Program-made: the position numbers and the translations under genes | Notes under the pieces: generated by a model | What the model saw: the letters and a program-made list of their open reading frames with translations, nothing else | The model's database searches: none | Told to the model about the DNA's origin: nothing | NCBI GenBank assembly: GCA_021811435.1 | Contig: JAJZOR010000004.1 | Coordinates: forward strand, 1 to 64,000 | DNA: 64,000 nucleotides | Source of the DNA: Microcaldota archaeon | GTDB taxonomy: Archaea; Micrarchaeota; Micrarchaeia; Micrarchaeales; Micrarchaeaceae | Direction of reading: 5' to 3' | Part shown: positions 1 to 64,000 of the stretch, one piece after another | Layout of the letters: each line of letters starts with the position of its first letter | Numbering within the stretch: the stretch's first letter is position 1

Positions 1-68
1 CCTATCTCCTTTTCTATGTTGTCTATCAGGGATATACTACCTAATGGTAGTGTTACGTTGTTCTTCAT
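1..68 (-). CDS. 5' end of an unidentified gene leaving the window
   Basis: An ATG at 68 on the minus strand opens a frame that stays open to the window edge, beginning MKNNVTLPLGSISLIDNIEK. Upstream on the same strand is a TATA-like AT run near 100-112, which supports a real promoter and start. Only 22 codons are visible, so no family can be assigned. Confidence 0.4.
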   Translation of the reverse strand, partial: MKNNVTLPLGSISLIDNIEKEI

Positions 69-126
69 ATAATCAATGAGAATACGTAACCTACCTTATA
101 GGTTTTTAAGAAGTGGCGAACTTAAG

Positions 127-729
127 TTAATAAGTTTTTCTAGGAAGCGTGCCGGCCAAATCCACCTCTACGACTCTGCCGCCTGGCGTTTCCTCCCTGA
201 ATATCTGGCTCTCGAACTTGTAGAGGCGGGAATCCGGCAGGGTCCAGCAATCCCCATGCAGGCCGGCCTTTGCGCACGTCTCGGACAGGAACGTGGCTTC
301 GTCCCATCCCTGCTCTACAGGGACTATGGGCAATAAAAGCCCGGAGTAAATCCCACGCTCTATTATAAGCCCGTCGCGCCCAACCTTTACCGCTTCCATC
401 CTCTTTTCCGGACGGCCTTCTATGACTGTGGGGCTCGATAGCACGCTTATCTCTATAGTGAGCTTACCAAGCTCTGCCGCAGATACCGGGTAGAAGCGCG
501 GATCCTCGAACGCGGCGGCGATAGCTGCCTGTGCTACCGAATCCCTTATTGGCGCGATCGCCTTGGGGAAGCCTATGCATCCCCTAAGCTCCTTGGATGG
601 GTATCTCTCCAATGTGACGAAGATACCGTTCATCTGGTCGAATCCGTCAGCCAGCTTTGGCTGGGGCGGTGCCTCCTGCTTTGGGCCGGAGGTGCGCAGT
701 TCTATCGCGCTCCTTGCTGCCTTCACCAA
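127..729 (-). CDS. AMMECR1 domain protein
   Basis: The protein belongs to the AMMECR1 family, which is conserved in archaea and eukaryotes and has no settled biochemical role. It shows the family signature LRGCIGF near residue 50 and the later GLLLPIVPVEQGWDEATFL block with the CAKAGL segment. The first standard start codon is a TTG at 729. However, the same frame continues upstream (to about 765) as GDIIKVYSLHAGEALVKAARSAIE, and the stretch SLHAGEALVKAAR resembles the usual family N-terminus. The real start may therefore be an unusual codon such as ATT at 762-765, or a base may be missing in the G run near 735-738. The gene is divergent from the RNase HI gene and the two share an AT-rich promoter region near 805-816. 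Confidence 0.9.
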   Translation of the reverse strand: MVKAARSAIELRTSGPKQEAPPQPKLADGFDQMNGIFVTLERYPSKELRGCIGFPKAIAPIRDSVAQAAIAAAFEDPRFYPVSAAELGKLTIEISVLSSPTVIEGRPEKRMEAVKVGRDGLIIERGIYSGLLLPIVPVEQGWDEATFLSETCAKAGLHGDCWTLPDSRLYKFESQIFREETPGGRVVEVDLAGTLPRKTY

Positions 730-825
730 TGCCTCCCCTGCATGGAGGGAGTATACTTTAATAATATCACCGATAAATTAGGGTTGTACCTCTTTATTGG
801 CGAGGAAATATAAAAAGGCGATGCA

Positions 826-1284
826 TTGGCTAACTTTTATGCCGGCAAATCCGGGATTGAAATTTATACGGACGGCGCGGCACGCGGCAACCCAGGTCCA
901 AGCGCGTCTGGATTCATAGTGCTGGAGGAAGGCAAACTGCTTAATGAGCAATCGGTATACAACGGACAGGCCACCAATAATTACGCCGAATACAATGCCG
1001 TGATTCTCGCCCTCGGGTGGTGCATTGAAAACTTCCATGAGCCAGGGTGCATTGATATAGAGCTTTATTCGGACAGCGAACTGATAATAAGGCAGCTGGC
1101 AGGCCGTTATAAGGTGAAATCGGAAGACCTCGCACCGCTGAATGAAAAGGCCGTAGAGCTGATCCACAAATTCAAATCCGTGAAGCTCAACAATGTGCCG
1201 AGAGGGAACCTGCACATAACCGAAGTCGACAGGAACCTAAACATCCTGCTCGACAGGCTGGGCCCTGGCAAAGGCGCCAGATAG
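826..1284 (+). CDS. rnhA: Ribonuclease HI
   Basis: This is a type 1 ribonuclease H, which cuts the RNA strand of RNA-DNA hybrids during replication and repair. The fold is clear: IEIYTDGAARGNPGPSASG carries the first catalytic Asp, NNYAEYNAVILAL the Glu, SDSELIIRQL the second Asp, and EVDRNLN near the C-terminus the last Asp region. At 152 residues it is the normal length for a stand-alone enzyme without an extra hybrid-binding domain. The start used is a TTG at 826, because no in-frame ATG or GTG lies before the catalytic core. The conserved part begins about ten codons later. A TATA-like run at 806-816 sits very close to this start, so the true start could lie slightly downstream. Confidence 0.93.
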   Translation: MANFYAGKSGIEIYTDGAARGNPGPSASGFIVLEEGKLLNEQSVYNGQATNNYAEYNAVILALGWCIENFHEPGCIDIELYSDSELIIRQLAGRYKVKSEDLAPLNEKAVELIHKFKSVKLNNVPRGNLHITEVDRNLNILLDRLGPGKGAR

Positions 1285-1326
1285 GCGCTGGTATGGGGCA
1301 GTGTCTGCCAAAACATTGGGCCAGTA

Positions 1327-1340
1327 ACATTTTTATATCT
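1327..1340 (+). promoter_or_regulatory. TATA-like promoter of the pilin-like gene
   Basis: An AT-rich box (atttttatatct) lies about 80 bases before the chosen ATG at 1416 and ahead of an 11-bp tandem repeat. Its form matches an archaeal TATA element. It is placed by inspection only. Confidence 0.45.
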
Positions 1341-1354
1341 CATAGCCCACTATC

Positions 1355-1376
1355 ATATTAGTACAATATTAGTACA
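1355..1376. repeat. Perfect 11-bp tandem direct repeat upstream of the pilin-like gene
   Basis: ATATTAGTACA occurs twice back to back (1355-1365 and 1366-1376), between the TATA-like box and the start of the large surface protein. Two adjacent copies spaced one helical turn apart are typical of a dimeric regulator site. The function is inferred from position only. Confidence 0.5.
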
Positions 1377-1415
1377 ACGGTGGAGCATACGGTGGAAAGC
1401 AGTGTTCACGGCACC

Positions 1416-3479
1416 ATGAATGTCCATTCCAAGGGCAGGATTAGGGGACAGGCTGTAACTGAATATCTGGTGACATACAGCTGGGTTATCGCCATAGTCG
1501 CAGTCATACTGGTCGCGCTTTTCGAGCTAGGCATATTCAGCACGCCTAACGCGCCAGGCGCATGCATAGCTAAAGTCGGGTATATATGTGCAGACCCAGT
1601 TTACACCGGCAACGGCATAACCTTCATTTTCGGACAGGTAGCAGGCCAGAACCAGTACTATTACGGCGATTGGGTGTTCGTAGCCTCCGAGAGCCAGCCG
1701 ATTAACAGCACATCGAACATGCCGCTTGGATTCTTTGGAGGCGCTGAACAAGCGGCCTCGGGGAGCGGCAACGTGCTTACGCCTGGGCAGACCATTGTTG
1801 TTAACTTTACCAACTTCGCGCAGGGCAACATAACCCAGAACCCTGCTGTCGGAACGTCGCTATACGGCAATGTGTGGCTCGGGTACTGCACATCGCAGCC
1901 TTGCAAACAGCCGGCTTATGTAGTCAAGGTAGCCACGATTTCAGTCCAGGCGACGAAGAGCGGCACTGTGAGCCCTTACGGGAACCTCTGCTCCGTCAGC
2001 GGCAAAACCCTGATCTGCACGCTCAACAATCAGACTATAACGTGCGTACTCAACGGCAATAGCGTGATTACGGGCTGCAACGTGCCTCCGCCCACTACGA
2101 CAACGGTTACCACTACGATATACAACGGCCCGACAACGGATATCTACGTCAATTCGACGGGGCAGTCGGGCATACCCGTTACGCTGGCCGGAACCGAATA
2201 TTTCACCAACACGACAGTAGCGATGCCTTATCCGCCTAACGCCGTAGTGTCGCTTAACTTCACGAAGACAGTTTACGGCTACTTCGGAGGCTCGAGGGCC
2301 AATTTCACTAATTCGACTGGATCGACGTGCACGTTAAACGGGAATGAGACGGTTACCATAACCCCAGGTTGCATGATAAGACTAAACTATGCGCAACAGT
2401 ATGAGTTTGAGATACTTGAGCAATTGGGATCAGGGATTCCGCAGAACACGACCGCTTATGGATCAATATCGCTTCTCGGAGGCAAGAATGTTGAATGGTT
2501 CAGCCCTCACACTAACGTAACGTTCTCAGTAGGTGCTAATCCGGGATATGCATTCACAGGATTTACCGTAGGGTACGGCAGCGGATATAGCGGCGCGGAC
2601 GTACAGAATCCGTACAAATACTCGAACGGCGGGTCGTTTTCGGAGGGCAGCTGCTGGCCTGGCTGCAATTTCCAGCAATCCTATTCGCCCTCGCAGTCGG
2701 TGTACCTTGGCTGGACGACTAGCGGCTGCGGAGGATGCGGCGGGAACGATTATTCGTATACCGTTTCTTATGTGCCTGCGCATGTGAACATGACCGGGGC
2801 AATAGTCGAGATAGCGCAATTTTCCAGGACGAACGGCTATCTGCCTGCAGGCGCGCACCAAGTATCTGTATCGTACAGCTATCAGAACTGCACTTATAAC
2901 TACACGCAGAGCAATAACAACTGGAATAACGGTTATAATGACCGCGATTACTACTACCTTTACTGCAATACCATAGCCAGCGGCACGGAATCTGTGCCGA
3001 TAACGACGTCCGCGCCTGTGGCGAACTGGTCCAGCGGCTTCGGTGATAACAGGATGTACTATTTCGGCAGCCCTGAAAGTTATTATTACTACTCTAACTC
3101 AGGCAATAACTACGGTGATTGGGGCATAACAAATGGCTATAGCGCTACTAATCTTACAATAGATAATGTCTATCCGTTCCACCTGAATGCCACGGAAAGC
3201 GCGGTCTATGCATCGATAGATTCGCAGGTGAACAGTTATATATCAAGCCATGCGCCTACTGGCCCTGCGCCGTCGTGGCCGCCAGGAGGCCACCAAACGT
3301 GGTACTCTTATTCATATAACTATTTGGGCGTGCCTACGACCCACGGTTTCGCGCTGCCAGGTAACCAGGAATACAGCTACTGGTTCAATTGGGGCAACTG
3401 GGGCACCGGCTATAGCAACAGCTACACTGAGGGGTGGGCGCAGTACGACGGCGGATATATTTACGGTCTGGGTTCGTAG
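1416..3479 (+). CDS. Very large class III signal-peptide (pilin-like) surface protein
   Basis: The N-terminus is a class III archaeal pilin leader. It has a basic stretch SKGRIRG, then QAVTEYL, then a long hydrophobic helix, matching the Q-x-x-x-E-Y cleavage context used by archaeal prepilin peptidases. The first ~180 residues resemble the small pilin at 55141-55725 (shared pattern ACIA..GYICA.P, then FGQ..GQ.., and a C....C pair before KVAT). After a Thr-rich linker (PPPTTTTVTTTI) come about 450 more residues rich in Tyr, Asn, Gly and Ser, with paired cysteines (GSCWPGC, SGCGGCGG) and many N-x-S/T sites. No C-terminal membrane helix is visible, so anchoring should be through the pilin helix. 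Start: the frame is open from GTG 1380, but ATG 1416 gives a normal leader length. It probably acts as a pilus tip or adhesin subunit (inference). Confidence 0.8.
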   Translation: MNVHSKGRIRGQAVTEYLVTYSWVIAIVAVILVALFELGIFSTPNAPGACIAKVGYICADPVYTGNGITFIFGQVAGQNQYYYGDWVFVASESQPINSTSNMPLGFFGGAEQAASGSGNVLTPGQTIVVNFTNFAQGNITQNPAVGTSLYGNVWLGYCTSQPCKQPAYVVKVATISVQATKSGTVSPYGNLCSVSGKTLICTLNNQTITCVLNGNSVITGCNVPPPTTTTVTTTIYNGPTTDIYVNSTGQSGIPVTLAGTEYFTNTTVAMPYPPNAVVSLNFTKTVYGYFGGSRANFTNSTGSTCTLNGNETVTITPGCMIRLNYAQQYEFEILEQLGSGIPQNTTAYGSISLLGGKNVEWFSPHTNVTFSVGANPGYAFTGFTVGYGSGYSGADVQNPYKYSNGGSFSEGSCWPGCNFQQSYSPSQSVYLGWTTSGCGGCGGNDYSYTVSYVPAHVNMTGAIVEIAQFSRTNGYLPAGAHQVSVSYSYQNCTYNYTQSNNNWNNGYNDRDYYYLYCNTIASGTESVPITTSAPVANWSSGFGDNRMYYFGSPESYYYYSNSGNNYGDWGITNGYSATNLTIDNVYPFHLNATESAVYASIDSQVNSYISSHAPTGPAPSWPPGGHQTWYSYSYNYLGVPTTHGFALPGNQEYSYWFNWGNWGTGYSNSYTEGWAQYDGGYIYGLGS

Positions 3480-3488
3480 GCGTGTTCG

Positions 3489-4376
3489 ATGGGAAGCCCT
3501 CTGTTAAAGCTTTTTGCCCTCATCAGCATCATACTCACCGTGCAGGTGGTTTCTTACTACGGCTATGCGGCTAACGTAACACATTATTCGCTGAATGTTT
3601 TGGCTAATTCGTCCCATTACAACGGAATAAAACAGGTGCAGGTGACAGGCACCATCTCTCCTGCACCGACGTCTTACAATACGATAGTCAACTTCTCAGT
3701 CACATCACCGCAGGATACCCAGATTTACGCTTCTTTCGCCCCGGTCTCGCCTAATGGCATTTTTAAGTCGATTTTTACGACGGGACTTTCGTCCAACTGG
3801 ACTAACGGGACATACGTCCTATCCGCGGTCTACTTTAACGCAACGGCGAACACAACATTTACATGGACTAAGTCAGCCCTTTCCGGCGGCAACGGCACGG
3901 CGACGCCTAAATATTCTATAACCAGCCTTGCCACCAGTTCGCCAACTTACAGCGGAATACAGAAGGTAAATATAACTGGCACGATTTCTCCTACGCAACG
4001 GCTGACAGGAGTCGAGACCGTATTTATAGAGGTGGTCGCACCAGGGGGGTTGCAGGCGGACTTTTACAGTGCGGTGCTTCTAAAGGACGGCTCTTTTAAC
4101 ATGAGCTTCATGGCGGGCAACGCATCAAACTGGATAAACGGTACCTACACCGTGGATGCGCGTTACATCAATGCCACAAGAAATACCACTTTCACATGGA
4201 AGCAGGCTCTGCCGCCGCGGCCGAAACCTGTGACCAATAATAGCTCCGGGGGCCAGACTCCGATAGCATCAAGTCAAGTGAGCATCAGGTACATAGAAGC
4301 GGCCGTCATAATATTAATCGGCATAGCGATTGCATTCTTCTTGAGGAAAAGGAGCGCTGAAAGATACACAGAATGA
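3489..4376 (+). CDS. Secreted two-repeat protein with C-terminal membrane anchor
   Basis: The family is not recognised by name. The protein starts with a signal peptide (residues 1-27, hydrophobic LFALISIILTVQVV). It then carries two related repeats of about 100 residues (about 34-131 and 142-240). Each opens YSL/YSI, has VxxTGTISP, then SNW.NGTY, and closes NTTFTWK. Near the C-terminus a Pro/Asn/Ser linker leads to one membrane helix (YIEAAVIILIGIAIAFFL) and a basic tail, so the repeats face outward. There are many N-x-S/T sites. The gene starts 10 bases after the pilin-like gene on the same strand, so the two are probably co-transcribed and the products may work together at the surface. Confidence 0.75.
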   Translation: MGSPLLKLFALISIILTVQVVSYYGYAANVTHYSLNVLANSSHYNGIKQVQVTGTISPAPTSYNTIVNFSVTSPQDTQIYASFAPVSPNGIFKSIFTTGLSSNWTNGTYVLSAVYFNATANTTFTWTKSALSGGNGTATPKYSITSLATSSPTYSGIQKVNITGTISPTQRLTGVETVFIEVVAPGGLQADFYSAVLLKDGSFNMSFMAGNASNWINGTYTVDARYINATRNTTFTWKQALPPRPKPVTNNSSGGQTPIASSQVSIRYIEAAVIILIGIAIAFFLRKRSAERYTE

Positions 4377-4412
4377 CTGCAACGGTCTGGCATGCAAAAT
4401 TGCAGCCGATGC

Positions 4413-5021
4413 TCACGACCAGGAATCGAATTCGTGCCGTTGAGGTTCATGCACCGATTCTTTTTGCCCGAATGTCAGGTAGGCAGTGTGCCAGACGCCC
4501 TTGGTTGAAGGCCTCATGCCCTCCTCCCTTACCAGCATGTCCCTTACTATAACCTCTATCGTGAGGATGTTGCCGAACTTGAGCTTTTCCATCTTTGAAA
4601 CGAATGCCTTGACTTGCTCCATGTGCGGCAGGTACCCGGCGACCAGGCCGCCGGGCTTGAGAGCCTTGTATGCGGGCTTGAGAGCCTTGTCCGAATCCGG
4701 CATGTCCAAAGTCACAAGATCGACGTCGGTCTCGGATATCCCCTTGGTCACGTCCGCGTTCTTTATCGCCAGGTTGTCCAGCATCTCGATTTCCTTGTTG
4801 CGCTCGGCAATCTTGATGAAGTCGTCCCTCACCTCATAGCTGGTAACCTGCTTGCAGACTCTGGCCAGCGATACGGCCAGCCATCCGCTCCCCGCGCCAG
4901 CATCGACGCAGATGCTGTTCTTGCCGACCCCGGAATACGCTATTATTATTCCTATGTCCTTCGGGAGTATGACCTGCGGCCCCCTCTTGAGCTTCCTGTA
5001 AGAATATGGTACCAGCATCAA
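4413..5021 (-). CDS. trmI: tRNA (adenine-N1)-methyltransferase, TrmI-like
   Basis: This is a class I SAM-dependent methyltransferase of the TrmI/Gcd14 type, which makes m1A at positions 57/58 in archaeal tRNA. It shows the SAM-binding glycine motif VDAGAGSGWLAVSLA near residue 40, the NADV segment, VTLDMPD for motif IV, and the family C-terminal block RPSTKGVWHTAYLTF. At 202 residues it is shorter than typical TrmI and lacks most of the N-terminal beta domain, keeping only the VILPKDIG part. Its ATG overlaps the topA stop by 4 bases (5018-5021), so the two are translationally coupled. Confidence 0.88.
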   Translation of the reverse strand: MMLVPYSYRKLKRGPQVILPKDIGIIIAYSGVGKNSICVDAGAGSGWLAVSLARVCKQVTSYEVRDDFIKIAERNKEIEMLDNLAIKNADVTKGISETDVDLVTLDMPDSDKALKPAYKALKPGGLVAGYLPHMEQVKAFVSKMEKLKFGNILTIEVIVRDMLVREEGMRPSTKGVWHTAYLTFGQKESVHEPQRHEFDSWS

Positions 5022-7279
5022 ACCGCCTCCTCTTCCACGACCTTCTTGGCTTTCCTCGGCTTCCCTGGCTTAGGTTTCGCCGACCTCTTCGTTTTCCTGG
5101 CCTTAGGCTTCTGCCCCTTTTCTTTGGCTTTCGGCCGGGACGCTTCCGCGCGCTCCTGCTCCTTGGGCCTCTCTGGCAGTGCGGTCTTCGCCGCTGCGGC
5201 CTCCTCCTGCGGCTTCTCCTCCGGCTTGGCCTGCTGCTTCGCGGAAGAGCTCTGCCAGTTCTTCTTGGTTACGCAGTTTGGATCGAGGTCCATCTCGAAC
5301 ACGCCCTTTGCCCTGCGTATGACCTTCACTATGGGCGTGTGGCAGTGCTCGCACACCTTCCCGGTCGGAACTATCTTGGCGTACTGCGGCAGTGAGTACG
5401 TCTGGGTGCATTTCGGGTAGTTCGCACAGGCAACGAACTGCTTGCCGGCCCTGGAATGCTTTATGACAAGGTCGCCCCCGTCGGCTATGCACTTGCCCAA
5501 TACGTTCTCGCTCTTCTTCATGCCTATCGTCATCGATTGCGATATCTTTTCCTTGTTCTTATCGAACTGCGTTATGGCGTCTACAAGCATCTGCTTGCCC
5601 TCGTCTATGACCTCTTTCTCCGTCTTCTCGCCTTTTACTATCCGCTCCATGTCCTCCTCCAGCTGCCTTGTGGTGGACTCGTCCACTATCATGGCTGCGT
5701 TGTCCTTGAGCGCCTGATACACGCTCATCCCGAAGCTCGTGACCGTTATGCTGGAGCCGTCTATGTAGCCGCGCTTGAACAGTGTGTCCACTATGGCTGC
5801 CCTTGTGGCCTTGGTGCCGAGATTCAGCCTCTCCAGCTCAGCTATGAGGCTAGCCTTTGTATACCTCCTCGGCGGCTGGGTCTGTAGCTCAGGCATTGAT
5901 AGGTCGCTGAACGAGGCGCGGTCGCCCTTCTTAAGCTGCGGGAGCTCGTTCTGCTTTATGGTAGAGTAGGTGTAGAAATCAAGCCACCCCTGCTTCAGCA
6001 CCTTGGCGCCGGTGGCCGCGTAGCGCTCCTCGCCGAAAACTGCTATTATCTTGGTGTTCTGCACCGTTGCCCATTCGGCGAAGCATGCTAGGAACCGCCT
6101 GACTATGAGGTCGTATATCTTCTCCTCCTCCACAGTGAGGCCCTTCGGCGATTCCCCTGTGGGGAATATCGCAGGATGCGCCTCGTCTATCTTCTTGCCC
6201 TCGTTGGGCCTGAATCTCCTAGACGCTATAAGCGCGCCTGCGAGCGCCGCATACCTGGCGCTCTTGGACAACTGTTCTATTATCCTGGGCAACCCAAGGG
6301 TGTACGGCAGCTTTTGGGACGTAGTCCTCGGATACGATATGTAGGACCTTTCATACAGCGATTGGGCCATGGCCAGTGTCCTGGAGGGGTCTATGCGGAA
6401 CACCCTGCTCGCCTCCAGCTGCAGGGACGTGAGGTCGAACGGCGGGTATGGCGGGACATTGCGCTCCGCGCCGTCCGCGCTCTCTATCGACCCATCGCCA
6501 GCCTTCGCCTTTGTCGCATCGAAGGCGGCCTGCGCTATGCCTTTATCGAATATGTCGCCCTTGACGTTGATGAATTCCGTGCCTGCTATGACTGCTATGA
6601 TGCGCCAGAAGGGCTTCGGCACGAAAATGGCTATCTCGCGCTCCTTCCTCGACAGCAACGCAAGGGTCGGCCCCTGCACGCGGCCTATGCTGAGCGGCAC
6701 CTTGAAGCCGGCTGACGAAACGGCGTTCATGAGCGCCCTGCTCAGGTTTATGCCCCATATCCAGTCGAGTATGTGCCTGGCCTCGCCGGCATAGAAGTTG
6801 TTCATGTCCAATGGCGCCATATTTGCGTATGCATCGAGCAGGTCAGGCTTGGTCGTTGTGGAGAACTTCATCCTCTTGGCGTTGACTTCCAGGGAGCCGT
6901 TGTTAAGGAATTTTATTATGTTCGTGCCTATCACCGTGCCCTCGAGATCGTAGTCGCACGCGTTTATGAAGACCTCGCACTTGGGCGCGAGGTCGTGCAG
7001 CACGTCCAGGTAGTTCTTCGTGTAGGCCGCGAACTTGCTGACCTCGTGGGACGGAGCCCAGCCGACGTCAAGGACAGGGTAGCCGCGCGACGTGCCTATC
7101 TGCCTTATGGTGAACAGGTGGCCGACGGCTGCAGCTATGTATATTGTGCCGTCCTTCGTGTCTATCCTGTAGTAGCTGACCCTGCGCGCATCCGCTATCT
7201 TCTTCTGCGATCCGTCGCCAAGCGCCAGCGCTAGCCTCAGCGCGACGCTGGGTTTTTCAGCGACTATCAACGTGTTCAT
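5018..7279 (-). CDS. topA: DNA topoisomerase I (type IA)
   Basis: A type IA topoisomerase that relaxes negative supercoils by single-strand passage. The TOPRIM domain starts at the N-terminus (LIVAEKPSVALRLA). The catalytic tyrosine lies in the block SYISYPRTTSQKLP near residue 315. The C-terminal part has two zinc-finger-like units. The first (GKCIADGG ... CANYPKC) shows three cysteines rather than four. The second is VCEHCHTPI ... DPNC. The protein ends in a tail of about 90 residues dense in Lys, Ala, Glu and Pro, likely a DNA-binding extension. It sits in a minus-strand operon behind a small membrane protein (18 bases away) and ahead of trmI. Confidence 0.95.
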   Translation of the reverse strand: MNTLIVAEKPSVALRLALALGDGSQKKIADARRVSYYRIDTKDGTIYIAAAVGHLFTIRQIGTSRGYPVLDVGWAPSHEVSKFAAYTKNYLDVLHDLAPKCEVFINACDYDLEGTVIGTNIIKFLNNGSLEVNAKRMKFSTTTKPDLLDAYANMAPLDMNNFYAGEARHILDWIWGINLSRALMNAVSSAGFKVPLSIGRVQGPTLALLSRKEREIAIFVPKPFWRIIAVIAGTEFINVKGDIFDKGIAQAAFDATKAKAGDGSIESADGAERNVPPYPPFDLTSLQLEASRVFRIDPSRTLAMAQSLYERSYISYPRTTSQKLPYTLGLPRIIEQLSKSARYAALAGALIASRRFRPNEGKKIDEAHPAIFPTGESPKGLTVEEEKIYDLIVRRFLACFAEWATVQNTKIIAVFGEERYAATGAKVLKQGWLDFYTYSTIKQNELPQLKKGDRASFSDLSMPELQTQPPRRYTKASLIAELERLNLGTKATRAAIVDTLFKRGYIDGSSITVTSFGMSVYQALKDNAAMIVDESTTRQLEEDMERIVKGEKTEKEVIDEGKQMLVDAITQFDKNKEKISQSMTIGMKKSENVLGKCIADGGDLVIKHSRAGKQFVACANYPKCTQTYSLPQYAKIVPTGKVCEHCHTPIVKVIRRAKGVFEMDLDPNCVTKKNWQSSSAKQQAKPEEKPQEEAAAAKTALPERPKEQERAEASRPKAKEKGQKPKARKTKRSAKPKPGKPRKAKKVVEEEAV

Positions 7280-7297
7280 GAAAACCAGGCAGTTATC

Positions 7298-7561
7298 TCA
7301 GCTTTTGGCCTTCTTGGCTGCGCGGCCGCGTGGCGGCCTGGATGCGGTATCGCCAGCCGCAGCGACATTATGCTGCGCGGCGGCTTCCGTTGCCGCCTCC
7401 CTTGACAGCATGCGGGTGTTCAGCAGGCCCACTATTATAGCAAGGGCTACGACGACATAGAATGCGATTCCGCCGCCATAATATATATAAATGACTATTG
7501 CGAATATTGCAAGTAACACTGTCGCAAGGGACATGCCCAGCTGGATTGACCGGTCGTCCAT
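7298..7561 (-). CDS. Small two-helix membrane protein
   Basis: The family is not recognised. The 87-residue product has two hydrophobic segments (about residues 8-28 and 31-47) and a hydrophilic C-terminal tail ending in a basic cluster (RPPRGRAAKKAKS). It is first in an apparent operon with topA and trmI. Its 5' end overlaps the upstream promoter region of the divergent transporter pair, since a TATA-like run lies at 7479-7490. Confidence 0.65.
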   Translation of the reverse strand: MDDRSIQLGMSLATVLLAIFAIVIYIYYGGGIAFYVVVALAIIVGLLNTRMLSREAATEAAAQHNVAAAGDTASRPPRGRAAKKAKS

Positions 7562-7580
7562 TTTATTACCGCGTGATTTC

Positions 7581-7937
7581 TTGAGTATATACCTAATTAT
7601 ATTTATAACACTTGTTGCGGCGCTTATCGCATCCGGCTCTCAGTTCCTCTACAAGAAGGGCATCAAGAAGGAGATAAGGGGCCTGGGGGACATCCTGGCG
7701 CTGGCGGAGAACAGGACTGTGGTGCTCGGCGGGGTGGGCTACGTATCCAGCCTTGTGATATACCTATACGCGATATCGCAGGCCCCGCTCTCGGTGGTCT
7801 ACCCGACTTTCGCCAGCTCTTTCGTCTTCGTCACGTTCATATCTGCTGCGCTGCTCAAGGAGAGCGTAGGGCGGTTGCGCCTGGCTGGCGTCGCGCTGAT
7901 ATTCATAGGCATAGCAGTGATAGCGTTATCGGTGTGA
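7581..7937 (+). CDS. Half-size (4-TM) DMT/EamA-type transporter subunit A
   Basis: The product is four membrane helices long (about 118 residues) and resembles a single EamA repeat of the drug/metabolite transporter superfamily, as in the ArnE/ArnF or small multidrug resistance proteins. Features are ASGSQFLYKKG at the end of helix 1, AISQAPLSVVYPTFASSFVFV across helix 3, and LKESVGRLRLAGVALIFIGI for helix 4. It lacks the EmrE-type acidic residue in helix 1. The start is taken as TTG 7581; the frame is open further upstream, but that part is hydrophilic and antisense to the 7298-7561 gene. It lies directly before a second half transporter and probably forms a heterodimer with it. Confidence 0.75.
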   Translation: MSIYLIIFITLVAALIASGSQFLYKKGIKKEIRGLGDILALAENRTVVLGGVGYVSSLVIYLYAISQAPLSVVYPTFASSFVFVTFISAALLKESVGRLRLAGVALIFIGIAVIALSV

Positions 7938-7943
7938 TTGGGG

Positions 7944-8291
7944 ATGGCCGGAACGAAAACAAGGAACCTGGCCTTCATCTTCGTAGCGACGCTTTTAGGG
8001 GCATTAGGGCAGCTGCTCTTCAAGCTCGCCTTCCTTCAGGCGAACCTGGTTATTTACGGTTATTTCGGGCTGTACCTTGGTCTCGGATTGGCTTCCTACC
8101 TAGTGTCGAGCGTCTTCTACTTCTACGTCCTTAGCAGGGTGCACCTGAGCTGGGCGTATACGATAGGGGGCATAGGATACGCGCTTGCAGTAGTACTGGC
8201 CGCCGTGGTGCTGAACGAGAGCGTCCCGTTGTTGCGGTGGATAGGCGTAGCCGTGGTCACGGTCGGCGTTTTCCTGGTCGGGCTCAGCTGA
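7944..8291 (+). CDS. Half-size (4-TM) DMT/EamA-type transporter subunit B
   Basis: This is the partner of the preceding gene. Four membrane helices carry the EamA-like pattern GALGQLLFKLAF in helix 1, SRVHLSWAYTIGGIGYALAVV in helix 3 and LNESVPLLRWIGVAVVTVGVFLV in helix 4. The previous stop codon ends at 7937, so the genes are essentially contiguous. The start is ATG 7944, or the TTG at 7938 immediately after the stop. Tandem half-size genes usually make a heterodimer with opposite membrane topologies. The substrate is unknown. Confidence 0.75.
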   Translation: MAGTKTRNLAFIFVATLLGALGQLLFKLAFLQANLVIYGYFGLYLGLGLASYLVSSVFYFYVLSRVHLSWAYTIGGIGYALAVVLAAVVLNESVPLLRWIGVAVVTVGVFLVGLS

Positions 8292-8292
8292 A

Positions 8293-9357
8293 TCAGACGT
8301 TCGCACCGCTTATTATGGCTGCTATCCGGTCTGTAATCCCGTATCTGAGCTTTGGCAGGGCGGCGAGGCTGGCTACGCCGCCCAGTTCTGCGACTATGCC
8401 GCACTCCTTGTACATGGAAAGCTGCTGGGCTGCCATCTCACGGTCGGTAACGGCTACCGCAGAACCGCCTGTCTCCTTTATCGCCTCCAGGGTCTGAAGA
8501 CCGAACTTGGGCAGCCCTACGGCTATCGCGTCTGCCTTGGTCGTCGGGCGCATGTATTTTATTGTATCGCTGCGCCTGCGGTACGCGTCGACAACTGAGT
8601 CGCTGCCCTTGGCCTGCACCGCGACGAGCTTCGGGATTTTTTCGATCATGCCGGAAGAGCGCATCTCCTTCAGCGCCTTGAACATGCCGCTTATCAGCGT
8701 TGCATTGCCTACCGGCACTATGACGTGCGTCGCTCCGGGAAGTTGGCCCAGCACCTCGTATGCCATGGTCTTCTGCCCCTCCTCCCTGTAGCAATAGTCG
8801 CCAGTGAGGAACGCCCTATGTTTCTCTGCGTATGACTTGGCCAGGTCCTCGGCCTTAGTGAAGTCGCCGCTGATTATCTGGACTGAGGCGCTGCCCACGG
8901 CCTTTATCCTGCTGACCTTGTGCGGATTGGAGTGCTCGCCCATCAGGATCTTCGCCTTTATGCCGGCGATCTTAGAGTAATAAGCCAGTGAGTACGCCAT
9001 GTTGCCGGTGGATGCGCAGACTATCTCCTTGTAGCCGTACTCAAGGGCCTTCGCGATCTCTATGACAGAGCCCCTGTCCTTGAACGACCTGGTCGGGTTT
9101 TCCATCTCGAGCTTCATGAATATGTTCCTGCGCGATTCGCTCTGCACCAGCCTTGTTCCGCCTACGACGTAGTGCTTGTATTCGCCGTCCGGCAGCGCTG
9201 CCTCGAAATCCCAGAAGGACTTGCCCGATATGCCGAGCTTTCTGGGCTTACCGATATATACGACCTCTAGGATGCCGCGGCATTTTGCGCATATCTGGCT
9301 CTCGAAGTCGCTCTGGTATGACGCCTTGCATATGGTGCATTTCAAGTAGTATTTCAT
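8293..9357 (-). CDS. thrC: Threonine synthase
   Basis: A PLP-dependent enzyme that converts O-phosphohomoserine to threonine. It has an N-terminal zinc ribbon (CTICKASY ... CAKC) common in archaeal ThrC. The PLP lysine lies in TRSFKDRGS near residue 94, followed by ASTGNMAYSLAYYSKIAG. The phosphate-binding segment is VPVGNATLISG. Length (354) is normal. Its stop is one base from the stop of the convergent transporter gene. The region 9358-9443 is a shared divergent promoter region with the Sua5 gene. Confidence 0.93.
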   Translation of the reverse strand: MKYYLKCTICKASYQSDFESQICAKCRGILEVVYIGKPRKLGISGKSFWDFEAALPDGEYKHYVVGGTRLVQSESRRNIFMKLEMENPTRSFKDRGSVIEIAKALEYGYKEIVCASTGNMAYSLAYYSKIAGIKAKILMGEHSNPHKVSRIKAVGSASVQIISGDFTKAEDLAKSYAEKHRAFLTGDYCYREEGQKTMAYEVLGQLPGATHVIVPVGNATLISGMFKALKEMRSSGMIEKIPKLVAVQAKGSDSVVDAYRRRSDTIKYMRPTTKADAIAVGLPKFGLQTLEAIKETGGSAVAVTDREMAAQQLSMYKECGIVAELGGVASLAALPKLRYGITDRIAAIISGANV

Positions 9358-9443
9358 CCGACTGCCACCTTGCCGTGTATTTACATGCGCTAGTCATCTT
9401 ATTAGATTTTGCCCATATTCAATTATAATAGGAGTATGAGGGG

Positions 9444-10529
9444 ATGACCGAGATAATAAGGATAAATCCGACAGATCCTGAGATAAACAGGGTCATCAGG
9501 GCAGCCAAGGTCATACGCGAAGGCGGCACCGTGGCGTTCCCTACAGAGACGGTTTACGGGCTAGGCGCTAACGGTTTCGACCCTGCGGCGTGCAGGCGGA
9601 TTTTCGAGATAAAGGGCAGGCCGGCGGACAATCCGCTGATACTGCACATACTCGGGCCTGACTGGCTTGACAGGGTCGCGGGCGAGGTCGGTGGCAGAGC
9701 CATGGAATTCGCAGAGAAGGCATGGCCAGGACCGATAACATTGGTGCTAAAGAAGAACGCGAAAGTGCCTGGCGTAGTGACCGCAGGATTGGACACCGTG
9801 GCGATAAGATGCCCCGCCCACAGGATAGCGCTCGAGCTCATAGAGTACAGCGGCGTGCCCATAGCCGCACCCAGCGCCAACCTGTCCACAAAGCCGAGCA
9901 CCACTAGGTTCGAGCACGTTGTCGATGATCTCGACGGAAAGGTCGATGTTATAATAGACGGCGGCGACGCGACATTCGGGGTCGAATCCACCATAATAAA
10001 CATGACGGTAGAGCCGCCGGTGCTGCTCAGGCCGGGGGCGTTCACCGTGGAAGAGCTGGAGAAGCATTTGGGAAGGATAATGGTGCCGGAAGCCGTCAAC
10101 CGAACGGCCACGGATGGCGAGGTGGCGATCGCGCCCGGGATGAAATACAGGCATTACGCGCCGGACAAGATGCTTGTGCTTGCAAATGACAGCACGATAC
10201 TGCGCGGGGCTGCGATGATGGCAGCCGACATGGACGACCCTATAGCGATACTTTGCAGCAGCGAAACGGCGAATTCGCTCATGAAGAGCATCAAGCTGCG
10301 CAACATATCTGTCATAATACTCGGAAGCGAGGGCAACCTCTATGAAGTGGCGAGGAACCTGTTCGACGCGTTCAGGGCGCTGGACGAAACGAGCGCCAAG
10401 ATGGGGATCGTACAGAAATTCGACGATAAAGGGATCGGAATGGCCATAATGAACAGGATAAGCAAGGCGACCGGCAACTCGGCCATAGAAAAGTTAGGCG
10501 ACCTGGAGGGCATGCTAGAGGCGCAATGA
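9444..10529 (+). CDS. sua5: L-threonylcarbamoyladenylate synthase (Sua5/YrdC)
   Basis: This enzyme makes threonylcarbamoyl-AMP from threonine, bicarbonate and ATP, the first step of t6A37 tRNA modification. The KEOPS complex then transfers the group; a Cgi121-like subunit is found at 39036. Residues 1 to about 205 form the YrdC domain with GGTVAFPTETVYGLGANG, KGRPADNPLILHI and APSANLSTKPS. The rest is the Sua5 C-terminal domain, joined by a linker that includes the conserved PGMKYRHYAPD motif. The length of 361 residues is typical of full Sua5. Confidence 0.95.
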   Translation: MTEIIRINPTDPEINRVIRAAKVIREGGTVAFPTETVYGLGANGFDPAACRRIFEIKGRPADNPLILHILGPDWLDRVAGEVGGRAMEFAEKAWPGPITLVLKKNAKVPGVVTAGLDTVAIRCPAHRIALELIEYSGVPIAAPSANLSTKPSTTRFEHVVDDLDGKVDVIIDGGDATFGVESTIINMTVEPPVLLRPGAFTVEELEKHLGRIMVPEAVNRTATDGEVAIAPGMKYRHYAPDKMLVLANDSTILRGAAMMAADMDDPIAILCSSETANSLMKSIKLRNISVIILGSEGNLYEVARNLFDAFRALDETSAKMGIVQKFDDKGIGMAIMNRISKATGNSAIEKLGDLEGMLEAQ

Positions 10530-10574
10530 CGTAGGACTGATAGGTGTGCGCCCTTACTACTCGAATTGAGTGCT

Positions 10575-11325
10575 CTAAGTCGCAGTAACGTTAGCGGACA
10601 CAACGGCGCCATTACTGCTAAATACACTTACATTATATTTCTGATTGCTTATAAGACTAACAAGTCTGGGTATAGAACTCACAACGCTGATATAGCCATT
10701 AAAGGATAGTGTAACATTTGTGTAAGGTGGTAACGTATATCCTAATATCTCGACATCGTTTGAAGCAAACGGTAAGTATAATGTTGCATTTGGAGCTACA
10801 ATAAGATTAAGGTGGTTATAATAATTTGATGAATAAGATTCTGCTTCAAAAATTTTAGTTTGGGCGCCCACGGATATTGTACTATTTAATAGACCGAGGT
10901 CTTCTATTATACTTCTATTAAGTTTGTTTTGAAGAAAGCTTTCTATTCTGGTCTTATTTGTTATGTTCTCTATTACTGTGGCGTTATTAGACGAATTAAT
11001 GATACTCCCTAATGCACTAAGCGGTACAAGTTGGTATAATAAATAGCCATTAATTGCTACATATCGTGTTTACGCTCCCGCTGGAATTTATTTGAATTAA
11101 ATCTGTAGGTCTACCATTACCTGATTGGTATATTTGTAAACCGGAGTAAGTTAAAATGAACTTCTGTGTACCGACTGGGACCTGTGGGATGGCCGTAAGT
11201 TGTATAATAAATCTCGCGGTTTTAATATTATAAGCGTGTATTGTTATGAGCGTTGCTAAAATTAATATTACTACAGAAAGCACAACAAGCAATATTTTGG
11301 TCTTATTATATAACTTAGTTAGCAT
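10575..11325 (-). pseudogene. Frameshifted AT-rich gene for a one-helix extracytoplasmic protein
   Basis: The family is not recognised. The ATG at 11325 begins MLTKLYNKTKILL, followed by one membrane helix and an outside segment (TARFIIQLTAIPQVPVG...). This frame stops at 11050. The next frame continues without a gap as YVAINGYLLYQLVPLSALGS, runs through many N-x-S/T sites, and stops at 10575. The second frame has no usable start codon near the junction, and both halves share the same style. A single-base shift between about 11073 and 11050 therefore best explains the split. The region is far more AT-rich than its neighbours. It may be a decaying or recently acquired gene, or carry a sequence error. 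Confidence 0.6.
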
Positions 11326-11648
11326 TCAAGCACACCACTGTAAAGCTCGTTCCATCATATTGAAGCAAGCTTGATGGCATTGCAAGAGGTTTACCATCAG
11401 GTAGACCGTGATGTAATTGGCCAGCATCGCCGGCGTGGAGTTGCCAATCACGCATGATGTCAGGTTAGGAGGATAGCTCTCCATGTACCACCACTGGCCG
11501 TTGCACAATCCCTTCTCAATGAAAGGATCTGGTATGCGGGCGTGCGGTCGAATGCGGTGTAGTTGCACGCAGGCGCGCCGTACGCGTATGATTCAGACAT
11601 TGCAATGAATAGAAGCACCGCTAACAGGCATGTGAAGACACGCGTCAT
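11326..11648 (-). pseudogene. Frameshifted gene for a small secreted Cys-containing protein
   Basis: From ATG 11648 a signal peptide is seen (MTRVFTCLLAVLLFIAMS), then APACNYTAFDRTPAYQ. That frame then loses coherence and ends at 11460. A neighbouring frame carries on as PDPFIEKGLCNGQWWYMES and CVIGNSTPAMLANY to a stop at 11326. The two overlap at about 11530-11545, as a single-base shift would produce. The last base of the stop abuts the start of the next frameshifted gene, so both were probably one operon. The function is unknown. Confidence 0.55.
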
Positions 11649-11782
11649 GCGGGGGGAGGCGGGACGCTGCATTTCTACGCCATCGTTCAGTTGCTTTGTT
11701 AGTGATGTGGGCCGATTTGTATTTAACGGCTCCTTAAAAGCAACTGGGCTGCGCAACAAGTAATTCCAGGACTAGCGATGAA

Positions 11783-12352
11783 TCAGCTGGCTATCTCAAG
11801 CTTCCTTATCTCTACCTTGTTTATGTCGGTTATGTGCTCCAGCTTGCCCTGCAGCTCTGACTGCAGCTTGCCGTCTATCACAGCGCCCATCACCTCGTTG
11901 GCGGTGTGCTCCTTCAGGAAGCTTGCAGCCAGCGCATTCATCTCCTTCCTTATGCCGACCAGCTTGACGTGGGTGGTGCGGCTCTTGGTTATCGCTATGA
12001 GCTTCAGCACAACAGGGATGTTGTCCTTGGTGTTCATGGGAAGCACCGAGTCCGATACGCTCCTGTACCTCCTGACGAGGGACCTCATGTAGCTGTAGAG
12101 CTGTTCTATCGATACGACCTTTGTGTGGGCGGCATCGCCCTTCACGTCCACGACCTTGAGCACCACGTTCGTGTAGGCATGCGCAGGATTCTTAGTGAGC
12201 AGATCCATGCTGACGACCACCTTCCTGCCCGCCGCCGCCTTGTCGTCGTTGGCCGGCATCTCGCCTATCACGACGTCGTTGAATATCGACGGGGCGTAGA
12301 CGGAGAACCACTTCTTCATCTTCCACTTATCGACAGACCTTTGTGAAGCCAT
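11783..12352 (-). CDS. rps3ae: 30S ribosomal protein eS1 (S3Ae)
   Basis: A small-subunit ribosomal protein specific to archaea and eukaryotes. The N-terminal pattern WKMKKWFSVYAPSIFNDVVIGE is characteristic, as is the later GIRKEMNALAASFLKEHTANEV. Length (189) is near normal for archaea. It lies 3 bases downstream of rps15 on the same strand, a common archaeal pair. Confidence 0.95.
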   Translation of the reverse strand: MASQRSVDKWKMKKWFSVYAPSIFNDVVIGEMPANDDKAAAGRKVVVSMDLLTKNPAHAYTNVVLKVVDVKGDAAHTKVVSIEQLYSYMRSLVRRYRSVSDSVLPMNTKDNIPVVLKLIAITKSRTTHVKLVGIRKEMNALAASFLKEHTANEVMGAVIDGKLQSELQGKLEHITDINKVEIRKLEIAS

Positions 12353-12355
12353 TCA

Positions 12356-12826
12356 TCACACCTTTCCTTTTATGAGCAGAGCCGCCTGTTGCGGGTCGTA
12401 CCTCCATGTCGTCGGCAGCGCGCCCGACCTTATGTAGTACTTCGAAAGGCGCCATATCTTCGACTCAGCCCTGCGCAGGTTGTTCCTGTTGTGCATGTCC
12501 TGCTTGTTCTTGACCAAGTGCTCGTTTATCTTGACCGCCTTCTTCATAAGGTCCATCAGGTCGGAAGGTATGTCGCTGCCCTGCCCGTTCTCCTTTAATA
12601 TGACCGAAAGCCTCTTCCCCATTACCTGCTTCACGTACGGCACCCCGTGCTCCCTCTTCAGCTTCTCGCCTATCATCGCCGGGCTTAGGCCCTGCTTGGA
12701 GTACGCCAGTACCGTATCCACTATCTGATCCTTGCCCAAAGCCATGTTCTCTGGCATGGCGCCCGGCTCTAGGGAGGGCTTCCTTGACTTCGACTTGCCA
12801 TGCTTCTTTGAATGCATTCTAGCCAT
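12356..12826 (-). CDS. rps15: 30S ribosomal protein uS15
   Basis: A small-subunit protein binding the central domain of 16S rRNA. The archaeal form has an N-terminal extension (MARMHSKKHGKS) and the conserved KDSKWRL-like core, here AESKIWRLSKYYIRSGALP. The start is ATG 12826, the normal MARMH form, although the frame extends four codons further. It is cotranscribed with the eS1 gene. Confidence 0.95.
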   Translation of the reverse strand: MARMHSKKHGKSKSRKPSLEPGAMPENMALGKDQIVDTVLAYSKQGLSPAMIGEKLKREHGVPYVKQVMGKRLSVILKENGQGSDIPSDLMDLMKKAVKINEHLVKNKQDMHNRNNLRRAESKIWRLSKYYIRSGALPTTWRYDPQQAALLIKGKV

Positions 12827-12928
12827 GTGTTTTAGCACCTTTAAAATAGCGTAGCGGCGCGGAGTTTTAGTCCCGTACTTAGCCAGTCTGCTTGGCGCCT
12901 ACGCGGCAGAATATATTTGCACAGTAAG

Positions 12929-15355
12929 CTATATATTAATAGCTACGGAGTAGTCGCTGCCCGCCTTTATGTTGACGTTCCTTATCTTGCATATGTTGGC
13001 CAGCTCCTTCTTGCACTGCTCCACCGCCTTTGCGTACTGTACCGGCACCGTCACCTCGGCCGAGTTTATCTCGTAATTGAGCGCCAGGTGCTGCTTCGCC
13101 TTGGCCTTCCTCACATCGCTTATGATGTCGTTGAGCAGCGTGCCGACGTCGGCGAAGTCCGTGTCTATTATGTCGCTCTGGAACACCACCCCGTTGATCG
13201 CATAGCCTGCGCCGTGAGGCGCCTCCTTGTGCTCTGGGAACTGCGCCTTGAACAGGTAGTCCTCCGAGAACATTGAGTTTATCTCCTCCGCGGCATGCGG
13301 AACTATAGGGGCGATTAGCTTGAGCGAGTTCAGCAGCACGTACCTAAGCGTGAAGGCGGCCGCGTGGCGGCTGCGCTCCATGGACGGCTCCTTCGAGTAT
13401 ATCCTGTACTTGACGTTCTCTATGTAGAAATCGCAGAACTCGTGCCAGTAGAAGTTTATTATCGCGTTCGAAGCCTCGTATAGGTTGTAGCCGTCGTACG
13501 CCTTCTGCACTGTGCCTACCAGCTCGTTGAACCTGTGGAGTATCCACATGTCGAAGATGCCCATGCTCTTGCTCGGTTCGGCCCTGGGCGCGCCGGCCTG
13601 GTCAATCCCATTCTTGACGAACAGCGCGGAGTTGTAGAGCTTGTTTATGAAGTTCTTGGCGAAGTCCATGTCCTTGTATGAGAATATCTTATCCTTTCCT
13701 ATCGCGCCGCTCAGCGCCACCCACAGCCTCACCGAGTCCACGGTGTACTTCTGCAGCAGCTCCATCGGGTAGACGCCGTTGCCGAGGCTCTTGTGCATCT
13801 CCCTGCCGTCAGGGCCCAGTATCATAGAGTGCGCTATTATGGACTCCCACGGCTTGCCTCCGGTGAGCGCCCACGTCCTGAATATCGTGTAGAATGCCCA
13901 TGTCCTTATTATGTCTGTGCCTTGGATCCTTACCGACGATGGGAGCCCGTGGCTAGAATCCTTTTTCGGCCATCCGGATATAATGAGCGGCGTTATCGAG
14001 GAGTCGACCCAGCCGTCAAGCGTGTTCGTCTCGCCGACCAGCTTGCCGCCGCACTTGCGGCATTCCTTGATTGGTGGCTCCCTTTTGAGCGTGTCGACCG
14101 GCAGGCTGTCTTTAGAGGCGGGCACCAGCTCGCCGCACTTCTCGCAGTGCCAGAACGGTATCGGGGTGCCGAACACCCTGTTCCTGGATATGGCCCAATC
14201 CCACTCTATGAAGTTGCTCCAGTCCTCAAGCCTCTGCAGCGAGAAGTCTGGGATCCAGCTTATCTCGCGGGCCACTTCCTTTATCTTGGCCGCCTTGTCC
14301 TTTATCTTTATGAACAACTGCATCGACGATAGGAGCTCTATGGGGGTGCCGCACCTGTCGTGTATCTTCACCGTGTGCCTTATCCTTTCCTTCTTGATCA
14401 GGACGCCTTCCTTTGCGAGCTCATCCACAACCTTTTTGCGCGCCTCCTTCAACTTAAGTCCGTCGAATGCGCCGCCGTTCTTCACCGCGCCGTCCTCCCC
14501 TATTGCGTCTACAAGGTCCAGCTTGTGCTTGTAATACATTGTCACGTCGGCTCTGTCGCCGAAAGTGCATACCATCTCTGCGCCGGTGCCGAATCCCATC
14601 TCCACGGCCTCGTCGCCGAATATCCTTACCTCCTTGTTGAACAACGGCACTATGGCGCTCTTGCCTATAAGGCTTGCGAAGCGCTCGTCCTTCGGGTTTA
14701 CGGCGATGCCCACGCAGGCGTGCAGCATCTCCGGCCTGGTAGTCGCTATAGTCATCGCGGCTCCGGATTCCTTGAGCTTGAAGTTCAGGTAGTTGAGGTC
14801 GGTGTCCGACTCCTTCTCCTCGGCCTGCTCCCTGGATATAGTAGTGACGCAGTTGGTGCACCACTCGACCGGATGCGAGGCCCTGTAAACGAAGCCGCCC
14901 TCGTGCATCTGCAGAAGGGAGAGCTGCACCTTGGCTATGTAATCGTCGGATATCGTAAGGTACTCGTACCTGTTGTCGAATGAGGCGCCGAGCCTGAGCA
15001 TCTCGTCCTTCATCTTTGCTATGTTGCCCATCGACTCCTCTACGCACCTCTTGTAGAACTCGTCTCTCCCCAGGCCCTTGCCGTACTTCTGCTCTACGGC
15101 CAGTTCCGTCGGGAAGCCGTGCGCGTCCCAGCCCTGAGGGTACAGGACGTTGTAGCCCTTCATGCGCTTGTACCTGGCTATAGAGTCTATGTAGCAGACC
15201 CAGAAGGCCTGCCCCATGTGCAGCGCGCCGTTGGTGAATGGCGGCGGGGTGTCTATCACGTAAGCAGGCTTGTCGGACTTCTCATCGAATAGGAAGGCCT
15301 TCTTCTCCTGCCATATCCTGTCCCACTTCGAATCCGCCTGCGAATCGTACATCAA
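12929..15355 (-). CDS. valS: Valyl-tRNA synthetase
   Basis: A class I aminoacyl-tRNA synthetase charging tRNA-Val. The HIGH-like motif is NGALHMGQAF near residue 43 and the KMSKS-like motif is EMHKSLGNGV near residue 535. The block WDWAISRNRVFGTPIPFW with a zinc site (CEKCGEL ... CRKCGG) and the WVDSSITPLIISGW segment match the archaeal ValS type. At 808 residues it is shorter than bacterial ValS and lacks the long coiled-coil tail. The start could be ATG 15355 or the next codon, ATG 15352. Confidence 0.92.
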   Translation of the reverse strand: MMYDSQADSKWDRIWQEKKAFLFDEKSDKPAYVIDTPPPFTNGALHMGQAFWVCYIDSIARYKRMKGYNVLYPQGWDAHGFPTELAVEQKYGKGLGRDEFYKRCVEESMGNIAKMKDEMLRLGASFDNRYEYLTISDDYIAKVQLSLLQMHEGGFVYRASHPVEWCTNCVTTISREQAEEKESDTDLNYLNFKLKESGAAMTIATTRPEMLHACVGIAVNPKDERFASLIGKSAIVPLFNKEVRIFGDEAVEMGFGTGAEMVCTFGDRADVTMYYKHKLDLVDAIGEDGAVKNGGAFDGLKLKEARKKVVDELAKEGVLIKKERIRHTVKIHDRCGTPIELLSSMQLFIKIKDKAAKIKEVAREISWIPDFSLQRLEDWSNFIEWDWAISRNRVFGTPIPFWHCEKCGELVPASKDSLPVDTLKREPPIKECRKCGGKLVGETNTLDGWVDSSITPLIISGWPKKDSSHGLPSSVRIQGTDIIRTWAFYTIFRTWALTGGKPWESIIAHSMILGPDGREMHKSLGNGVYPMELLQKYTVDSVRLWVALSGAIGKDKIFSYKDMDFAKNFINKLYNSALFVKNGIDQAGAPRAEPSKSMGIFDMWILHRFNELVGTVQKAYDGYNLYEASNAIINFYWHEFCDFYIENVKYRIYSKEPSMERSRHAAAFTLRYVLLNSLKLIAPIVPHAAEEINSMFSEDYLFKAQFPEHKEAPHGAGYAINGVVFQSDIIDTDFADVGTLLNDIISDVRKAKAKQHLALNYEINSAEVTVPVQYAKAVEQCKKELANICKIRNVNIKAGSDYSVAINI

Positions 15356-15390
15356 AAACGCCCATAAGCTCCGCTATAGTATTGAAAAGA

Positions 15391-15434
15391 CAGAAATATA
15401 AATTAAAGAAATAAAGAAAAAAATAAAATTTTAG
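15391..15434 (-). terminator. T-rich terminator after the TRAM gene
   Basis: On the minus strand the 40 bases just after the TRAM gene stop are nearly all T and A, with repeated T runs of 3 to 7. Archaeal RNA polymerase terminates at such T tracts without a hairpin. The same stretch includes a TATA-like box that may serve valS. Confidence 0.6.
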
Positions 15435-15436
15435 GT

Positions 15437-15715
15437 TTATTGGATTAGCTCAGCGACTGCAGACTTTGCCTTTACGTCGACAATTCTGACCTTCACGTCG
15501 GCGCCCTGCTGAGCACCCTTTATGAAGATAACGAAACCGTCTTTCTTGGCTATCCCGTCCCCCTTAGCCCCGACTGCCTCGACCTTCACCTCAAGTTCGT
15601 CTCCGACCTTTACCGGCTTGGGCAAGAAGTAGCTTGGCTTTATCCTGTACCCTCCTTCTCCTCTCCTTTCACTGCTTCCGCGCTCTGCGGAATCCATTCC
15701 TTCTTCGTCATTCAT
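15437..15715 (-). CDS. TRAM domain protein
   Basis: The second half (about residues 35-92) is a stand-alone TRAM domain with VKVGDELEVKVEAVGAKGDGIAKKDGFVIFIKG and VKVRIVDVKAKSAVAEL. Single-domain TRAM proteins are abundant archaeal RNA-binding proteins thought to act as RNA chaperones. The first 30 residues are acidic, basic and Gly-rich and look disordered. The T-rich terminator just downstream suggests a single-gene transcript. Confidence 0.9.
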   Translation of the reverse strand: MNDEEGMDSAERGSSERRGEGGYRIKPSYFLPKPVKVGDELEVKVEAVGAKGDGIAKKDGFVIFIKGAQQGADVKVRIVDVKAKSAVAELIQ

Positions 15716-15856
15716 TTTATCTATCTCATACGAAATTCTGACGCTTTATGCGCTTACTCCCGTATCTGGTATATATTATGGGGCGAAAGGTTTTTAAGGC
15801 TTGGCATTGCGCGAAAACTGGAGACTTGGATGGGCGGCCGCATTGGCGCGCGACTG

Positions 15857-16549
15857 CTATAACGCATCGTGCAGTGACTCCATGCTGCTGAAAAGGCGCC
15901 ACGGCCTGGCCTTTGAGAGCCTTTCGTAGCTCTCGACCCCGTTTGCCACGGCGCATGCCCTGACCCCTGCGTTCTTTGCCGCAAGCACGTCATCCACCAT
16001 GTCGCACACATAGACCGCCCTGTCCTTGTTCTTGTGGGAGTTGAGCGCGTACAGGACCGTGTCTATGCCGGCAGGGTTGGGCTTCAGCGCATTTATCTCC
16101 TGGCCGCTGACGACCACGTCGAAGTAATTTGATATGCGCTCCTCGGAAAGCTCCCTGAGCGCCCTGTAAGGGTTGGCGTCAGTCAGCAGGGCTATCTTCT
16201 TGTTCCTCTTGTACAGAGTGCTGATGACTTCCTTGGCGTACTCCTGCAGATGCGGCTTCACGAACTTGAGCGACAGCTCTATCATGCCTATGAGCAGCCG
16301 GTTCTTGAATTCCATGGCCCTCATTTCTACTTCGTAGCGCCTCTTCGTGTGGACTATTTGATGCACCTCCGTGCCGCCGGCCTCGAGCCGCAGCCGGGTC
16401 TTCCGCTTCTTGTAGCGCCAGCTGGGGTTGAGCATCTGGTTTAGCTTCCTCAGGAAGTGCATCTGGGTGAGCGTGCCATCCCAGTCGAATATGAAGACAT
16501 CGAATTGGTCAAGGAGACCTTTTTCAGCCATGCTCATCGTTGCCTCCAT
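15857..16549 (-). CDS. HAD-superfamily hydrolase
   Basis: A haloacid dehalogenase-type phosphatase. Motif I is FIFDWDGTLT (nucleophile and acid/base Asp), motif II ALLTDANP, the motif III lysine is in ALKPNPAGI, and motif IV is VYVCDMVDDVLAAKNAG. The cap is an all-helical segment between motifs I and II with a basic stretch (RYKKRKTRLRLEAGG). The substrate cannot be read from sequence; phosphoglycolate phosphatase-like enzymes are the nearest in layout. The ATG at 16549 follows the leuS stop by one base, so it is likely translated from the leuS transcript. Confidence 0.85.
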   Translation of the reverse strand: MEATMSMAEKGLLDQFDVFIFDWDGTLTQMHFLRKLNQMLNPSWRYKKRKTRLRLEAGGTEVHQIVHTKRRYEVEMRAMEFKNRLLIGMIELSLKFVKPHLQEYAKEVISTLYKRNKKIALLTDANPYRALRELSEERISNYFDVVVSGQEINALKPNPAGIDTVLYALNSHKNKDRAVYVCDMVDDVLAAKNAGVRACAVANGVESYERLSKARPWRLFSSMESLHDAL

Positions 16550-16550
16550 C

Positions 16551-19433
16551 CTAACCCCAAGATACATCTATGCTCGGCTTGCCCGGCATGGCCCTTGAGG
16601 CCCTGGGGGATTTCGACTCGCTTTCCAGTTCTATCGACACATCAGCCTTGAACTGCTTGGCTATGTAGTCCTTCGCCTGCGCGAAGCCCTCTTTCACGGC
16701 CTGCGGGTCGGCGTCCTTCACCTTGAGCAGGCCCTGCGACCTCTTCGAAAGTTGCGCCAGCAGCTTTGCCAGTTGCTCCTTGTTCTCGCCGGCGAATTCC
16801 GGCATCGACATTACCTTGCCAATGTCCTTGCTGTCCACGAATGCGTTGATGGCCCTGGCCTTCCATGCAGGCGCTATTATGATGGCCACCGCCTTGGGCT
16901 TCTTGCCCTTGTTGGCATCCATCTTTGACGTGAGCTCTATCACGCTGGAGATGTCGCTAATGACGCCGCCTATCAGCTCCTCGGTGTACTCTACTGCCTC
17001 GTTTATCATGCCTTCATCGGCCTTGGGCCAGCGCTCCTGCGCGGCCAGCGTGGTCTTGCCCATGGAATGCCAGAGCTCCTCCGCGAAATGGGGCATGACT
17101 GGCGCCAGCATCAGGGCCACGCTTTCCAGGTAGTCGCCGACGGCTATGGAGCTCGAGCCGCCTCTCGCGAAATAGTACTTGAGCTCGGAAACCGAGTTGT
17201 AGAATATCTCTCCGTATGCGTTCTTCAGACCCAGATCCTGCATATGCGCTGTCGCAGCCTTTATCTTCGAGTTGAGCCTCGAGTATAGCCAGTAGTCTAT
17301 GTGGCCAAGGCCTCCGGTGCCGAGGTCGCCTATGCTCAGGGCAGTCCTGTATAGGAACTCGTTCCTGTCCTTGATTCCGTTTATCGCGCTGATGGAGAAT
17401 TCCGTTACCGTCTCCAGGTCGGCGCCCGCTATCTCGACCATCCTCAGGTTGTCGGCGCCGTATTCCTTTATGCCGTCCAGCAGCGGTATTATATTGCCCA
17501 TGCTCTTGCTCATCTTCTCCCCCTCGTAGTTGACCAGCGCGTTGGCGACTATCTGCTTGGGCCAGTTCTTTTCCTGCATTATGGCCACCTGGTTGAAAAG
17601 GTACATCGTGAGATGGTTCGGTATCAGGTCGGTTGCCGAGTGCCTGGAGGTGAACGAATACCAGTATTCGAACAGGTCCCTGCACTTCTGCACGGTCATG
17701 CTGTCTATGCCTGTTGCGGCTGAAACGCTCTCTGCGGTACCTTTCGATTCTATGACATAATCGAAGAACGCGGGCTTCAGCTGCTCAGGGGCCACCTTGT
17801 TCGAGCGCAGGATGTGGACGAACGTGTAGAAGCTCATGTATATGGTAGAATCGGACAGGGATTCAATTATGTGCTTGGGGTTGAACGGGAACGGGGTGCC
17901 TAGGCCCTGCGCGCGCTCGGCTGCCCTCTCCTCTATCCAGTCTATGGTGGCCTCGTAGCTGCGCCTGGTGTTGTCAGGATACAGTTTCACTTTTGGGAGC
18001 AGGGCCCTTACCATTTCCTTCCAGGCTTTATCTCCGTAGTTTATGAACCATTGGTCGGTCACGAGCTTTATCAGGACCTTCGCACCGCAGCGGCAAATCA
18101 CCGGCTCGTCGTTGCCCAGCACGTACAACTCGAATGCGTCGTGCGACTCGATGAGATCGCGTTTCAATGCCTCCCGGGCTTCCGGCTCCTTTGATCCCTT
18201 GTACTTGCCCGTTATCATGACGCCCCAACGGGCTTCCTCCCTGTAGATCAGCTTTGTGGCTATCTCGAGTGCGCTTTCATCCGACTGATGGTCCAATTTC
18301 AGTATCTCGAGGTAAGCCAGCGCGGGTATTTCCGGATGCTCGGCCTTCACCGTCCCCGAAGCCACTTCGCTGACGGACCTTCCCACGGTGACATTGTTGA
18401 GAGGCTCTATCTCCAGCACCTTCCGGTATTCCATTTGCGGCATAGGATAGCCGCTGGCCTTCAGCCTTTCCAGAGCCGCGTAATCGAACGGGGCGTGGGA
18501 CGGCACGCTCATCACTACGCCAGTGCCAGTATCGGCCTTCACGAAGAAGCCCGGCAGTATGGGGACGGTCTGGCCGTCGATAGGATTGACAGCCCGCTTG
18601 GTGAGCAGCTCCTTGCCGCTTATCTTCGACTTTATTTCCACTTTCGCCTGCTGCGACAGTATGGCTGCGGCTTCCTCTGCCATGTACAAGTCGGAGCCGT
18701 TCACCGAAGCCACCACGTAGCCTATCGAGTCGTTTACGAATATATTGGTGACGCCGTATATCGTCTCTGGCCTGTAAGTGGCGCAGCCGAAATACGCTCC
18801 GGACTCCGCGTCCTTGAATTTTATCACTACTATTCTGTCTATCTTAGGCTGGACATCGTGCCTGGTGTCGTGCTGCCCGACTGCATTGCCCTCGTTGGTG
18901 CACCACCCCACTGGATGAGCGCCCTGGGTCAGCAAGCCCAGTTCCCTCAGCTTTATGAACTGCCATTCCACCATCTTGCTGTAGATCGGGTCTATCGATA
19001 CGAATGACCTACGCCAGTCTATCCCATAGCCGGCCGCCTTCATCCCGGTCTCCATCGCCTTGGCGAAGTACCTCGTTATGTACAGCGGGTCTTCCATGTT
19101 GCCTATCTCGGAGTCCGGGACTTTGAAAAGCTTTAAAGTCTCCAGTATCTCGGGATCCCTGGCCTTTATGCGCTTCGCTATGGCCAGCACAGGGGTCCCC
19201 GTGGCGTGGAAGCCCATCGGGTACAGGACGTTGTAGCCCTGCATCCGCATGTACCTTGCGTATGTGTCCGCCGTACCGTAAGTCCTGAGGTGGCCTATAT
19301 GCTGCGGCATGTCCAGGTACGGGAACGCAGCTGTCACGAGTATTGAGGGCTTCCCGCTGGGCTCGGCCTCGAATACCTTGGCGTCCTCCCACGCCTTCTG
19401 CCACTTCGCCTCTACTGCGGCGTAATCCACCAT
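16551..19433 (-). CDS. leuS: Leucyl-tRNA synthetase (archaeal type)
   Basis: A class I synthetase charging tRNA-Leu. The HIGH motif is DMPQHIGHLRTY near residue 40 and the KMSKS motif is GEKMSKSMGNI near residue 640. The CP1 editing domain is large, with TYRPETIYGVTNIFV and the VPSHAPFDYAAL block. The length of 960 and these blocks match the archaeal/eukaryotic LeuS type rather than the bacterial one. It is followed at one base by the HAD gene. Confidence 0.95.
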   Translation of the reverse strand: MVDYAAVEAKWQKAWEDAKVFEAEPSGKPSILVTAAFPYLDMPQHIGHLRTYGTADTYARYMRMQGYNVLYPMGFHATGTPVLAIAKRIKARDPEILETLKLFKVPDSEIGNMEDPLYITRYFAKAMETGMKAAGYGIDWRRSFVSIDPIYSKMVEWQFIKLRELGLLTQGAHPVGWCTNEGNAVGQHDTRHDVQPKIDRIVVIKFKDAESGAYFGCATYRPETIYGVTNIFVNDSIGYVVASVNGSDLYMAEEAAAILSQQAKVEIKSKISGKELLTKRAVNPIDGQTVPILPGFFVKADTGTGVVMSVPSHAPFDYAALERLKASGYPMPQMEYRKVLEIEPLNNVTVGRSVSEVASGTVKAEHPEIPALAYLEILKLDHQSDESALEIATKLIYREEARWGVMITGKYKGSKEPEAREALKRDLIESHDAFELYVLGNDEPVICRCGAKVLIKLVTDQWFINYGDKAWKEMVRALLPKVKLYPDNTRRSYEATIDWIEERAAERAQGLGTPFPFNPKHIIESLSDSTIYMSFYTFVHILRSNKVAPEQLKPAFFDYVIESKGTAESVSAATGIDSMTVQKCRDLFEYWYSFTSRHSATDLIPNHLTMYLFNQVAIMQEKNWPKQIVANALVNYEGEKMSKSMGNIIPLLDGIKEYGADNLRMVEIAGADLETVTEFSISAINGIKDRNEFLYRTALSIGDLGTGGLGHIDYWLYSRLNSKIKAATAHMQDLGLKNAYGEIFYNSVSELKYYFARGGSSSIAVGDYLESVALMLAPVMPHFAEELWHSMGKTTLAAQERWPKADEGMINEAVEYTEELIGGVISDISSVIELTSKMDANKGKKPKAVAIIIAPAWKARAINAFVDSKDIGKVMSMPEFAGENKEQLAKLLAQLSKRSQGLLKVKDADPQAVKEGFAQAKDYIAKQFKADVSIELESESKSPRASRAMPGKPSIDVSWG

Positions 19434-19525
19434 TAGATCGCCTGTTGCGTTTTAGATTATTATATTAGACTATTATAAATTCATAGAGGGAAAACCCATA
19501 TCCTTCGTATAGGGGATTAAAGCGG

Positions 19526-19828
19526 ATGCGGAAGCAAAGGTATATGAAAGCGCATAACAAGATGGAATTCATGGAGACGAGGGCATACAAGTTCAGGCCA
19601 TATCCTGACGCCAAACGCCAGGAAACGATAGATGAAAGCATGAACCTTGCCCGCAATTTCTACAATAGGATACTCGAAAGGTCAATAAGAGAACGCAGAG
19701 TTTCGATGCGGGCGCAGGACGGATACGCTAATGACATAGCAGAAGGGGACAAATCCTTCAAACTTCCATATTTATGTCACGATAAAGTCTTGGGTTTCAA
19801 AATAATCACTGCGATTGCGCAGCGTTGA
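19526..19828 (+). pseudogene. Truncated TnpB (IS200/IS605 OrfB) N-terminus
   Basis: The segment ETRAYKFRPYPDAKRQETIDE followed by ARNFYNRILERSIRERR matches the start of TnpB-type RNA-guided nucleases, where a lysine/phenylalanine-rich strand and the FYN segment are typical. Only about 90 residues are present. A full TnpB is near 400 residues with RuvC and zinc-finger parts, and none of these follow. It is therefore a remnant. No tnpA gene is seen nearby. It ends 4 bases before the prepilin peptidase gene. Confidence 0.6.
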
Positions 19829-19832
19829 TTGA

Positions 19833-20714
19833 GTGCTACAAATAGGCGTAGACGGATTGAGGGTCATAAGCATAATAGCCATAACCCTAATCTACATGCT
19901 ATTCGACCTGTTCAACAAGAGGGCCATACCGAATCAGATAGTTTATGCGTCAGTGCTGTATGCGCTCTTCATAGCATTGGTTTACTTCGATTCCACGACC
20001 ATCGCTAATCTTGGGATAGCGGCTGTCGTACTATTAGCCGGTTACATCGTTTACAGGATAGGGCAGATAGGCGCTGCGGACGTCGCGGAATTCATTGCGA
20101 TATCGCTGCTGATGCCACTGCAGGAAGTGTCCTTAGGGCTAGGTGCCTCCGTGCAGATGCCATTCATACTATCGGTGCTGATAGACGCGGGCATGGCCGC
20201 GCTCGTGATGTTCCCGCTTTACTACATACCAAAGGGCTATCGCAGGATAAAGGATCCGTTGGCCACCGTAAGCAAGAGGGATTTTTCCAAGGCGGTCGCC
20301 ATAGGCCTGATTTACGCCTTCTTCGTGGCGTTCCTTGTGATTGAGCTTGACATAGACATGTTAAGGTTCTCGCTCCTCGCCCTTGTCATGATATCATCGA
20401 TATCGATAGTGCTTTTCGAGAGGCTGATGACGCAGGCCATGGTAGAGTACGTGCCGGTGGCAAGATTCGAGAGCGGGGACATGATAGCGCTTAACCTCAT
20501 GGATGCTTCTGCGGTAAGGAGCATAAAGGGGAAGGTAAAGAGCTTCGAGAGGCTGGCGAACGATAGGATGATAAGCGAGATGAAGAGGAAACGCATAAGG
20601 ACCCTGTTCCCCGTCTACAAGGAGGGGATGCCGTTCGCGGTTGCGATATTCGTCGGCACTGTGCTGGCGATCACGCTGGGCAACCTGCTGATATTCATAC
20701 TTGCACCCGCTTGA
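19833..20714 (+). CDS. Archaeal prepilin peptidase (A24 family)
   Basis: A membrane aspartyl protease that removes the short leader of class III pilins. The first catalytic Asp is in helix 1 followed by the conserved IPN block (FDLFNKRAIPNQIV). The second is in QIGAADVAEF, the archaeal version of the GxGD motif. About eight hydrophobic segments are seen, with a soluble loop (RSIKGKVKSFERLANDR) before the last. The start is GTG 19833. The likely substrates in this window are the pilins at 1416 and 55725. Confidence 0.82.
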   Translation: MLQIGVDGLRVISIIAITLIYMLFDLFNKRAIPNQIVYASVLYALFIALVYFDSTTIANLGIAAVVLLAGYIVYRIGQIGAADVAEFIAISLLMPLQEVSLGLGASVQMPFILSVLIDAGMAALVMFPLYYIPKGYRRIKDPLATVSKRDFSKAVAIGLIYAFFVAFLVIELDIDMLRFSLLALVMISSISIVLFERLMTQAMVEYVPVARFESGDMIALNLMDASAVRSIKGKVKSFERLANDRMISEMKRKRIRTLFPVYKEGMPFAVAIFVGTVLAITLGNLLIFILAPA

Positions 20715-20729
20715 TGAGAAGCCATTGTT

Positions 20730-21629
20730 TCAGATTTTCGAACTTATTAGGTTTATGAGCTCGTCCTCTTCGTATATCGACTTGAGCTCCTTCTTTCTCA
20801 GCACAGCTACGCCATTGATGCTTGTCCTCCTGGTTTTGTCCGTTATGAAGAATGGGTAGTCGCGCTTGAGGAGCTCGGCCATGCCCTTATACAGGATTGA
20901 AAGCTTGCCTATCGTCCTCGGATCAAGGCGTTCGCCCACCTCGTACCTATTTTCATGCTTGCCCAGAAGCTCGAATGGCGCGCATCCCAATTCCAAAAAT
21001 TGCATGTCCAGATTCTCGTTCAGTTTCTTGTATTTGTATTTCTGCCGGGCCTGAAGTGCCGTGGTGGACTGCTCCCCATAGGCCAGCCTGTTCTTGAAGA
21101 ACCTTTCCAGCCTGTCCACATAATCCCTAGTTGCGTACGCCTCCCCTTTCTCATATCTGTATATGCTGTCTTTGGATATCCCGACCACTTCGGCAAGCCC
21201 CCTCATGCTGATTCCACACAGCATTCGCATCCTTTTTAGCGCCGCTCCGTCTATCTTGTATTTTGCGCCGCAGAATTTCTCGCTCTGGGCGATCCTGTCA
21301 CCGCTAATCAGCATGTACTCTAACGCATTCTCTGATATGCAGGAAACGCCGCGCCGGTCCAGACTCGAATCATCCGCGAGCCTTTCGCCTTTGTGCATGT
21401 AGCCTATTACGAAAGTGTCAGCATCGAGGAAGCGGCCCAGTTTTTTAAGTGCGCTGACAGAGCTTTCATTGAGCGAATCTATGTTCTTTACCACTTTAAG
21501 CATAACCACGAATCCGTTTTTTTCTGCAAGTATATCGAAGCACGAGTGTATATCGGCTACGCTGACTTGATTGAACCCTAGCTTATCAAGCAGATGCACG
21601 TTCCGCTTGACCAGCGCTTGCTTATCCAT
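20730..21629 (-). CDS. HTH-type transcriptional regulator (archaeal MTH967/MJ0164-like)
   Basis: The central part (about residues 130-185) is a Cro/C1-type helix-turn-helix: LKRMRMLCGISMRGLAEVVGISKDSIYRYEKGEA. The N-terminal domain (KNGFVVMLKVVKNIDSLNESSV) resembles a restriction-endonuclease-like fold seen in a conserved archaeal regulator family. The C-terminal domain is family specific and ends YEEDELINLISS. The start is ATG 21629. The frame is open further, but that part is unlike the family. It is divergent from the ribonucleotide reductase gene and could control it (inference). Confidence 0.8.
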   Translation of the reverse strand: MDKQALVKRNVHLLDKLGFNQVSVADIHSCFDILAEKNGFVVMLKVVKNIDSLNESSVSALKKLGRFLDADTFVIGYMHKGERLADDSSLDRRGVSCISENALEYMLISGDRIAQSEKFCGAKYKIDGAALKRMRMLCGISMRGLAEVVGISKDSIYRYEKGEAYATRDYVDRLERFFKNRLAYGEQSTTALQARQKYKYKKLNENLDMQFLELGCAPFELLGKHENRYEVGERLDPRTIGKLSILYKGMAELLKRDYPFFITDKTRRTSINGVAVLRKKELKSIYEEDELINLISSKI

Positions 21630-21708
21630 GGGAATAATGGTTCGACGAAAGTATTTATTAATGATAATGTAGCATGTCATATTGATTACAAGACATCAGG
21701 TGGCGTTC

Positions 21709-24700
21709 ATGCCTACAAAGGTAACCAAGCGCGATGGAAGGCTGGTGAAGTTCGACATAAGCAGGATAGTAGATGCAGTGCACGGCGCGATGGGGGATGC
21801 AGGCGTAGATGACAAGGGGCTTAGAAAATCGAGGGGCATAGCGGACATCGTGTCTGGGAAACTGGACAGGGGATTCAAGAAAGCCGTTCCGGGGGTGGAA
21901 GACATACAGGACCTTGTCGAAGAAACGCTGATGAAAGAGGGATATCCTGAGGTGGCCAGGAATTATATACTCTACAGGAATGCGCACAGGGAGCTGCGCC
22001 TGCTGAAATCGATGATGGGCGTTTACAACGACGAGCTCAAGATGAGCCCTAACGCGATAAGCGTGCTCAACAGGAGGTACCTGATAAAGGACCAGGCAGG
22101 CAAGATAACCGAGACGCCAACGCAAATGTTCGCCAGGGTGGCTACCGCGATAGCCAAAGTGGACAGGGCTTACAAGGAGAATGCAGAGAACAGCAAGAAG
22201 GCGTTCTATGACATGATGAGCAACCGCCTGTTCCTGCCCAATTCGCCCACGCTTATGAACGCTGGGACCGGCTCCAACCAGCTCAGCGCCTGCTTCGTGC
22301 TCCCGGTAGGGGACTCGCTAGACAGCATTTTCGACGCGGTTTACAAGATGGTGAAGATACAGCAGACCGGCGGAGGCACCGGGTTCAGCTTTTCGCAGCT
22401 GAGGCCGGAAGGGGACTTCGTCAAGACAACGCAGGGCGTCGCATCCGGCCCCGTATCTTTCATAAAGGTATTCAATGCAGCGACGGAGGCGATAAAGCAG
22501 GGAGGGAAGAGGAGAGGGGCCAATATGGGCATACTCAGCTATGACCATCCCGACATAGAGAAGTTCATATCCGTAAAGCTTGACAAGAACGAACTCACGA
22601 ATTTCAACATATCGGTAAGCGGGGACGACAAGTTCATGAAAGCTGTAGCGGATGACAGCAACATAGAACTCATAAATCCACGGACCAACGCGCCCGTGCG
22701 CAGCATGAACGCAAGAGTGCTATTCGACCGGATAGTGTCGAACGCATGGAAGACGGGCGACCCGGGGCTCATTTTCATAGACGAAATAAACAGGCATAAT
22801 CCACTGAGCAGAACAGAACTTATAGAGGCCACAAATCCTTGCGTTACCGGTGATACACTGATAAGCACGGCGGAGGGGCTTTTCACAGCAAGAGCGCTGT
22901 ATGAGGCGGCCCGACCAATCGCAATAATTGTAGATAGCCGCTTTGGGGCTGGCGCAAAGCAGATATCGTCACCGGTTATCCTAACTGGCACGAAGCCCGT
23001 AGTAAGATTGACCACGAAAGAGGGGTTTATGATAAGGCTGACTAGTGATCACAAGATTTACAGTGAAGAAAGGGGATGGGTCGCCGCAGGCGAACTCAGA
23101 AACGGAGAGATGGTACGCATCTCAAATACTGGAGGAGCTTTTGGAAGAACAGGCACCGCAAAGGAGGGGAAAGTGCTCGGCTGGCTTGTCGGCGGCGGCC
23201 ATATAAACATGGGCGGAGGGAACGACCGTGCGGTCCTTCCGTTTTACTGCGATTATATGGAAATTGCAGGGAGCTTTGCGCATGATGTTAACAGCGTTAT
23301 AAGGCGCACGGAGTCAATGAACGGCGCCAATAATGCAGGCATTGCTACGATTCAACAGCGAAAGCGGAAGGCTATTGCTTCGGAAAGATTGAAGGAATTC
23401 GCCTTAAGATACGGGATCGGAGAGCAGAAGCTTAAGGTACCCGAGGCAGTATTCAATGGTTCAGAGGGGATGCAAAGGGGCTTCATGCAGGCGCTCTTCG
23501 AAGCCGATGGCACGATTGGGAAACAAAGAGGGTCTAGGGATACTGTAAGGCTCACTTCGATAAGCGAGGGGCTACTTAGGGGCGTCCAGCTCCTTTTACT
23601 CAACTTCGACGTCCATAGCCGGATATGCATGGGTAGGGAGAAGGCAGGCACAAAGATGATGACGAGCGCCAACAGGATGATTCTGAAAGGATATAAGACA
23701 AATGCAGTCCATGAGCTTTCGATCAGTGGTCCGGATATTTTTGCCTTTGCAACAAAAATAGGATTCATTTCGGAAAGCAAAACGGCAAGGTTGAATGAGG
23801 CCATTGGCAGCTATATTAGGAAGCCTTATACCGATAAAATCAAATTTGTCGCAACTGTCGAATCGCTAGTAGAAGACGGGATAGAAGATGTATACGACCT
23901 ACAGGAGCGGGTAACGCATTCATTCATTGGGAACGGGATAGTAATCCATAACTGTGGCGAGCAGCCGCTCCTGCCTTATGAGTCGTGCAACTTAGGATCG
24001 ATCAACCTTTCCAAGCTGGTAAAGAACAATGAAGTGGAATGGAGCCTTCTGGAAGACATTGTGGCTGCCTCGGTCCATTTCCTGGATAATGTCATCGATG
24101 CGAACACGTACATTTTCAAGGAAATAGATTATAAGACAAAAGCCAACAGGAAGATAGGCCTGGGGATAATGGGTTGGGCCGATATGCTGACAAAGCTCGG
24201 GATAAGATATGACAGCACAGAGGCGCTCTCGCTTGCAGGTAAGCTCATGTCATTCATACAAAAGAATGCGAAGGAAGCATCGATGAACATCGCAATCAAA
24301 AGGGGCTCGTTCCCGAACTTCGAGCAGAGCACACTGGGCAGGGATTACAAGGCAATGAGGAACGCGACCGTAACTACAATAGCGCCAACTGGCACGATAA
24401 GCATAATAGCGAACGCATCCGGCGGGATAGAGCCGCTGTTCGCCATAAGCTACGTGAGGAACGTCATGGAGGGGACACAGCTAATGGAGGTCAATGACGT
24501 GTTCAGCGCATACGCCAAAAGGAACGGCTTTTACAGCGAGGAGCTTATGAACAGGATAGCCGTATCCGGTTCGCTGCGCGGCGTCGGAGGCGTGCCCAGC
24601 AGGGCCAAGGACATATTCGTAAGCGCGTTCGACATAAGCCCTGAATGGCATGTCAGGATGCAGGCCGCTTTCCAGAAGCACGTAGACAATGCGGTATCGA

Positions 24701-24909
24701 AGACGGTGAACCTGCCCAACGAGGCCACGACGAAGGACGTAGCGGACGTTTACATGCTCGCGCATAAGCTTAAGTGCAAGGGCGTGACGGTGTACAGGTA
24801 CGGCAGCAAGGAGAACCAGGTGCTGAGCATACACCCCGGCGCCAACGTGCCGGTGATAGCCGATTCGGAATACTCGGGCGGGTGCCCCTACCCGTACTGC
24901 GAGCGCTGA
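21709..24909 (+). CDS. nrdJ: Class II (B12-dependent) ribonucleoside reductase with intein
   Basis: This enzyme reduces ribonucleotides to deoxyribonucleotides using adenosylcobalamin. An ATP-cone opens the protein (TKVTKRDGRLVKFDISRIV). The core has LSACFVLPVGDSLDSI, the finger loop NPC/GEQPLLPYESCNLGSINL with the catalytic Cys and Glu, and the C-terminal CPYPYC pair that re-reduces the active site. The catalytic Cys codon is split by an intein at 22840-23952, so the mature enzyme is about 695 residues. The start is ATG 21709, preceded by a GGTG ribosome site. GTG 21700 and TTG 21682 are alternatives. A UbiA gene follows 9 bases after the stop. Confidence 0.93.
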   Translation: MPTKVTKRDGRLVKFDISRIVDAVHGAMGDAGVDDKGLRKSRGIADIVSGKLDRGFKKAVPGVEDIQDLVEETLMKEGYPEVARNYILYRNAHRELRLLKSMMGVYNDELKMSPNAISVLNRRYLIKDQAGKITETPTQMFARVATAIAKVDRAYKENAENSKKAFYDMMSNRLFLPNSPTLMNAGTGSNQLSACFVLPVGDSLDSIFDAVYKMVKIQQTGGGTGFSFSQLRPEGDFVKTTQGVASGPVSFIKVFNAATEAIKQGGKRRGANMGILSYDHPDIEKFISVKLDKNELTNFNISVSGDDKFMKAVADDSNIELINPRTNAPVRSMNARVLFDRIVSNAWKTGDPGLIFIDEINRHNPLSRTELIEATNPCVTGDTLISTAEGLFTARALYEAARPIAIIVDSRFGAGAKQISSPVILTGTKPVVRLTTKEGFMIRLTSDHKIYSEERGWVAAGELRNGEMVRISNTGGAFGRTGTAKEGKVLGWLVGGGHINMGGGNDRAVLPFYCDYMEIAGSFAHDVNSVIRRTESMNGANNAGIATIQQRKRKAIASERLKEFALRYGIGEQKLKVPEAVFNGSEGMQRGFMQALFEADGTIGKQRGSRDTVRLTSISEGLLRGVQLLLLNFDVHSRICMGREKAGTKMMTSANRMILKGYKTNAVHELSISGPDIFAFATKIGFISESKTARLNEAIGSYIRKPYTDKIKFVATVESLVEDGIEDVYDLQERVTHSFIGNGIVIHNCGEQPLLPYESCNLGSINLSKLVKNNEVEWSLLEDIVAASVHFLDNVIDANTYIFKEIDYKTKANRKIGLGIMGWADMLTKLGIRYDSTEALSLAGKLMSFIQKNAKEASMNIAIKRGSFPNFEQSTLGRDYKAMRNATVTTIAPTGTISIIANASGGIEPLFAISYVRNVMEGTQLMEVNDVFSAYAKRNGFYSEELMNRIAVSGSLRGVGGVPSRAKDIFVSAFDISPEWHVRMQAAFQKHVDNAVSKTVNLPNEATTKDVADVYMLAHKLKCKGVTVYRYGSKENQVLSIHPGANVPVIADSEYSGGCPYPYCER
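22840..23952 (+). other. Intein (371 residues) with LAGLIDADG-type endonuclease domain
   Basis: The intein begins at the Cys of CVTGDTLISTAEG and ends at VIHN just before the next Cys, inside the NPC-GEQ active-site loop of the reductase, a known insertion site. Splicing block B is RLTSDHKIYSEERGWV (TxxH) and block F is VYDLQERVTHSFIGNGIVIHN, so splicing residues look intact. The endonuclease has two LAGLIDADG-like motifs: VLGWLVGGGHI and MQALFEADGTI. The first has Gly where the catalytic Asp or Glu is expected. Splicing is likely active and DNA cutting doubtful. Confidence 0.92.
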
Positions 24910-24918
24910 GGTAAGGAT

Positions 24919-25836
24919 ATGGCAAAGGAAGTTTCGTTGAGCGGAAGGCTGGTTGCGATTTTGAAGTTGACGCGCATAGAGCACAGCCTCATGCTCGTGA
25001 TCGCAGTAATGGCTGCAGAGCTCGATACGGTGGGATTGGCCGGGCTGCCGAAGCCATCTATAATAGCGCTCAGCGTGATAACCCCGATATTCCTCAGTAT
25101 GGCCTCTTTCGCCATAAACGACTACTTTGACATAGAGACGGACCGGGCCAACAGGCGGTTCGAGAGGCCGCTGGTATCCGGCGCTATAAGCCCGCAGGCG
25201 GCGCTCGGCACCGCGATAATCAGCTTCCTCGTCGGCGTAATTGCGAGCTTCTTCATAAATTTCTACGCGTTCGTGCTTGCGATAGTGTTCGGCGCTATGG
25301 CCTTCATGTACAGCTACAGGCTCAAGGACACCCTGCTGCTGGGCAACGTTTACATCGCGCTCTCCATGGTCGTGGCTTTCATCTACGGCGACCTGGTCGT
25401 ATCGGATCTCATAGCACAGAGCATAATAATAATATCCATAATCATATTCCTGAGCGGGCTCGCGCGAGAGATACACGGTATGATAAGGGATTACGAGGGC
25501 GACGCGAAGGTGAGGAAAATGAAGGGCCTGGTGCACTACATTGGAGTGAGGAAATCGGCCGTGATAGCACTTGTGCTCTACACCGAAGCGGTTGTGATAA
25601 GCATATTCGCGTTCTTCTTCTACCAGCCTTTCCTTTACAACGCCCTTTACATTGCGCCGATACTTGTCGCAGACGCGGCGCTGATGTACGTGGCAGTAGG
25701 GTACGTCGACCGCACAGAAAGCGGCGCGCTTAGGGGGAGCATGCCATTCTTCAAGAGCGCCAGGAACATAAGCCTGGGCGCGATGTCCTTGGCCCTGCTT
25801 GCTTATCTAATTGCGCCGCTGAACGTACTTATATGA
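24919..25836 (+). CDS. UbiA-family prenyltransferase (probably DGGGP synthase)
   Basis: A multi-pass membrane prenyltransferase. Motif 1 is NDYFDIETDRANRRFERPL, with the Asp-rich metal/diphosphate site. Motif 2 is REIHGMIRDYEGDA. About nine helices are present in 305 residues. In archaea the usual member adds the second geranylgeranyl chain to make digeranylgeranylglyceryl phosphate for membrane lipids, and that is the most likely role. Other UbiA functions (quinone or heme) cannot be excluded by sequence alone. It lies 9 bases after the ribonucleotide reductase with a good ribosome site (gaggtaagg). Confidence 0.85.
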   Translation: MAKEVSLSGRLVAILKLTRIEHSLMLVIAVMAAELDTVGLAGLPKPSIIALSVITPIFLSMASFAINDYFDIETDRANRRFERPLVSGAISPQAALGTAIISFLVGVIASFFINFYAFVLAIVFGAMAFMYSYRLKDTLLLGNVYIALSMVVAFIYGDLVVSDLIAQSIIIISIIIFLSGLAREIHGMIRDYEGDAKVRKMKGLVHYIGVRKSAVIALVLYTEAVVISIFAFFFYQPFLYNALYIAPILVADAALMYVAVGYVDRTESGALRGSMPFFKSARNISLGAMSLALLAYLIAPLNVLI

Positions 25837-25881
25837 AGCTTCGCGCTGACTGCTTCCTTGAATCAAGCAACAGCCCTTCTA

Positions 25882-26154
25882 TTATTTCTGGGCGGCGTCA
25901 TTTCGCACAGGAACTACCAGCCATAATATGACGTACAGCGCTATCAGGATCAACACGATGATGTAGATGAACGATGCAGCCGCCAAGAGCGGAAGCACGA
26001 GATACACCGATATGGCGAATATCAGGATAAGAAGATATATCGCCCTCAGGAATATTGGCTCCACGCCTAGATATTCGCCCACCCCGCCGAGCACTCCGCC
26101 CACTACCTTGTTTTTATGTGAACGGTAAAGCCTTTTAGGTTTTTTCTCCTCCAT
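25882..26154 (-). CDS. PspC-domain membrane protein
   Basis: The N-terminal half is a PspC domain: RLYRSHKNKVVGGVLGGVGEYLGVEPIFLRAIYLLILIF. A second hydrophobic helix pair follows. PspC proteins are small membrane proteins linked to envelope stress in bacteria, and their role in archaea is not established. The start is ATG 26154; another ATG lies four codons upstream at 26166. Confidence 0.85.
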   Translation of the reverse strand: MEEKKPKRLYRSHKNKVVGGVLGGVGEYLGVEPIFLRAIYLLILIFAISVYLVLPLLAAASFIYIIVLILIALYVILWLVVPVRNDAAQK

Positions 26155-26222
26155 AATGGCCAACATGAATAAGTAAAAATTGATGCATGCCGCAGTCGCT
26201 CCGATATCAGGCCGCTATCGCA

Positions 26223-26843
26223 CTACCTTGGCGCTTCTATGCGCGCTTCGAAGTCCTCGACCCTGTACTTGAACTCGTCATCGGTCTTTATAGCGCCCTT
26301 GGCCTTGAGCACCTCCCTGGCCATCAGGTAATATATGAAGGCCAGAGACTTCCTGCCCCTGTTGTTAGACGGTATTATCAGGTCAAGGAACTTGGTCGAA
26401 TTATCAGTGTCGCTCAGCGCTATTATTGGCATGTTGACCTTACTGGCCTCCTTTATGGCCTGCTTCTCGTTCCTCGAGTCGCTTATCACTATGAGCTTGG
26501 GCTCGGTGAAGTCCTTCCTGTTAGGATTCGTGAATATGCCAGGAGTGACCCTGCCCTTTATGAACTTGGCGCCTATTATCTCGGCGAACTTCTCTGCGGC
26601 CGCTATGGCGTAAACCCTTGACGCAGTGACTATGACGTCCTTGGAATCGTACCTTGACACCATCGCAGATGCGGTTCTTATCCTGCCGTCTATAGTCTTC
26701 AGGTCGAGGAGGTAGAGCCCGTCCTCCCTGGTCTTGTAGATGAACTTCTTCATACCAGGGCTCTTGACCTTGGTCGCTATGTGTATGCCCGCCTCAAGAT
26801 AGAGGTTGTGGTCCACAAGCAGATTCTCCTCGTTTTCTGGCAT
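26223..26843 (-). CDS. rps2: 30S ribosomal protein uS2
   Basis: The archaeal form of uS2 (206 residues). Clear family blocks are GIHIATKVKSPGMKKFIYKTREDGLYLLDL, VIVTASRVYAIAAAEKFAEIIG and RVTPGIFTNPNRKDFTEPKLIVISDSRNEKQAI. It is the last gene of the rpoD-rpl18e-rpl13-rps9-rpoN cluster, with a tRNA gene placed between rpoN and rps2. Confidence 0.96.
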   Translation of the reverse strand: MPENEENLLVDHNLYLEAGIHIATKVKSPGMKKFIYKTREDGLYLLDLKTIDGRIRTASAMVSRYDSKDVIVTASRVYAIAAAEKFAEIIGAKFIKGRVTPGIFTNPNRKDFTEPKLIVISDSRNEKQAIKEASKVNMPIIALSDTDNSTKFLDLIIPSNNRGRKSLAFIYYLMAREVLKAKGAIKTDDEFKYRVEDFEARIEAPR

Positions 26844-26857
26844 TTTTAAACACCTTT

Positions 26858-26966
26858 TGGGGCCGCCGAGATTTTCAATTTCTTTTTGAATTCCCGAGGC
26901 CGTATAAGGCCTACTCGGGTCGCCACCACCCCAAGGTGGAAGCCTACCAAGCTAGCAGACGGCCCC
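26858..26966 (-). tRNA. tRNA-Pro (GGG) with an insertion in the T arm
   Basis: On the minus strand the acceptor halves GGGGCCG (26966-26960) and CGGCCCC (26865-26859) pair over 7 bp, and the discriminator is A. The anticodon stem CCACC/GGTGG encloses the loop TTGGGGT, giving anticodon GGG. The T stem CCGAG pairs with CTCGG, but 43 bases lie between them where 7 are expected. About 36 extra bases must therefore be removed. The insert contains TTCAA...TTGAA and CCCGAG...CTCGGG self-complementary parts. The exact splice sites are unclear; a single intron would leave TTG rather than TTC in the T loop, and two small introns would restore TTCAAAT. No CCA is encoded. Confidence 0.8.
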
Positions 26967-26994
26967 TGCACTTTATTTATCATAACACTATTAA

Positions 26995-27195
26995 TTACTT
27001 CCTCCCGAACTTTATGAATTCGTCTATGAGCTCCACGTTGCTTATGAACATGCGCCTGCAGCAGTATCTCTTGACCCCCATCTGGTCGAGCACCTTTGCC
27101 GGATCCTCGTGCTCCTTGTTGACCTTCTTGTCGTACTCGTCCCACTTGTCGGCTATCACAGCCCCACACGTGAAGCATCTTACCGGAATCATCAT
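26995..27195 (-). CDS. rpoN: DNA-directed RNA polymerase subunit N
   Basis: The small zinc-binding subunit (Rpb10 homologue) of archaeal RNA polymerase. The start MMIPVRCFTCGAVIADKW and the CCRRM box (GVKRYCCRRMF) give the atypical CxxC...CC zinc site. The 66 residues are normal. The start is ATG 27195 or the next codon. It sits in the usual place downstream of rps9. Confidence 0.97.
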   Translation of the reverse strand: MMIPVRCFTCGAVIADKWDEYDKKVNKEHEDPAKVLDQMGVKRYCCRRMFISNVELIDEFIKFGRK

Positions 27196-27208
27196 ATCGA
27201 AACACCCA

Positions 27209-27751
27209 TTATCTGTAGGACTTCTGGAACCTGGCCCTGGCCTTCGGCCCCTTGAACTTCTTGGGCTCCACCCTCCTCGTATCGTCAACTAGCATGAACC
27301 TGTCGTATCTGAGGTACTCCTTCCTTATCGAATCGGTGTCCGCGAATGCGACCATCGCCTTCGCTATGGCGCCCCGCGCGGCCTGCGCCTGAGCGCTGGC
27401 GCCGCCGCCCATGACGTTGACATTTATGGACAGCCTTGACGCCAGTTCCCTGGTTATGCTTGAAACGTTTATCGGCTCCAGTATGGCGCTCTTGAACTCC
27501 CTCGGCTCTATAGTGTTGACGTTCATCCTGTTTATCCTTATCGTGCCGTTGCCGGCCTTAACCGAGGCCCTTGCGACCGCCTCCTTCCTCTTGCTCTTGA
27601 GCACTATGACCTTCTCCGGCTTCTTTGCTGGCTTTTTCTGCCTTGGTACGCGCTGCTTCTTGGCGGCTGGCACGACCTGTGCCGGCTGCTGCGGCGCGGG
27701 TTGAGCGGGTTGTACCGGTTGTGCCTGTTCGGATTTTTCTTCTGCCATCAT
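27209..27751 (-). CDS. rps9: 30S ribosomal protein uS9 with N-terminal extension
   Basis: The C-terminal 130 residues are standard archaeal uS9 (SKRKEAVARASVKAGNGTIRIN, VMGGGASAQAQAARGAIAKA, and the basic tail ending FQKSYR). Before it is an extension of about 45 residues rich in Gln, Pro, Ala and Lys (AQPVQPAQPAPQQPAQ then PRQKKPAKKPEK) not found in typical archaeal S9. It could be a flexible RNA-binding arm. It is in line with rpl13 upstream and rpoN downstream. Confidence 0.95.
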   Translation of the reverse strand: MMAEEKSEQAQPVQPAQPAPQQPAQVVPAAKKQRVPRQKKPAKKPEKVIVLKSKRKEAVARASVKAGNGTIRINRMNVNTIEPREFKSAILEPINVSSITRELASRLSINVNVMGGGASAQAQAARGAIAKAMVAFADTDSIRKEYLRYDRFMLVDDTRRVEPKKFKGPKARARFQKSYR

Positions 27752-27781
27752 AAAACCTTGTGATATCGCTATACCTTATCG

Positions 27782-28237
27782 CTATACCTTATGCCCGTAG
27801 CCGAGCAGCCTTGACAGTTCCGCTATGGTGACGTAGTTAACGTAAAGCTTGTTCGGGTCCTTGCTGTCCATCCTGACCGACTTGGCGTCCTTGAATGCCG
27901 GCGGCACGCCAAGGAACACGCGCAGCTTCCTGTACGCGGTCTTGCCGCGCGGCCTGCTGTACGGCAGCATGCCCCTTATGACCCTCTTTACCAGCATGTC
28001 CGACCTCCTCGGCCAGTAGGGCGAGTGCTCCGGATTCTCCTTCTCCATGAGGTTCAGCCGGGTCTTGTACTTTGCGAGTATGAACTTCTTGTTGCCGCTT
28101 ATGACCGCCTTCTCCGCGTTTATCACGGCCACGTTGCTGCCAGAGAGGAGCCGCTTTGCCACCACGCTCGAGAACCTGCCGAGTATCTTGTTCTCGGCGT
28201 CGAAGACCTCGTATTCCTTAACGTTTATGTCGACCAT
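27782..28237 (-). CDS. rpl13: 50S ribosomal protein uL13
   Basis: The archaeal uL13 with the typical start (YEVFDAENKILGRFSSVVAKRLLSG), VINAEKAVISGNK, and RGMLPYSRPRGKTAYRKLRVFLGVP. The start is ATG 28237 (MVDINVKEY). It lies 10 bases downstream of rpl18e in the conserved cluster. Confidence 0.96.
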   Translation of the reverse strand: MVDINVKEYEVFDAENKILGRFSSVVAKRLLSGSNVAVINAEKAVISGNKKFILAKYKTRLNLMEKENPEHSPYWPRRSDMLVKRVIRGMLPYSRPRGKTAYRKLRVFLGVPPAFKDAKSVRMDSKDPNKLYVNYVTIAELSRLLGYGHKV

Positions 28238-28247
28238 TGCAAGCACG

Positions 28248-28598
28248 TCATATTATCAGGTTTATCCTGTCCATCTTGATCATGTCCTTTATGTCTATTA
28301 TGCTGCACTTCGCGCCGGTGAGCGCGCTGCGCGCTGCGCTCGAATATGATATGGCTGCGATGTTGACCTTGTGGTCCATCGCGCCCACGGAGAGCACCTT
28401 GCCCGGCACTATGACGTTGTCTCCGTCCTTTGTGAGCTTGTTTATCTTGTACAGATTCACAGTCGAGCGTATCCTGGACGGCACTGCCACCTCGTAGTGC
28501 ACCTTCTTCCACAGCCCTGCATACCGCTTCTCCTTGGCAGCGCGGCTGAGCACATCGAGCCACTCCTTGACATCCCTGTTTTCAACGTTCAGTTTCAT
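28248..28598 (-). CDS. rpl18e: 50S ribosomal protein eL18
   Basis: Archaeal eL18 (116 residues from ATG 28598). Family patterns include VKEWLDVLSRAAKEKRYAGLWKKV and VVPGKVLSVG (here VIVPGKVLSVGAMDHKVNIAAISYS). Upstream of the chosen ATG the frame runs into the tRNA-Leu gene, which excludes the longer frame. Confidence 0.96.
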   Translation of the reverse strand: MKLNVENRDVKEWLDVLSRAAKEKRYAGLWKKVHYEVAVPSRIRSTVNLYKINKLTKDGDNVIVPGKVLSVGAMDHKVNIAAISYSSAARSALTGAKCSIIDIKDMIKMDRINLII

Positions 28599-28609
28599 CG
28601 AATCACCAA

Positions 28610-28696
28610 TGCAGGGGGTGAGATTTGAACTCACGCAAGCTCTAAAGCTACTGACCCCTCAAGCCAGCGCATTTGGCCAAGCTCTGCCACCCCTGC
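28610..28696 (-). tRNA. tRNA-Leu (GAG)
   Basis: On the minus strand the acceptor stem GCAGGGG/CCCCTGC pairs over 7 bp, the discriminator is A, and no CCA is encoded. The anticodon stem CTGGC/GTCAG encloses TTGAGGG, giving anticodon GAG. A long variable arm follows, as expected for leucine tRNA, and the T arm is GTGAGTTCAAATCTCAC. The 87 bases have no intron. It lies between rpoD and rpl18e on the coding strand and is probably processed from the operon transcript. Confidence 0.95.
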
Positions 28697-28703
28697 ACAA
28701 TTA

Positions 28704-29279
28704 TCAAAGCTTTTTGACCTCCTTGCCCACGTCCTTTATTTCCCCTCTTATTGCGTCGAAAGCCTTATTAATCATTTCTCTGGGTGGCATTTGACCGAAA
28801 GATTCAACATAAACTTCGTAGGCGCCCTCCTGCGGACCGCCGTACGTGACCAGGCCGGGCTGGAACTTTGCATGCTTCATCCCTACGCCCATGACCGCCT
28901 TGCCTTCAAGGCGTATCCTTTGCTCCGCGGCCAGCTTTATGAGCGGTATGTTGCCGTTCGCCACCTTGACTTCCTTGTCAGCGCTCTGCAGCTCGCCGGA
29001 GTAGACCGTCTTGGGCCCGTCGGCCTCCAGCGTGAACAGTATCTCGTCGGCATCGCTGTACCCCTTGCTAGGGGTGAGCAACGGTATCAGGCCTATCCTG
29101 TGCGCTATGTACTCGTCGAACATGGCACCGGTGTTCTCGTAGAACGTGACCTTGTCTATGGCGAAGGTCTTGACGTTGTTTATGGCTATGCGCCTAAGCG
29201 TATTGACGTACCAGTTGGTAGCGCCGCTTAGCTTGAACCTGAAAACCTTTTCGTTGTCCTCAACAACCTCAATTTTCAT
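28704..29279 (-). CDS. rpoD: DNA-directed RNA polymerase subunit D
   Basis: The archaeal homologue of Rpb3/alpha, part of the polymerase assembly platform. The N-terminal domain has NTLRRIAINNVKTFAIDKVTFYENTGAMFDEYIAHRIGLIPL. The C-terminal part is GKAVMGVGMKHAKFQPGLVTY. It lacks the extra iron-sulfur cluster domain found in some archaea, so it is short (191). It is the first gene of the ribosomal/RNAP cluster running leftward, with a divergent promoter region at 29280-29437. Confidence 0.96.
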   Translation of the reverse strand: MKIEVVEDNEKVFRFKLSGATNWYVNTLRRIAINNVKTFAIDKVTFYENTGAMFDEYIAHRIGLIPLLTPSKGYSDADEILFTLEADGPKTVYSGELQSADKEVKVANGNIPLIKLAAEQRIRLEGKAVMGVGMKHAKFQPGLVTYGGPQEGAYEVYVESFGQMPPREMINKAFDAIRGEIKDVGKEVKKL

Positions 29280-29443
29280 GCATTCACTCCATTAAGCGTA
29301 ATCCTTGGCGACCGCTTAGATATTTATTATTAATTCGCTATAATATCTCAGTCGCAGCAGCAATAGCCTTACTTTATGCAGAAATATGCAAGCCACATAT
29401 TATATGACGGCAACATTTAAATAGATATTTATATGGTGTGAAA

Positions 29444-30097
29444 ATGAGCTTCGAATCCGTGCTTAGCGTTGACATGAAGAAGCCTGGCTTCGGTTCCAAG
29501 GCGTACGTGCTGACATTCAAGGACTTCCTGGCAGTGACGAGGAACAACATCTCCAGGGAGAAGGTGGACAGGTACGGCGCGGCGCTGTACAACAAGCCAG
29601 GCGAATTCCACTCCACTTTTTACAAGGACGAGCTGGCGGTACGGTACATAGCGCAGACAGATGTGGCAGACGAAATTGTGATGAGCATATACGAAGTTAG
29701 CACCATGTCCCTTTGCGCAGCAAGGTTCGCGGCGTGGAACACTGACGTCGAGTCCGCTTTCGCCAAGTTCATGGCCCTATTCAAGGATCCCAAGAACAGG
29801 AACTTCGAGGTGCGAGTGATAGGGCTGCAGAATAACCAGAAGTACGGCGCGCTTTACGATATACTGCGCTTCTCTGCGTCCAGGAAGCTTCCGATATTGG
29901 AGGTGGACCTTTTCGGCGGCAACATAAGGCACGTTGCGTTAGATGCGAAGACAGGGATGAGCTACAATATGCTGCTCGAGAACAGGTTATACAAGCCTGG
30001 AGAGTTGGCCAACAAGGCGCTGGTACAGGCGGCGGCATCGCAGCAAGCGCCAGCTGCCGGCGCGGCACACGGCGCTGCCACTACGGCGCAGCACTAA
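29444..30097 (+). CDS. Conserved-looking protein of unknown function
   Basis: No family was recognised. The 217-residue product is soluble, with no signal peptide or membrane helix. It has a mixed alpha/beta look (KAYVLTFKDFLAVTRNN, EIVMSIYEVSTMSLCAARFAAW, NFEVRVIGLQNNQKYGALYDIL, LPILEVDLFGGNIRHVALD) and ends in an Ala/Gln/His-rich tail (about residues 190-217). A strong TATA-like run (catttaaatagatatttat) just upstream and background-like codon use suggest a normally expressed gene. The start is ATG 29444 or GTG 29438. The end overlaps the convergent ThpR gene by 17 bases. Confidence 0.75.
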   Translation: MSFESVLSVDMKKPGFGSKAYVLTFKDFLAVTRNNISREKVDRYGAALYNKPGEFHSTFYKDELAVRYIAQTDVADEIVMSIYEVSTMSLCAARFAAWNTDVESAFAKFMALFKDPKNRNFEVRVIGLQNNQKYGALYDILRFSASRKLPILEVDLFGGNIRHVALDAKTGMSYNMLLENRLYKPGELANKALVQAAASQQAPAAGAAHGAATTAQH

Positions 30098-30668
30098 ATG
30101 CCACGATATCCTCGTACACCGGGCCGGAGCCTGTCAGCCTGCTGCTTTTCAGCACGAAAGAGCAGGCATTGAACGAACCTAGGTACGTGTGCTTGTTTTC
30201 TTCCAGGAACCCGTCCAGCAGCGATTTTACACCATCGCCGGCATGCCTTATCCTTGCCACCGTGACGTGCGCGGAGAATCCGGCCTCTTCGCCATCCGGC
30301 AGGCTTATGCCATCAAGCCCGTTTACGCCAGCGAAGATATCGGAATGCAGTTTCTCCAGCGCATCGCCGCCCTTCTCCACCTCGGCGAAAACTACTCTAG
30401 GCCTTGAAGCGGAGAAGGTGCCGAATCCGCGCATGCCTATGTCAAAACTTTTGAAGCGCACGCGCCCGAGCGCTGATGCAAGTGACGGTATATTGCCGGA
30501 TTTCACATCGCCAAGGAAAAGCAGCGTTATGTGCATGTTCTGCTGTGAAACCACGCTGACCCCGCTGGTTTTTAGGGCAGACGAGATCGATGATATTTTT
30601 GCCCTTATGTCGTCCGGCATATCGACTGCAAGAAAAAGGCGCTTGGAGTCGGGTCGGGCCTCTGCCAT
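30081..30668 (-). CDS. thpR: RNA 2',3'-cyclic phosphodiesterase (ThpR/LigT)
   Basis: A member of the 2H phosphoesterase superfamily, which opens 2',3'-cyclic phosphates to 2'-phosphates on RNA ends. The two catalytic HxT motifs are HITLLFLGDV (near residue 47) and HVTVARIRH (near residue 130). The N-terminus LFLAVDMPDDIRAKI is typical. Length 195 is normal. In archaea the family is linked to tRNA end processing; here it is near tRNA genes only by chance of position. Confidence 0.92.
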   Translation of the reverse strand: MAEARPDSKRLFLAVDMPDDIRAKISSISSALKTSGVSVVSQQNMHITLLFLGDVKSGNIPSLASALGRVRFKSFDIGMRGFGTFSASRPRVVFAEVEKGGDALEKLHSDIFAGVNGLDGISLPDGEEAGFSAHVTVARIRHAGDGVKSLLDGFLEENKHTYLGSFNACSFVLKSSRLTGSGPVYEDIVAFSAAP

Positions 30669-30839
30669 GCAAACATTCCGCTTCGTGCAGGCCGCTAAAC
30701 GGCGCAGTTATCATTTTATTCTGCAACTTGACGCCTTAGCACCAGCGCGGTTATATTTTATGTTGCAGCAAGAGTTTAAGATTGTTACGAAAAAATTTTG
30801 CCATTCGACGGTAATCATCAGAAAACTGCAAAACACGGC

Positions 30840-30934
30840 CTTGTAGAAATCTTTTCATGTAGGTTGCCAAATAACCTACATGCCGAAGGGTTAAAATCCT
30901 TCGGCTTCCATCCTAAATAGAGGATTTCTACAAG
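30840..30934. repeat. Structured inverted-repeat element 1
   Basis: A 12-bp perfect inverted repeat (CTTGTAGAAATC at 30840-30851, GATTTCTACAAG at 30923-30934) encloses two perfect hairpins: a 10-bp stem CATGTAGGTT/AACCTACATG (30856-30882, 7-base loop) and an 8-bp stem GCCGAAGG/CCTTCGGC (30882-30905, 8-base loop). Together these form a three-way junction. The right end runs into ACCCAACACAGCAG, related to the sequence after element 2. It could be a mobile-element end, a MITE-like unit or a structured RNA; strand and function are unknown. Confidence 0.75.
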
Positions 30935-31028
30935 ACCCAACACAGCAGTTCTATTGTTAAGGAAAGCTATTAAAACTTGTTTTTCTAATGCATCACAGGC
31001 GACGTCAACTGTCAACCGTGTTGCGTTT

Positions 31029-31532
31029 ATGGAAGATGAATCTATCAGCCAACGGGTTTTGCGGGAGGCACATGAAGAACAGCAGCGCAGGGATAGGGAA
31101 TCGTCCAAGTCCAATCAGACAGGGGGGACCGTAATTTCAATTGGGCCCGCAAAAACACCGATTGGAGCCACTCTACAACTTCTGGTTGAAAGTCTAATCC
31201 TATTTGAATTGGAAGGAGGTGGAAACCTACCTACCTTGATTATACAGAGTTTTACGCGTAATCCATCGTATACAATAGCTTTGCTTGTCGGAGTGGTCTC
31301 TGGAACAATCATCATTCCATTGCTCTCTTTGGCATTGCTCGTAAGCTTCAAGATTGTGGGCTACACTGATAATGTGAACAAGATTGCCTGGTTACTTTAT
31401 ATATTCTGTGGGATTACTATAGTGGACATTGCCAATGGCGCCGGCAGCGTAATAGGTTTTGTGATGCTCCTCACAGGGATCTTGGGCTGGAGTCTAATTT
31501 TGGATGAAGCAAAAGAGCGGAAAATTAGGTAA
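31029..31532 (+). CDS. Small membrane protein between two inverted-repeat elements
   Basis: The family is not recognised. From ATG 31029 (MEDESISQRVLREAHEEQQ) the product is 167 residues. It has a charged N-terminal helix, then a hydrophobic part with three or four helices (SYTIALLVGVVSGTIIIPLL, LALLVSFKIVGY, KIAWLLYIFCGITIV, SVIGFVMLLTGILGWSLIL) and a short charged tail (DEAKERKIR). The frame is open from TTG 30954. Base composition is more AT-rich than the surroundings. It is bracketed by inverted-repeat elements 1 and 2, as a small cargo gene might be. Confidence 0.6.
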   Translation: MEDESISQRVLREAHEEQQRRDRESSKSNQTGGTVISIGPAKTPIGATLQLLVESLILFELEGGGNLPTLIIQSFTRNPSYTIALLVGVVSGTIIIPLLSLALLVSFKIVGYTDNVNKIAWLLYIFCGITIVDIANGAGSVIGFVMLLTGILGWSLILDEAKERKIR

Positions 31533-31546
31533 CTAAAGTTACGGTT

Positions 31547-31673
31547 CTGTAGAAAACCTCTTGAGCATCGGGCTCTCCTAATAATGTGCAAGCAAAGCCT
31601 ACTGTCGATATTCGCCATTTTTATGGAACCAATAAGCCATTACGGCCCTGATGCCGTATTGGCATTTCTACAG
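31547..31673. repeat. Structured inverted-repeat element 2
   Basis: A 9-bp inverted repeat (CTGTAGAAA at 31547-31555, TTTCTACAG at 31665-31673) encloses a small hairpin (GAGC/GCTC, 31563-31575) and a longer one (TACGGC/GCCGTA, 31641-31658, extended by CCAA/TTGG). The layout matches element 1. The 24 bases beginning at its right repeat (from 31665/31666) match the corresponding 24 bases of element 1 at 18 positions. The two elements bracket the 31029-31532 gene. Confidence 0.65.
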
Positions 31674-31689
31674 GGCCCAAAACACACGA

Positions 31690-31928
31690 AAATCTTGTCC
31701 TCGAAGCCGTAAGATTCTTGAGCTATGAAATGTTGCTGCATACATCTTTTATGTGCGTGCTGATTTCGTGAGCAACGAATTGAAAGCGCAACAGAGGCAC
31801 GACCGCGTTGTGCCATTTTTATGGATAGGGTAGAGAAGTGGGCTGCTTGCGCCGCCCACTTCCCCTCGTCGAACGTAGCAGGCGGTTTCCCCGCGACAAC
31901 GATTAAATATCCAATTTCCCATTTATCT
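31690..31928. other. Gene-free stretch with a 9-bp perfect hairpin
   Basis: No credible coding frame is seen here. A strong hairpin (GAAGTGGGC at 31835-31843, GCCCACTTC at 31854-31862) follows a T-rich TATA-like box near 31815. It could be a terminator-like structure or a small RNA. A second TATA-like box (gattaaatatcc, 31900-31911) should serve the helicase gene that follows. Confidence 0.4.
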
Positions 31929-31939
31929 GTGGTGGGTAA

Positions 31940-34105
31940 ATAATCGTCCTGGACATCGAGACAAGCGGCCTCAATCCGGAGTTGCACTCCATATTGAGCA
32001 TAGGCTCGGTGAATTTCTTGCACCCAAAAATGCAGTTCTACATGGAGTGCATGGTACCGGAAACCGCGGAGATAGACCCGGGATCGCTCCATGTCAACGG
32101 TTTCACGGAGGAGGGCGTGCGTGACCCTAGGAAAAAGTCCGAAGCTGAAGTGATCCGCGAATGGTTGCTGTGGCGCGACAAATGCTACGCGAAACGGATA
32201 GCGGGCCAGAACATAAGTTTCGACCTAAGCTTCATCGGCGTGGCGGCAAGAAGGGCAGGCATCAAGTTCGAATGCACGGAGCCGCCATTGGACCTGAGGG
32301 GCGTATACTCGAAAATGTATCGCAGGGCGCGCAAATCAAACTTAAGCGTGCCCGGATTTACGGACAGGAAGGCTTCCCGGATATACGACTTTGTGGGACT
32401 TCCAGACGAGCCCCATCCTCACAATGCGCTAAACGGCGCAAAATGGGAAGCTGAAGCCTTTTCCAGGTTGCTTTACGGGACCCGGCTGCTTCCCGAGTTT
32501 TCGGGATACGGGATCCCAAGATATCTAGGCGCATTTGTAGCAAAGACGCCGGAAGCCGGACGGGAGCCCAAAAGCGGGGCCATGCGCGAACGCGATGCCG
32601 CATATCGGGGATACGCCCCATGGGATGAGGAGCAGGACGCGTTTCTGGAAAAGGAGTTCCACGCAAACAAGTCAGGCTCCGAAATAATAAAAGACATAAA
32701 GGAGAGATTCGGCGTAGACAGGTCGACCGGTGCGATAAGGTCAAGGCTGGAAAAACATGGACTGATCGACGCCGCACGGGCAAGCATGGTGGCCCTGCAG
32801 ACAAAACTGCCTGCCAACAGCATAGAGTTGAACGCGGAACTGCGCAGCGTGCTGTCCCTGATGGAGGGCAGCCGCATTAACATCTTCATAACCGGCAAGG
32901 CCGGCACGGGGAAGTCGACCTTGCTGACCTATTTCAAATCCATTACCTCGAAAAGAATCGCGGTGCTGGCTCCCACAGGCGTAGCCGCCTTGAACGTCAT
33001 GGGCCAGACCATACATTCGTTCTGCAGGTTCAAGCCGGGCATCACGCCGGAAACTGTCGAAAAACTGCGGGGCGTCCCGTTTTCTACGATAAACATGTAT
33101 CGGAGCTTAGACATGATAGTGATCGATGAAATATCCATGGTCAGGGCCGACCTTCTGGACTGCCTGGACAGGTTCATGAGGCTTAACGGAAATAACCCGC
33201 AAGCGCCTTTCGGGGGCGTGCAGATGGTCTTCGTCGGTGATCTCTACCAGTTGCCGCCAGTCGTTCCCGAAGATGAGGGCGACATATTCAATGGACCGTA
33301 CAAAAGCCCGTATTTCTTCGACAGTGCGGCGTTCAACGCACTGGACGTGAGATTCGTAGAGCTGAAGGGCCACTACAGGCAGAGCGACCCAGAATTCATA
33401 AGGCTTCTTAACGCGATACGCGACAACACCGCCTCGGAGAAGGACCTGGAGGAGTTAAACTCCAAGGTAGAGCAATCCCATGTTATCCTGCGGGCCCCTT
33501 ACATGTACATAACGCTAACTACAACCAACAGCATAGCAGACGGCATCAACAGCAAACATTTGGACATGATGCCGTCCAAGCTCTATTCATACAATGCTTC
33601 TGTCACGGGCAAATTCAGCAAGAACGCGTACCCCGCGGACGAGGTTCTTTACCTGAAGGAGGGTGCGCAGGTGATGATGCTAAACAACGATCCGAAGAAA
33701 AGATGGGTGAACGGCAGCCTAGGCGCAGTTACGTCGATAGAAAGGGACAGGATATGGGTGGAACTCTCGGATGGGAAACGCGTGTCGGTGGAGCCGTGCA
33801 CGTGGGAGACATCAAAGCTGTCGTATGATTCGGCCAACAGGAGACTCGTATCGACAAGCACAGGAAGCTTTGTGCAATACCCACTGATGCTGGCGTGGGC
33901 GGTCACCATACACAAAAGCCAGGGAAAGACGTTCGATCACGTGGTGATAGACATCGGAAGCGGCACATTCGCCCCGGGGCAGCTGTATGTCGCGCTTAGC
34001 AGGTGTACACGCCTGGAAGGCATAACGCTTAAAAGGAAGCTACGGATGGAGTACATCATAACTGACCGCCGGGTCGCGGAGTTCCATAAGGCGCATTTCG
34101 GTTGA
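31940..34105 (+). CDS. DnaQ-like exonuclease - HTH - Pif1-type helicase fusion
   Basis: Three parts are visible. First is a DEDD 3'-5' exonuclease domain, with motif I IVLDIETSGL encoded at 31943-31972 and the later IAGQNISFDLSFIG (motif II) and HNALNGAKWEAEAF (motif III). Second is a Myb/HTH-like segment (PWDEEQDAFLEKEF ... TGAIRSRLEKHGLID). Third is a superfamily 1B helicase of the Pif1/RecD type with Walker A GKAGTGKSTLL, Walker B MIVIDEISM, GDLYQLPPV and the C-terminal AWAVTIHKSQGKTFD. It probably acts in replication or repair. The start is a problem: motif I lies after a TAA at 31937, with no standard start codon before it in frame. A GTG at 31929/31932 would fit if one A is missing in the AAATAA run. 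Confidence 0.88.
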   Translation: MIVLDIETSGLNPELHSILSIGSVNFLHPKMQFYMECMVPETAEIDPGSLHVNGFTEEGVRDPRKKSEAEVIREWLLWRDKCYAKRIAGQNISFDLSFIGVAARRAGIKFECTEPPLDLRGVYSKMYRRARKSNLSVPGFTDRKASRIYDFVGLPDEPHPHNALNGAKWEAEAFSRLLYGTRLLPEFSGYGIPRYLGAFVAKTPEAGREPKSGAMRERDAAYRGYAPWDEEQDAFLEKEFHANKSGSEIIKDIKERFGVDRSTGAIRSRLEKHGLIDAARASMVALQTKLPANSIELNAELRSVLSLMEGSRINIFITGKAGTGKSTLLTYFKSITSKRIAVLAPTGVAALNVMGQTIHSFCRFKPGITPETVEKLRGVPFSTINMYRSLDMIVIDEISMVRADLLDCLDRFMRLNGNNPQAPFGGVQMVFVGDLYQLPPVVPEDEGDIFNGPYKSPYFFDSAAFNALDVRFVELKGHYRQSDPEFIRLLNAIRDNTASEKDLEELNSKVEQSHVILRAPYMYITLTTTNSIADGINSKHLDMMPSKLYSYNASVTGKFSKNAYPADEVLYLKEGAQVMMLNNDPKKRWVNGSLGAVTSIERDRIWVELSDGKRVSVEPCTWETSKLSYDSANRRLVSTSTGSFVQYPLMLAWAVTIHKSQGKTFDHVVIDIGSGTFAPGQLYVALSRCTRLEGITLKRKLRMEYIITDRRVAEFHKAHFG

Positions 34106-34206
34106 CGATTGCCCAAGCGCGTCAAAGTGTTGGATAGGCAAGCCGGATTTTGTCTCAAAGCCCTTTTTATGGCAATGTTTTTAAGGTTGCTACGGTAATA
34201 ACATTT

Positions 34207-35829
34207 ATGCCGACCAAGTACGTAGTGGTGCTCGGCTCGCTGCTCAGCGGGCTGGGAAAGGGCATAGTAACCGCCTCCCTGGCAAAGCTGCTTTCTATGC
34301 ACGGTCTTAACGCCATGCCGCTGAAGTTCGACGGCTATCTGAACTACGACTGCGGTACGATGAACCCGTTCAGGCACGGGGAGGTCTTCGTACTTGACGA
34401 CAAGAGCGAAGTGGACATGGACTTCGGCACATACGAACGGTTCTTGAACACCAGCCTCAAGGGCGAATTCTCACTTACAGGCGGCAAAATATTCAGCGCC
34501 ATGATAGAGATGGAACGGCGTGGCGATTTCCTCGGGAACGACGTCCAGTTCGTGCCGCACGTGGCCGAATATATAATAGGATACCTGAAGGGCGTCGCGG
34601 CGCGCAACAGGCTGGACGTGCTGCTGATAGAGGTCGGAGGAACGGTCGGTGACATAGAGAACGGCTATTTCATAGAGGCTATGAGAGAATTGGCGCTCAG
34701 GGAGAGGGTAATATTCGTCAATCTTACCTACGTTCCGGAGCTGGGCGCGGTAGGGGAGCAGAAGACCAAGCCTACGCAGATAGCGCTTAGGAACATGATG
34801 CAGTTCGGGATCCAGCCAAGCTTCATAATCTGCAGGTCAGAGAATGCCCTTAGCGAGGCGGCAAGGAATAAGGTTGCACTTTTCGCGAACGTGGACGAAA
34901 GTGCGGTTATAGATGACCAAAACTCTGGCAACATATACAGGATGCCGCTGCACCTGATGGAACAGGGGCTTGACAGCATGGTCATGAAGTCCCTCGGATT
35001 GAAGCCTAAAGCCGACGGCAGATCTTTTGAGAGGCGCGCCGCCTCATGGGGCGCTCTATGCGATGCGATAGACAGGAAGGGACCCAAGGTAGACATAGCG
35101 ATAGTGGGCAAGTACACGCAGCTGCATGACGCCTATGCCAGCGTCAAGGAGGCGATAGTGCATGCTGCAGGCAAGAACATGGTGAGCGCTGAGGTCCATT
35201 GGATAGACTCTGAGATGCTGGAGAAGAGCGCGGACAGCATCCCGAGGCTCCTGGATGGGATGGACGGGATGATAGTGCCGGGAGGATTCGGCAAGCGCGG
35301 CATAGAGGGAATGATCTCCGCGATAAGCTATGCCAGGACAAAGAGGATCCCGTATCTGGGCTTGTGCCTTGGCATGCAGCTCATGGCGGTCGAATTCGCA
35401 AGGAACGTATGCGGGCTCTGGGGCGCGAACTCGGCAGAATTCGACAGCGATACCAAGCACAGGATAGTGGACATACTGCCCGGGCAGGAAGCGGTTACGG
35501 CTAAAGGCGGCACGATGAGGCTGGGCTTATGGACATCGCGCATCGAGAAGGGCACTATGGCGTACGCGGCTTACAAATCGGAAAACGTGAGCGAGAGGCA
35601 CAGGCACAGGTACGAGATAAACAACGCGTACAGGGAGACGCTGACAAAGGCCGGTATCGTAGTGAGCGCAGTAAACGCTGACAGGGGCCTTGTTGAGATG
35701 CTTGAGTGGAGGGGCTCTTTTGGAATAGGTACGCAGGCGCATCCGGAACTCGAGTCCAGGCTCGAGATGCCCAACCCGCTGTTCATTTCATTCATAAGGG
35801 CGGCGAAAAAGAGGGCCGCGGCCAGATAA
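34207..35829 (+). CDS. pyrG: CTP synthase
   Basis: Makes CTP from UTP, ATP and glutamine. The synthase half has the P-loop region LGSLLSGLGKGIVTASLAKLL, the DMDFGTYERF segment and IEVGGTVGDIEN, with its metal-binding acidic residues. The amidotransferase half has the nucleophile in YLGLCLGMQLMAVEFARN and His-x-Glu in AHPELESR. Some usually invariant stretches are changed (LNYDCGTMNPF where most have INVDPGTMSPF). The start is ATG 34207 (MPTKYVVVLG); the longer frame adds 19 unlike residues. Length 540 is normal. Confidence 0.94.
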   Translation: MPTKYVVVLGSLLSGLGKGIVTASLAKLLSMHGLNAMPLKFDGYLNYDCGTMNPFRHGEVFVLDDKSEVDMDFGTYERFLNTSLKGEFSLTGGKIFSAMIEMERRGDFLGNDVQFVPHVAEYIIGYLKGVAARNRLDVLLIEVGGTVGDIENGYFIEAMRELALRERVIFVNLTYVPELGAVGEQKTKPTQIALRNMMQFGIQPSFIICRSENALSEAARNKVALFANVDESAVIDDQNSGNIYRMPLHLMEQGLDSMVMKSLGLKPKADGRSFERRAASWGALCDAIDRKGPKVDIAIVGKYTQLHDAYASVKEAIVHAAGKNMVSAEVHWIDSEMLEKSADSIPRLLDGMDGMIVPGGFGKRGIEGMISAISYARTKRIPYLGLCLGMQLMAVEFARNVCGLWGANSAEFDSDTKHRIVDILPGQEAVTAKGGTMRLGLWTSRIEKGTMAYAAYKSENVSERHRHRYEINNAYRETLTKAGIVVSAVNADRGLVEMLEWRGSFGIGTQAHPELESRLEMPNPLFISFIRAAKKRAAAR

Positions 35830-35928
35830 CAATTTCCAGTTGGGCATTTGCCGGAACCGCATGCTGAAGAAGCTTTATTTATTTTTGTAGGAAAATGTCC
35901 ATATACTGGTTTTTGAAGGCGAAAATTT

Positions 35929-38376
35929 ATGGGAGAAGAACGCGCTGCAGGGGAGTTGGGTGGCAACGGCATCGTCACCAGTGGCGATGGACGGCCTTTG
36001 GATGGAAAGATAGCCGCAGTCGCTTCTATAGCGAAAAGCAAGGAGCTCAGGCTCGGCATAGCACTGTTCGCCTCGTACCTGTTCTTAGCCTGCATAGTAT
36101 TCTACCCGGTGGTATCCGACATGATGAACGTTGCACCGGGATCCGGAGGCACTGCATACCAGAATCTGTGGGACGTTTGGTGGGTGGGCTACGCACTGCT
36201 TCACCTGCATTCGAGCTTCTATTTCACCAACCTGCTATACTATCCCCTCGGGGTAAACCTGGTATATCATGACATAGCGCCGCTTGTCGGCATACTTTCG
36301 CTGCCATTCCAAGCGGTCAGCGTGCCTTTCGCGTACAACATGCTCCTGCTTGTCGGATTCGCGCTCTCCGGGGTTACTATGTTCATACTTTCCGATTACA
36401 TAGTAAGGGACAGGCGCGCTGCATTCGTGGCCGGGCTCGTCTTCGCGTTCAGCTCTTTCCACATAGCGCAAGGCTATGCCGATTTGGGCTGGATAAACAT
36501 CGAATGGGTCCCGCTGGCGCTTTACTTCCTGCTCAGGATGATAAGAGGCGAGACCAATTACGGGATTGCATTCGGCTTGGGGGCCTCGGTGGTGCTTGCG
36601 GTATTCATGGGCAGCGTGGAGCAGGGCGCGGAGCTTTTCATCGCGGCCGCGCTGGTGCTGTGCGCCTACCTGATAGGGACCGGCACAAGGAAGTCAGTGC
36701 TAGACCGCAGGCTATGGGCATTCGTCGGAATTTCAGTTGCGATAGCGTTCGTTCTCGGGTCGTGGGGTTTCATGCCGATGATCGATGCAGCGCTGCAGCC
36801 GTCCGGAATCGCGCAGAACCTTGTCTTCAGCAACGCTACATACAGCAACGCATGGAGCGACGGTCTGCTGTCGTTCTTCGTCCCAAGCTTCTACAATGGG
36901 CTGTTCGACTGGAACCCGGCCACTTATTTCACCTCTGTGAGCCCGAGCGGCGCCATAAGCTCGCTTTTCCTGCCCTATCCGAGCGAGAGGGTGGCGTATA
37001 TAGGCTACATGGTTTTGGCTCTTGCACTTTACGGCCTGTACATCAATTACAGGAGGAGCAGGCTATGGATCGGGCTGGCGGTCATATTCGGGCTGCTCTG
37101 CCTTGGACCGGCCGGGCTTCTCTATTCGGTTTACCATTCGATTTTCGCGATAAACATAATAAGCCAGCCGGACAGGTTCTACCTGGTGTTCAGCATTGCC
37201 GTGGCGATAATGGCCGCGTTCGGTTTCAAGGACCTGTTGACTAAGCTCAGAAGCCGCGCGGACGGTGCCAGGGCGGTGACGCTGGCCACCGCCATCGTGA
37301 TAGCGGTCTTCATTATAGAGAACAATGGCATAGCGCTTAGCAGTTCCCTAAGCAGCCAGGTAGTGACCAATGCGACCATACCGCAGTTTTACAAGTTCAT
37401 AGGATCCAACAGCACTTATGCGCAGCTGAACTTCTCCATATTGGAGCTGCCAGTTATGCAAGACCGGTACTACTCGGTCGAGCCTGCGCTGTTCACGGGC
37501 CAGGCCGCTTACTACGCGACCGCGGCGCACAGGCCCATACTGGGCGGATACGTTGGGCCGTTCAACACATCGCAGAAGCTCACGCTATGCAACGTGCCGA
37601 TCATCGAGGCAGCGACCTATCTCGAACAGGGTGACCAGCGGCAGCTTTCGCTCTGCACCCAAGGCAGCAATGGCTCAACTTACACCGTAGCTGAGGACGG
37701 GCTCGAGTTCTCCCCGAAGCCGACCGTGCAGAACACTGCGAACGAGTCGCTGCTGCTGCTTGACGATTACAACACGGCATTCGTTGTAGTCAACAGGGAC
37801 GCGTATAACCAGACATCGCTGTATGAACTGGTCAATTATCTGGTCAACGTGTTCGGGCGATGGATTTACATAGACAACTCAACGATAGTGTTCTCTACGC
37901 TGAACGCCACGGCGCGCAACGCGTACAGGGGCTACGTCACCTATCCGGTATTGACGCAATGGACTGCGGTAGAGGATCTTGTCAACGGGACCGAACAGTA
38001 TTTCTGGACGCCCTTCAAGAATGCAAGCGCGCTGTACGGCCAAATCGCTGTGCTGGCGCCGTACGCAAACCTGAGCGACATAAATTACAAGGTGCTGTCG
38101 ACCACGACATACTACATCAACTCCAGCATAACTGTGGATGCGGGTACCAACTTCGGCAACGCAAGCCTTATAGTCGACAGCGCCGGGGCCAACGGCAACC
38201 CGATTCAACTGGCGGACATAGCGGTCACGCCAAATTTCACTACGAGGAGTTTCAACGCTATGCTCGTATCCGGACCAATAGGCAACACCCTCTTCTTCGT
38301 GCAGAGGGTCAGCCCTCCGGCAGGCGGAGCCCAGCAGCTCATCTTCATAAAGGACATATCCATAACGCGGCAATGA
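35929..38376 (+). CDS. Large multi-pass membrane protein, GT-C/YfhO-like
   Basis: After a hydrophilic N-terminus (about 40 residues) come roughly eleven membrane helices to about residue 455, then an outside domain with many N-x-S/T sites. The first loop (NLWDVWWVGYALLHLHSSFYFTNLLYYPLGVNLVYHD) and later VFAFSSFHIAQGY and LGPAGLLYSVYH resemble archaeal membrane glycosyltransferase-like proteins of the GT-C or YfhO type. A transferase role with a lipid-linked sugar is the best guess but unproven; no sharply defined catalytic motif was identified. It is followed 6 bases later by the XPF-type nuclease gene. Confidence 0.7.
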   Translation: MGEERAAGELGGNGIVTSGDGRPLDGKIAAVASIAKSKELRLGIALFASYLFLACIVFYPVVSDMMNVAPGSGGTAYQNLWDVWWVGYALLHLHSSFYFTNLLYYPLGVNLVYHDIAPLVGILSLPFQAVSVPFAYNMLLLVGFALSGVTMFILSDYIVRDRRAAFVAGLVFAFSSFHIAQGYADLGWINIEWVPLALYFLLRMIRGETNYGIAFGLGASVVLAVFMGSVEQGAELFIAAALVLCAYLIGTGTRKSVLDRRLWAFVGISVAIAFVLGSWGFMPMIDAALQPSGIAQNLVFSNATYSNAWSDGLLSFFVPSFYNGLFDWNPATYFTSVSPSGAISSLFLPYPSERVAYIGYMVLALALYGLYINYRRSRLWIGLAVIFGLLCLGPAGLLYSVYHSIFAINIISQPDRFYLVFSIAVAIMAAFGFKDLLTKLRSRADGARAVTLATAIVIAVFIIENNGIALSSSLSSQVVTNATIPQFYKFIGSNSTYAQLNFSILELPVMQDRYYSVEPALFTGQAAYYATAAHRPILGGYVGPFNTSQKLTLCNVPIIEAATYLEQGDQRQLSLCTQGSNGSTYTVAEDGLEFSPKPTVQNTANESLLLLDDYNTAFVVVNRDAYNQTSLYELVNYLVNVFGRWIYIDNSTIVFSTLNATARNAYRGYVTYPVLTQWTAVEDLVNGTEQYFWTPFKNASALYGQIAVLAPYANLSDINYKVLSTTTYYINSSITVDAGTNFGNASLIVDSAGANGNPIQLADIAVTPNFTTRSFNAMLVSGPIGNTLFFVQRVSPPAGGAQQLIFIKDISITRQ

Positions 38377-38382
38377 TTTCGT

Positions 38383-39039
38383 ATGGACCAGCCAAAGATA
38401 ATCGTAGACCAGCGCGAAAGGAACTTGGACCTCCTGGACCATCTGAAGGAGTTTGGGGCGACGGTCGCGATGGCCACGCTGCACATCGGAGACTACATAA
38501 TATCGGACAGGATCTGCGTGGAGAGGAAGACGGTGGCGGACTTCGAGGGCTCCATCATCAACGGCAGGCTGTTTGAGCAGGCGGAGCGGATGAAGAGCCA
38601 TTACTCATGCCCGATACTGCTGCTGGAGGGCGACAGGGAGGAGTTCAGGATGCACAAGAGGGCCATAACAGGGGCGATGGTCTCGCTTTACGTGACTTAT
38701 GGGATACCGGTCATAACGTCAGAAAGCCCTGCGGAAAGCGCATCGATCCTGGTGAGCATGGCTGTGCAGGAGCAGGATTCGACGGAACGCATGCCGTCCC
38801 CGAAAGGCGGGGCCAGGGCTTACACAAGCGCACAATTCCAGGAGTTCATAATAGGCAACCTTCCTGGCATCGGCCCTAAACTTGCAAAAAGCCTTTTGAC
38901 GCACTTCGGCACGATAAGAAGCATAGCAAACGCAAGCGCCGAAGAGCTTATGGACGTGGATGGGGTGGGGAAGAAGAAGGCTGGGCGGATCTACAAAACG
39001 CTGAATGAAACTTACAAAAACGATCCTGAAACTGCCTAG
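38383..39039 (+). CDS. XPF/Mus81-type (ERCC4) endonuclease with HhH domain
   Basis: Residues 1 to about 130 form an ERCC4 nuclease with IIVDQRERN, LHIGDYIISDRICVERKTVADF (the GDx(n)ERKx3D signature) and GRLFEQAERM. Residues about 150-205 form tandem helix-hairpin-helix DNA-binding motifs (LPGIGPKLAKSLLTHFGTIRSIANASAEELMDVDGVGKKKA). This is the short archaeal XPF form without a helicase domain. It should cut branched or flap DNA in repair and fork processing. It overlaps the convergent Cgi121 gene by 4 bases. Confidence 0.92.
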   Translation: MDQPKIIVDQRERNLDLLDHLKEFGATVAMATLHIGDYIISDRICVERKTVADFEGSIINGRLFEQAERMKSHYSCPILLLEGDREEFRMHKRAITGAMVSLYVTYGIPVITSESPAESASILVSMAVQEQDSTERMPSPKGGARAYTSAQFQEFIIGNLPGIGPKLAKSLLTHFGTIRSIANASAEELMDVDGVGKKKAGRIYKTLNETYKNDPETA

Positions 39040-39524
39040 TCCTCCAATCGCGTTACGGCCATTTCCTGCAGCACGGCCTTTGAGTAGTCTGTATCGGTTG
39101 CGATCCCGAATTTTTTTGCTGCCGCCGCCTCGTGTGATTTTGTTGTTTTAAATTCGCAATCTTTCTCGAGAAGCTTTTTGAAATCGGCATAGGCTGGCCT
39201 GCTGTTTGAAAAGAACACAAAACTATCATTTGACCTTATGCCTATTTTACCTATAGCTTCGGATATCTGCCTCGTCATGCTGGCAAAGAGTAGCATTTCC
39301 ATAGAGATGCTGTTCGATATGTTTTTATTGTTTTTGAATGCCAAGATCGCATTTAAGTAAGCCCCGAGGATGTGAGTACGGTTTATTGTGCTGCCATAAT
39401 CAAAAAGCTGCACGGCCAGATTTCTGCCCCTGTATTTTTTTAGTTTTTCTATTAGTTCGGCGGGGGCAATCCTCGAGGAGCATGATCTGATTGCTATGCC
39501 ATTTAGATTGATTTCTGATTCCAT
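39036..39524 (-). CDS. cgi121: KEOPS subunit Cgi121-like protein
   Basis: The C-terminal pattern GAYLNAILAFKNN then SISMEMLLFASMTRQISEAIGKIGI matches Cgi121, the KEOPS subunit that recruits tRNA for t6A modification. The Sua5 enzyme for the preceding step is at 9444. From ATG 39524 (MESEINLNGIAIRS) the protein is 162 residues, near the family norm. The frame is open far upstream, but that part overlaps the divergent tRNA-binding gene. The gene is clearly more AT-rich than average, like the neighbouring metG. Assignment rests on one conserved block, so moderate. Confidence 0.7.
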   Translation of the reverse strand: MESEINLNGIAIRSCSSRIAPAELIEKLKKYRGRNLAVQLFDYGSTINRTHILGAYLNAILAFKNNKNISNSISMEMLLFASMTRQISEAIGKIGIRSNDSFVFFSNSRPAYADFKKLLEKDCEFKTTKSHEAAAAKKFGIATDTDYSKAVLQEMAVTRLED

Positions 39525-39654
39525 GTGAAGTATTTCAATGCCAACATTATTATTTTTGCATGCATCAAAAGTTAGCGTTGGAATGCGTATTTTACTATAT
39601 TTGTTATTTGATTGTAAAAAATAAATATATGATTTGCATAATTTGCGTGATATT

Positions 39655-39981
39655 GTGGTTTCAATAACGGAATTTTCTGCGCTCGATTTGAGGGTAGGCC
39701 AGATTATTGGGATAGAGGATATCGAAATGGCAAGGAAACCGATGTATAAGCTCAAGATTGACCTGGGCGAGTTAGGCACGCGCACAATCGTGGGTGGCAT
39801 AAAGGCGTTTTACACAAAGGAACAGCTCTTGGGCAAAAAGATAATCGTGGTAGCAAATCTCGAACCAAAAAGCATTGCAGGGGTAATATCCGAGGGCATG
39901 TTGCTTGCAGCTGGAGACGACCAGTCGATATCATTGCTTTTGCCAGACAAGGATGTTAAAGCAGGAACTAAAATAGGCTGA
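39655..39981 (+). CDS. tRNA-binding domain protein (MetG C-terminal/Arc1p type)
   Basis: An OB-fold tRNA-binding domain with EFSALDLRVGQIIGIEDIE, MYKLKIDLG, TRTIVGGIKAFY, GKKIIVVANLEPKSIAGVISEGMLLAA. It is the domain found at the C-terminus of many MetG proteins or as the separate MetG beta subunit. The following metG lacks this domain, so the two products probably form one enzyme. A TATA-like box at 39619-39632 puts the transcript start very close to GTG 39655, which favours that start over TTG 39634. Confidence 0.88.
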   Translation: MVSITEFSALDLRVGQIIGIEDIEMARKPMYKLKIDLGELGTRTIVGGIKAFYTKEQLLGKKIIVVANLEPKSIAGVISEGMLLAAGDDQSISLLLPDKDVKAGTKIG

Positions 39982-40038
39982 TCAGGGCATTAAAAAAATT
40001 TGGTTAAGACAGATTCAATTTGATTCACGGGTAAGTAA

Positions 40039-41697
40039 GTGAGCAAGACAATTGTAACATCCGCACTGCCGTACGTAAATGCGACACCGCATCTCGGCAA
40101 CTTTGTTGGATCCATACTGCCGGCCGATATATACGCAAACTACCTTCGCATGAAGGGAGAAGATGTAATCTTTATTTGTGGCTCAGATATGCATGGCACC
40201 GCTATAGAGGTTAGGGCATTAAAAGAAAAAATAGAGCCAGAAAAACTTGCGAGGAAGTTGCATGAAGACGCAAAAATATTATTTGAGAAGTTCAGATGCA
40301 ACTTCACATACTACGGAAATACACACACTGCAGAGAACAAAGCAGTGACAGATCAGATATTCCTAGCGTTGCACAAAAATGGCTACATAAACGAAATACA
40401 AAAAGAGCTTCCGTACTGTAATACGGACAATATGTTCCTTGCTGATCGATTCATAGAAGGAACGTGCCCGTTCTGCGGTTATGAGTCTGCCAGGGGGGAC
40501 CAGTGCGACAAGTGCTCCGCCCTTCTTGAACCCAAGGAACTCAAGGAACCCCACTGCACGATATGCGGAAAGGCCGACATAACTTTCAAGAAGACGAAGA
40601 ACCTCGCACTCGATCTGAAGAAGCTTCAACCTCAACTAGAAAAGTTCTTTTCACGAAATTCAGGATATAACTGGAGCAAGAATGCGATCAATGAGACTAC
40701 GAAATATTTCAAAGAGGGACTAAAACTTAGGGATATAAGCAGACATACCAGATGGGGTTTCCCGGTTGCGTTGGAGGGTTTCGAAGATCAGGTTTACTAT
40801 GTCTGGTTTTCAGCGCCAATAGGTTACATCGGCATAACCAAGGAATGGAATGAAGAAAAAGCGGGGGACTACTGGTTAGCGAATGACACGAAGCTCATTC
40901 AGTTCATGGGCAAGGACAACATAGTGTTCCATACCATACTGTTTCCAGGCATGCTGATAGGTTCTAACCTCGGCTACGTGCTGCCACATACGATAAAATC
41001 ATATGAGTTCTTAAATTGGGAGGGAAAGAAGTTCTCGAAGAGTAGGGGTGTAGGCATGGACATGAAAGATGCCATCTCCGTAGTCCCAAATCCTGATTAC
41101 TGGAGATTCGCGCTCATGATGTCCGCCCCAGAAAGCGCAGACACTGACTTTACGATAGATGGTTTCACCGAATCGGTGAACAAGATGATGAACGGAAAGA
41201 TAGGCAATCTTTTCCAGAGGGTTCTGACGCTCATAAAGGCGAACCTGGAGGTCTACAATCCAGATACGGAAATGGATCAAGCCGTATCCGGCAGGTTAAA
41301 CACTCTTATCAATGCATACGATGAACTTTTTAACATGATAAACATCAGGGACGCACTGAAAGTAGTGATAGACATTGCGGATACAGGCAATGCGTTTATG
41401 AACGAAAAGACCCCGTGGATGCTCGCAAAAACAGCCAAGGAAGACAAAAAAGCGGCAGAAGAGTTCTCCTCGACGATGAACACGCTGGTGAGGATAAGCT
41501 ATCTGGTGAGCGTACTGATGTTCCCATTCGTACCTGACTCTGCTAAGAAGGCGCTAAGGTACTTAGGTCTGGAGAATGACCCGACGATGAAAGACCTGTC
41601 GAAGAAGCCAAGGCTCAACATAAATGGCGAGATCAGGCCAGTGTTTGAGAAATTAACGGATGAACAGATAAGGGAGATCAGGAGCTATTCTCAATAA
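40039..41697 (+). CDS. metG: Methionyl-tRNA synthetase
   Basis: A class I synthetase. The HIGH motif is NATPHLGNFVG, the zinc knuckle is CPFCGYESARGDQCDKC followed by CTICGKAD, and the KMSKS motif is KKFSKSRGVGM. The anticodon-binding domain follows (NEKTPWMLAK). At 552 residues it lacks the C-terminal tRNA-binding domain, which is encoded just upstream as a separate gene. The start is GTG 40039. The gene is more AT-rich than most of the window. Confidence 0.95.
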   Translation: MSKTIVTSALPYVNATPHLGNFVGSILPADIYANYLRMKGEDVIFICGSDMHGTAIEVRALKEKIEPEKLARKLHEDAKILFEKFRCNFTYYGNTHTAENKAVTDQIFLALHKNGYINEIQKELPYCNTDNMFLADRFIEGTCPFCGYESARGDQCDKCSALLEPKELKEPHCTICGKADITFKKTKNLALDLKKLQPQLEKFFSRNSGYNWSKNAINETTKYFKEGLKLRDISRHTRWGFPVALEGFEDQVYYVWFSAPIGYIGITKEWNEEKAGDYWLANDTKLIQFMGKDNIVFHTILFPGMLIGSNLGYVLPHTIKSYEFLNWEGKKFSKSRGVGMDMKDAISVVPNPDYWRFALMMSAPESADTDFTIDGFTESVNKMMNGKIGNLFQRVLTLIKANLEVYNPDTEMDQAVSGRLNTLINAYDELFNMINIRDALKVVIDIADTGNAFMNEKTPWMLAKTAKEDKKAAEEFSSTMNTLVRISYLVSVLMFPFVPDSAKKALRYLGLENDPTMKDLSKKPRLNINGEIRPVFEKLTDEQIREIRSYSQ

Positions 41698-41922
41698 TCC
41701 TGTCATGTAGAGGTTGGCGCCCTAAAGGACTGGCAGGTTTAAAGAATTTGCAGGTAAGATAAAGAATGGAATTGCCTTTTCAGGAAGGCAGTGTGAAGCG
41801 CGGGACATCACACTTTTAGGTCTTTTGCAGCTCTAAATAAGGAGGGGGGCGCTGCGCATGCAGCATTTTACGTCATGTCGCCGGGATGCTATAAGACACT
41901 GTAAACCAACAAAGTGACGCCA
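41698..41922. other. Intergenic region before mcm
   Basis: About 225 bases without a credible gene between metG and mcm. It holds small self-complementary pieces (GCGCTGCGC near 41850, CCTTTTCAGGAAGG near 41774) and AT-rich boxes that may be the mcm promoter. Nothing else could be supported. Confidence 0.4.
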
Positions 41923-43986
41923 ATGGCCGATGCGATAATGGAAGGGATGAAGATAAAGTTCGACGACTTCTTCGAACGCTATTACAGGGACAAGATAAAC
42001 GACATGATAATAGGGCTGCCTTCGAAAAGGAGCCTGCTCGTGAACGTCAAGGACCTTGAGCTGTTCGACCCAGACCTGGCGAGCGAGCTGATCAACAGGC
42101 CAGACATAGTGCTCGAGGCCGCGTACCTGGCGCTCAAGTCGAAGTGCGAGGGCGTAGTTATAGGTGATACGGAGACGCATCCGCGGTTCTTCAGCCAGAG
42201 CGTGAACACGCCGCTAGTGCAGGACGTGGGAGCCGCGTACATAGGCAAGCTGATACTGCTGGACAGCCTCGTAGTGAAAAGGTCCGAGATAATACCGAGG
42301 GTGCATCTCGGCGCGTACAAATGCTCGTACTGCGACGCGGTGTACAAGTTCAGAGTGGACAAGGAGGAGGTCCCGGAAGTCTGTCCGCAATGCAAGAGGA
42401 AGTCACTCAAGGACATGCCGGAGGATTCGAAATTCATAAACCTGCAGAAGATAGCCGTGCAGGATCCGCTTGAAAAACTCAGGGGCAATTCGCCGACATG
42501 GCAGCTCGAGGTGTGGATGGAGGACGACCTGGTCAACAGCGTCATCCCCGGCGACAGGGTGGACCTGACCGGCATACTCAGGATACGCGAGAGGAGAAAC
42601 GCGAAGGGCAAGCAGGACAGGGACTTCTACACCATGTTCCTTGATACGGTTTCCATAATGCACAAGCAGAGGGAATTCTCTGACCTGTCTATATCCGATG
42701 AGGAGGAGAGGCAGATACGCGAGTTCTCTAAGGATCCGCAGATATTCGACAAGATAACGCGCTCGATAGCGCCGTCAATCTACGGGTACGGCGAGATAAA
42801 GCAGGCCGTGGCGCTGCAGCTGTTCGGCGGCACGCCGGGCAAGATGCTGGTGGACGGTGGCCTTATCAGAAGCGACATGCATATCCTGCTCATAGGGGAT
42901 CCCGGAAGCGCCAAGACGAGGATATTGCAATCAGTGTCGAGGCTTGTACCGAAGGGCATATACGTCAGCGGGAAATCCGTGACAGGGGGCGGAATGACGG
43001 CTGTCGCAGAGAGAGATGAATTCTCTGAGGGAGGATGGACGTTGAAAGCAGGGGCCCTGGTTCTGGGATCGGGCGGAATCGTATGCATCGACGAGTTTGA
43101 TAAGATAGGCGACGAGGACAGGGCATCGCTGCACGAAGCGCTCGAATCGCAGACGATAAGCGTCGCAAAGGCTGGCATAGTGGCCACGTTCAACGCCAAG
43201 GCCGCGGTGCTGGCCGCCGCGAACCCGAAGTTCGGCAGGTTCGACCCCAACATGTACCCATCGGAACAGTTCGACATACCGCCGACGCTGCTGTCCAGGT
43301 TCGACCTGATATTCCCGATAAAGGACCAGATGGACGAGGAGCAGGACAGGAACATAGCGAAGCACATACTCATACAGCACGAAGCCGCAGGCGCGGTCAT
43401 AGCCGAGATAGAGGATTACCAGCAGGTTGAGTTGCCGCCCATAAACGAGCTGCTGCTGCGCAAGTACATAGCGTTCGCCAAGAGGAGCATAATGCCGCGC
43501 CTTGGGCAGGACGCTGCTAGCAGGATACAGACGTATTACGTGGAGCTCAGGAAGGCCGGGCTGCGCCAGGGCGCGGTGCCGATAACGCCGAGGCAGATAG
43601 AGGGCCTAGTCAGGATGGCTGAGGCGAGCGCCAAGACCAGGCTGTCTCCAACGGTAGAGCTGCAGGACGCGGAGCGCGCGATATGGCTAAGCGAATTCAT
43701 GCTAAAGACCCTCGCAGTGGACAGGGGCGGGAGGAAGGACATTGACATAATACTTACGGGCATGCCGCGCGAGAAGGTCGACAAGATAAACACCATGCTC
43801 TCTATAATAAGGGGCCTGCAGGAGAAAGAGGGCAGCGCCAGGATCCAGAGCATAAGGGAGGAGGGCGAGAAAGCCGGGCTTGACATCGGCACTATAGAGA
43901 AGCTGATATCTGAACTGGAGAAGAGCGGGGACGTCTACAGCCCCAGGCCCGGAGTGATAATGATACCAAAGGACAAGGGCGAGTAA
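41923..43986 (+). CDS. mcm: Replicative DNA helicase MCM
   Basis: The AAA+ replicative helicase, active as a hexamer. The N-terminal OB part has a zinc site (CSYCDAVYKF ... CPQCKRK). The AAA+ core has Walker A GDPGSAKTRIL, Walker B GGIVCIDEFDKI, sensor 1 AAANPKFGRF and the arginine-finger block LLSRFDLIFPI. A winged-helix tail ends the protein. The start is ATG 41923; GTG 41914 is three codons upstream. It has no visible partner gene here. Confidence 0.96.
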   Translation: MADAIMEGMKIKFDDFFERYYRDKINDMIIGLPSKRSLLVNVKDLELFDPDLASELINRPDIVLEAAYLALKSKCEGVVIGDTETHPRFFSQSVNTPLVQDVGAAYIGKLILLDSLVVKRSEIIPRVHLGAYKCSYCDAVYKFRVDKEEVPEVCPQCKRKSLKDMPEDSKFINLQKIAVQDPLEKLRGNSPTWQLEVWMEDDLVNSVIPGDRVDLTGILRIRERRNAKGKQDRDFYTMFLDTVSIMHKQREFSDLSISDEEERQIREFSKDPQIFDKITRSIAPSIYGYGEIKQAVALQLFGGTPGKMLVDGGLIRSDMHILLIGDPGSAKTRILQSVSRLVPKGIYVSGKSVTGGGMTAVAERDEFSEGGWTLKAGALVLGSGGIVCIDEFDKIGDEDRASLHEALESQTISVAKAGIVATFNAKAAVLAAANPKFGRFDPNMYPSEQFDIPPTLLSRFDLIFPIKDQMDEEQDRNIAKHILIQHEAAGAVIAEIEDYQQVELPPINELLLRKYIAFAKRSIMPRLGQDAASRIQTYYVELRKAGLRQGAVPITPRQIEGLVRMAEASAKTRLSPTVELQDAERAIWLSEFMLKTLAVDRGGRKDIDIILTGMPREKVDKINTMLSIIRGLQEKEGSARIQSIREEGEKAGLDIGTIEKLISELEKSGDVYSPRPGVIMIPKDKGE

Positions 43987-44027
43987 GCGGTGGTTTTGTA
44001 GCGCTCAGGGTTATAGAGTACAGGCAG

Positions 44028-44984
44028 ATGTCGCAGATACTAGTAATGTTCATGATAGTGCAGTTCCTCGGACTGCTGCTGGCGACGCAGTGGTATTATG
44101 GGGTGCCGTCGTCGTATCTTTCGAGCACCCAGGCGGTGTCCGGCGCGGCAGGCACGCTCATATACATAGCGTACATAATCGGTTTCAGCCTGCTCATAGT
44201 CATAGTTCTGAGGTTCTACAACGGCGAGCTGCTCTTCCGCGTGCTGGAGGCCCTGGTCATCTTCATATCCTCATTCTTCGTGTTCCTTATAGTGGCAGGA
44301 ACACTGAACAGTTCCGCGTACGTCAACGTCGCGGGCTCCCCTGTGCCGATATATCTTATGGCAGCCACGCTTGCTGCGCTGCTGCTCGTGGTTCTTAAGA
44401 ACAAATGGCCCAGGCTGAGGAACACTACGGCTATGATAGCAAGCGTAGGGGTGGGTATAGTGCTGGGCGTAAGCTTCCCGTTCTCGTTCGCCTACCTCTT
44501 CATGGTGGTGCTTGCAGTGTACGACTTCATAGCGGTATTCATCACGAAGCACATGATAACCATGGCCAAGGCCATGTCATCGATGAACCTATCGTTCCTT
44601 GTGGGGGTGAACGAGGTGGAGGCAGTGCCCGAGGAATCCATAGGCAAGAAGGAGATGCTCGGTTACAGGAAGGAGCTGGCGGAGGCCAGGAGAAAGAGCC
44701 CTGCGATGAGGCAGATAATAGACAGCAAATTCGTGCCGTTCGCGGCCCACATAGAGCTGGGCACGGGGGACCTCGGCGTGCCGCTCATGCTCGCGGTTGC
44801 GGCCTACAGGGTCAGCCTCAACTTCACGCTCAGCCTTTTCATAACAATCGGCGCGACAGCCGGCCTGATCGTGACCATGTACATACTAAGGAAGTACAAG
44901 AGGGCGCTGCCTGCGATACCGCCATTGCTTGCGGGCATAACAGTTGCAATGCTCGCTTACCTGCTTGTTTACGGATATATATGA
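44028..44984 (+). CDS. Presenilin/signal peptide peptidase-type membrane protease (A22)
   Basis: An intramembrane aspartyl protease of the archaeal presenilin family. The two catalytic motifs are visible: YD in VVLAVYDFIAVFITKH and GxGD in HIELGTGDLGVPLML. The conserved PAL-like motif appears as PAIPPLLAG near the C-terminus. Nine membrane helices fit the family. A hydrophilic loop (about residues 185-235) separates the two Asp helices. Substrates are unknown; signal-peptide remnants or pilin-type leaders are possible. Confidence 0.9.
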   Translation: MSQILVMFMIVQFLGLLLATQWYYGVPSSYLSSTQAVSGAAGTLIYIAYIIGFSLLIVIVLRFYNGELLFRVLEALVIFISSFFVFLIVAGTLNSSAYVNVAGSPVPIYLMAATLAALLLVVLKNKWPRLRNTTAMIASVGVGIVLGVSFPFSFAYLFMVVLAVYDFIAVFITKHMITMAKAMSSMNLSFLVGVNEVEAVPEESIGKKEMLGYRKELAEARRKSPAMRQIIDSKFVPFAAHIELGTGDLGVPLMLAVAAYRVSLNFTLSLFITIGATAGLIVTMYILRKYKRALPAIPPLLAGITVAMLAYLLVYGYI

Positions 44985-45069
44985 AAATCGTAGCATGCGC
45001 TGTATGCGTTTCCACCCAACATGACAAAAAGCTCTAAATACTTTAAATGAGCTTAAGTGGTCTGCTGAT

Positions 45070-45104
45070 GCAGCACGGTTGTCCGGGGGGTGCCGTGCCG
45101 CTGC
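45070..45104. other. GC-rich hairpin upstream of the Lon-like protease gene
   Basis: GCAG+CACGG (45070-45078) pairs with CCGTG+CTGC (45093-45104, one 3-base bulge) around a 14-base loop. It lies about 30 bases before the protease start, after an AT-rich promoter-like stretch (45035-45050), so it may be in the leader RNA. Function unknown. Confidence 0.4.
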
Positions 45105-45134
45105 TGATTGATTAGGTTAATTTGGTGATACGAA

Positions 45135-47006
45135 ATGAGGACTTTTGGCTGCTTTATCTTCACAGCGATGATTGCCGCATTTGCTCAGATGGCCGCGGGA
45201 GCGGTGGTAGGGACGGCGATGATACATGCGCCTGCTGTCATTCTCGGCAACAACACAGGCAGCCTGACTGTAATAAATCTGACGGTGACGGACGGCAGGG
45301 GAAACGTCTCTATAGTCGGCCCTGCCGAGGTGGCGCAGTCAACGCTGCAGTCGGCGCAGACGGCGGTCTACTACGCTGCGAAGTACCTGAACGTGAACCA
45401 GTACAACTACAATTTCACTTACGACATACAAGACGACTATTCGAACGTATCCGGGCCTAGCGCGGGGGCTGCGATGACGCTTCTGGCGATTTCTGCGCTG
45501 TCGCACAAGCCGCTGGAGCAGGATTTCACTATAACGGGCACCATAAGCCCGAACGGGTCCATAGGCGAGATAGGCGGAGTGTATGACAAGGTGAGCGCCG
45601 CAGCCGCTTCGGGAATGAAATACGCGCTGGTGCCTGCAGTCCAATACGGCAGCGGCGAGGCCGTGCTTTACCTTCTCGTACAGGAAACTTTCGGCATACC
45701 GCTGATACAGGTAAGCAACATAAGCGACGCGCTACCCTATGGCTACGGCAGTTACAGGACGCTCAACGGCACTTCGTACAACTTCTACACCGACTACAAA
45801 ATGCACGGCCTCGGGGATGCAAACATACTGTGCAGCAACGGATGCAACTCCAGCGCGTTCGCTGCCCTGGCTAACTTCACGATAAACTTCACGCGCAACG
45901 AGATAAACATCCTGGCATCGTATCCGGCCTTTAATGCGACCACCGCGCAGCTGAGCCGCGTACTCAACCAGAGCGCGCAGCTTGATGCGAAAGGCTACTA
46001 CTATTTGGCCGCGGACGAAGCATTCCTGGACTACCAGAACGCATTTTATTTCGACAACCACCTCGTGACCAGGAGCGGAGGCCTTAGCACGCTGCAGGGC
46101 ATAGGCAGATTCTGCGCGGATTTCATACCGCCGCAGCTGACGTCCAGCAACTACGAGTATGTGCTGGGCGGAGAGCTCAGGCAGGCGTGGGGCAATTACA
46201 CGATAAGCAGCGCGGTGAGCAGCTACAACCAGACCGGATTCGACACTGATGAAGTGCTTTATGAGATGTCGAACGGGGCCAACGCGAACGGATGGTGCAA
46301 TGCGGCGCATGAGATGTACGGCCTGGCCAGCGATATAGGAGGGCAGGTCGTCACGGTGTCGCCGTCGCTCAATTCAGTGGCGCTCAACAGGATAGACAGG
46401 GCATTGGCCTACGGGCCAGGGCTCTATCTCAGCACCGCCGAGACCGCATACAAGCAGGGCAATTATCCGCTGGCCATACTGGACGCGGATTACGCTTATG
46501 CGCTGTCGTCCGGGGCCAACGCGACCGCAGCCCAGAAATACAACATGACCGTAGCGCTTGAATCGAACTCGAGCTACGGCATCTGGGCCTCGCAGTTCGC
46601 GGACGAATCCAAATTCTACCTTTACGAGTCAAAGGCAGCGAACAACGCCACCAATGCAAGCGGCTACCTGGATCAGGCTTACTCGACCGCACTGCTGGCC
46701 AGCCAGATGAGTAGGGACATGCAGGCCATATACGGCGGGCTGGAGCCCACTGGGCAGACGATTCAGGGCGCCAAGGTTAACGGCACGGCATACAACGTGC
46801 CTAGCATAGTGGACTTCTCGCAGGTGGAGGCTGAGCTGGGACAGCTCGACAAGCTCATGACAGCATTATTTATAGTTATTGCAGGCATATTCATTGTCAA
46901 CACCGCGATTTGGATCCTCATGATAAGGGAGCGCCGCGAAAGGAAGGCGGCGCGGGAGGGCGCGAAGAGGGAGGCGCAGGCGGCGAAGCAGAAATATTCC
47001 AGGTGA
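45135..47006 (+). CDS. Secreted, membrane-anchored Lon-like (S16) serine protease
   Basis: A signal peptide (residues 1-22) leads to a Lon-type proteolytic domain with SGPSAGAAMTLLAISAL (catalytic Ser) and GSIGEIGGVYDKVSAAAASGMKYALVP (catalytic Lys). This matches the archaeal ATPase-free S16 proteases (COG1750-like). A long helical domain with many N-x-S/T sites follows, then one C-terminal membrane helix (FIVIAGIFIVNTAIWILMI) and a basic tail. The active domain should therefore sit outside the cell. No AAA+ ATPase domain is present. Confidence 0.88.
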   Translation: MRTFGCFIFTAMIAAFAQMAAGAVVGTAMIHAPAVILGNNTGSLTVINLTVTDGRGNVSIVGPAEVAQSTLQSAQTAVYYAAKYLNVNQYNYNFTYDIQDDYSNVSGPSAGAAMTLLAISALSHKPLEQDFTITGTISPNGSIGEIGGVYDKVSAAAASGMKYALVPAVQYGSGEAVLYLLVQETFGIPLIQVSNISDALPYGYGSYRTLNGTSYNFYTDYKMHGLGDANILCSNGCNSSAFAALANFTINFTRNEINILASYPAFNATTAQLSRVLNQSAQLDAKGYYYLAADEAFLDYQNAFYFDNHLVTRSGGLSTLQGIGRFCADFIPPQLTSSNYEYVLGGELRQAWGNYTISSAVSSYNQTGFDTDEVLYEMSNGANANGWCNAAHEMYGLASDIGGQVVTVSPSLNSVALNRIDRALAYGPGLYLSTAETAYKQGNYPLAILDADYAYALSSGANATAAQKYNMTVALESNSSYGIWASQFADESKFYLYESKAANNATNASGYLDQAYSTALLASQMSRDMQAIYGGLEPTGQTIQGAKVNGTAYNVPSIVDFSQVEAELGQLDKLMTALFIVIAGIFIVNTAIWILMIRERRERKAAREGAKREAQAAKQKYSR

Positions 47007-47022
47007 GTTTATAACCGATGTA

Positions 47023-47181
47023 TTGCCAGGTAAGGTATGCGTGTCATGCGGCCATCTGAGCAGCGAGTACACCGAATTCTCTTGCCCAAAATGCGGGAAG
47101 AGCGACGTAATAAGATGCTATCACTGCAGGGAGATATCGAACACATATAAGTGCGCGGAGTGCGGCTTCGAGGGACCATAA
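47023..47181 (+). CDS. Small zinc-ribbon protein
   Basis: A 52-residue product with three zinc-knuckle-like CxxC pairs and one more Cys-x-x-Cys: CVSCGHL, CPKCGK, CYHCRE and CAECGFEGP. Very small archaeal zinc-ribbon proteins with this layout are often found beside aEF-1beta and are thought to bind RNA. The stop TAA overlaps the EF-1beta ATG (47181), so the two are translationally coupled. The start is a TTG at 47023, because the only nearby ATG (47018) is out of frame. Confidence 0.85.
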   Translation: MPGKVCVSCGHLSSEYTEFSCPKCGKSDVIRCYHCREISNTYKCAECGFEGP

Positions 47182-47432
47182 TGTCCAAGGCCACTATATT
47201 ATTCAAGGTCTATCCGTCGGATCCGGACAAGGTGCCGCAGACGATGGACAGCATAAAGGCCGCGATGAACCCATCGGGAATGCAGGCCCAGGAGGTCGCT
47301 TTCGGCATAAAGCTGATAAAAGTGCTTTTCGTGTACGACCCGAAGCAGACAGGCTCATCGCAGCTGGAGGAACAGCTGAAGAAGGTTCCCGGCGTAAGTG
47401 AGATAGAAGTCGAGGAAGAGTCCCTGATGTGA
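47181..47432 (+). CDS. ef1b: Elongation factor 1-beta
   Basis: The archaeal nucleotide exchange factor for EF-1alpha (83 residues). The start ATG overlaps the preceding stop. Typical blocks are ATILFKVYPSDPDK, VAFGIKLIKVLFVYDP and the ending VPGVSEIEVEEESLM. Confidence 0.94.
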   Translation: MSKATILFKVYPSDPDKVPQTMDSIKAAMNPSGMQAQEVAFGIKLIKVLFVYDPKQTGSSQLEEQLKKVPGVSEIEVEEESLM

Positions 47433-47551
47433 AGCCGCGCCTGCATAAATGCATATTCCTACGTAATACCGGCGGCGCGCCCCGGAGGATGCAGGCTGAT
47501 TCGCAACGCTTGCCCAGTAAAGAATAAAAGAAGCGAAGACGATTTGATTAT

Positions 47552-48127
47552 ATGGAACATGAGAGTGGCGAAAGTGCCAGCATGGTGCTAAACTTCGAGC
47601 TGAGCAAGAAGCGTTTCGTGAAAATAAGCTTTAAGGAGATGAAGAAGTTCTCCGAGGACCTCGCCACCGAGATACTTAAGCGCTATGGCGCGCCCGACAT
47701 CATCGTATACGCGCAGAGGGGCGGTATGCTCATTGCCAGACTGCTCAGCGACGCGCTGGACGTGCGCGACATGGTCTGCGTAAGCGCAAGGTACTATTCC
47801 AAATCCAACACGAGATACGCGAGCGTGAAGACCGGCAACGTGCCAAGGCTGGACGCCAAGGGCTATGTTCTTGTTGTGGACGACATAGCCGATACTGGGA
47901 AGACGCTCAAGAAGATATGCGGCGACATACGCTCGAAATCCATGGTCAGGGTGGTGACCTGCACCTTCGGAATGAAACCGCAGTCGGTCATAAAGCCGGA
48001 TTTCTGCGCCTTCAGGGTAAGCAACGACACGTGGGCCATATTCGAATACGAGGAGTTCGAGACTACCAGGAACTTCTCGCAGACCGGCAACGAAGCGGGG
48101 CTCAGGTTCATAAAGCAGAATTTCTAG
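47552..48127 (+). CDS. Purine-type phosphoribosyltransferase
   Basis: A type I phosphoribosyltransferase with the PRPP-binding loop VLVVDDIADTGKTLKKI near residue 110 and the upstream IIVYAQRGGMLIARLLSDAL. The layout fits xanthine/guanine or hypoxanthine transferases of nucleotide salvage. The base cannot be decided by sequence alone. The start is ATG 47552, or ATG 47582 where similarity begins. Its 3' end overlaps the convergent Mut7-C gene by 20 bases. Confidence 0.85.
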   Translation: MEHESGESASMVLNFELSKKRFVKISFKEMKKFSEDLATEILKRYGAPDIIVYAQRGGMLIARLLSDALDVRDMVCVSARYYSKSNTRYASVKTGNVPRLDAKGYVLVVDDIADTGKTLKKICGDIRSKSMVRVVTCTFGMKPQSVIKPDFCAFRVSNDTWAIFEYEEFETTRNFSQTGNEAGLRFIKQNF

Positions 48128-48605
48128 CTGCGAGCCTGGCCACCCTCGCCAGCCTTTTCCTTATGCTGATCCAGTGGGTGCCCTGCCAGTAGAGCTTGCC
48201 GCACCGCCTGCAGTAGTAGAATCCATCGTATCTTGACGCAATGGCATCAGGTATGCCGCGGCGGGCGGCGAACTCTGGCGAGACCCTGTTCAGCGGAGAG
48301 CAGCATCTCGGGCAGAAGGTCTCCGCAGGGTCGGTGCGGGCATTGAGGCGCAGCGACCTTATTACATATGCCAGCTGCCTGTCGAGGTCGTGCTGGGTCA
48401 CGAGGATGGAGGTTATGCCGCGCTTCCGCGCCCTGAGTGAAAGCGCTACGTCAGACGTCAGCAGTATGGCCTTTGACCTCTTCGAATGCCTCAGTATCGC
48501 GTCGTCCCCTTGCGCTGGCACGTCCATCGCGGGGATGCCGGCCAGCCTGAGCCACCTTGCGACCTTCGCCAGCATGACGTCGGCCAGAATGCACCTTTTT
48601 GACAT
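48108..48605 (-). CDS. Mut7-C RNase domain protein
   Basis: The N-terminal half is a PIN-like Mut7-C domain: ILADVMLAKVARWLRLAGIPAMD, then RSKAILLTSDVALSLRARKRG. The C-terminal half is a zinc ribbon (CPRCCSPLNRV ... YYCRRCGKLYWQGTHW). Stand-alone archaeal members are suspected RNases of unknown target. The start is ATG 48605. It overlaps the convergent phosphoribosyltransferase gene and is divergent from rad50. Confidence 0.88.
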   Translation of the reverse strand: MSKRCILADVMLAKVARWLRLAGIPAMDVPAQGDDAILRHSKRSKAILLTSDVALSLRARKRGITSILVTQHDLDRQLAYVIRSLRLNARTDPAETFCPRCCSPLNRVSPEFAARRGIPDAIASRYDGFYYCRRCGKLYWQGTHWISIRKRLARVARLAARNSAL

Positions 48606-48685
48606 GGTGAAACGCCGATTTTTCAGCATACTATTTAATAGCCGCGAGATAAATATCTGTGTCCGGGGGACACGGTGCTTGCCGC

Positions 48686-50989
48686 ATGATAAGATCGATA
48701 GAGCTTATCAACTGGAAAACACACAGGCATACCAAGCTAGAGTTCAAGAGCGGCGTCAATGTCCTAATAGGCATAATGGGCGCAGGCAAGAGCTCGGTGC
48801 TCGACGCCATTTCGTTCGCGCTTTTCGGCACATTCCCAGCGCTAAAAAGCAGGAGGGTGGCGTCATCCGACCTTATAACAAACAGGCCGGAGGAGGAGCA
48901 GGAGGCGACCGTCAAGCTGGATTTCGATGCGAACGGCAGCGTGTATTCGGTTTCCAGGACCATAAGCCTGCGCGGGAGCAGCACAGCCAAGCTCGAGAAG
49001 GACGGCAGCTATGTGCAGGCGCAGGCGGAGAGGGTCAACGAAGAGATAGGGCAGGTGCTCAAGATAGACTACGACACGTTCTCGCGCGCCATCTACGCGG
49101 AGCAGAACAACCTGGACTATTTTTTGGAGCTCACGAAGAGCGACAGGAAGAAGCAGATAGACGGAATGCTCGGCCTGGACCAGTTCGCTGCAGCTGAGGA
49201 CAACGCCACCTCGCTGATAAACAGCATAAAGGCAATGATAAGCGACGAGGAGGGCACGCTGGCGCAGATCGACATAAAGTCGTACAGGGCGCAGCTCGAG
49301 AAGCTTGCTGGCGAGAGGAAGGCGATGGAGGGCGAGATGGGCTCGCTCAGGACCGCGGCCAAGGCCGCGGAAACCGAGGCCGAGGCGCTTAGGAAGGAGC
49401 TGGCGGAGGCAAAGGCGCTGCAGTCGAGGAAGAACGCTCTGGCCAAGGAGATCGCGTCGATGGGCGGCAAGATAGCCGCGATGGAGGGGGAACTGGCAGC
49501 GATAGAAAAGCTCCGCATAGACGGCGAGGCCATCCAGGCCGCGCTCAGGGCCAGGAAGGCGGAGAGGGGAGCGATAGACAGGGAGCTGGAACGCCTCAAG
49601 TCGGACTTCAAGGACGCGACGGCGAGGAGCGCGTCGCTTTCGGCAGTGATAAGGGCGAACGAGCTTAAGCTAAAGGAGAGGGACAGGATATCAGGCGAGA
49701 TCGGGGGCAGGAGCCTGGAGTCATCGAAGGATGCGGTGAGGGGCGCGGAGAAGTCGCTAAAGGAGCTGAACGACGCCATAGCGCGCCACAGGGCGCTCGA
49801 GAGGGAAATCGGCTCCTGGCTCGAGGAACTGCGCAAGCACATAGGCAAGTGCCCGCTTTGCGAACGGGAGCTGGACAGCGGCCTTAAGGAGAAGCTGCTC
49901 AAAGACAAGACAGCCCTTCTGGAAAGCACAGCCAAGGAGAGCGAGAAGCTGGCCAGACAGGCGGCGGATTGCGAGACAGCGCTCAATAAGGCGAAGGAGG
50001 AATCCACAAAGCTTGCAGTGTATACGAGCAAACTCAAGGACTACGAGGGGTTGGACGGCGCCATCAGCAAGGACAGGAACGAACTCTCGGCCATAAAGCC
50101 CAGGGCCGCAGAGCTTGAGAAAGGCCTCGAATCCAAGGAGAAGGAACGCGACTCGATGAACGAGGCGATCAACAAGCTTAACGCCGACATGGAGACGGCC
50201 AGGAGGAAGGAGGCCTACTCGAATGATGTGAAGAAGGGCAGGGCGGCATTGGAGCAGAAGGCCGGGGAGATGGATGCCATAAAGGTTGACGACAAGACCG
50301 TTGACCTGCTGCAGGAGAAGCTCGGGAGGAAGGACGTGGAACTGGGCGAGGCAAAGGCGAAACTGGGCGAAGTGACAAGGCATATCGCGACCCTGCAGTC
50401 CCAGATTGAAGACAGGGCCAGGCAGATAGGTGAGTTCGACGCGATAGAGGCGCGGATAGAGAGGCGGAGGGCTTACATAAGCAACCTTAACAAGTTCAAG
50501 ACCGCGCTAATGGACACGGAAGCGCTGCTCAGGAACAGGCTGGTCTCTTCGATAAACGGCCTGATGGACGGGTTGTGGCCCGAGCTGTACCCTTACGGGG
50601 ATTACAGGAGCATAAGGCTGACCAGCAAAAAGGACGACTACCTCCTGGAGGCCGACTTGGGCGGGGGAGACTCTGGCCTGTGGGAACCTGTCGACTCTGT
50701 CGCCAGCGGCGGCGAGAGGACCGTGGCGTGCCTCGTGATGAGGGTTGCGATGTCGATGGTCATAGTGCCTAACCTCAAGTGGATCATACTGGACGAGCCC
50801 ACACACAACCTTGACTCGAACGGCATAGCAAAGCTCATAAGCGTATTGGGCGAGAGCCTGCCAAAGGTGGTGGAGCAGATATTCGTGATAACGCACGAGG
50901 ACGACATGAAGCAGATAGGCTCTGCGGTGGTGTATACGCTTGACAGGGACAAGTCGGCCGATGGCCCGACCACCGTCTCGGAATTATGA
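48686..50989 (+). CDS. rad50: Rad50-type DNA repair ATPase
   Basis: An SMC-like ATPase of double-strand break repair. Walker A is IGIMGAGKSSVL, the signature motif SGGERTVACLVMRV, and Walker B WIILDEPTHNLDS. The two long coiled coils meet at a zinc hook (KCPLCERELD). At about 767 residues it is shorter than usual (around 850-900), with shorter coils. No mre11, herA or nurA gene adjoins it, which is unusual for archaea. The start is ATG 48686; the frame runs from GTG 48659. Confidence 0.93.
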   Translation: MIRSIELINWKTHRHTKLEFKSGVNVLIGIMGAGKSSVLDAISFALFGTFPALKSRRVASSDLITNRPEEEQEATVKLDFDANGSVYSVSRTISLRGSSTAKLEKDGSYVQAQAERVNEEIGQVLKIDYDTFSRAIYAEQNNLDYFLELTKSDRKKQIDGMLGLDQFAAAEDNATSLINSIKAMISDEEGTLAQIDIKSYRAQLEKLAGERKAMEGEMGSLRTAAKAAETEAEALRKELAEAKALQSRKNALAKEIASMGGKIAAMEGELAAIEKLRIDGEAIQAALRARKAERGAIDRELERLKSDFKDATARSASLSAVIRANELKLKERDRISGEIGGRSLESSKDAVRGAEKSLKELNDAIARHRALEREIGSWLEELRKHIGKCPLCERELDSGLKEKLLKDKTALLESTAKESEKLARQAADCETALNKAKEESTKLAVYTSKLKDYEGLDGAISKDRNELSAIKPRAAELEKGLESKEKERDSMNEAINKLNADMETARRKEAYSNDVKKGRAALEQKAGEMDAIKVDDKTVDLLQEKLGRKDVELGEAKAKLGEVTRHIATLQSQIEDRARQIGEFDAIEARIERRRAYISNLNKFKTALMDTEALLRNRLVSSINGLMDGLWPELYPYGDYRSIRLTSKKDDYLLEADLGGGDSGLWEPVDSVASGGERTVACLVMRVAMSMVIVPNLKWIILDEPTHNLDSNGIAKLISVLGESLPKVVEQIFVITHEDDMKQIGSAVVYTLDRDKSADGPTTVSEL

Positions 50990-51040
50990 TCGGTGGGGAA
51001 CGGCGCGGCTGCATGACCGCAGCGCCGGCCGTACCTGCGC

Positions 51041-52084
51041 TCAGAGCCGATCCAGGCCAAGGCCGCCTGGCGAGGTACCAGATTGCGCAGTAGAGCCCAG
51101 GATGGACGAGCTCTTAACGCCAGTGAATATGGCTATGACCTCGACCTTGCCGCTGTATGCAGGGTCTATCCTTGCGCCCCACAGGACGTTAGCGTTCGGC
51201 GCGGTCAGCCCTGTCAGCTTGTTGCCTATCTCGTTGGTGTCGCCGAGGGTCAGGTCCTGCCCCCCGGTTATGTGAAGCAGTATGCCAGTGGCGCCCTCGT
51301 AATCCACATCGAGAAGCTTGTTCTGCAGGGTGTTGTCGACAACCTTCTCGACCCTGTCCTGGCCCGAGGCCTCGCCCACGCTTATCATGGCTAGGCCACC
51401 GTTAGACATTATCGCCTTGAGGTCCGCGAAGTCCAGGTTTATCAGGCTCGGCGTGTTTATGGTCTCCGATATGCCGCGCACCGCCCTGGTCGTTATCTCG
51501 TCTGCTATCTTGAACGCCTCCTCTATCGCTACGTTAGGATATAGGTTGACGAGCTTCTGGTTGTCTATGACTATCAATGTGTCCACGTTCTTCCTAAGCT
51601 CTTCTATGCCCTTCCTTGCCGTTGCTATCCTTACGCCTTCCAGCCTGAACGGGAACGTCACCACGCCTATGACTATCGCGCCGGCCCTCTTGGCCACGTC
51701 AGCTATGACAGGCGCGGCCCCTGTCCCCGTGCCGCCGCCCATGCCGGCAGCTATGAAAACGAGGTTGTAACCGTCCAGCGCCCCCTCTATCCTGGCGCGC
51801 GAAAACTCTGCGGCCTTGGCCCCTACCTGCGGGAAGCCGCCGGCGCCCAGTCCTCTCGTCAGCGCGTCTCCTATCAGAAGGCGGTTTATCGAGGGATCCA
51901 GGCTGTTGAGGTGCTTCGCGTCGGTGTTCACGGCGATGAGCGATGCGCCCTTTATGCCGGTCCTGCTCAGCCTCTGCACCGTATTGCTGCCGCCGCCGCC
52001 CACGCCGCAGACTGCTATCCTTGCCTTGAAAAGCTCTTCGTCGTTAGTGTCGTTCGTGAGCGCGCTAGAGAGTATGTCCATCAT
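51041..52084 (-). CDS. ftsZ: Cell division protein FtsZ
   Basis: A tubulin-like GTPase that forms the division ring. The N-terminal GTP-binding site has IAVCGVGGGGSNTV, the tubulin signature is GMGGGTGTGAAPVIA and the T7 loop is LINLDFADLKAIM (with the catalytic Asp). The C-terminal tail is short, ending SGTSPGGLGLDRL. The start is ATG 52084 or 52081. A TATA-like box is visible upstream on the minus strand near 52110-52120. Confidence 0.96.
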   Translation of the reverse strand: MMDILSSALTNDTNDEELFKARIAVCGVGGGGSNTVQRLSRTGIKGASLIAVNTDAKHLNSLDPSINRLLIGDALTRGLGAGGFPQVGAKAAEFSRARIEGALDGYNLVFIAAGMGGGTGTGAAPVIADVAKRAGAIVIGVVTFPFRLEGVRIATARKGIEELRKNVDTLIVIDNQKLVNLYPNVAIEEAFKIADEITTRAVRGISETINTPSLINLDFADLKAIMSNGGLAMISVGEASGQDRVEKVVDNTLQNKLLDVDYEGATGILLHITGGQDLTLGDTNEIGNKLTGLTAPNANVLWGARIDPAYSGKVEVIAIFTGVKSSSILGSTAQSGTSPGGLGLDRL

Positions 52085-52319
52085 ATCACGTAGAGATAAG
52101 AACAAAAAAGCTATAAAATGTTATTCTATATATAGTACTATGTGCAGTACTGCTCAAGTGGAGCGGGAATTTAGTAGTTTATGTCAGAAGCCGACCTTAA
52201 ATGTGTGCTTGCAGCTCAGGGGCTAGCCTCTTCCTATAGGTTTTTTGCGGCGTCAGGGCGCTACTGCGCCTCATCGCATCGTTTCACGGAGGGCGGCGCG
52301 ACGCAAGGGATGGTAGCGG

Positions 52320-53378
52320 ATGGATAAGGGATTCCTAAGGTCGATAGTGCTGGCGCTGTTGTCCTCGCTGCTCATGGGCGGGTGGCTGATCCTGTCTATG
52401 GTGGCCATACAGTCTTACAACACGGTAGACTACTACATGCTGATGTCATTCTTCGCGTTCGCGTTCTTCCTCGCGTTCCAGGCGTTCAGGAAGAAGCAGG
52501 TAAGGCAGCCAAAGCCCAGGGTCATAGCAAATGGGGCGCTCTTCTCGATAGAATCCATAATATTCCTGTCCATAGTGAACAGCCAGAACATAGTGATGCT
52601 ATCTGCGTTGATAACGCTCAACATAATAGTGTTCACGATAATCAACATATTCCTGCACAAGGAGGTGCTGAACAAGCACATCATGGCGAGGATACTCGTT
52701 TCATCGCTGCTCATAATAATAGCGGTTGACCTGATATACACATTCAACCAGAGCACCGGCTTCACGGCGCTTGATCCCCAGGACTTTTATGTAGCATTCC
52801 TGCTTGTGGTGCTGTTCGGCGCTACAAACTACCTTTTTTCGTACAACAGCAAGAGGGTGGTCAACGAGGAGAATTTCATATTCTGGATACTGCTGGCCGG
52901 TTTCGTAGTAAGCACGCTTGCGTTCGCTTCGCTTGGTACGGGCATAGATGTGCATAGGGCGATCATATACTATTCTATGGCAGGAGGGCTGCTGCTCTTT
53001 GCCGGCATATCGAGCATGGTTTACAGCTACAGGTACCTCGCGTACTACAAGAACGTGATGCGGTTCGTTGGCACAAACGTCCTGTTCCTCCTCAGCGAAA
53101 CTGACGTGATATTCATATCGGTGCTGTATGTGCTTTTCGGCATAGGAGCGATAAACAGCGACATTATAGCATCCATAGCGCTTATATTGGTCTCCATGAT
53201 CGTGATATCGACGATAGAAGACAAGAGGAGCCAGACGAACATATTCACGCACATGGTGACAGACACTTTCAACAAGGAGGTGACCAGCCTTAAGAGCATG
53301 ATGAGGCGCAGGGGCGCGCATCACCAGGATACCCGCCATGGCAAGCGCGCCAACAGGAGACATCCAAAGCGCGGCTGA
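52320..53378 (+). CDS. DMT/EamA-like multi-pass membrane protein with basic tail
   Basis: About ten membrane helices in 310 residues, arranged like a drug/metabolite transporter (two sets of about five), although identity to EamA is weak. Loops include FRKKQVRQPKPRV and FLHKEVLNKHIM. The C-terminal tail is strongly basic (MMRRRGAHHQDTRHGKRANRRHPKRG). The substrate is unknown. The start is ATG 52320, after a 214-base spacer shared with the divergent ftsZ. Confidence 0.7.
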   Translation: MDKGFLRSIVLALLSSLLMGGWLILSMVAIQSYNTVDYYMLMSFFAFAFFLAFQAFRKKQVRQPKPRVIANGALFSIESIIFLSIVNSQNIVMLSALITLNIIVFTIINIFLHKEVLNKHIMARILVSSLLIIIAVDLIYTFNQSTGFTALDPQDFYVAFLLVVLFGATNYLFSYNSKRVVNEENFIFWILLAGFVVSTLAFASLGTGIDVHRAIIYYSMAGGLLLFAGISSMVYSYRYLAYYKNVMRFVGTNVLFLLSETDVIFISVLYVLFGIGAINSDIIASIALILVSMIVISTIEDKRSQTNIFTHMVTDTFNKEVTSLKSMMRRRGAHHQDTRHGKRANRRHPKRG

Positions 53379-53481
53379 TTTCTCACGTGACTGAGGTTTT
53401 CCGCTATGAATTTATAGCTTTTCGTGCAATAAGTTATGGACTTTTCTTGGTATTGTCTATCATAGAGTCTGATTTGATCAC

Positions 53482-54003
53482 ATGGCTAGATTGAGACCTG
53501 CAAGGACTATGCGTTACCCTAACTCACAGGCGTGGGCCAGGTACTCGCTGAAGAAGCCCAGAAAGAACTATATAAGGGCGCTGCCGCACACCAGCCTGCT
53601 GATATTCAACATGGGAGTTGACAACGGGACGTATGACACCACAATGACGCTTAACCCGCAGCGGGACATACAGCTCAGGTCCAACGCGCTGGAGGCCGCA
53701 AGGCAGGTAGCCAACAAGTACCTTGAGACGACTATACCGCAGGGCTACTTCTTCAAGGTGCTGGTGTACCCGCACAACGTGATAAGGGAGCACAAGATGG
53801 CCACTGGTGCAGGCGCAGACAGGATATCGCAGGGAATGAGCCTGGCATTTGGCAGGCCTATCTCGATAGCTGCCAGGATAAGGGAGGACCAGCCCATATT
53901 CATGATAAAGACAAGCGCCAGGAACAGGCAGGTAGTCAACGAGGCCTTCAGGAGGGCGGCGTCCAAGCTGTCAGGCACCTACAAGGTCAGGCTTACCGCA
54001 TAG
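53482..54003 (+). CDS. rpl10e: 50S ribosomal protein L10e (uL16)
   Basis: The archaeal uL16. Typical blocks are the start MARLRPARTMRYPN and the KVLVYPHNVIREHKMATGAGADRISQGMSLAFGRPISIAARI segment. Length 173 is normal. A TATA-like box (gaatttatagctttt, 53407-53421) lies upstream. Confidence 0.96.
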   Translation: MARLRPARTMRYPNSQAWARYSLKKPRKNYIRALPHTSLLIFNMGVDNGTYDTTMTLNPQRDIQLRSNALEAARQVANKYLETTIPQGYFFKVLVYPHNVIREHKMATGAGADRISQGMSLAFGRPISIAARIREDQPIFMIKTSARNRQVVNEAFRRAASKLSGTYKVRLTA

Positions 54004-54037
54004 GCGCCCTTCAATTCGGAACACCCAGTGCGTATGG

Positions 54038-54979
54038 ATGAGGATTCTATTGCAGTTCCCAGAGGGCCTTAAACAGTACGCCCTGCAGCATGCGAAAAAG
54101 CTTGAGGATGCAGGCAACGAGGTATTCATATCGGCATCGCCCAGTTTTGGCGCATGCGATCTGGCGCTCGATGAGGCCAGAGCGCTGAAAGCGGACAAGC
54201 TGGTGCACTTCGGCCACGCGGAGTTCCACAGCGTTGACTTCGACGTCGAATACGTTGAGTACAGGATAGACGCTCCGCTGGATCTCCTTGGGCAATCGCT
54301 AGACAGGCTTGAAAGCTATAAGAGGATAGGCCTTGTCACTACGATACAACACATGCACCAGCTCGGAGAGATAAGGGAGTTTTATGAGTCGCATGGCAAG
54401 ACCGTAGTCGTAGGCAAGCCGTACGGCTTCGCCAAGAAGCCTGGCCAGATACTGGGGTGCGACATAGGCAGCGCGGCCACGGTAGACAGGCAGGTCGACG
54501 CGCATGTGTACTTCGGCGGCGGCATGTTCCATCCGCTGGGCGCCGCCCTGGCGACCACAAAGCCGTTCCTGGTCATAGAGCCTTTTGAGAACAGGATGGC
54601 ATTCATAGACGACCAGCGCGAAGTCTACAGGAAGAGGAGCAGGGGCAAGGTGCTCGCAGCGCTCAATGCTAAGAGGTTCGGCGTACTGGTCAGCACAAAG
54701 AACGGCCAGCACAACATGGGGCTTGCAGAGGTTATAAAGAGGAAGCTGGAGGGTGCCGGGCTGGGCGCCGGCATACTTGTAGCCAACACTTTCGATTTCC
54801 AGTCGATAAGCAACATGCTTGAATTCGACGCCTTCGTCAACACCGCGTGCCCGAGGATCTCGGTGGACGACCCGATAAGGATAGGGAAGCCTCTCCTCAG
54901 CGCAAATGAACTGATGGAGGTTCTGAGGATGAAGGACGAACTGTCCACTATTGAAGGGGAGCGGAAGCAGGTCCAGTAA
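54038..54979 (+). CDS. dph2: Diphthamide synthase subunit Dph2
   Basis: A radical-type enzyme that transfers the 3-amino-3-carboxypropyl group of SAM to a His of EF-2, the first diphthamide step. The three widely spaced cysteines for the [4Fe-4S] cluster are visible: SFGACDLA, ILGCDIG and FVNTACPRIS. Other family parts are LQFPEGLKQYA and FGGGMFHPLGAAL. Length 313 is normal for archaeal Dph2. It lies 35 bases after rpl10e. Confidence 0.94.
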   Translation: MRILLQFPEGLKQYALQHAKKLEDAGNEVFISASPSFGACDLALDEARALKADKLVHFGHAEFHSVDFDVEYVEYRIDAPLDLLGQSLDRLESYKRIGLVTTIQHMHQLGEIREFYESHGKTVVVGKPYGFAKKPGQILGCDIGSAATVDRQVDAHVYFGGGMFHPLGAALATTKPFLVIEPFENRMAFIDDQREVYRKRSRGKVLAALNAKRFGVLVSTKNGQHNMGLAEVIKRKLEGAGLGAGILVANTFDFQSISNMLEFDAFVNTACPRISVDDPIRIGKPLLSANELMEVLRMKDELSTIEGERKQVQ

Positions 54980-55077
54980 GAAGTTGCTATGCGATTTTTG
55001 ACAGTTGACGCTCCGCGTTGAAGGGCCTTGGCCGCGGCTCATATTCCATTTTGCATAGCGCGGGCTAAGTGGGAATC

Positions 55078-55131
55078 AGAAAAATAAAGTAAAAAGAGGA
55101 AAGGAAAATTAAAGAAAAAAAGAAAAAGAAA
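55078..55131 (-). terminator. Long T-rich terminator of the pilin gene
   Basis: Read on the minus strand, the 50 bases after the pilin stop are almost only T with some C and A, in runs of 3 to 7 T. This matches an archaeal intrinsic terminator and would suit a highly expressed single-gene unit. Confidence 0.65.
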
Positions 55132-55140
55132 CTGACGCGC

Positions 55141-55725
55141 TCAGTGCGTGGACTTTAGAGCTAGTGTAGCCACCTTGGCCCAGTTCGTTGGAACGCCACC
55201 CTTGCACGGGCCCAGAGTGCAGTATGTCACCCACACGTATCCGTAGAACGGAGTCCCTATCACAGGTCCGATCGGCATGCCGCCTGCCACAGTCAGTGAC
55301 CCAGTCCCGCCGAACGAGACCGGGTATATCTGGCCGGACTGCAACGTCCCAATCGCAACGGCGTTGGTAGGTGTGGAACCGCCATGACTCATGTTGAACG
55401 GCACGCCTATCACTTTAGCGCTACCAGAAGTAAGGTTCTCACCCTCCTGTGCGACGAACACGTTGACAGAGTAGAATGTCTGCCCTGTGTTCTGGCCGAA
55501 CGAGAAGTTTATGAACGACCCGGTAGTGCCGTTAGCACTGAAAGTCGGAGTAGCACATATGTATCCGGATTGTGCTATGCACGCCTGTGGTGTTCCGCCT
55601 GAGCCGAACACTCCTAGCTCGAATAACGCCGCCAGGACCACTGCTATTATCAAGATGGCCCATCCGTAGGTCATCAGGTATTCCATAGCGCTCTGTCCTT
55701 TTAGCGTCTTTTTGTTGTGTATCAT
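55141..55725 (-). CDS. Class III signal-peptide type IV pilin
   Basis: A small pilin (194 residues). The leader MIHNKKTLKGQSAMEYLMTYGW is followed by a 22-residue hydrophobic helix (AILIIAVVLAALFELGVF), matching the class III (QxxxEY) type. The outer domain has the ACIAQSGYICATP motif with two Cys, SFGQNTGQTFYSVNVFVAQ, and a C-terminal CTLGPC then KVATLAL. It is paralogous to the first part of the large protein at 1416. It has its own strong promoter and terminator, so it is probably the major pilus subunit. Confidence 0.85.
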   Translation of the reverse strand: MIHNKKTLKGQSAMEYLMTYGWAILIIAVVLAALFELGVFGSGGTPQACIAQSGYICATPTFSANGTTGSFINFSFGQNTGQTFYSVNVFVAQEGENLTSGSAKVIGVPFNMSHGGSTPTNAVAIGTLQSGQIYPVSFGGTGSLTVAGGMPIGPVIGTPFYGYVWVTYCTLGPCKGGVPTNWAKVATLALKSTH

Positions 55726-55756
55726 AGATACCCCCTGTTATAACTACACTCTCGCA

Positions 55757-55775
55757 AGATATATATACCTTTTCC
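55757..55775 (-). promoter_or_regulatory. Strong TATA box of the pilin gene
   Basis: On the minus strand GGAAAAGGTATATATATCTT gives a purine-rich BRE followed by a long TATA element, about 35-45 bases before the ATG at 55725. A GGGGG ribosome-binding stretch lies a few bases before the ATG. Confidence 0.65.
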
Positions 55776-56008
55776 AACGTATTGAAAATTTTTGATACTG
55801 AAATCGGCGTTATCTACCTAGACCGATGCTATCGCTTTATACACTATTTGGAGCGCTCAAATAACCTGCCATGATCGCTGCCTTGGGCTGTGCGGTTGCC
55901 AATGCTTATGTGTTGCGATGCGATGCCTGCTTTTATTCGCAGGCCCAAAAGCTTTCGAAAACAAATAAAAGGTTATAAGTCCTTATGTAAACGCTGATTG
56001 GTGGTGAA

Positions 56009-57280
56009 ATGGCAGAGGAATTGAATCCGTTCAAGATAGCGCAAGAGCAGCTCGATAAGGCTGCAGATATAATGGGACTGGACAAGGAGGCGCATGCCAT
56101 ACTTAGGGAGCCCAGGCGCACCCTGATAGTTAACCTGCCCGTCAAGATGAGGGACGGGCACACAGAGACGTTCACGGGCTTCAGGGTGCAGTACAACGAC
56201 GCGAGGGGTCCAGCCAAGGGCGGCATAAGGTTCCACCCGGCCGAGACGCTGGACACCGTGAAGGCCCTCTCCGCATGGATGACGTGGAAGTGCTCGCTTG
56301 CGGACATACCGCTCGGAGGCGGCAAGGGAGGCGTGATATGCGACCCGAAGAAGTTCAACGAGATGGAATTGGAGAACCTATCCAGGGCTTACATGAGGGC
56401 GATAGCCAGCTTCGTCGGCCCGGACAAGGACATACCAGCGCCTGACGTTTACACTACGCCGCAGATAATGGCATGGATGCTTGACGAATACACACGGATA
56501 GTGGGCCACAACGACTTCGGCACCATAACCGGCAAGCCGGTAGAGGTATGGGGCTCGGAGGGCCGTATGGACTCGACTGCGCTCGGAGGGATGTTCGTGA
56601 TGCGCGAAGCGGCCAAGGCGCTCAAGCTAAATCTTAAGAGATCCACAATCGCGGTGCAGGGTTTCGGCAACGCTGGCAAGTTCGCTTACACGCTGTCGAA
56701 GCAGCTCTTCGGCTCGAAGGTGGTGGCGATAAGCGACTCTGAGGGAGGCGTCTACGATCCCGACGGGCTGGACCTGCAGAAACTCGAGAAGGCTAAGGCG
56801 GAGACCGGCAGCGTCAAGAACTACAAGAGCAAGAACTCCAAGCAGATAACCAACGAGAAGCTGCTGGAGCTGGACGTCGACGTGCTCATACCGGCAGCGA
56901 TAGAGAACCAGATAAGGAAGGACAACGCGGACGACATAAAGGCGAAGCTGATACTGGAGCTGGCCAACGGGCCTGTGACGCCGGACGCCACTGACATACT
57001 GTTCGAGAAGAAGGCCATGGACCTGCCGGACTTCCTGGTCAACAGCGGCGGGGTGATAGGCTCTTACTTCGAATGGGTGCAAAACATAAGCGGCTACTAC
57101 TGGGACACTGACAGGTTCCACGCTGAGCTCGACAGGATAATAACCAAGTCCTTCAGGGACACCGTAGCAGTGCAGAAGAGCTACGCCCAGAAGAAGACCA
57201 GGATAAACGAGAGGATGGCTGCCTACGTGATAGCCGTAGAAAGGGTAGCGAAGGCCATGAAGGCGCGCGGCTGGTACTGA
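56009..57280 (+). CDS. gdhA: Glutamate dehydrogenase
   Basis: Converts glutamate and 2-oxoglutarate with NAD(P). The catalytic lysine block is PLGGGKGGVICDP, the substrate block GPAKGGIRFHP, and the Rossmann motif VAVQGFGNAGKFAY (here IAVQGFGNAGKFAYTL). Length 423 is the normal hexameric GDH type. Upstream are a TATA-like run and a clear ribosome site (ggtggtgaaATG). Confidence 0.96.
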   Translation: MAEELNPFKIAQEQLDKAADIMGLDKEAHAILREPRRTLIVNLPVKMRDGHTETFTGFRVQYNDARGPAKGGIRFHPAETLDTVKALSAWMTWKCSLADIPLGGGKGGVICDPKKFNEMELENLSRAYMRAIASFVGPDKDIPAPDVYTTPQIMAWMLDEYTRIVGHNDFGTITGKPVEVWGSEGRMDSTALGGMFVMREAAKALKLNLKRSTIAVQGFGNAGKFAYTLSKQLFGSKVVAISDSEGGVYDPDGLDLQKLEKAKAETGSVKNYKSKNSKQITNEKLLELDVDVLIPAAIENQIRKDNADDIKAKLILELANGPVTPDATDILFEKKAMDLPDFLVNSGGVIGSYFEWVQNISGYYWDTDRFHAELDRIITKSFRDTVAVQKSYAQKKTRINERMAAYVIAVERVAKAMKARGWY

Positions 57281-57445
57281 ACATTTGATGGACCGCGATG
57301 CGAGCGCGGTCCGTTCTTTTTCTTACCCCATTTCGCATGGGAAGCGTTTATATACTTATAACATTTGATGTATTCTAAGTTGTCTGGTGGCTTCACGGCT
57401 TGGATGCGCGCCGGTCGATAAACTTTTTATGGCTATGATGATTGG

Positions 57446-57796
57446 ATGGGGGACTCTGATTCGATTGAAGGGGCACCTATCCAGGATGAAAAGTCCTACG
57501 AGCGAAGGTTAGCTGCCTATTCAAAGAAATTTGAGGATGAAGGCGGCGATTTACATGGCACAGATCCGATAGGATATGCATTGGCTGTGCTGAGCAATGG
57601 AAGGACAATAGCAATTGCGCGCAAGCTCCCCAATTTGGTAGCACGATTTGACTTGTGCATAAGAAAAGTAGAGGACTACAAAGCTACAGGACATCACAAA
57701 TTGGACGATTACGTGATAGGGATACTTGACAGCGCATTTGAGGGTGTAGATCACCGTTTCGAAGAAGCGGCACACTCCCCTAGGTTTATCGCATAG
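57446..57796 (+). CDS. Unknown small protein before the transglutaminase-like gene
   Basis: No family was recognised. The 116-residue product is acidic at the start (MGDSDSIEGAPIQDEKSY), then helical (YERRLAAYSKKFEDEG), with IAIARKLPNLVARFDLCIRKVEDYKA and LDDYVIGILDSAFEGVDHRFEEA. No signal peptide or membrane helix is seen. A TATA-like box at about 57423-57431 places transcription start near the ATG, so it is probably leaderless. It is 11 bases upstream of the next gene. Both are visibly AT-richer than neighbouring genes. Confidence 0.6.
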   Translation: MGDSDSIEGAPIQDEKSYERRLAAYSKKFEDEGGDLHGTDPIGYALAVLSNGRTIAIARKLPNLVARFDLCIRKVEDYKATGHHKLDDYVIGILDSAFEGVDHRFEEAAHSPRFIA

Positions 57797-57806
57797 GTGT
57801 TTGCTA

Positions 57807-59213
57807 ATGGGATTGAATTCCACTATAAACGTGAAAACTTTTCAAGACACAACGCGATTGGTAGAGTACCTTAAAGCACAAAAAGATGACGTCGTACATG
57901 TAGACGTGATAAAGGATTGCATGTCTGGCGATAGCATGTTCAAAAGCCGCCTCTCTTTCGAACGCTATATGAACTCGGATGGAAGCATTGGCGGCTTCTT
58001 CGAGAGCGGAAAGGTAAAACTTGATAGTTTACACAATTTCATATCGCGTGCTGCAGTACTTATCGGTAACATAGCACTGAACGAAAGCGTAATAGGTGAG
58101 AATGCTACAATAAACGCAGGCGAAGGTGCAGCAATCAACTTTTATAAATCTAAGGTAGACGGCACAGTAGCTGTAGAGTATGGTAACGCTTATATAACCA
58201 ATTCTCTCATAGAGCGAAATGCATCCATAAATTGGACAGGGGGAAGCGCAGCTACCGAGGCGAAACTTGTTATAAAAGATTCGTCTGTTGGTACTCCGCT
58301 TGGCTTAACAGAAATAAGCATTTCGAATGCAGATCTTAACATAATAAACTCACAAGTGGAGAGTGATATATCAGCTTCATTCTCACTGCGCGGTAAATTT
58401 AATGTCATCTCATCGTTTGTACCAAGAGGAGCGCGACTAAAAGATTACAATACGCTTACCAGTAGGCTTGATTCGCTCAAATCTAGATACGAGATAACAC
58501 CGAATTTTAGAGCAGATGTAAAAGGGATTGCATGCCTCAAGCAGGGTTCATATAGATGGGTAAAAAACTTAGTGGTATACGACTTAGGAAATGATAAAAT
58601 AAACGACACTTATTACATTGAGTTATCATCGAATGACAACGAGGAAGCCAGAAAACTTCATAATGATATGAAGGTAAAGTGCCATACGCTTGAGGATGAG
58701 ATTAGGCAGAAAATATTAGAGTTTTCAGACGGCGATAAGATTTCGAAAGAGATCTTGGAAACTGCAACTCTATTGGCTAAAGGCGTGTACCAGGAACTGC
58801 GATATGACGATAGATGGGAGAGTTATATAAAATCAGAGTACTTAGACAGGCAGCAGCATGTAATACCATTTGCAGAGATACTGAAGAACAGAAGAGGTGT
58901 ATGTCATGAGAAAGCTTTGCTCCTTGAGATGCTGATAGAGATGGAGAATGAGGGGAGGGATGAAAGTAATATTATAACTTCCAAGTTTGTTGAGGGTACA
59001 GTTAAAGTAGAGGGAAACAAAGAGGGATACGGCCATGCATGGGTGGAATTGCACTTGCCTAACGGTAAAGACGTCATAATTGACCCGACGAATTGGCCGT
59101 ATATGTATGGTACGTACAATGACACTATGCTTACGGATCGGCATAAAAATGTGAAATACGAAAGAAATGACAGGATGAATGCGTTGGTGATAGACGCACA
59201 GCCGTTGTCTTGA
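57807..59213 (+). CDS. Beta-solenoid-like protein with C-terminal transglutaminase-like domain
   Basis: From ATG 57807 (MGLNSTINVKTFQ) the product is 468 residues with no signal peptide. The middle (about 75-205) has short repeated strands (LIGNIALNESVIGENATINAGEGAAINFYKS, VEYGNAYITNSLIERNASINW, KLVIKDSSVG) like a beta-helix or bactofilin-type fold. The C-terminal part has a transglutaminase-like triad region: NRRGVCHEKALLLEML (Cys), GYGHAWVELHLPNG (His) and VIIDPTNW (Asp). The catalytic role, whether protease or cross-linker, is unknown. Codon use is AT-rich. It forms a pair with the preceding small gene. Confidence 0.78.
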   Translation: MGLNSTINVKTFQDTTRLVEYLKAQKDDVVHVDVIKDCMSGDSMFKSRLSFERYMNSDGSIGGFFESGKVKLDSLHNFISRAAVLIGNIALNESVIGENATINAGEGAAINFYKSKVDGTVAVEYGNAYITNSLIERNASINWTGGSAATEAKLVIKDSSVGTPLGLTEISISNADLNIINSQVESDISASFSLRGKFNVISSFVPRGARLKDYNTLTSRLDSLKSRYEITPNFRADVKGIACLKQGSYRWVKNLVVYDLGNDKINDTYYIELSSNDNEEARKLHNDMKVKCHTLEDEIRQKILEFSDGDKISKEILETATLLAKGVYQELRYDDRWESYIKSEYLDRQQHVIPFAEILKNRRGVCHEKALLLEMLIEMENEGRDESNIITSKFVEGTVKVEGNKEGYGHAWVELHLPNGKDVIIDPTNWPYMYGTYNDTMLTDRHKNVKYERNDRMNALVIDAQPLS

Positions 59214-59268
59214 TTGAACCTTTGCGTATACGTACATTTAGACCTAAGGCTTTGGCACACGCATTGCA

Positions 59269-60366
59269 TTAGTCATTGTCGAAAATCTCGCACCAGTCCT
59301 TGAGCTCGCCGGTTATTACGTGCCTTGATCTGCGCAACTCCTTTAGATCCCTGCAGCCGCTAACGAACATGGCGGTCTTCAGCGCGAATATGGTCTCTTC
59401 CAGATATTCGGTCACCTTGTCGCTCGACACTGTAGCCGGCCTAAGCAGAGGCCACGCCATGGCGCACAGGTCTGCACCCATGGATATCGCCTTGGCCATC
59501 TCAAGGCCGTTCCTTATTCCCCCTGACGCGACAACCGGCAGCTTGACCGCCTTCCTGACCCCGTACAGCGCGGCTGCGGTAGGTATGCCCCAGTCCCAGA
59601 ATATATTGCCCGCCTTGAACTTGACCATCTTGTTGGCTTCCTTTGCCCTGTATGACTCCACTCCGGACCAGCTGGTTCCCCCCATGCCTGCTATTTCTAT
59701 TGCGCTTACGCCTGCAGATTCCAAGCGCTTCGCCACAGTATCGGATATGCCTGCGCCGACCTCCTTGGCGACTATCGGCTTTCCCAGGCCTGAAGCAGTC
59801 TCCTTGATGCGCGCCATGACATGGCTGAATTCAGCCTCGCCTTCCGGCTGAATCACCTCCTGGAGCGGATTGAGATGCACGTAGAGCGCGTCTGCGTCCA
59901 GCATCTCGACCAGCTTCTTCGCCTCGGCTATGCTGAGCCCCTTAGACAGCTGCGCGCCGCCTATGTTCGAACCTATGAATATGTCAGGCGCCACCTTCCT
60001 TGTTATCGAATAGGTTTCGGCCAGCCCCCTGGTCAGCAATCCTGCGCGCTGACTCCCTACGGCCATGCCTATGCCGAGGCGCTGCGCAGCCTCGGCTAAG
60101 TTCCTGTTGACCTTCTTTGCCAGTTCCGCACCGCCGGTCATAGCGCCTATGAATATCGGCGCAGCGAACTTGTGCCCCAGGAAGGTGGTGGATATGTCTA
60201 TGTCGTCGAAGTCGATTTCCGGCAGCGCGTCATTGAATAGGCGGACGTTTTCGAAGAGCGTGGTCGCTCTCCTGCTCTGCACCGGCTTCTCCAGGCATAA
60301 CAGGATCCCTTCCTCCTTCCTCTTCTCTATTATCTTTACCTTCTTACGCAGTTCCACTTTGTCCAT
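59269..60366 (-). CDS. fni: Isopentenyl-diphosphate delta-isomerase, type 2
   Basis: An FMN- and NADPH-dependent isomerase between IPP and DMAPP in the archaeal isoprenoid path that feeds membrane lipids (compare the UbiA gene at 24919). Typical blocks are the N-terminal SRRATTLFENVRL, PIFIGAMTGG, VGSQRAGL, HLNPLQEVIQPEGE and the flavin/phosphate site VVASGGIRNGLEMAKAISMGADL. The start is ATG 60366, length 365. Confidence 0.95.
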   Translation of the reverse strand: MDKVELRKKVKIIEKRKEEGILLCLEKPVQSRRATTLFENVRLFNDALPEIDFDDIDISTTFLGHKFAAPIFIGAMTGGAELAKKVNRNLAEAAQRLGIGMAVGSQRAGLLTRGLAETYSITRKVAPDIFIGSNIGGAQLSKGLSIAEAKKLVEMLDADALYVHLNPLQEVIQPEGEAEFSHVMARIKETASGLGKPIVAKEVGAGISDTVAKRLESAGVSAIEIAGMGGTSWSGVESYRAKEANKMVKFKAGNIFWDWGIPTAAALYGVRKAVKLPVVASGGIRNGLEMAKAISMGADLCAMAWPLLRPATVSSDKVTEYLEETIFALKTAMFVSGCRDLKELRRSRHVITGELKDWCEIFDND

Positions 60367-60446
60367 TCGAACACACGCAAGTATTATTTTGAAAAACAAG
60401 CTTAAATAAGGCTGCGTAGCCGCTCAGGATTTGATTTCAAGAGTCT

Positions 60447-60853
60447 TTAGCGCCATGCCCTTTGTATCTGACGCCCTTCCCTTATATAGAAAGATACGAC
60501 ATGGTTGCCCTGTTCGCCATTCCATAGGCGCATCTTACTGTTGACCAAAACGGATGCTTAATCTCGTATCTGGCTATGGCCTCCTTTATGTTTTCCGGGT
60601 CTCTCTCGTTCTCGAACTTGGCCGAATGCACTCCGATGACTACTACAGGGCTGCCCTTGTAGCACTCCTCTATGCGCGACAGGGTGCGAAGCATGTGCAT
60701 GCAGTTTATGCAGCAGTAGGTCCAGAAATCCAGTATGACAACACGGCCCCTCAGCGCTGAAATAGATAGCGGGACTTCGGTGTTCAGCCATGTCGAATCT
60801 TTGGCGAACTCGTGCGGCCTGTGGCTGAACGGGTTATATAGACCCCATTTCAT
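60447..60853 (-). pseudogene. Frameshifted TlpA-like thioredoxin-fold gene
   Basis: The start to about codon 100 is a thioredoxin-fold domain: VVILDFWTYCCINCMHMLRTLSRIEECY with the CCINC redox site, then VVVIGVHSAKFENERDPENIKEAIARYEIKHP. Members usually continue HPV.VD..mR.W. Here the frame changes and soon stops at 60482, while another frame continues as VLVNSKMRLWNGEQGNHVVSFYIREG to a stop at 60447. One missing base near the CCGTTTTGG at about 60540 would restore the family sequence. The protein is also shorter than usual at the end. Confidence 0.7.
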
Positions 60854-60913
60854 AATGACATTTTGTCGGCCCGTATTAAGTGCCTTTGGGCGTGCTCAGG
60901 CAAAGCTGGCAGG

Positions 60914-61897
60914 TCAGGCTGCTGAAGGGAGACCGAGCTGCTGACCTATCGATTTTATCGCAGGCAGGGAGCATACCTGCGCCGTGTCGTTTATTGAAGG
61001 GCATATCTCGGCTATGTATAGGTCGGCTGCGGCGTACTCGCCCCATGCGAACTGGTCATTGAAGCTTGCAAGTTGGTTAAGTATCTGGGCATGCGTCATC
61101 GATGCGATGTACTGCCAATTGTGCGCTGTGGTGGCATTGTTGCCTATGATTACTGCGTCGGCTCCGCTGACGAGCGAATCGCCCCAGAGGGTGAACGGAG
61201 TGCCCTCGAATTTTCCTGTGCTGTTCATGAAAGCTATAGCCTTGTAGTACGTGGCATTTGGCGCACGCGATAGGAAGAATGAAAGCGGCTGTATCTCGAA
61301 GTGGCCGGTTATCGGCGATTCGTACTCGGCTGATATGAAATTTATCAGGCTGCTTGAGTAGTGGTTCCCGAAATCCACGCCTGAAGCCGTAGTGGTGTTG
61401 GCCTGCACCCAGTAGAGCGTGGGCACGTCACCATCCTGGAGCGCGCTGTAACCATTGTACAGGGCTGTGAAGTTGCCGAACCGTGACAGCGCCAGCGCCA
61501 TTGCCCACCTGTTTTCCCCGCAGTAGGGGCAGGTAGTCGCGCCTATGTACACCACACTGGGCTTCCCGTCTATCACTATGGGACTGTACTGGGGCGAGTT
61601 CGATACGAGCACCTCATTCACTAGGGTGCCATTGAGCAGCCGTTCGCCGGCTATCTCGTAATAATTGAGCGGCTCGTTGTTTATAACCGCCAGGGCGGAG
61701 CTGTTTAGCGGATCGTTTATGCCTGCCAGGGTCGCATTCGGGGTGGACGTGGCGTTTTTAGACGGCTGTACTATGTACGTTGGTTTCGTGATGCTGATGT
61801 AGACCAGCGCGGCAACCAGCAGCAGCACAGTGGCCCCGAGTATTACGTTTAGCGTGATAGACCTTGTAAGCAGCTTTTTTTGATCGTATCTGCGCAT
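60914..61897 (-). CDS. DUF929 thioredoxin-like membrane protein
   Basis: One N-terminal membrane helix (LNVILGATVLLLVAALVYI) anchors an outside domain with a CPYC redox motif (VYIGATTCPYCGENRWAMALALSRFGNF). The later parts (SPITGHFEIQPL, GTPFTLWGDSLVSGADAVI) fit DUF929, an archaeal family with a thioredoxin-like fold of uncertain role, possibly in disulfide chemistry outside the membrane. There are other Cys residues near the C-terminus (EICPSINDTAQVC). The start is ATG 61897 (MRRYDQKKLL); the frame upstream is not family-like. Confidence 0.82.
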   Translation of the reverse strand: MRRYDQKKLLTRSITLNVILGATVLLLVAALVYISITKPTYIVQPSKNATSTPNATLAGINDPLNSSALAVINNEPLNYYEIAGERLLNGTLVNEVLVSNSPQYSPIVIDGKPSVVYIGATTCPYCGENRWAMALALSRFGNFTALYNGYSALQDGDVPTLYWVQANTTTASGVDFGNHYSSSLINFISAEYESPITGHFEIQPLSFFLSRAPNATYYKAIAFMNSTGKFEGTPFTLWGDSLVSGADAVIIGNNATTAHNWQYIASMTHAQILNQLASFNDQFAWGEYAAADLYIAEICPSINDTAQVCSLPAIKSIGQQLGLPSAA

Positions 61898-62085
61898 CGG
61901 ATAGCACCATTGAACTGAAGCTGTATTGCGCTTATAGGGAATAAATATCTTTGCGTGGTTTGTGGGGGGCTTCTTATCATAATTTGGCGCGGAGGCTGCG
62001 GCATGCGACCTAAAAGTCTCGCTTGGCAGCAAGTAATTAAATTACTGGCGCCCCATAAAATATGTTAACAAGGGGATGTGATTAT

Positions 62086-62511
62086 GTGGCTGAAACAGAA
62101 CTAAGCATCGATACTTACGGCACAGTCTTCTGGAGCCTGGCAAGCATGCTGCTGCTGATAATAATAGCGCTCGACTCTGCAGGGTATTACATTGGAAACT
62201 CATCAACCCCAACAAATTACGGCTTCGCTCCACACACCATCGCGTTACTGTACGCGACATTATTCGCATTTGTTATCGGCTTCGCGTTCCTCTTGGCGGC
62301 AATTTTATCCCTGAAGTCCAATAGAGCCGGCCCCACCATATCATCCTTGCTCTCAACTATACTGTTCATAGTAGACATGACCATCGGTTTTGTGTGGTCC
62401 GGCTTCGGCGCGTTACTGGCGTCGGTTTCCTTAGTCACGCTGTTCTTCAGCTATCGGTCGCTCACCGCACCACGCAAAAGGGGCCCGGGCCGCCCGCGCA
62501 TCAAGCGATAG
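62086..62511 (+). CDS. Four-helix membrane protein with AT-hook-like tail
   Basis: The family is not recognised. Four hydrophobic segments (YGTVFWSLASMLLLIIIALDS, HTIALLYATLFAFVIGFAFLLAAIL, ISSLLSTILFIVDMTIGFVW and FGALLASVSLVTLFFSY) are followed by a basic tail APRKRGPGRPRIKR, which contains the GRP core of AT-hook DNA-binding motifs. A TATA-like box at 62050-62060 puts transcription start near GTG 62086, so that start is preferred. ATG 62062 is in frame upstream. Confidence 0.6.
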   Translation: MAETELSIDTYGTVFWSLASMLLLIIIALDSAGYYIGNSSTPTNYGFAPHTIALLYATLFAFVIGFAFLLAAILSLKSNRAGPTISSLLSTILFIVDMTIGFVWSGFGALLASVSLVTLFFSYRSLTAPRKRGPGRPRIKR

Positions 62512-62549
62512 AGCACGGGATACAAGTACACAGGCGCAGGAAGCAGAGA

Positions 62550-62609
62550 ATGGCTAAGAAGGGCAAAAAGGCGAGAAAGGCCGCTAAGCCCACGCGCAGG
62601 CCGAGGTAA
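62550..62609 (+). CDS. Tiny basic peptide (19 residues), doubtful
   Basis: MAKKGKKARKAAKPTRRPR is encoded just after the AT-hook membrane protein, with an AGGCGCAGGAAGCAGAG stretch upstream that could bind ribosomes. Its composition is like the basic tails of TopA and other DNA-binding proteins here. It is too short to be sure it is a gene. Confidence 0.3.
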   Translation: MAKKGKKARKAAKPTRRPR

Positions 62610-62611
62610 GC

Positions 62612-62913
62612 CTAGTACTCGAAGAGGAGCCTGAACTTTTCCGATCCTACGGCTCTCAGGAAAAGTTGCAGCTCCGTCTCTGTGAAGGCCTTGTTTATCG
62701 AGCCGTACTTCGGCTCTTTTGGCACCTTGAAGCGCCTCTTATAAACACGGTGCAAATCAGCTTTAAGCTCTTCTAATTTTGATTGAGGAAGACTTTCGGC
62801 TAATGCCTCAAGCTGGCTTGAAAACTCGCTGAAAACGAACCCCGAACCCGCGTTTTCGCGAGTTTTTCTTATGCTAGACTTGCTCGAAACGAACCCGGCA
62901 CTGCGTCGACAGA
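62612..62913 (-). pseudogene. Tyrosine recombinase (integrase) remnant beside tRNA-Asp
   Basis: On the minus strand an open frame without a standard early start codon runs from just after the tRNA-Asp 3' end to a stop at 62612. It reads ...LEALAESLPQSKLEELKADLHRVYKR, then KVPKEPKYGSINKAFTETELQLFLRAVGSEKFRLLFEY. The latter matches the border between the core-binding and catalytic domains of archaeal phage-type integrases. The sequence stops before the catalytic Arg and Tyr. Position directly at a tRNA 3' end is typical of integrated elements, so this is a remnant of one. Confidence 0.6.
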
Positions 62914-62919
62914 AAAATT

Positions 62920-63010
62920 CGCCTTGGCCGGGATTCGAACCCGGGTCACAAGCGATCTGTCACAAAAGGTGTTGACAGGCTCGTATGCTAGACCGCTACA
63001 CTACCAAGGC
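62920..63010 (-). tRNA. tRNA-Asp (GTC) with an 18-base intron
   Basis: The acceptor halves GCCTTGG (63010-63004) and CCAAGGC (62927-62921) pair over 7 bp, the discriminator is G, and no CCA is encoded. The anticodon stem CGAGC/GCTTG encloses CTGTCA plus C after removal of 18 bases (62972-62955). This is the canonical 37/38 intron position and the anticodon is GTC. The intron contains TGACAG complementary to CTGTCA in the exon, as needed for bulge-helix-bulge splicing. The T arm is CCGGGTTCGAATCCCGG. Confidence 0.93.
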
Positions 63011-63135
63011 ATCAGATTAAAAATGTGCGACATTAACAGGATAAATGTCCTGTGTCAAGTCATACACTTTAAAGGTTTAACATTTAAATAGATTATCGGA
63101 CTGACTTTTTTCTTGTAGGCCCGTAGAGCGGTGTC

Positions 63136-64000
63136 ATGGGAAAACGATTTGATGAGGCGGATTTGAGGCGGAGGTTGAAGATAGGCATGTTCATCGACGT
63201 CTCATTCTCCATCATACAGTTTGTAATAGGGCTTTTATCCGGCAGCCTCGCGCTGATATCGAATGGCGGACACGGACTAACCGACGCCCTAAGCCTGCTC
63301 ATATCCTTCATCGCAGCCAAGGTGTCCATGCGGAAAGCCAGCGATAAGAAGACATACGGCTACGGCAGGGCCACCATAATAGCCGCCTTGATAAACAGCG
63401 TGCTTCTCATACTATTCGCGGTATTCATATTCACAGAGGCTTATGAAAGGATAATCAACCCGGTCCAGGTAGACGGCTTTCCTATCGTGGCCACCGCAGT
63501 ATTCGGCATATTTGTAAGTGGTGGCGTAGCCGCGCTATTAAGGAGGCATAGCAGCGACCTCAATGTGCGCAGCGTATCATTGCACATGAGCTATGATGCT
63601 GTAGCGTACATAGGGACATTGTTGGCTGGCCTTATCATATTGTTGACTGGGCAGGCGATATTTGACCCGTTGATCAGCATAATGATAGGCATTTTTATGG
63701 TAGTAGGTGCATGGGGCGTCTTGCAGGAGTCGTTCCAGATACTACTTGAGGGTACGCCGAAATGGGTTAGCATCGAAGCAGTGCGAGACGCGATAGGCCG
63801 GCATGGGGCAGTACTTGAAGTACACGACCTTCACGTCTGGGCGATCTCATCGCAATACGCGGCCCTGAGCTGCCATGCGATAATAGGCGCGGACAGCATG
63901 ACTGAATGCTCCAAGATTATAGCGGACATAAAAAGGATGCTGAAGAAGGATTTCAATATAGAGCATGCTACAATAGAAGCCGAGATAAAGAACTCGCACG
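63136..64000 (+). CDS. Cation diffusion facilitator metal transporter (5' part)
   Basis: A CDF-family divalent metal exporter (Zn, Co, Cd or Fe). The metal site in helix 2 is SNGGHGLTDALSLL (HxxxD) and in helix 5 HMSYDAVAYIGTLL (HxxxD). Six helices are visible, then the cytosolic domain (VLEVHDLHVWAISSQYAALSCHAII). It begins with ATG 63136 and is still open at the window edge (288 codons), with most of the family length present. Confidence 0.92.
   Translation, partial: MGKRFDEADLRRRLKIGMFIDVSFSIIQFVIGLLSGSLALISNGGHGLTDALSLLISFIAAKVSMRKASDKKTYGYGRATIIAALINSVLLILFAVFIFTEAYERIINPVQVDGFPIVATAVFGIFVSGGVAALLRRHSSDLNVRSVSLHMSYDAVAYIGTLLAGLIILLTGQAIFDPLISIMIGIFMVVGAWGVLQESFQILLEGTPKWVSIEAVRDAIGRHGAVLEVHDLHVWAISSQYAALSCHAIIGADSMTECSKIIADIKRMLKKDFNIEHATIEAEIKNSH

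Follow-up and report, generated by a model that had tools for sequence, protein, structure and literature searches.

The window, that is the whole stretch of 64,000 nucleotides analysed here from an assembly of about 1.1 Mb, carries a two-gene unit that is real, accessory and co-inherited, and that joins a new protein architecture to a new family of small proteins on known folds. The first gene encodes a small, predicted all-helical protein (family A2) and the second a fusion of a likely beta-solenoid with a transglutaminase-fold domain (family A1). The locus comprises the following features, of which the hairpin and the TATA box are predictions from the nucleotide sequence:

57289..57318, + strand: hairpin and T-run (GGACCGCG...CGCGGTCC, then T-rich), which would end the upstream glutamate dehydrogenase gene
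57347..57354, + strand: candidate archaeal TATA box TTTATATA for the pair
57446..57796, + strand: small gene, encoding the 116-aa, predicted all-helical protein of the new family A2
57807..59213, + strand: large gene, encoding the 468-aa solenoid and transglutaminase-fold protein
57957..58001, + strand: conserved cap motif FERYMNSDGSIGGFF (consensus FxRHxNPDGSxGGFV), found likewise at the start of stand-alone solenoid proteins in other Micrarchaeota
58035..58466, + strand: probable beta-solenoid region (model residues about 76-219), from the model and profile comparison
58632..59105, + strand: transglutaminase-fold domain with helical lead-in (model residues 275-432), from profiles, model and fold matches
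58902..58904, + strand: codon of the putative catalytic Cys, motif GVCHEKALLLE (invariant column C365)
59034..59036, + strand: codon of the putative catalytic His, motif GHAWVEL (invariant column H409)
59082..59084, + strand: codon of the putative catalytic Asp, motif IIDPTNW (invariant column D425)

Both open reading frames were found at these coordinates, on the same strand and about 10 bp apart. ATG 57807 is the likelier start of the large gene; the frame is also open from TTG 57801, which would add two residues. The pair is located between an upstream gene and a downstream gene that we take, from our own reading of their sequences, to encode glutamate dehydrogenase and type 2 IPP isomerase (idi2), respectively. 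On its left the extra DNA starts at the hairpin or beyond it, the exact ends of the insertion not being fixed; in genome G002 a comparable hairpin and T-run precede idi2. A weaker AT stretch (57420-57433) also lies ahead of the small gene, and boxes resembling TTTAAATA/CCTTAAATAC occur 5' of the small gene in several other copies. The largest Kyte-Doolittle mean over 19 residues was 1.33 for the large protein and 0.93 for the small one, hence no hydrophobic segment was recognized in either. Both are accordingly predicted as cytoplasmic proteins free of membrane segments, in agreement with the location proposed in a preliminary description of this DNA. Elsewhere in the window, ARAGORN with default settings called a tRNA-SeC(tca) at 62919-63011 (- strand); with introns allowed it gave a tRNA-Asp(gtc) with an 18-nt intron in the anticodon loop, and the selenocysteine assignment was rejected. 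A pilin-like protein (MEYLMTYGWAILIIAVV...) is encoded at 55141-55725 (- strand), and relatives of its gene are located close to several further copies of the pair.

The C-terminal part of the large protein is modelled with a papain/transglutaminase fold. The transglutaminase-like order of Cys, His and Asp that had been noticed in the preliminary description was found in all three motifs: Cys365, His409 and Asp425 are unchanged in 12 of 12 full-length relatives aligned end to end, an invariance that argues against a chance occurrence of the motifs. At E<0.1, the Pfam profile Transglut_core matched all 12 members and DUF553 11 of them (best E 6e-7 and 4e-8). The isolated domain of the window copy scored just under the curated cut-offs (22.2 vs 23 for Transglut_core, 19.5 vs 20.5 for DUF553); the paralogue G003_C21 (locus L120) lies above that for DUF553, with 35.2 bits vs 20.5. 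AlphaFold2, given 12 sequences, yielded a model with a mean pLDDT of 68 (mostly 73-90 over residues 281-400), in which an alpha/beta start leads into consecutive short strands and a linker of poor prediction quality connects these to the enzyme domain. Foldseek matched this domain to TglA (probability 1.00), to an entry containing LapG (0.97) and weakly to vasohibin (up to 0.63), and profile comparison linked it with the stand-alone transglutaminase-type proteins of the phylum (E 2e-19). The papers searched included none on transglutaminases of Micrarchaeota. As transglutaminases, proteases, phytochelatin synthases and acetyltransferases all belong to the superfamily (PMC4866520), the fold by itself leaves the reaction unfixed.

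The N-terminal region is likely a beta-solenoid of the YdcK/hexapeptide type with an NPDG...GGF cap. It aligned with stand-alone Micrarchaeota solenoids carrying the cap FxRHxNPDGxxGGFV (hhalign E 8.4e-15, probability 98), some of which match the Pfam YdcK solenoid or Hexapep profiles and the YdcK structure. Much of the hhalign score comes from the cap motif, and the hexapeptide periodicity is weakly significant (p=0.02 for the window copy, p=0.006-0.22 for the members, and also p=0.006 for the window's control region), so the assignment is likely and not proven. The solenoid part of the model has a modest pLDDT of about 60-78 and no good match in the PDB. The beta-strand solenoid anticipated in the preliminary description was thus retained and its possible affiliation with bactofilins was not, since no A1 member matched the bactofilin profile at E 0.1. 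The N-terminal beta-strand region has the support of both AlphaFold2 and the profile comparison, and the layout as a whole, a solenoid joined to a transglutaminase-like domain, is supported. Elsewhere in the phylum the two domains occur as separate proteins, and the large protein is a fusion of both. The domain types are known, but their combination appears undescribed; the searches placed the full-length protein in no housekeeping family, in line with the earlier view that no named family has this layout. From the fusion it can be predicted that capped-solenoid and transglutaminase proteins may also act together where genomes of the phylum encode them separately. At L105, L106 and L107 (genomes G053, G207 and G209), two capped solenoid genes are adjacent to each other, and the conserved neighbourhood around them includes genes for proteins of about 395 and 318 aa.

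The small protein is predicted to be entirely helical (model pLDDT 85), and its N-terminal helix is shared only with the copy G004_C11. The conserved residues of the family cluster in a polar G-H-x-T-L-D loop between helices 3 and 4. Several copies end in Lys-rich tails; the window copy has no such tail, and the alignment contains no invariant Gln or Lys. Searches of Pfam, PADLOC and the PDB, the last by sequence and by fold, returned nothing convincing, the top fold matches being generic helical bundles, and one paralogue gave a weak match (E 0.011) to a PHROG of unknown function. A derivation of the small protein from the large one, as a detached piece, was rejected. The family A2 appears undescribed and represents a concrete orphan family awaiting assignment.

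Full-length members of the large and small families were found in six of 301 Micrarchaeota genomes, with no genome containing one family alone; four of the six are from one genus, one is from another genus of the family and one from another family of the order. The scan of genome contigs relied on short conserved patterns, which could miss distant relatives; the relatives found by name all belong to Candidatus Micrarchaeota. A small gene adjoins 11 of the 14 large genes on the same strand, the two overlapping slightly or being separated by no more than 27 bp. It comes first in 10 of these 11 pairs, the order being reversed in G049, and the adjacency is kept across three genera. Within-family distances of the large and small proteins correlate (r = 0.96, Mantel p 0.0001, 11 pairs), and the two trees agree in their well supported clades. 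The expectation that the small gene travels with the large one was thus confirmed, if not invariably. Three large genes (G001_C12, its orthologue G003_C21, and G003_C3) are intact without a detectable adjacent partner, hence the partner is not essential for all large genes. Conversely, two small genes stand without a large gene, the intact G003_C12 and the pseudogene G001_C5; what might be the remnant of a large gene next to the latter gave too weak a match to be claimed (E about 1e-3).

Two of the copies call for caution. The 4.7-kb contig G000:C3 (L038) is 99.4% identical in DNA to G003:C1 (L044) over 4.5 kb, and may be misbinned or recently transferred because the glutamate dehydrogenases of G000 and G003 are 88% identical. 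The contig with the G031 copy, 4.5 kb long, belongs like G003 to the sampling series FK3 and bears the same risk. Without these two copies, four genomes of one genus and G049 remain. No third gene is generally conserved in the neighbourhoods, SIMPL-domain and pilin-like neighbours recurring in some loci only, and no small-family homologues were found beside stand-alone transglutaminase or solenoid genes. Related HerA-like ATPase genes lie within a few kb of both the G004 pair at L040 and the orphan small gene of G003 at L045.

Both gene families are under purifying selection. NG86 estimates of dN/dS were about 0.13-0.21 in four unsaturated comparisons of the large family (0.18 for the orphan pair) and about 0.05-0.17 in three of the small family; the window copy stands outside these figures, its nearest relative being too distant for dS. 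Up to four diverged copies of the large gene occur in one Micrarchaeota genome, and their persistence under purifying selection in genomes of about 1 Mb suggests that the unit is probably useful to its host.

In four congeneric genomes the flanking genes directly neighbour each other, with gaps of 72 bp (G002), 72 bp (G004), 89 bp (G003) and 6 bp (G001) compared with 1,988 bp in the window. Given these empty sites, the pair represents an accessory cassette of about 1.9 kb. It was either gained in the window genome or lost in all four congeners, and the low GC content (0.41 in the large gene and 0.47 in the small gene, vs about 0.55 in the surroundings) favours gain. The empty sites, the low GC and the co-occurrence in relatives are in keeping with the transferred two-gene module suggested in the preliminary description. 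Its argument from base composition holds for this pair but does not extend to most other paralogues, which have a higher GC, the low value being mainly a trait of the window subfamily. The pair has a single close relative (45-47% identity), likewise AT-rich and located at another site in G004. The search for insertion ends brought up short repeats only, and none of these, as repeat or target duplication, bracketed the pair convincingly. No homologue was retrieved from viral contigs with A1 or a small paralogue, from plasmids with the large protein or from phages with a paralogue. At L041 in G004, where about 5 kb separate two diverged pairs, a transposase-like fragment (7295-7558, - strand) is located directly 3' of a large gene.

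With a confidence a little short of even, we tentatively read the pair as an accessory operon for a cytoplasmic enzyme of transglutaminase fold together with a small helical protein dedicated to it. The Cys would attack a peptide or side-chain amide, most likely as a protease or amidase and possibly in transamidation, and the solenoid may serve as an oligomerising or target-binding scaffold. The small protein would bind the large one as cofactor, chaperone or inhibitor and would set when the enzyme acts, in the way that vasohibin of the same superfamily depends on SVBP. A wider and rather unlikely proposal is a so far undescribed archaeal system of protein modification or proteolysis, in which a scaffolded cytoplasmic transamidase or protease works with the small helical protein as carrier, substrate or switch and has spread as a duplicated cassette within Micrarchaeota, relatives in the phylum using the two domains as separate proteins. 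The enzyme might instead cleave, deamidate or crosslink the small protein itself, building or releasing a small polymer or signal, with the GHxTLD loop or a Lys-rich tail perhaps as the modified site. The tight co-inheritance of the families, the conserved polar loop and the Lys-rich tails of several copies would suit such a substrate, but a fixed crosslinking site would need the invariant Gln or Lys that the family lacks, the tail is absent from the window copy and three large genes have no detectable small neighbour; we consider this role unlikely.

A function in defence or conflict, with an accessory protease released when a phage or plasmid attacks and the small protein as its sensor or brake, seems quite unlikely. 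PADLOC models match neither protein, in the window or among the paralogues, no homologue was found in viral contigs, phages or plasmids, and the neighbourhoods examined hold no visible defence genes, even if such a module would fit a patchy, accessory cassette of low GC whose site is empty in four congeners, the presence of several diverged paralogues in each small genome and a transposase-like fragment abutting one G004 copy. The preliminary description had also considered a toxin and immunity pair. A toxin-antitoxin or toxin-immunity function with the large protein as toxin would agree with the small-first order of 10 of 11 pairs, the size of the partner and the accessory distribution, but is improbable: 3 of the 14 large genes are intact without a detectable partner, which disfavours an obligate unit, two of them (the orthologues) are under purifying selection with a dN/dS of about 0.18, an orphan small gene (G003_C12) is likewise intact, and the order is reversed in G049. 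Protection could still come from other small paralogues in G003 and G001. Lastly, long branches and a limited genome set leave some room for unrelated genes joined by shared history, the large one being a fast-evolving structural solenoid with a vestigial enzyme domain; the adjacency in 11 of 14 loci and three genera despite an order reversal, together with the invariant triad, makes this very improbable.

Among known proteins, the large protein shares the Cys-His-Asp order and the fold of Transglut_core (PF01841) and DUF553 (PF04473), but it lies just below both cut-offs, is fused to a solenoid and is paired with a small gene. The best structural matches of its enzyme domain are TglA from Streptococcus pyogenes (PDB: 9crn) and LapG (in PDB: 4u65), with 12-13% identity and without a demonstrated counterpart of the solenoid or the small partner. 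Its N-terminal region is linked to the left-handed beta-solenoids of the YdcK/hexapeptide type (PF18836, PF00132; PDB: 2f9c/2pig) through the stand-alone capped proteins of Micrarchaeota, some of which match PF18836. In contrast to these solenoids, the large protein has far fewer clean repeats and an additional enzyme domain, and no solenoid family of Pfam matches the window copy itself. Vasohibin with SVBP and the bacterial CPR-C4 affiliate with the same superfamily, the Foldseek match to vasohibin being weak. Vasohibin works with the small helical partner SVBP (PMC9108980, PMC4866520), to which the small protein may be likened by analogy only. The triads of vasohibin (Cys-His-Ser/Leu) and CPR-C4 are non-canonical, whereas that of the large protein is the canonical Cys-His-Asp.
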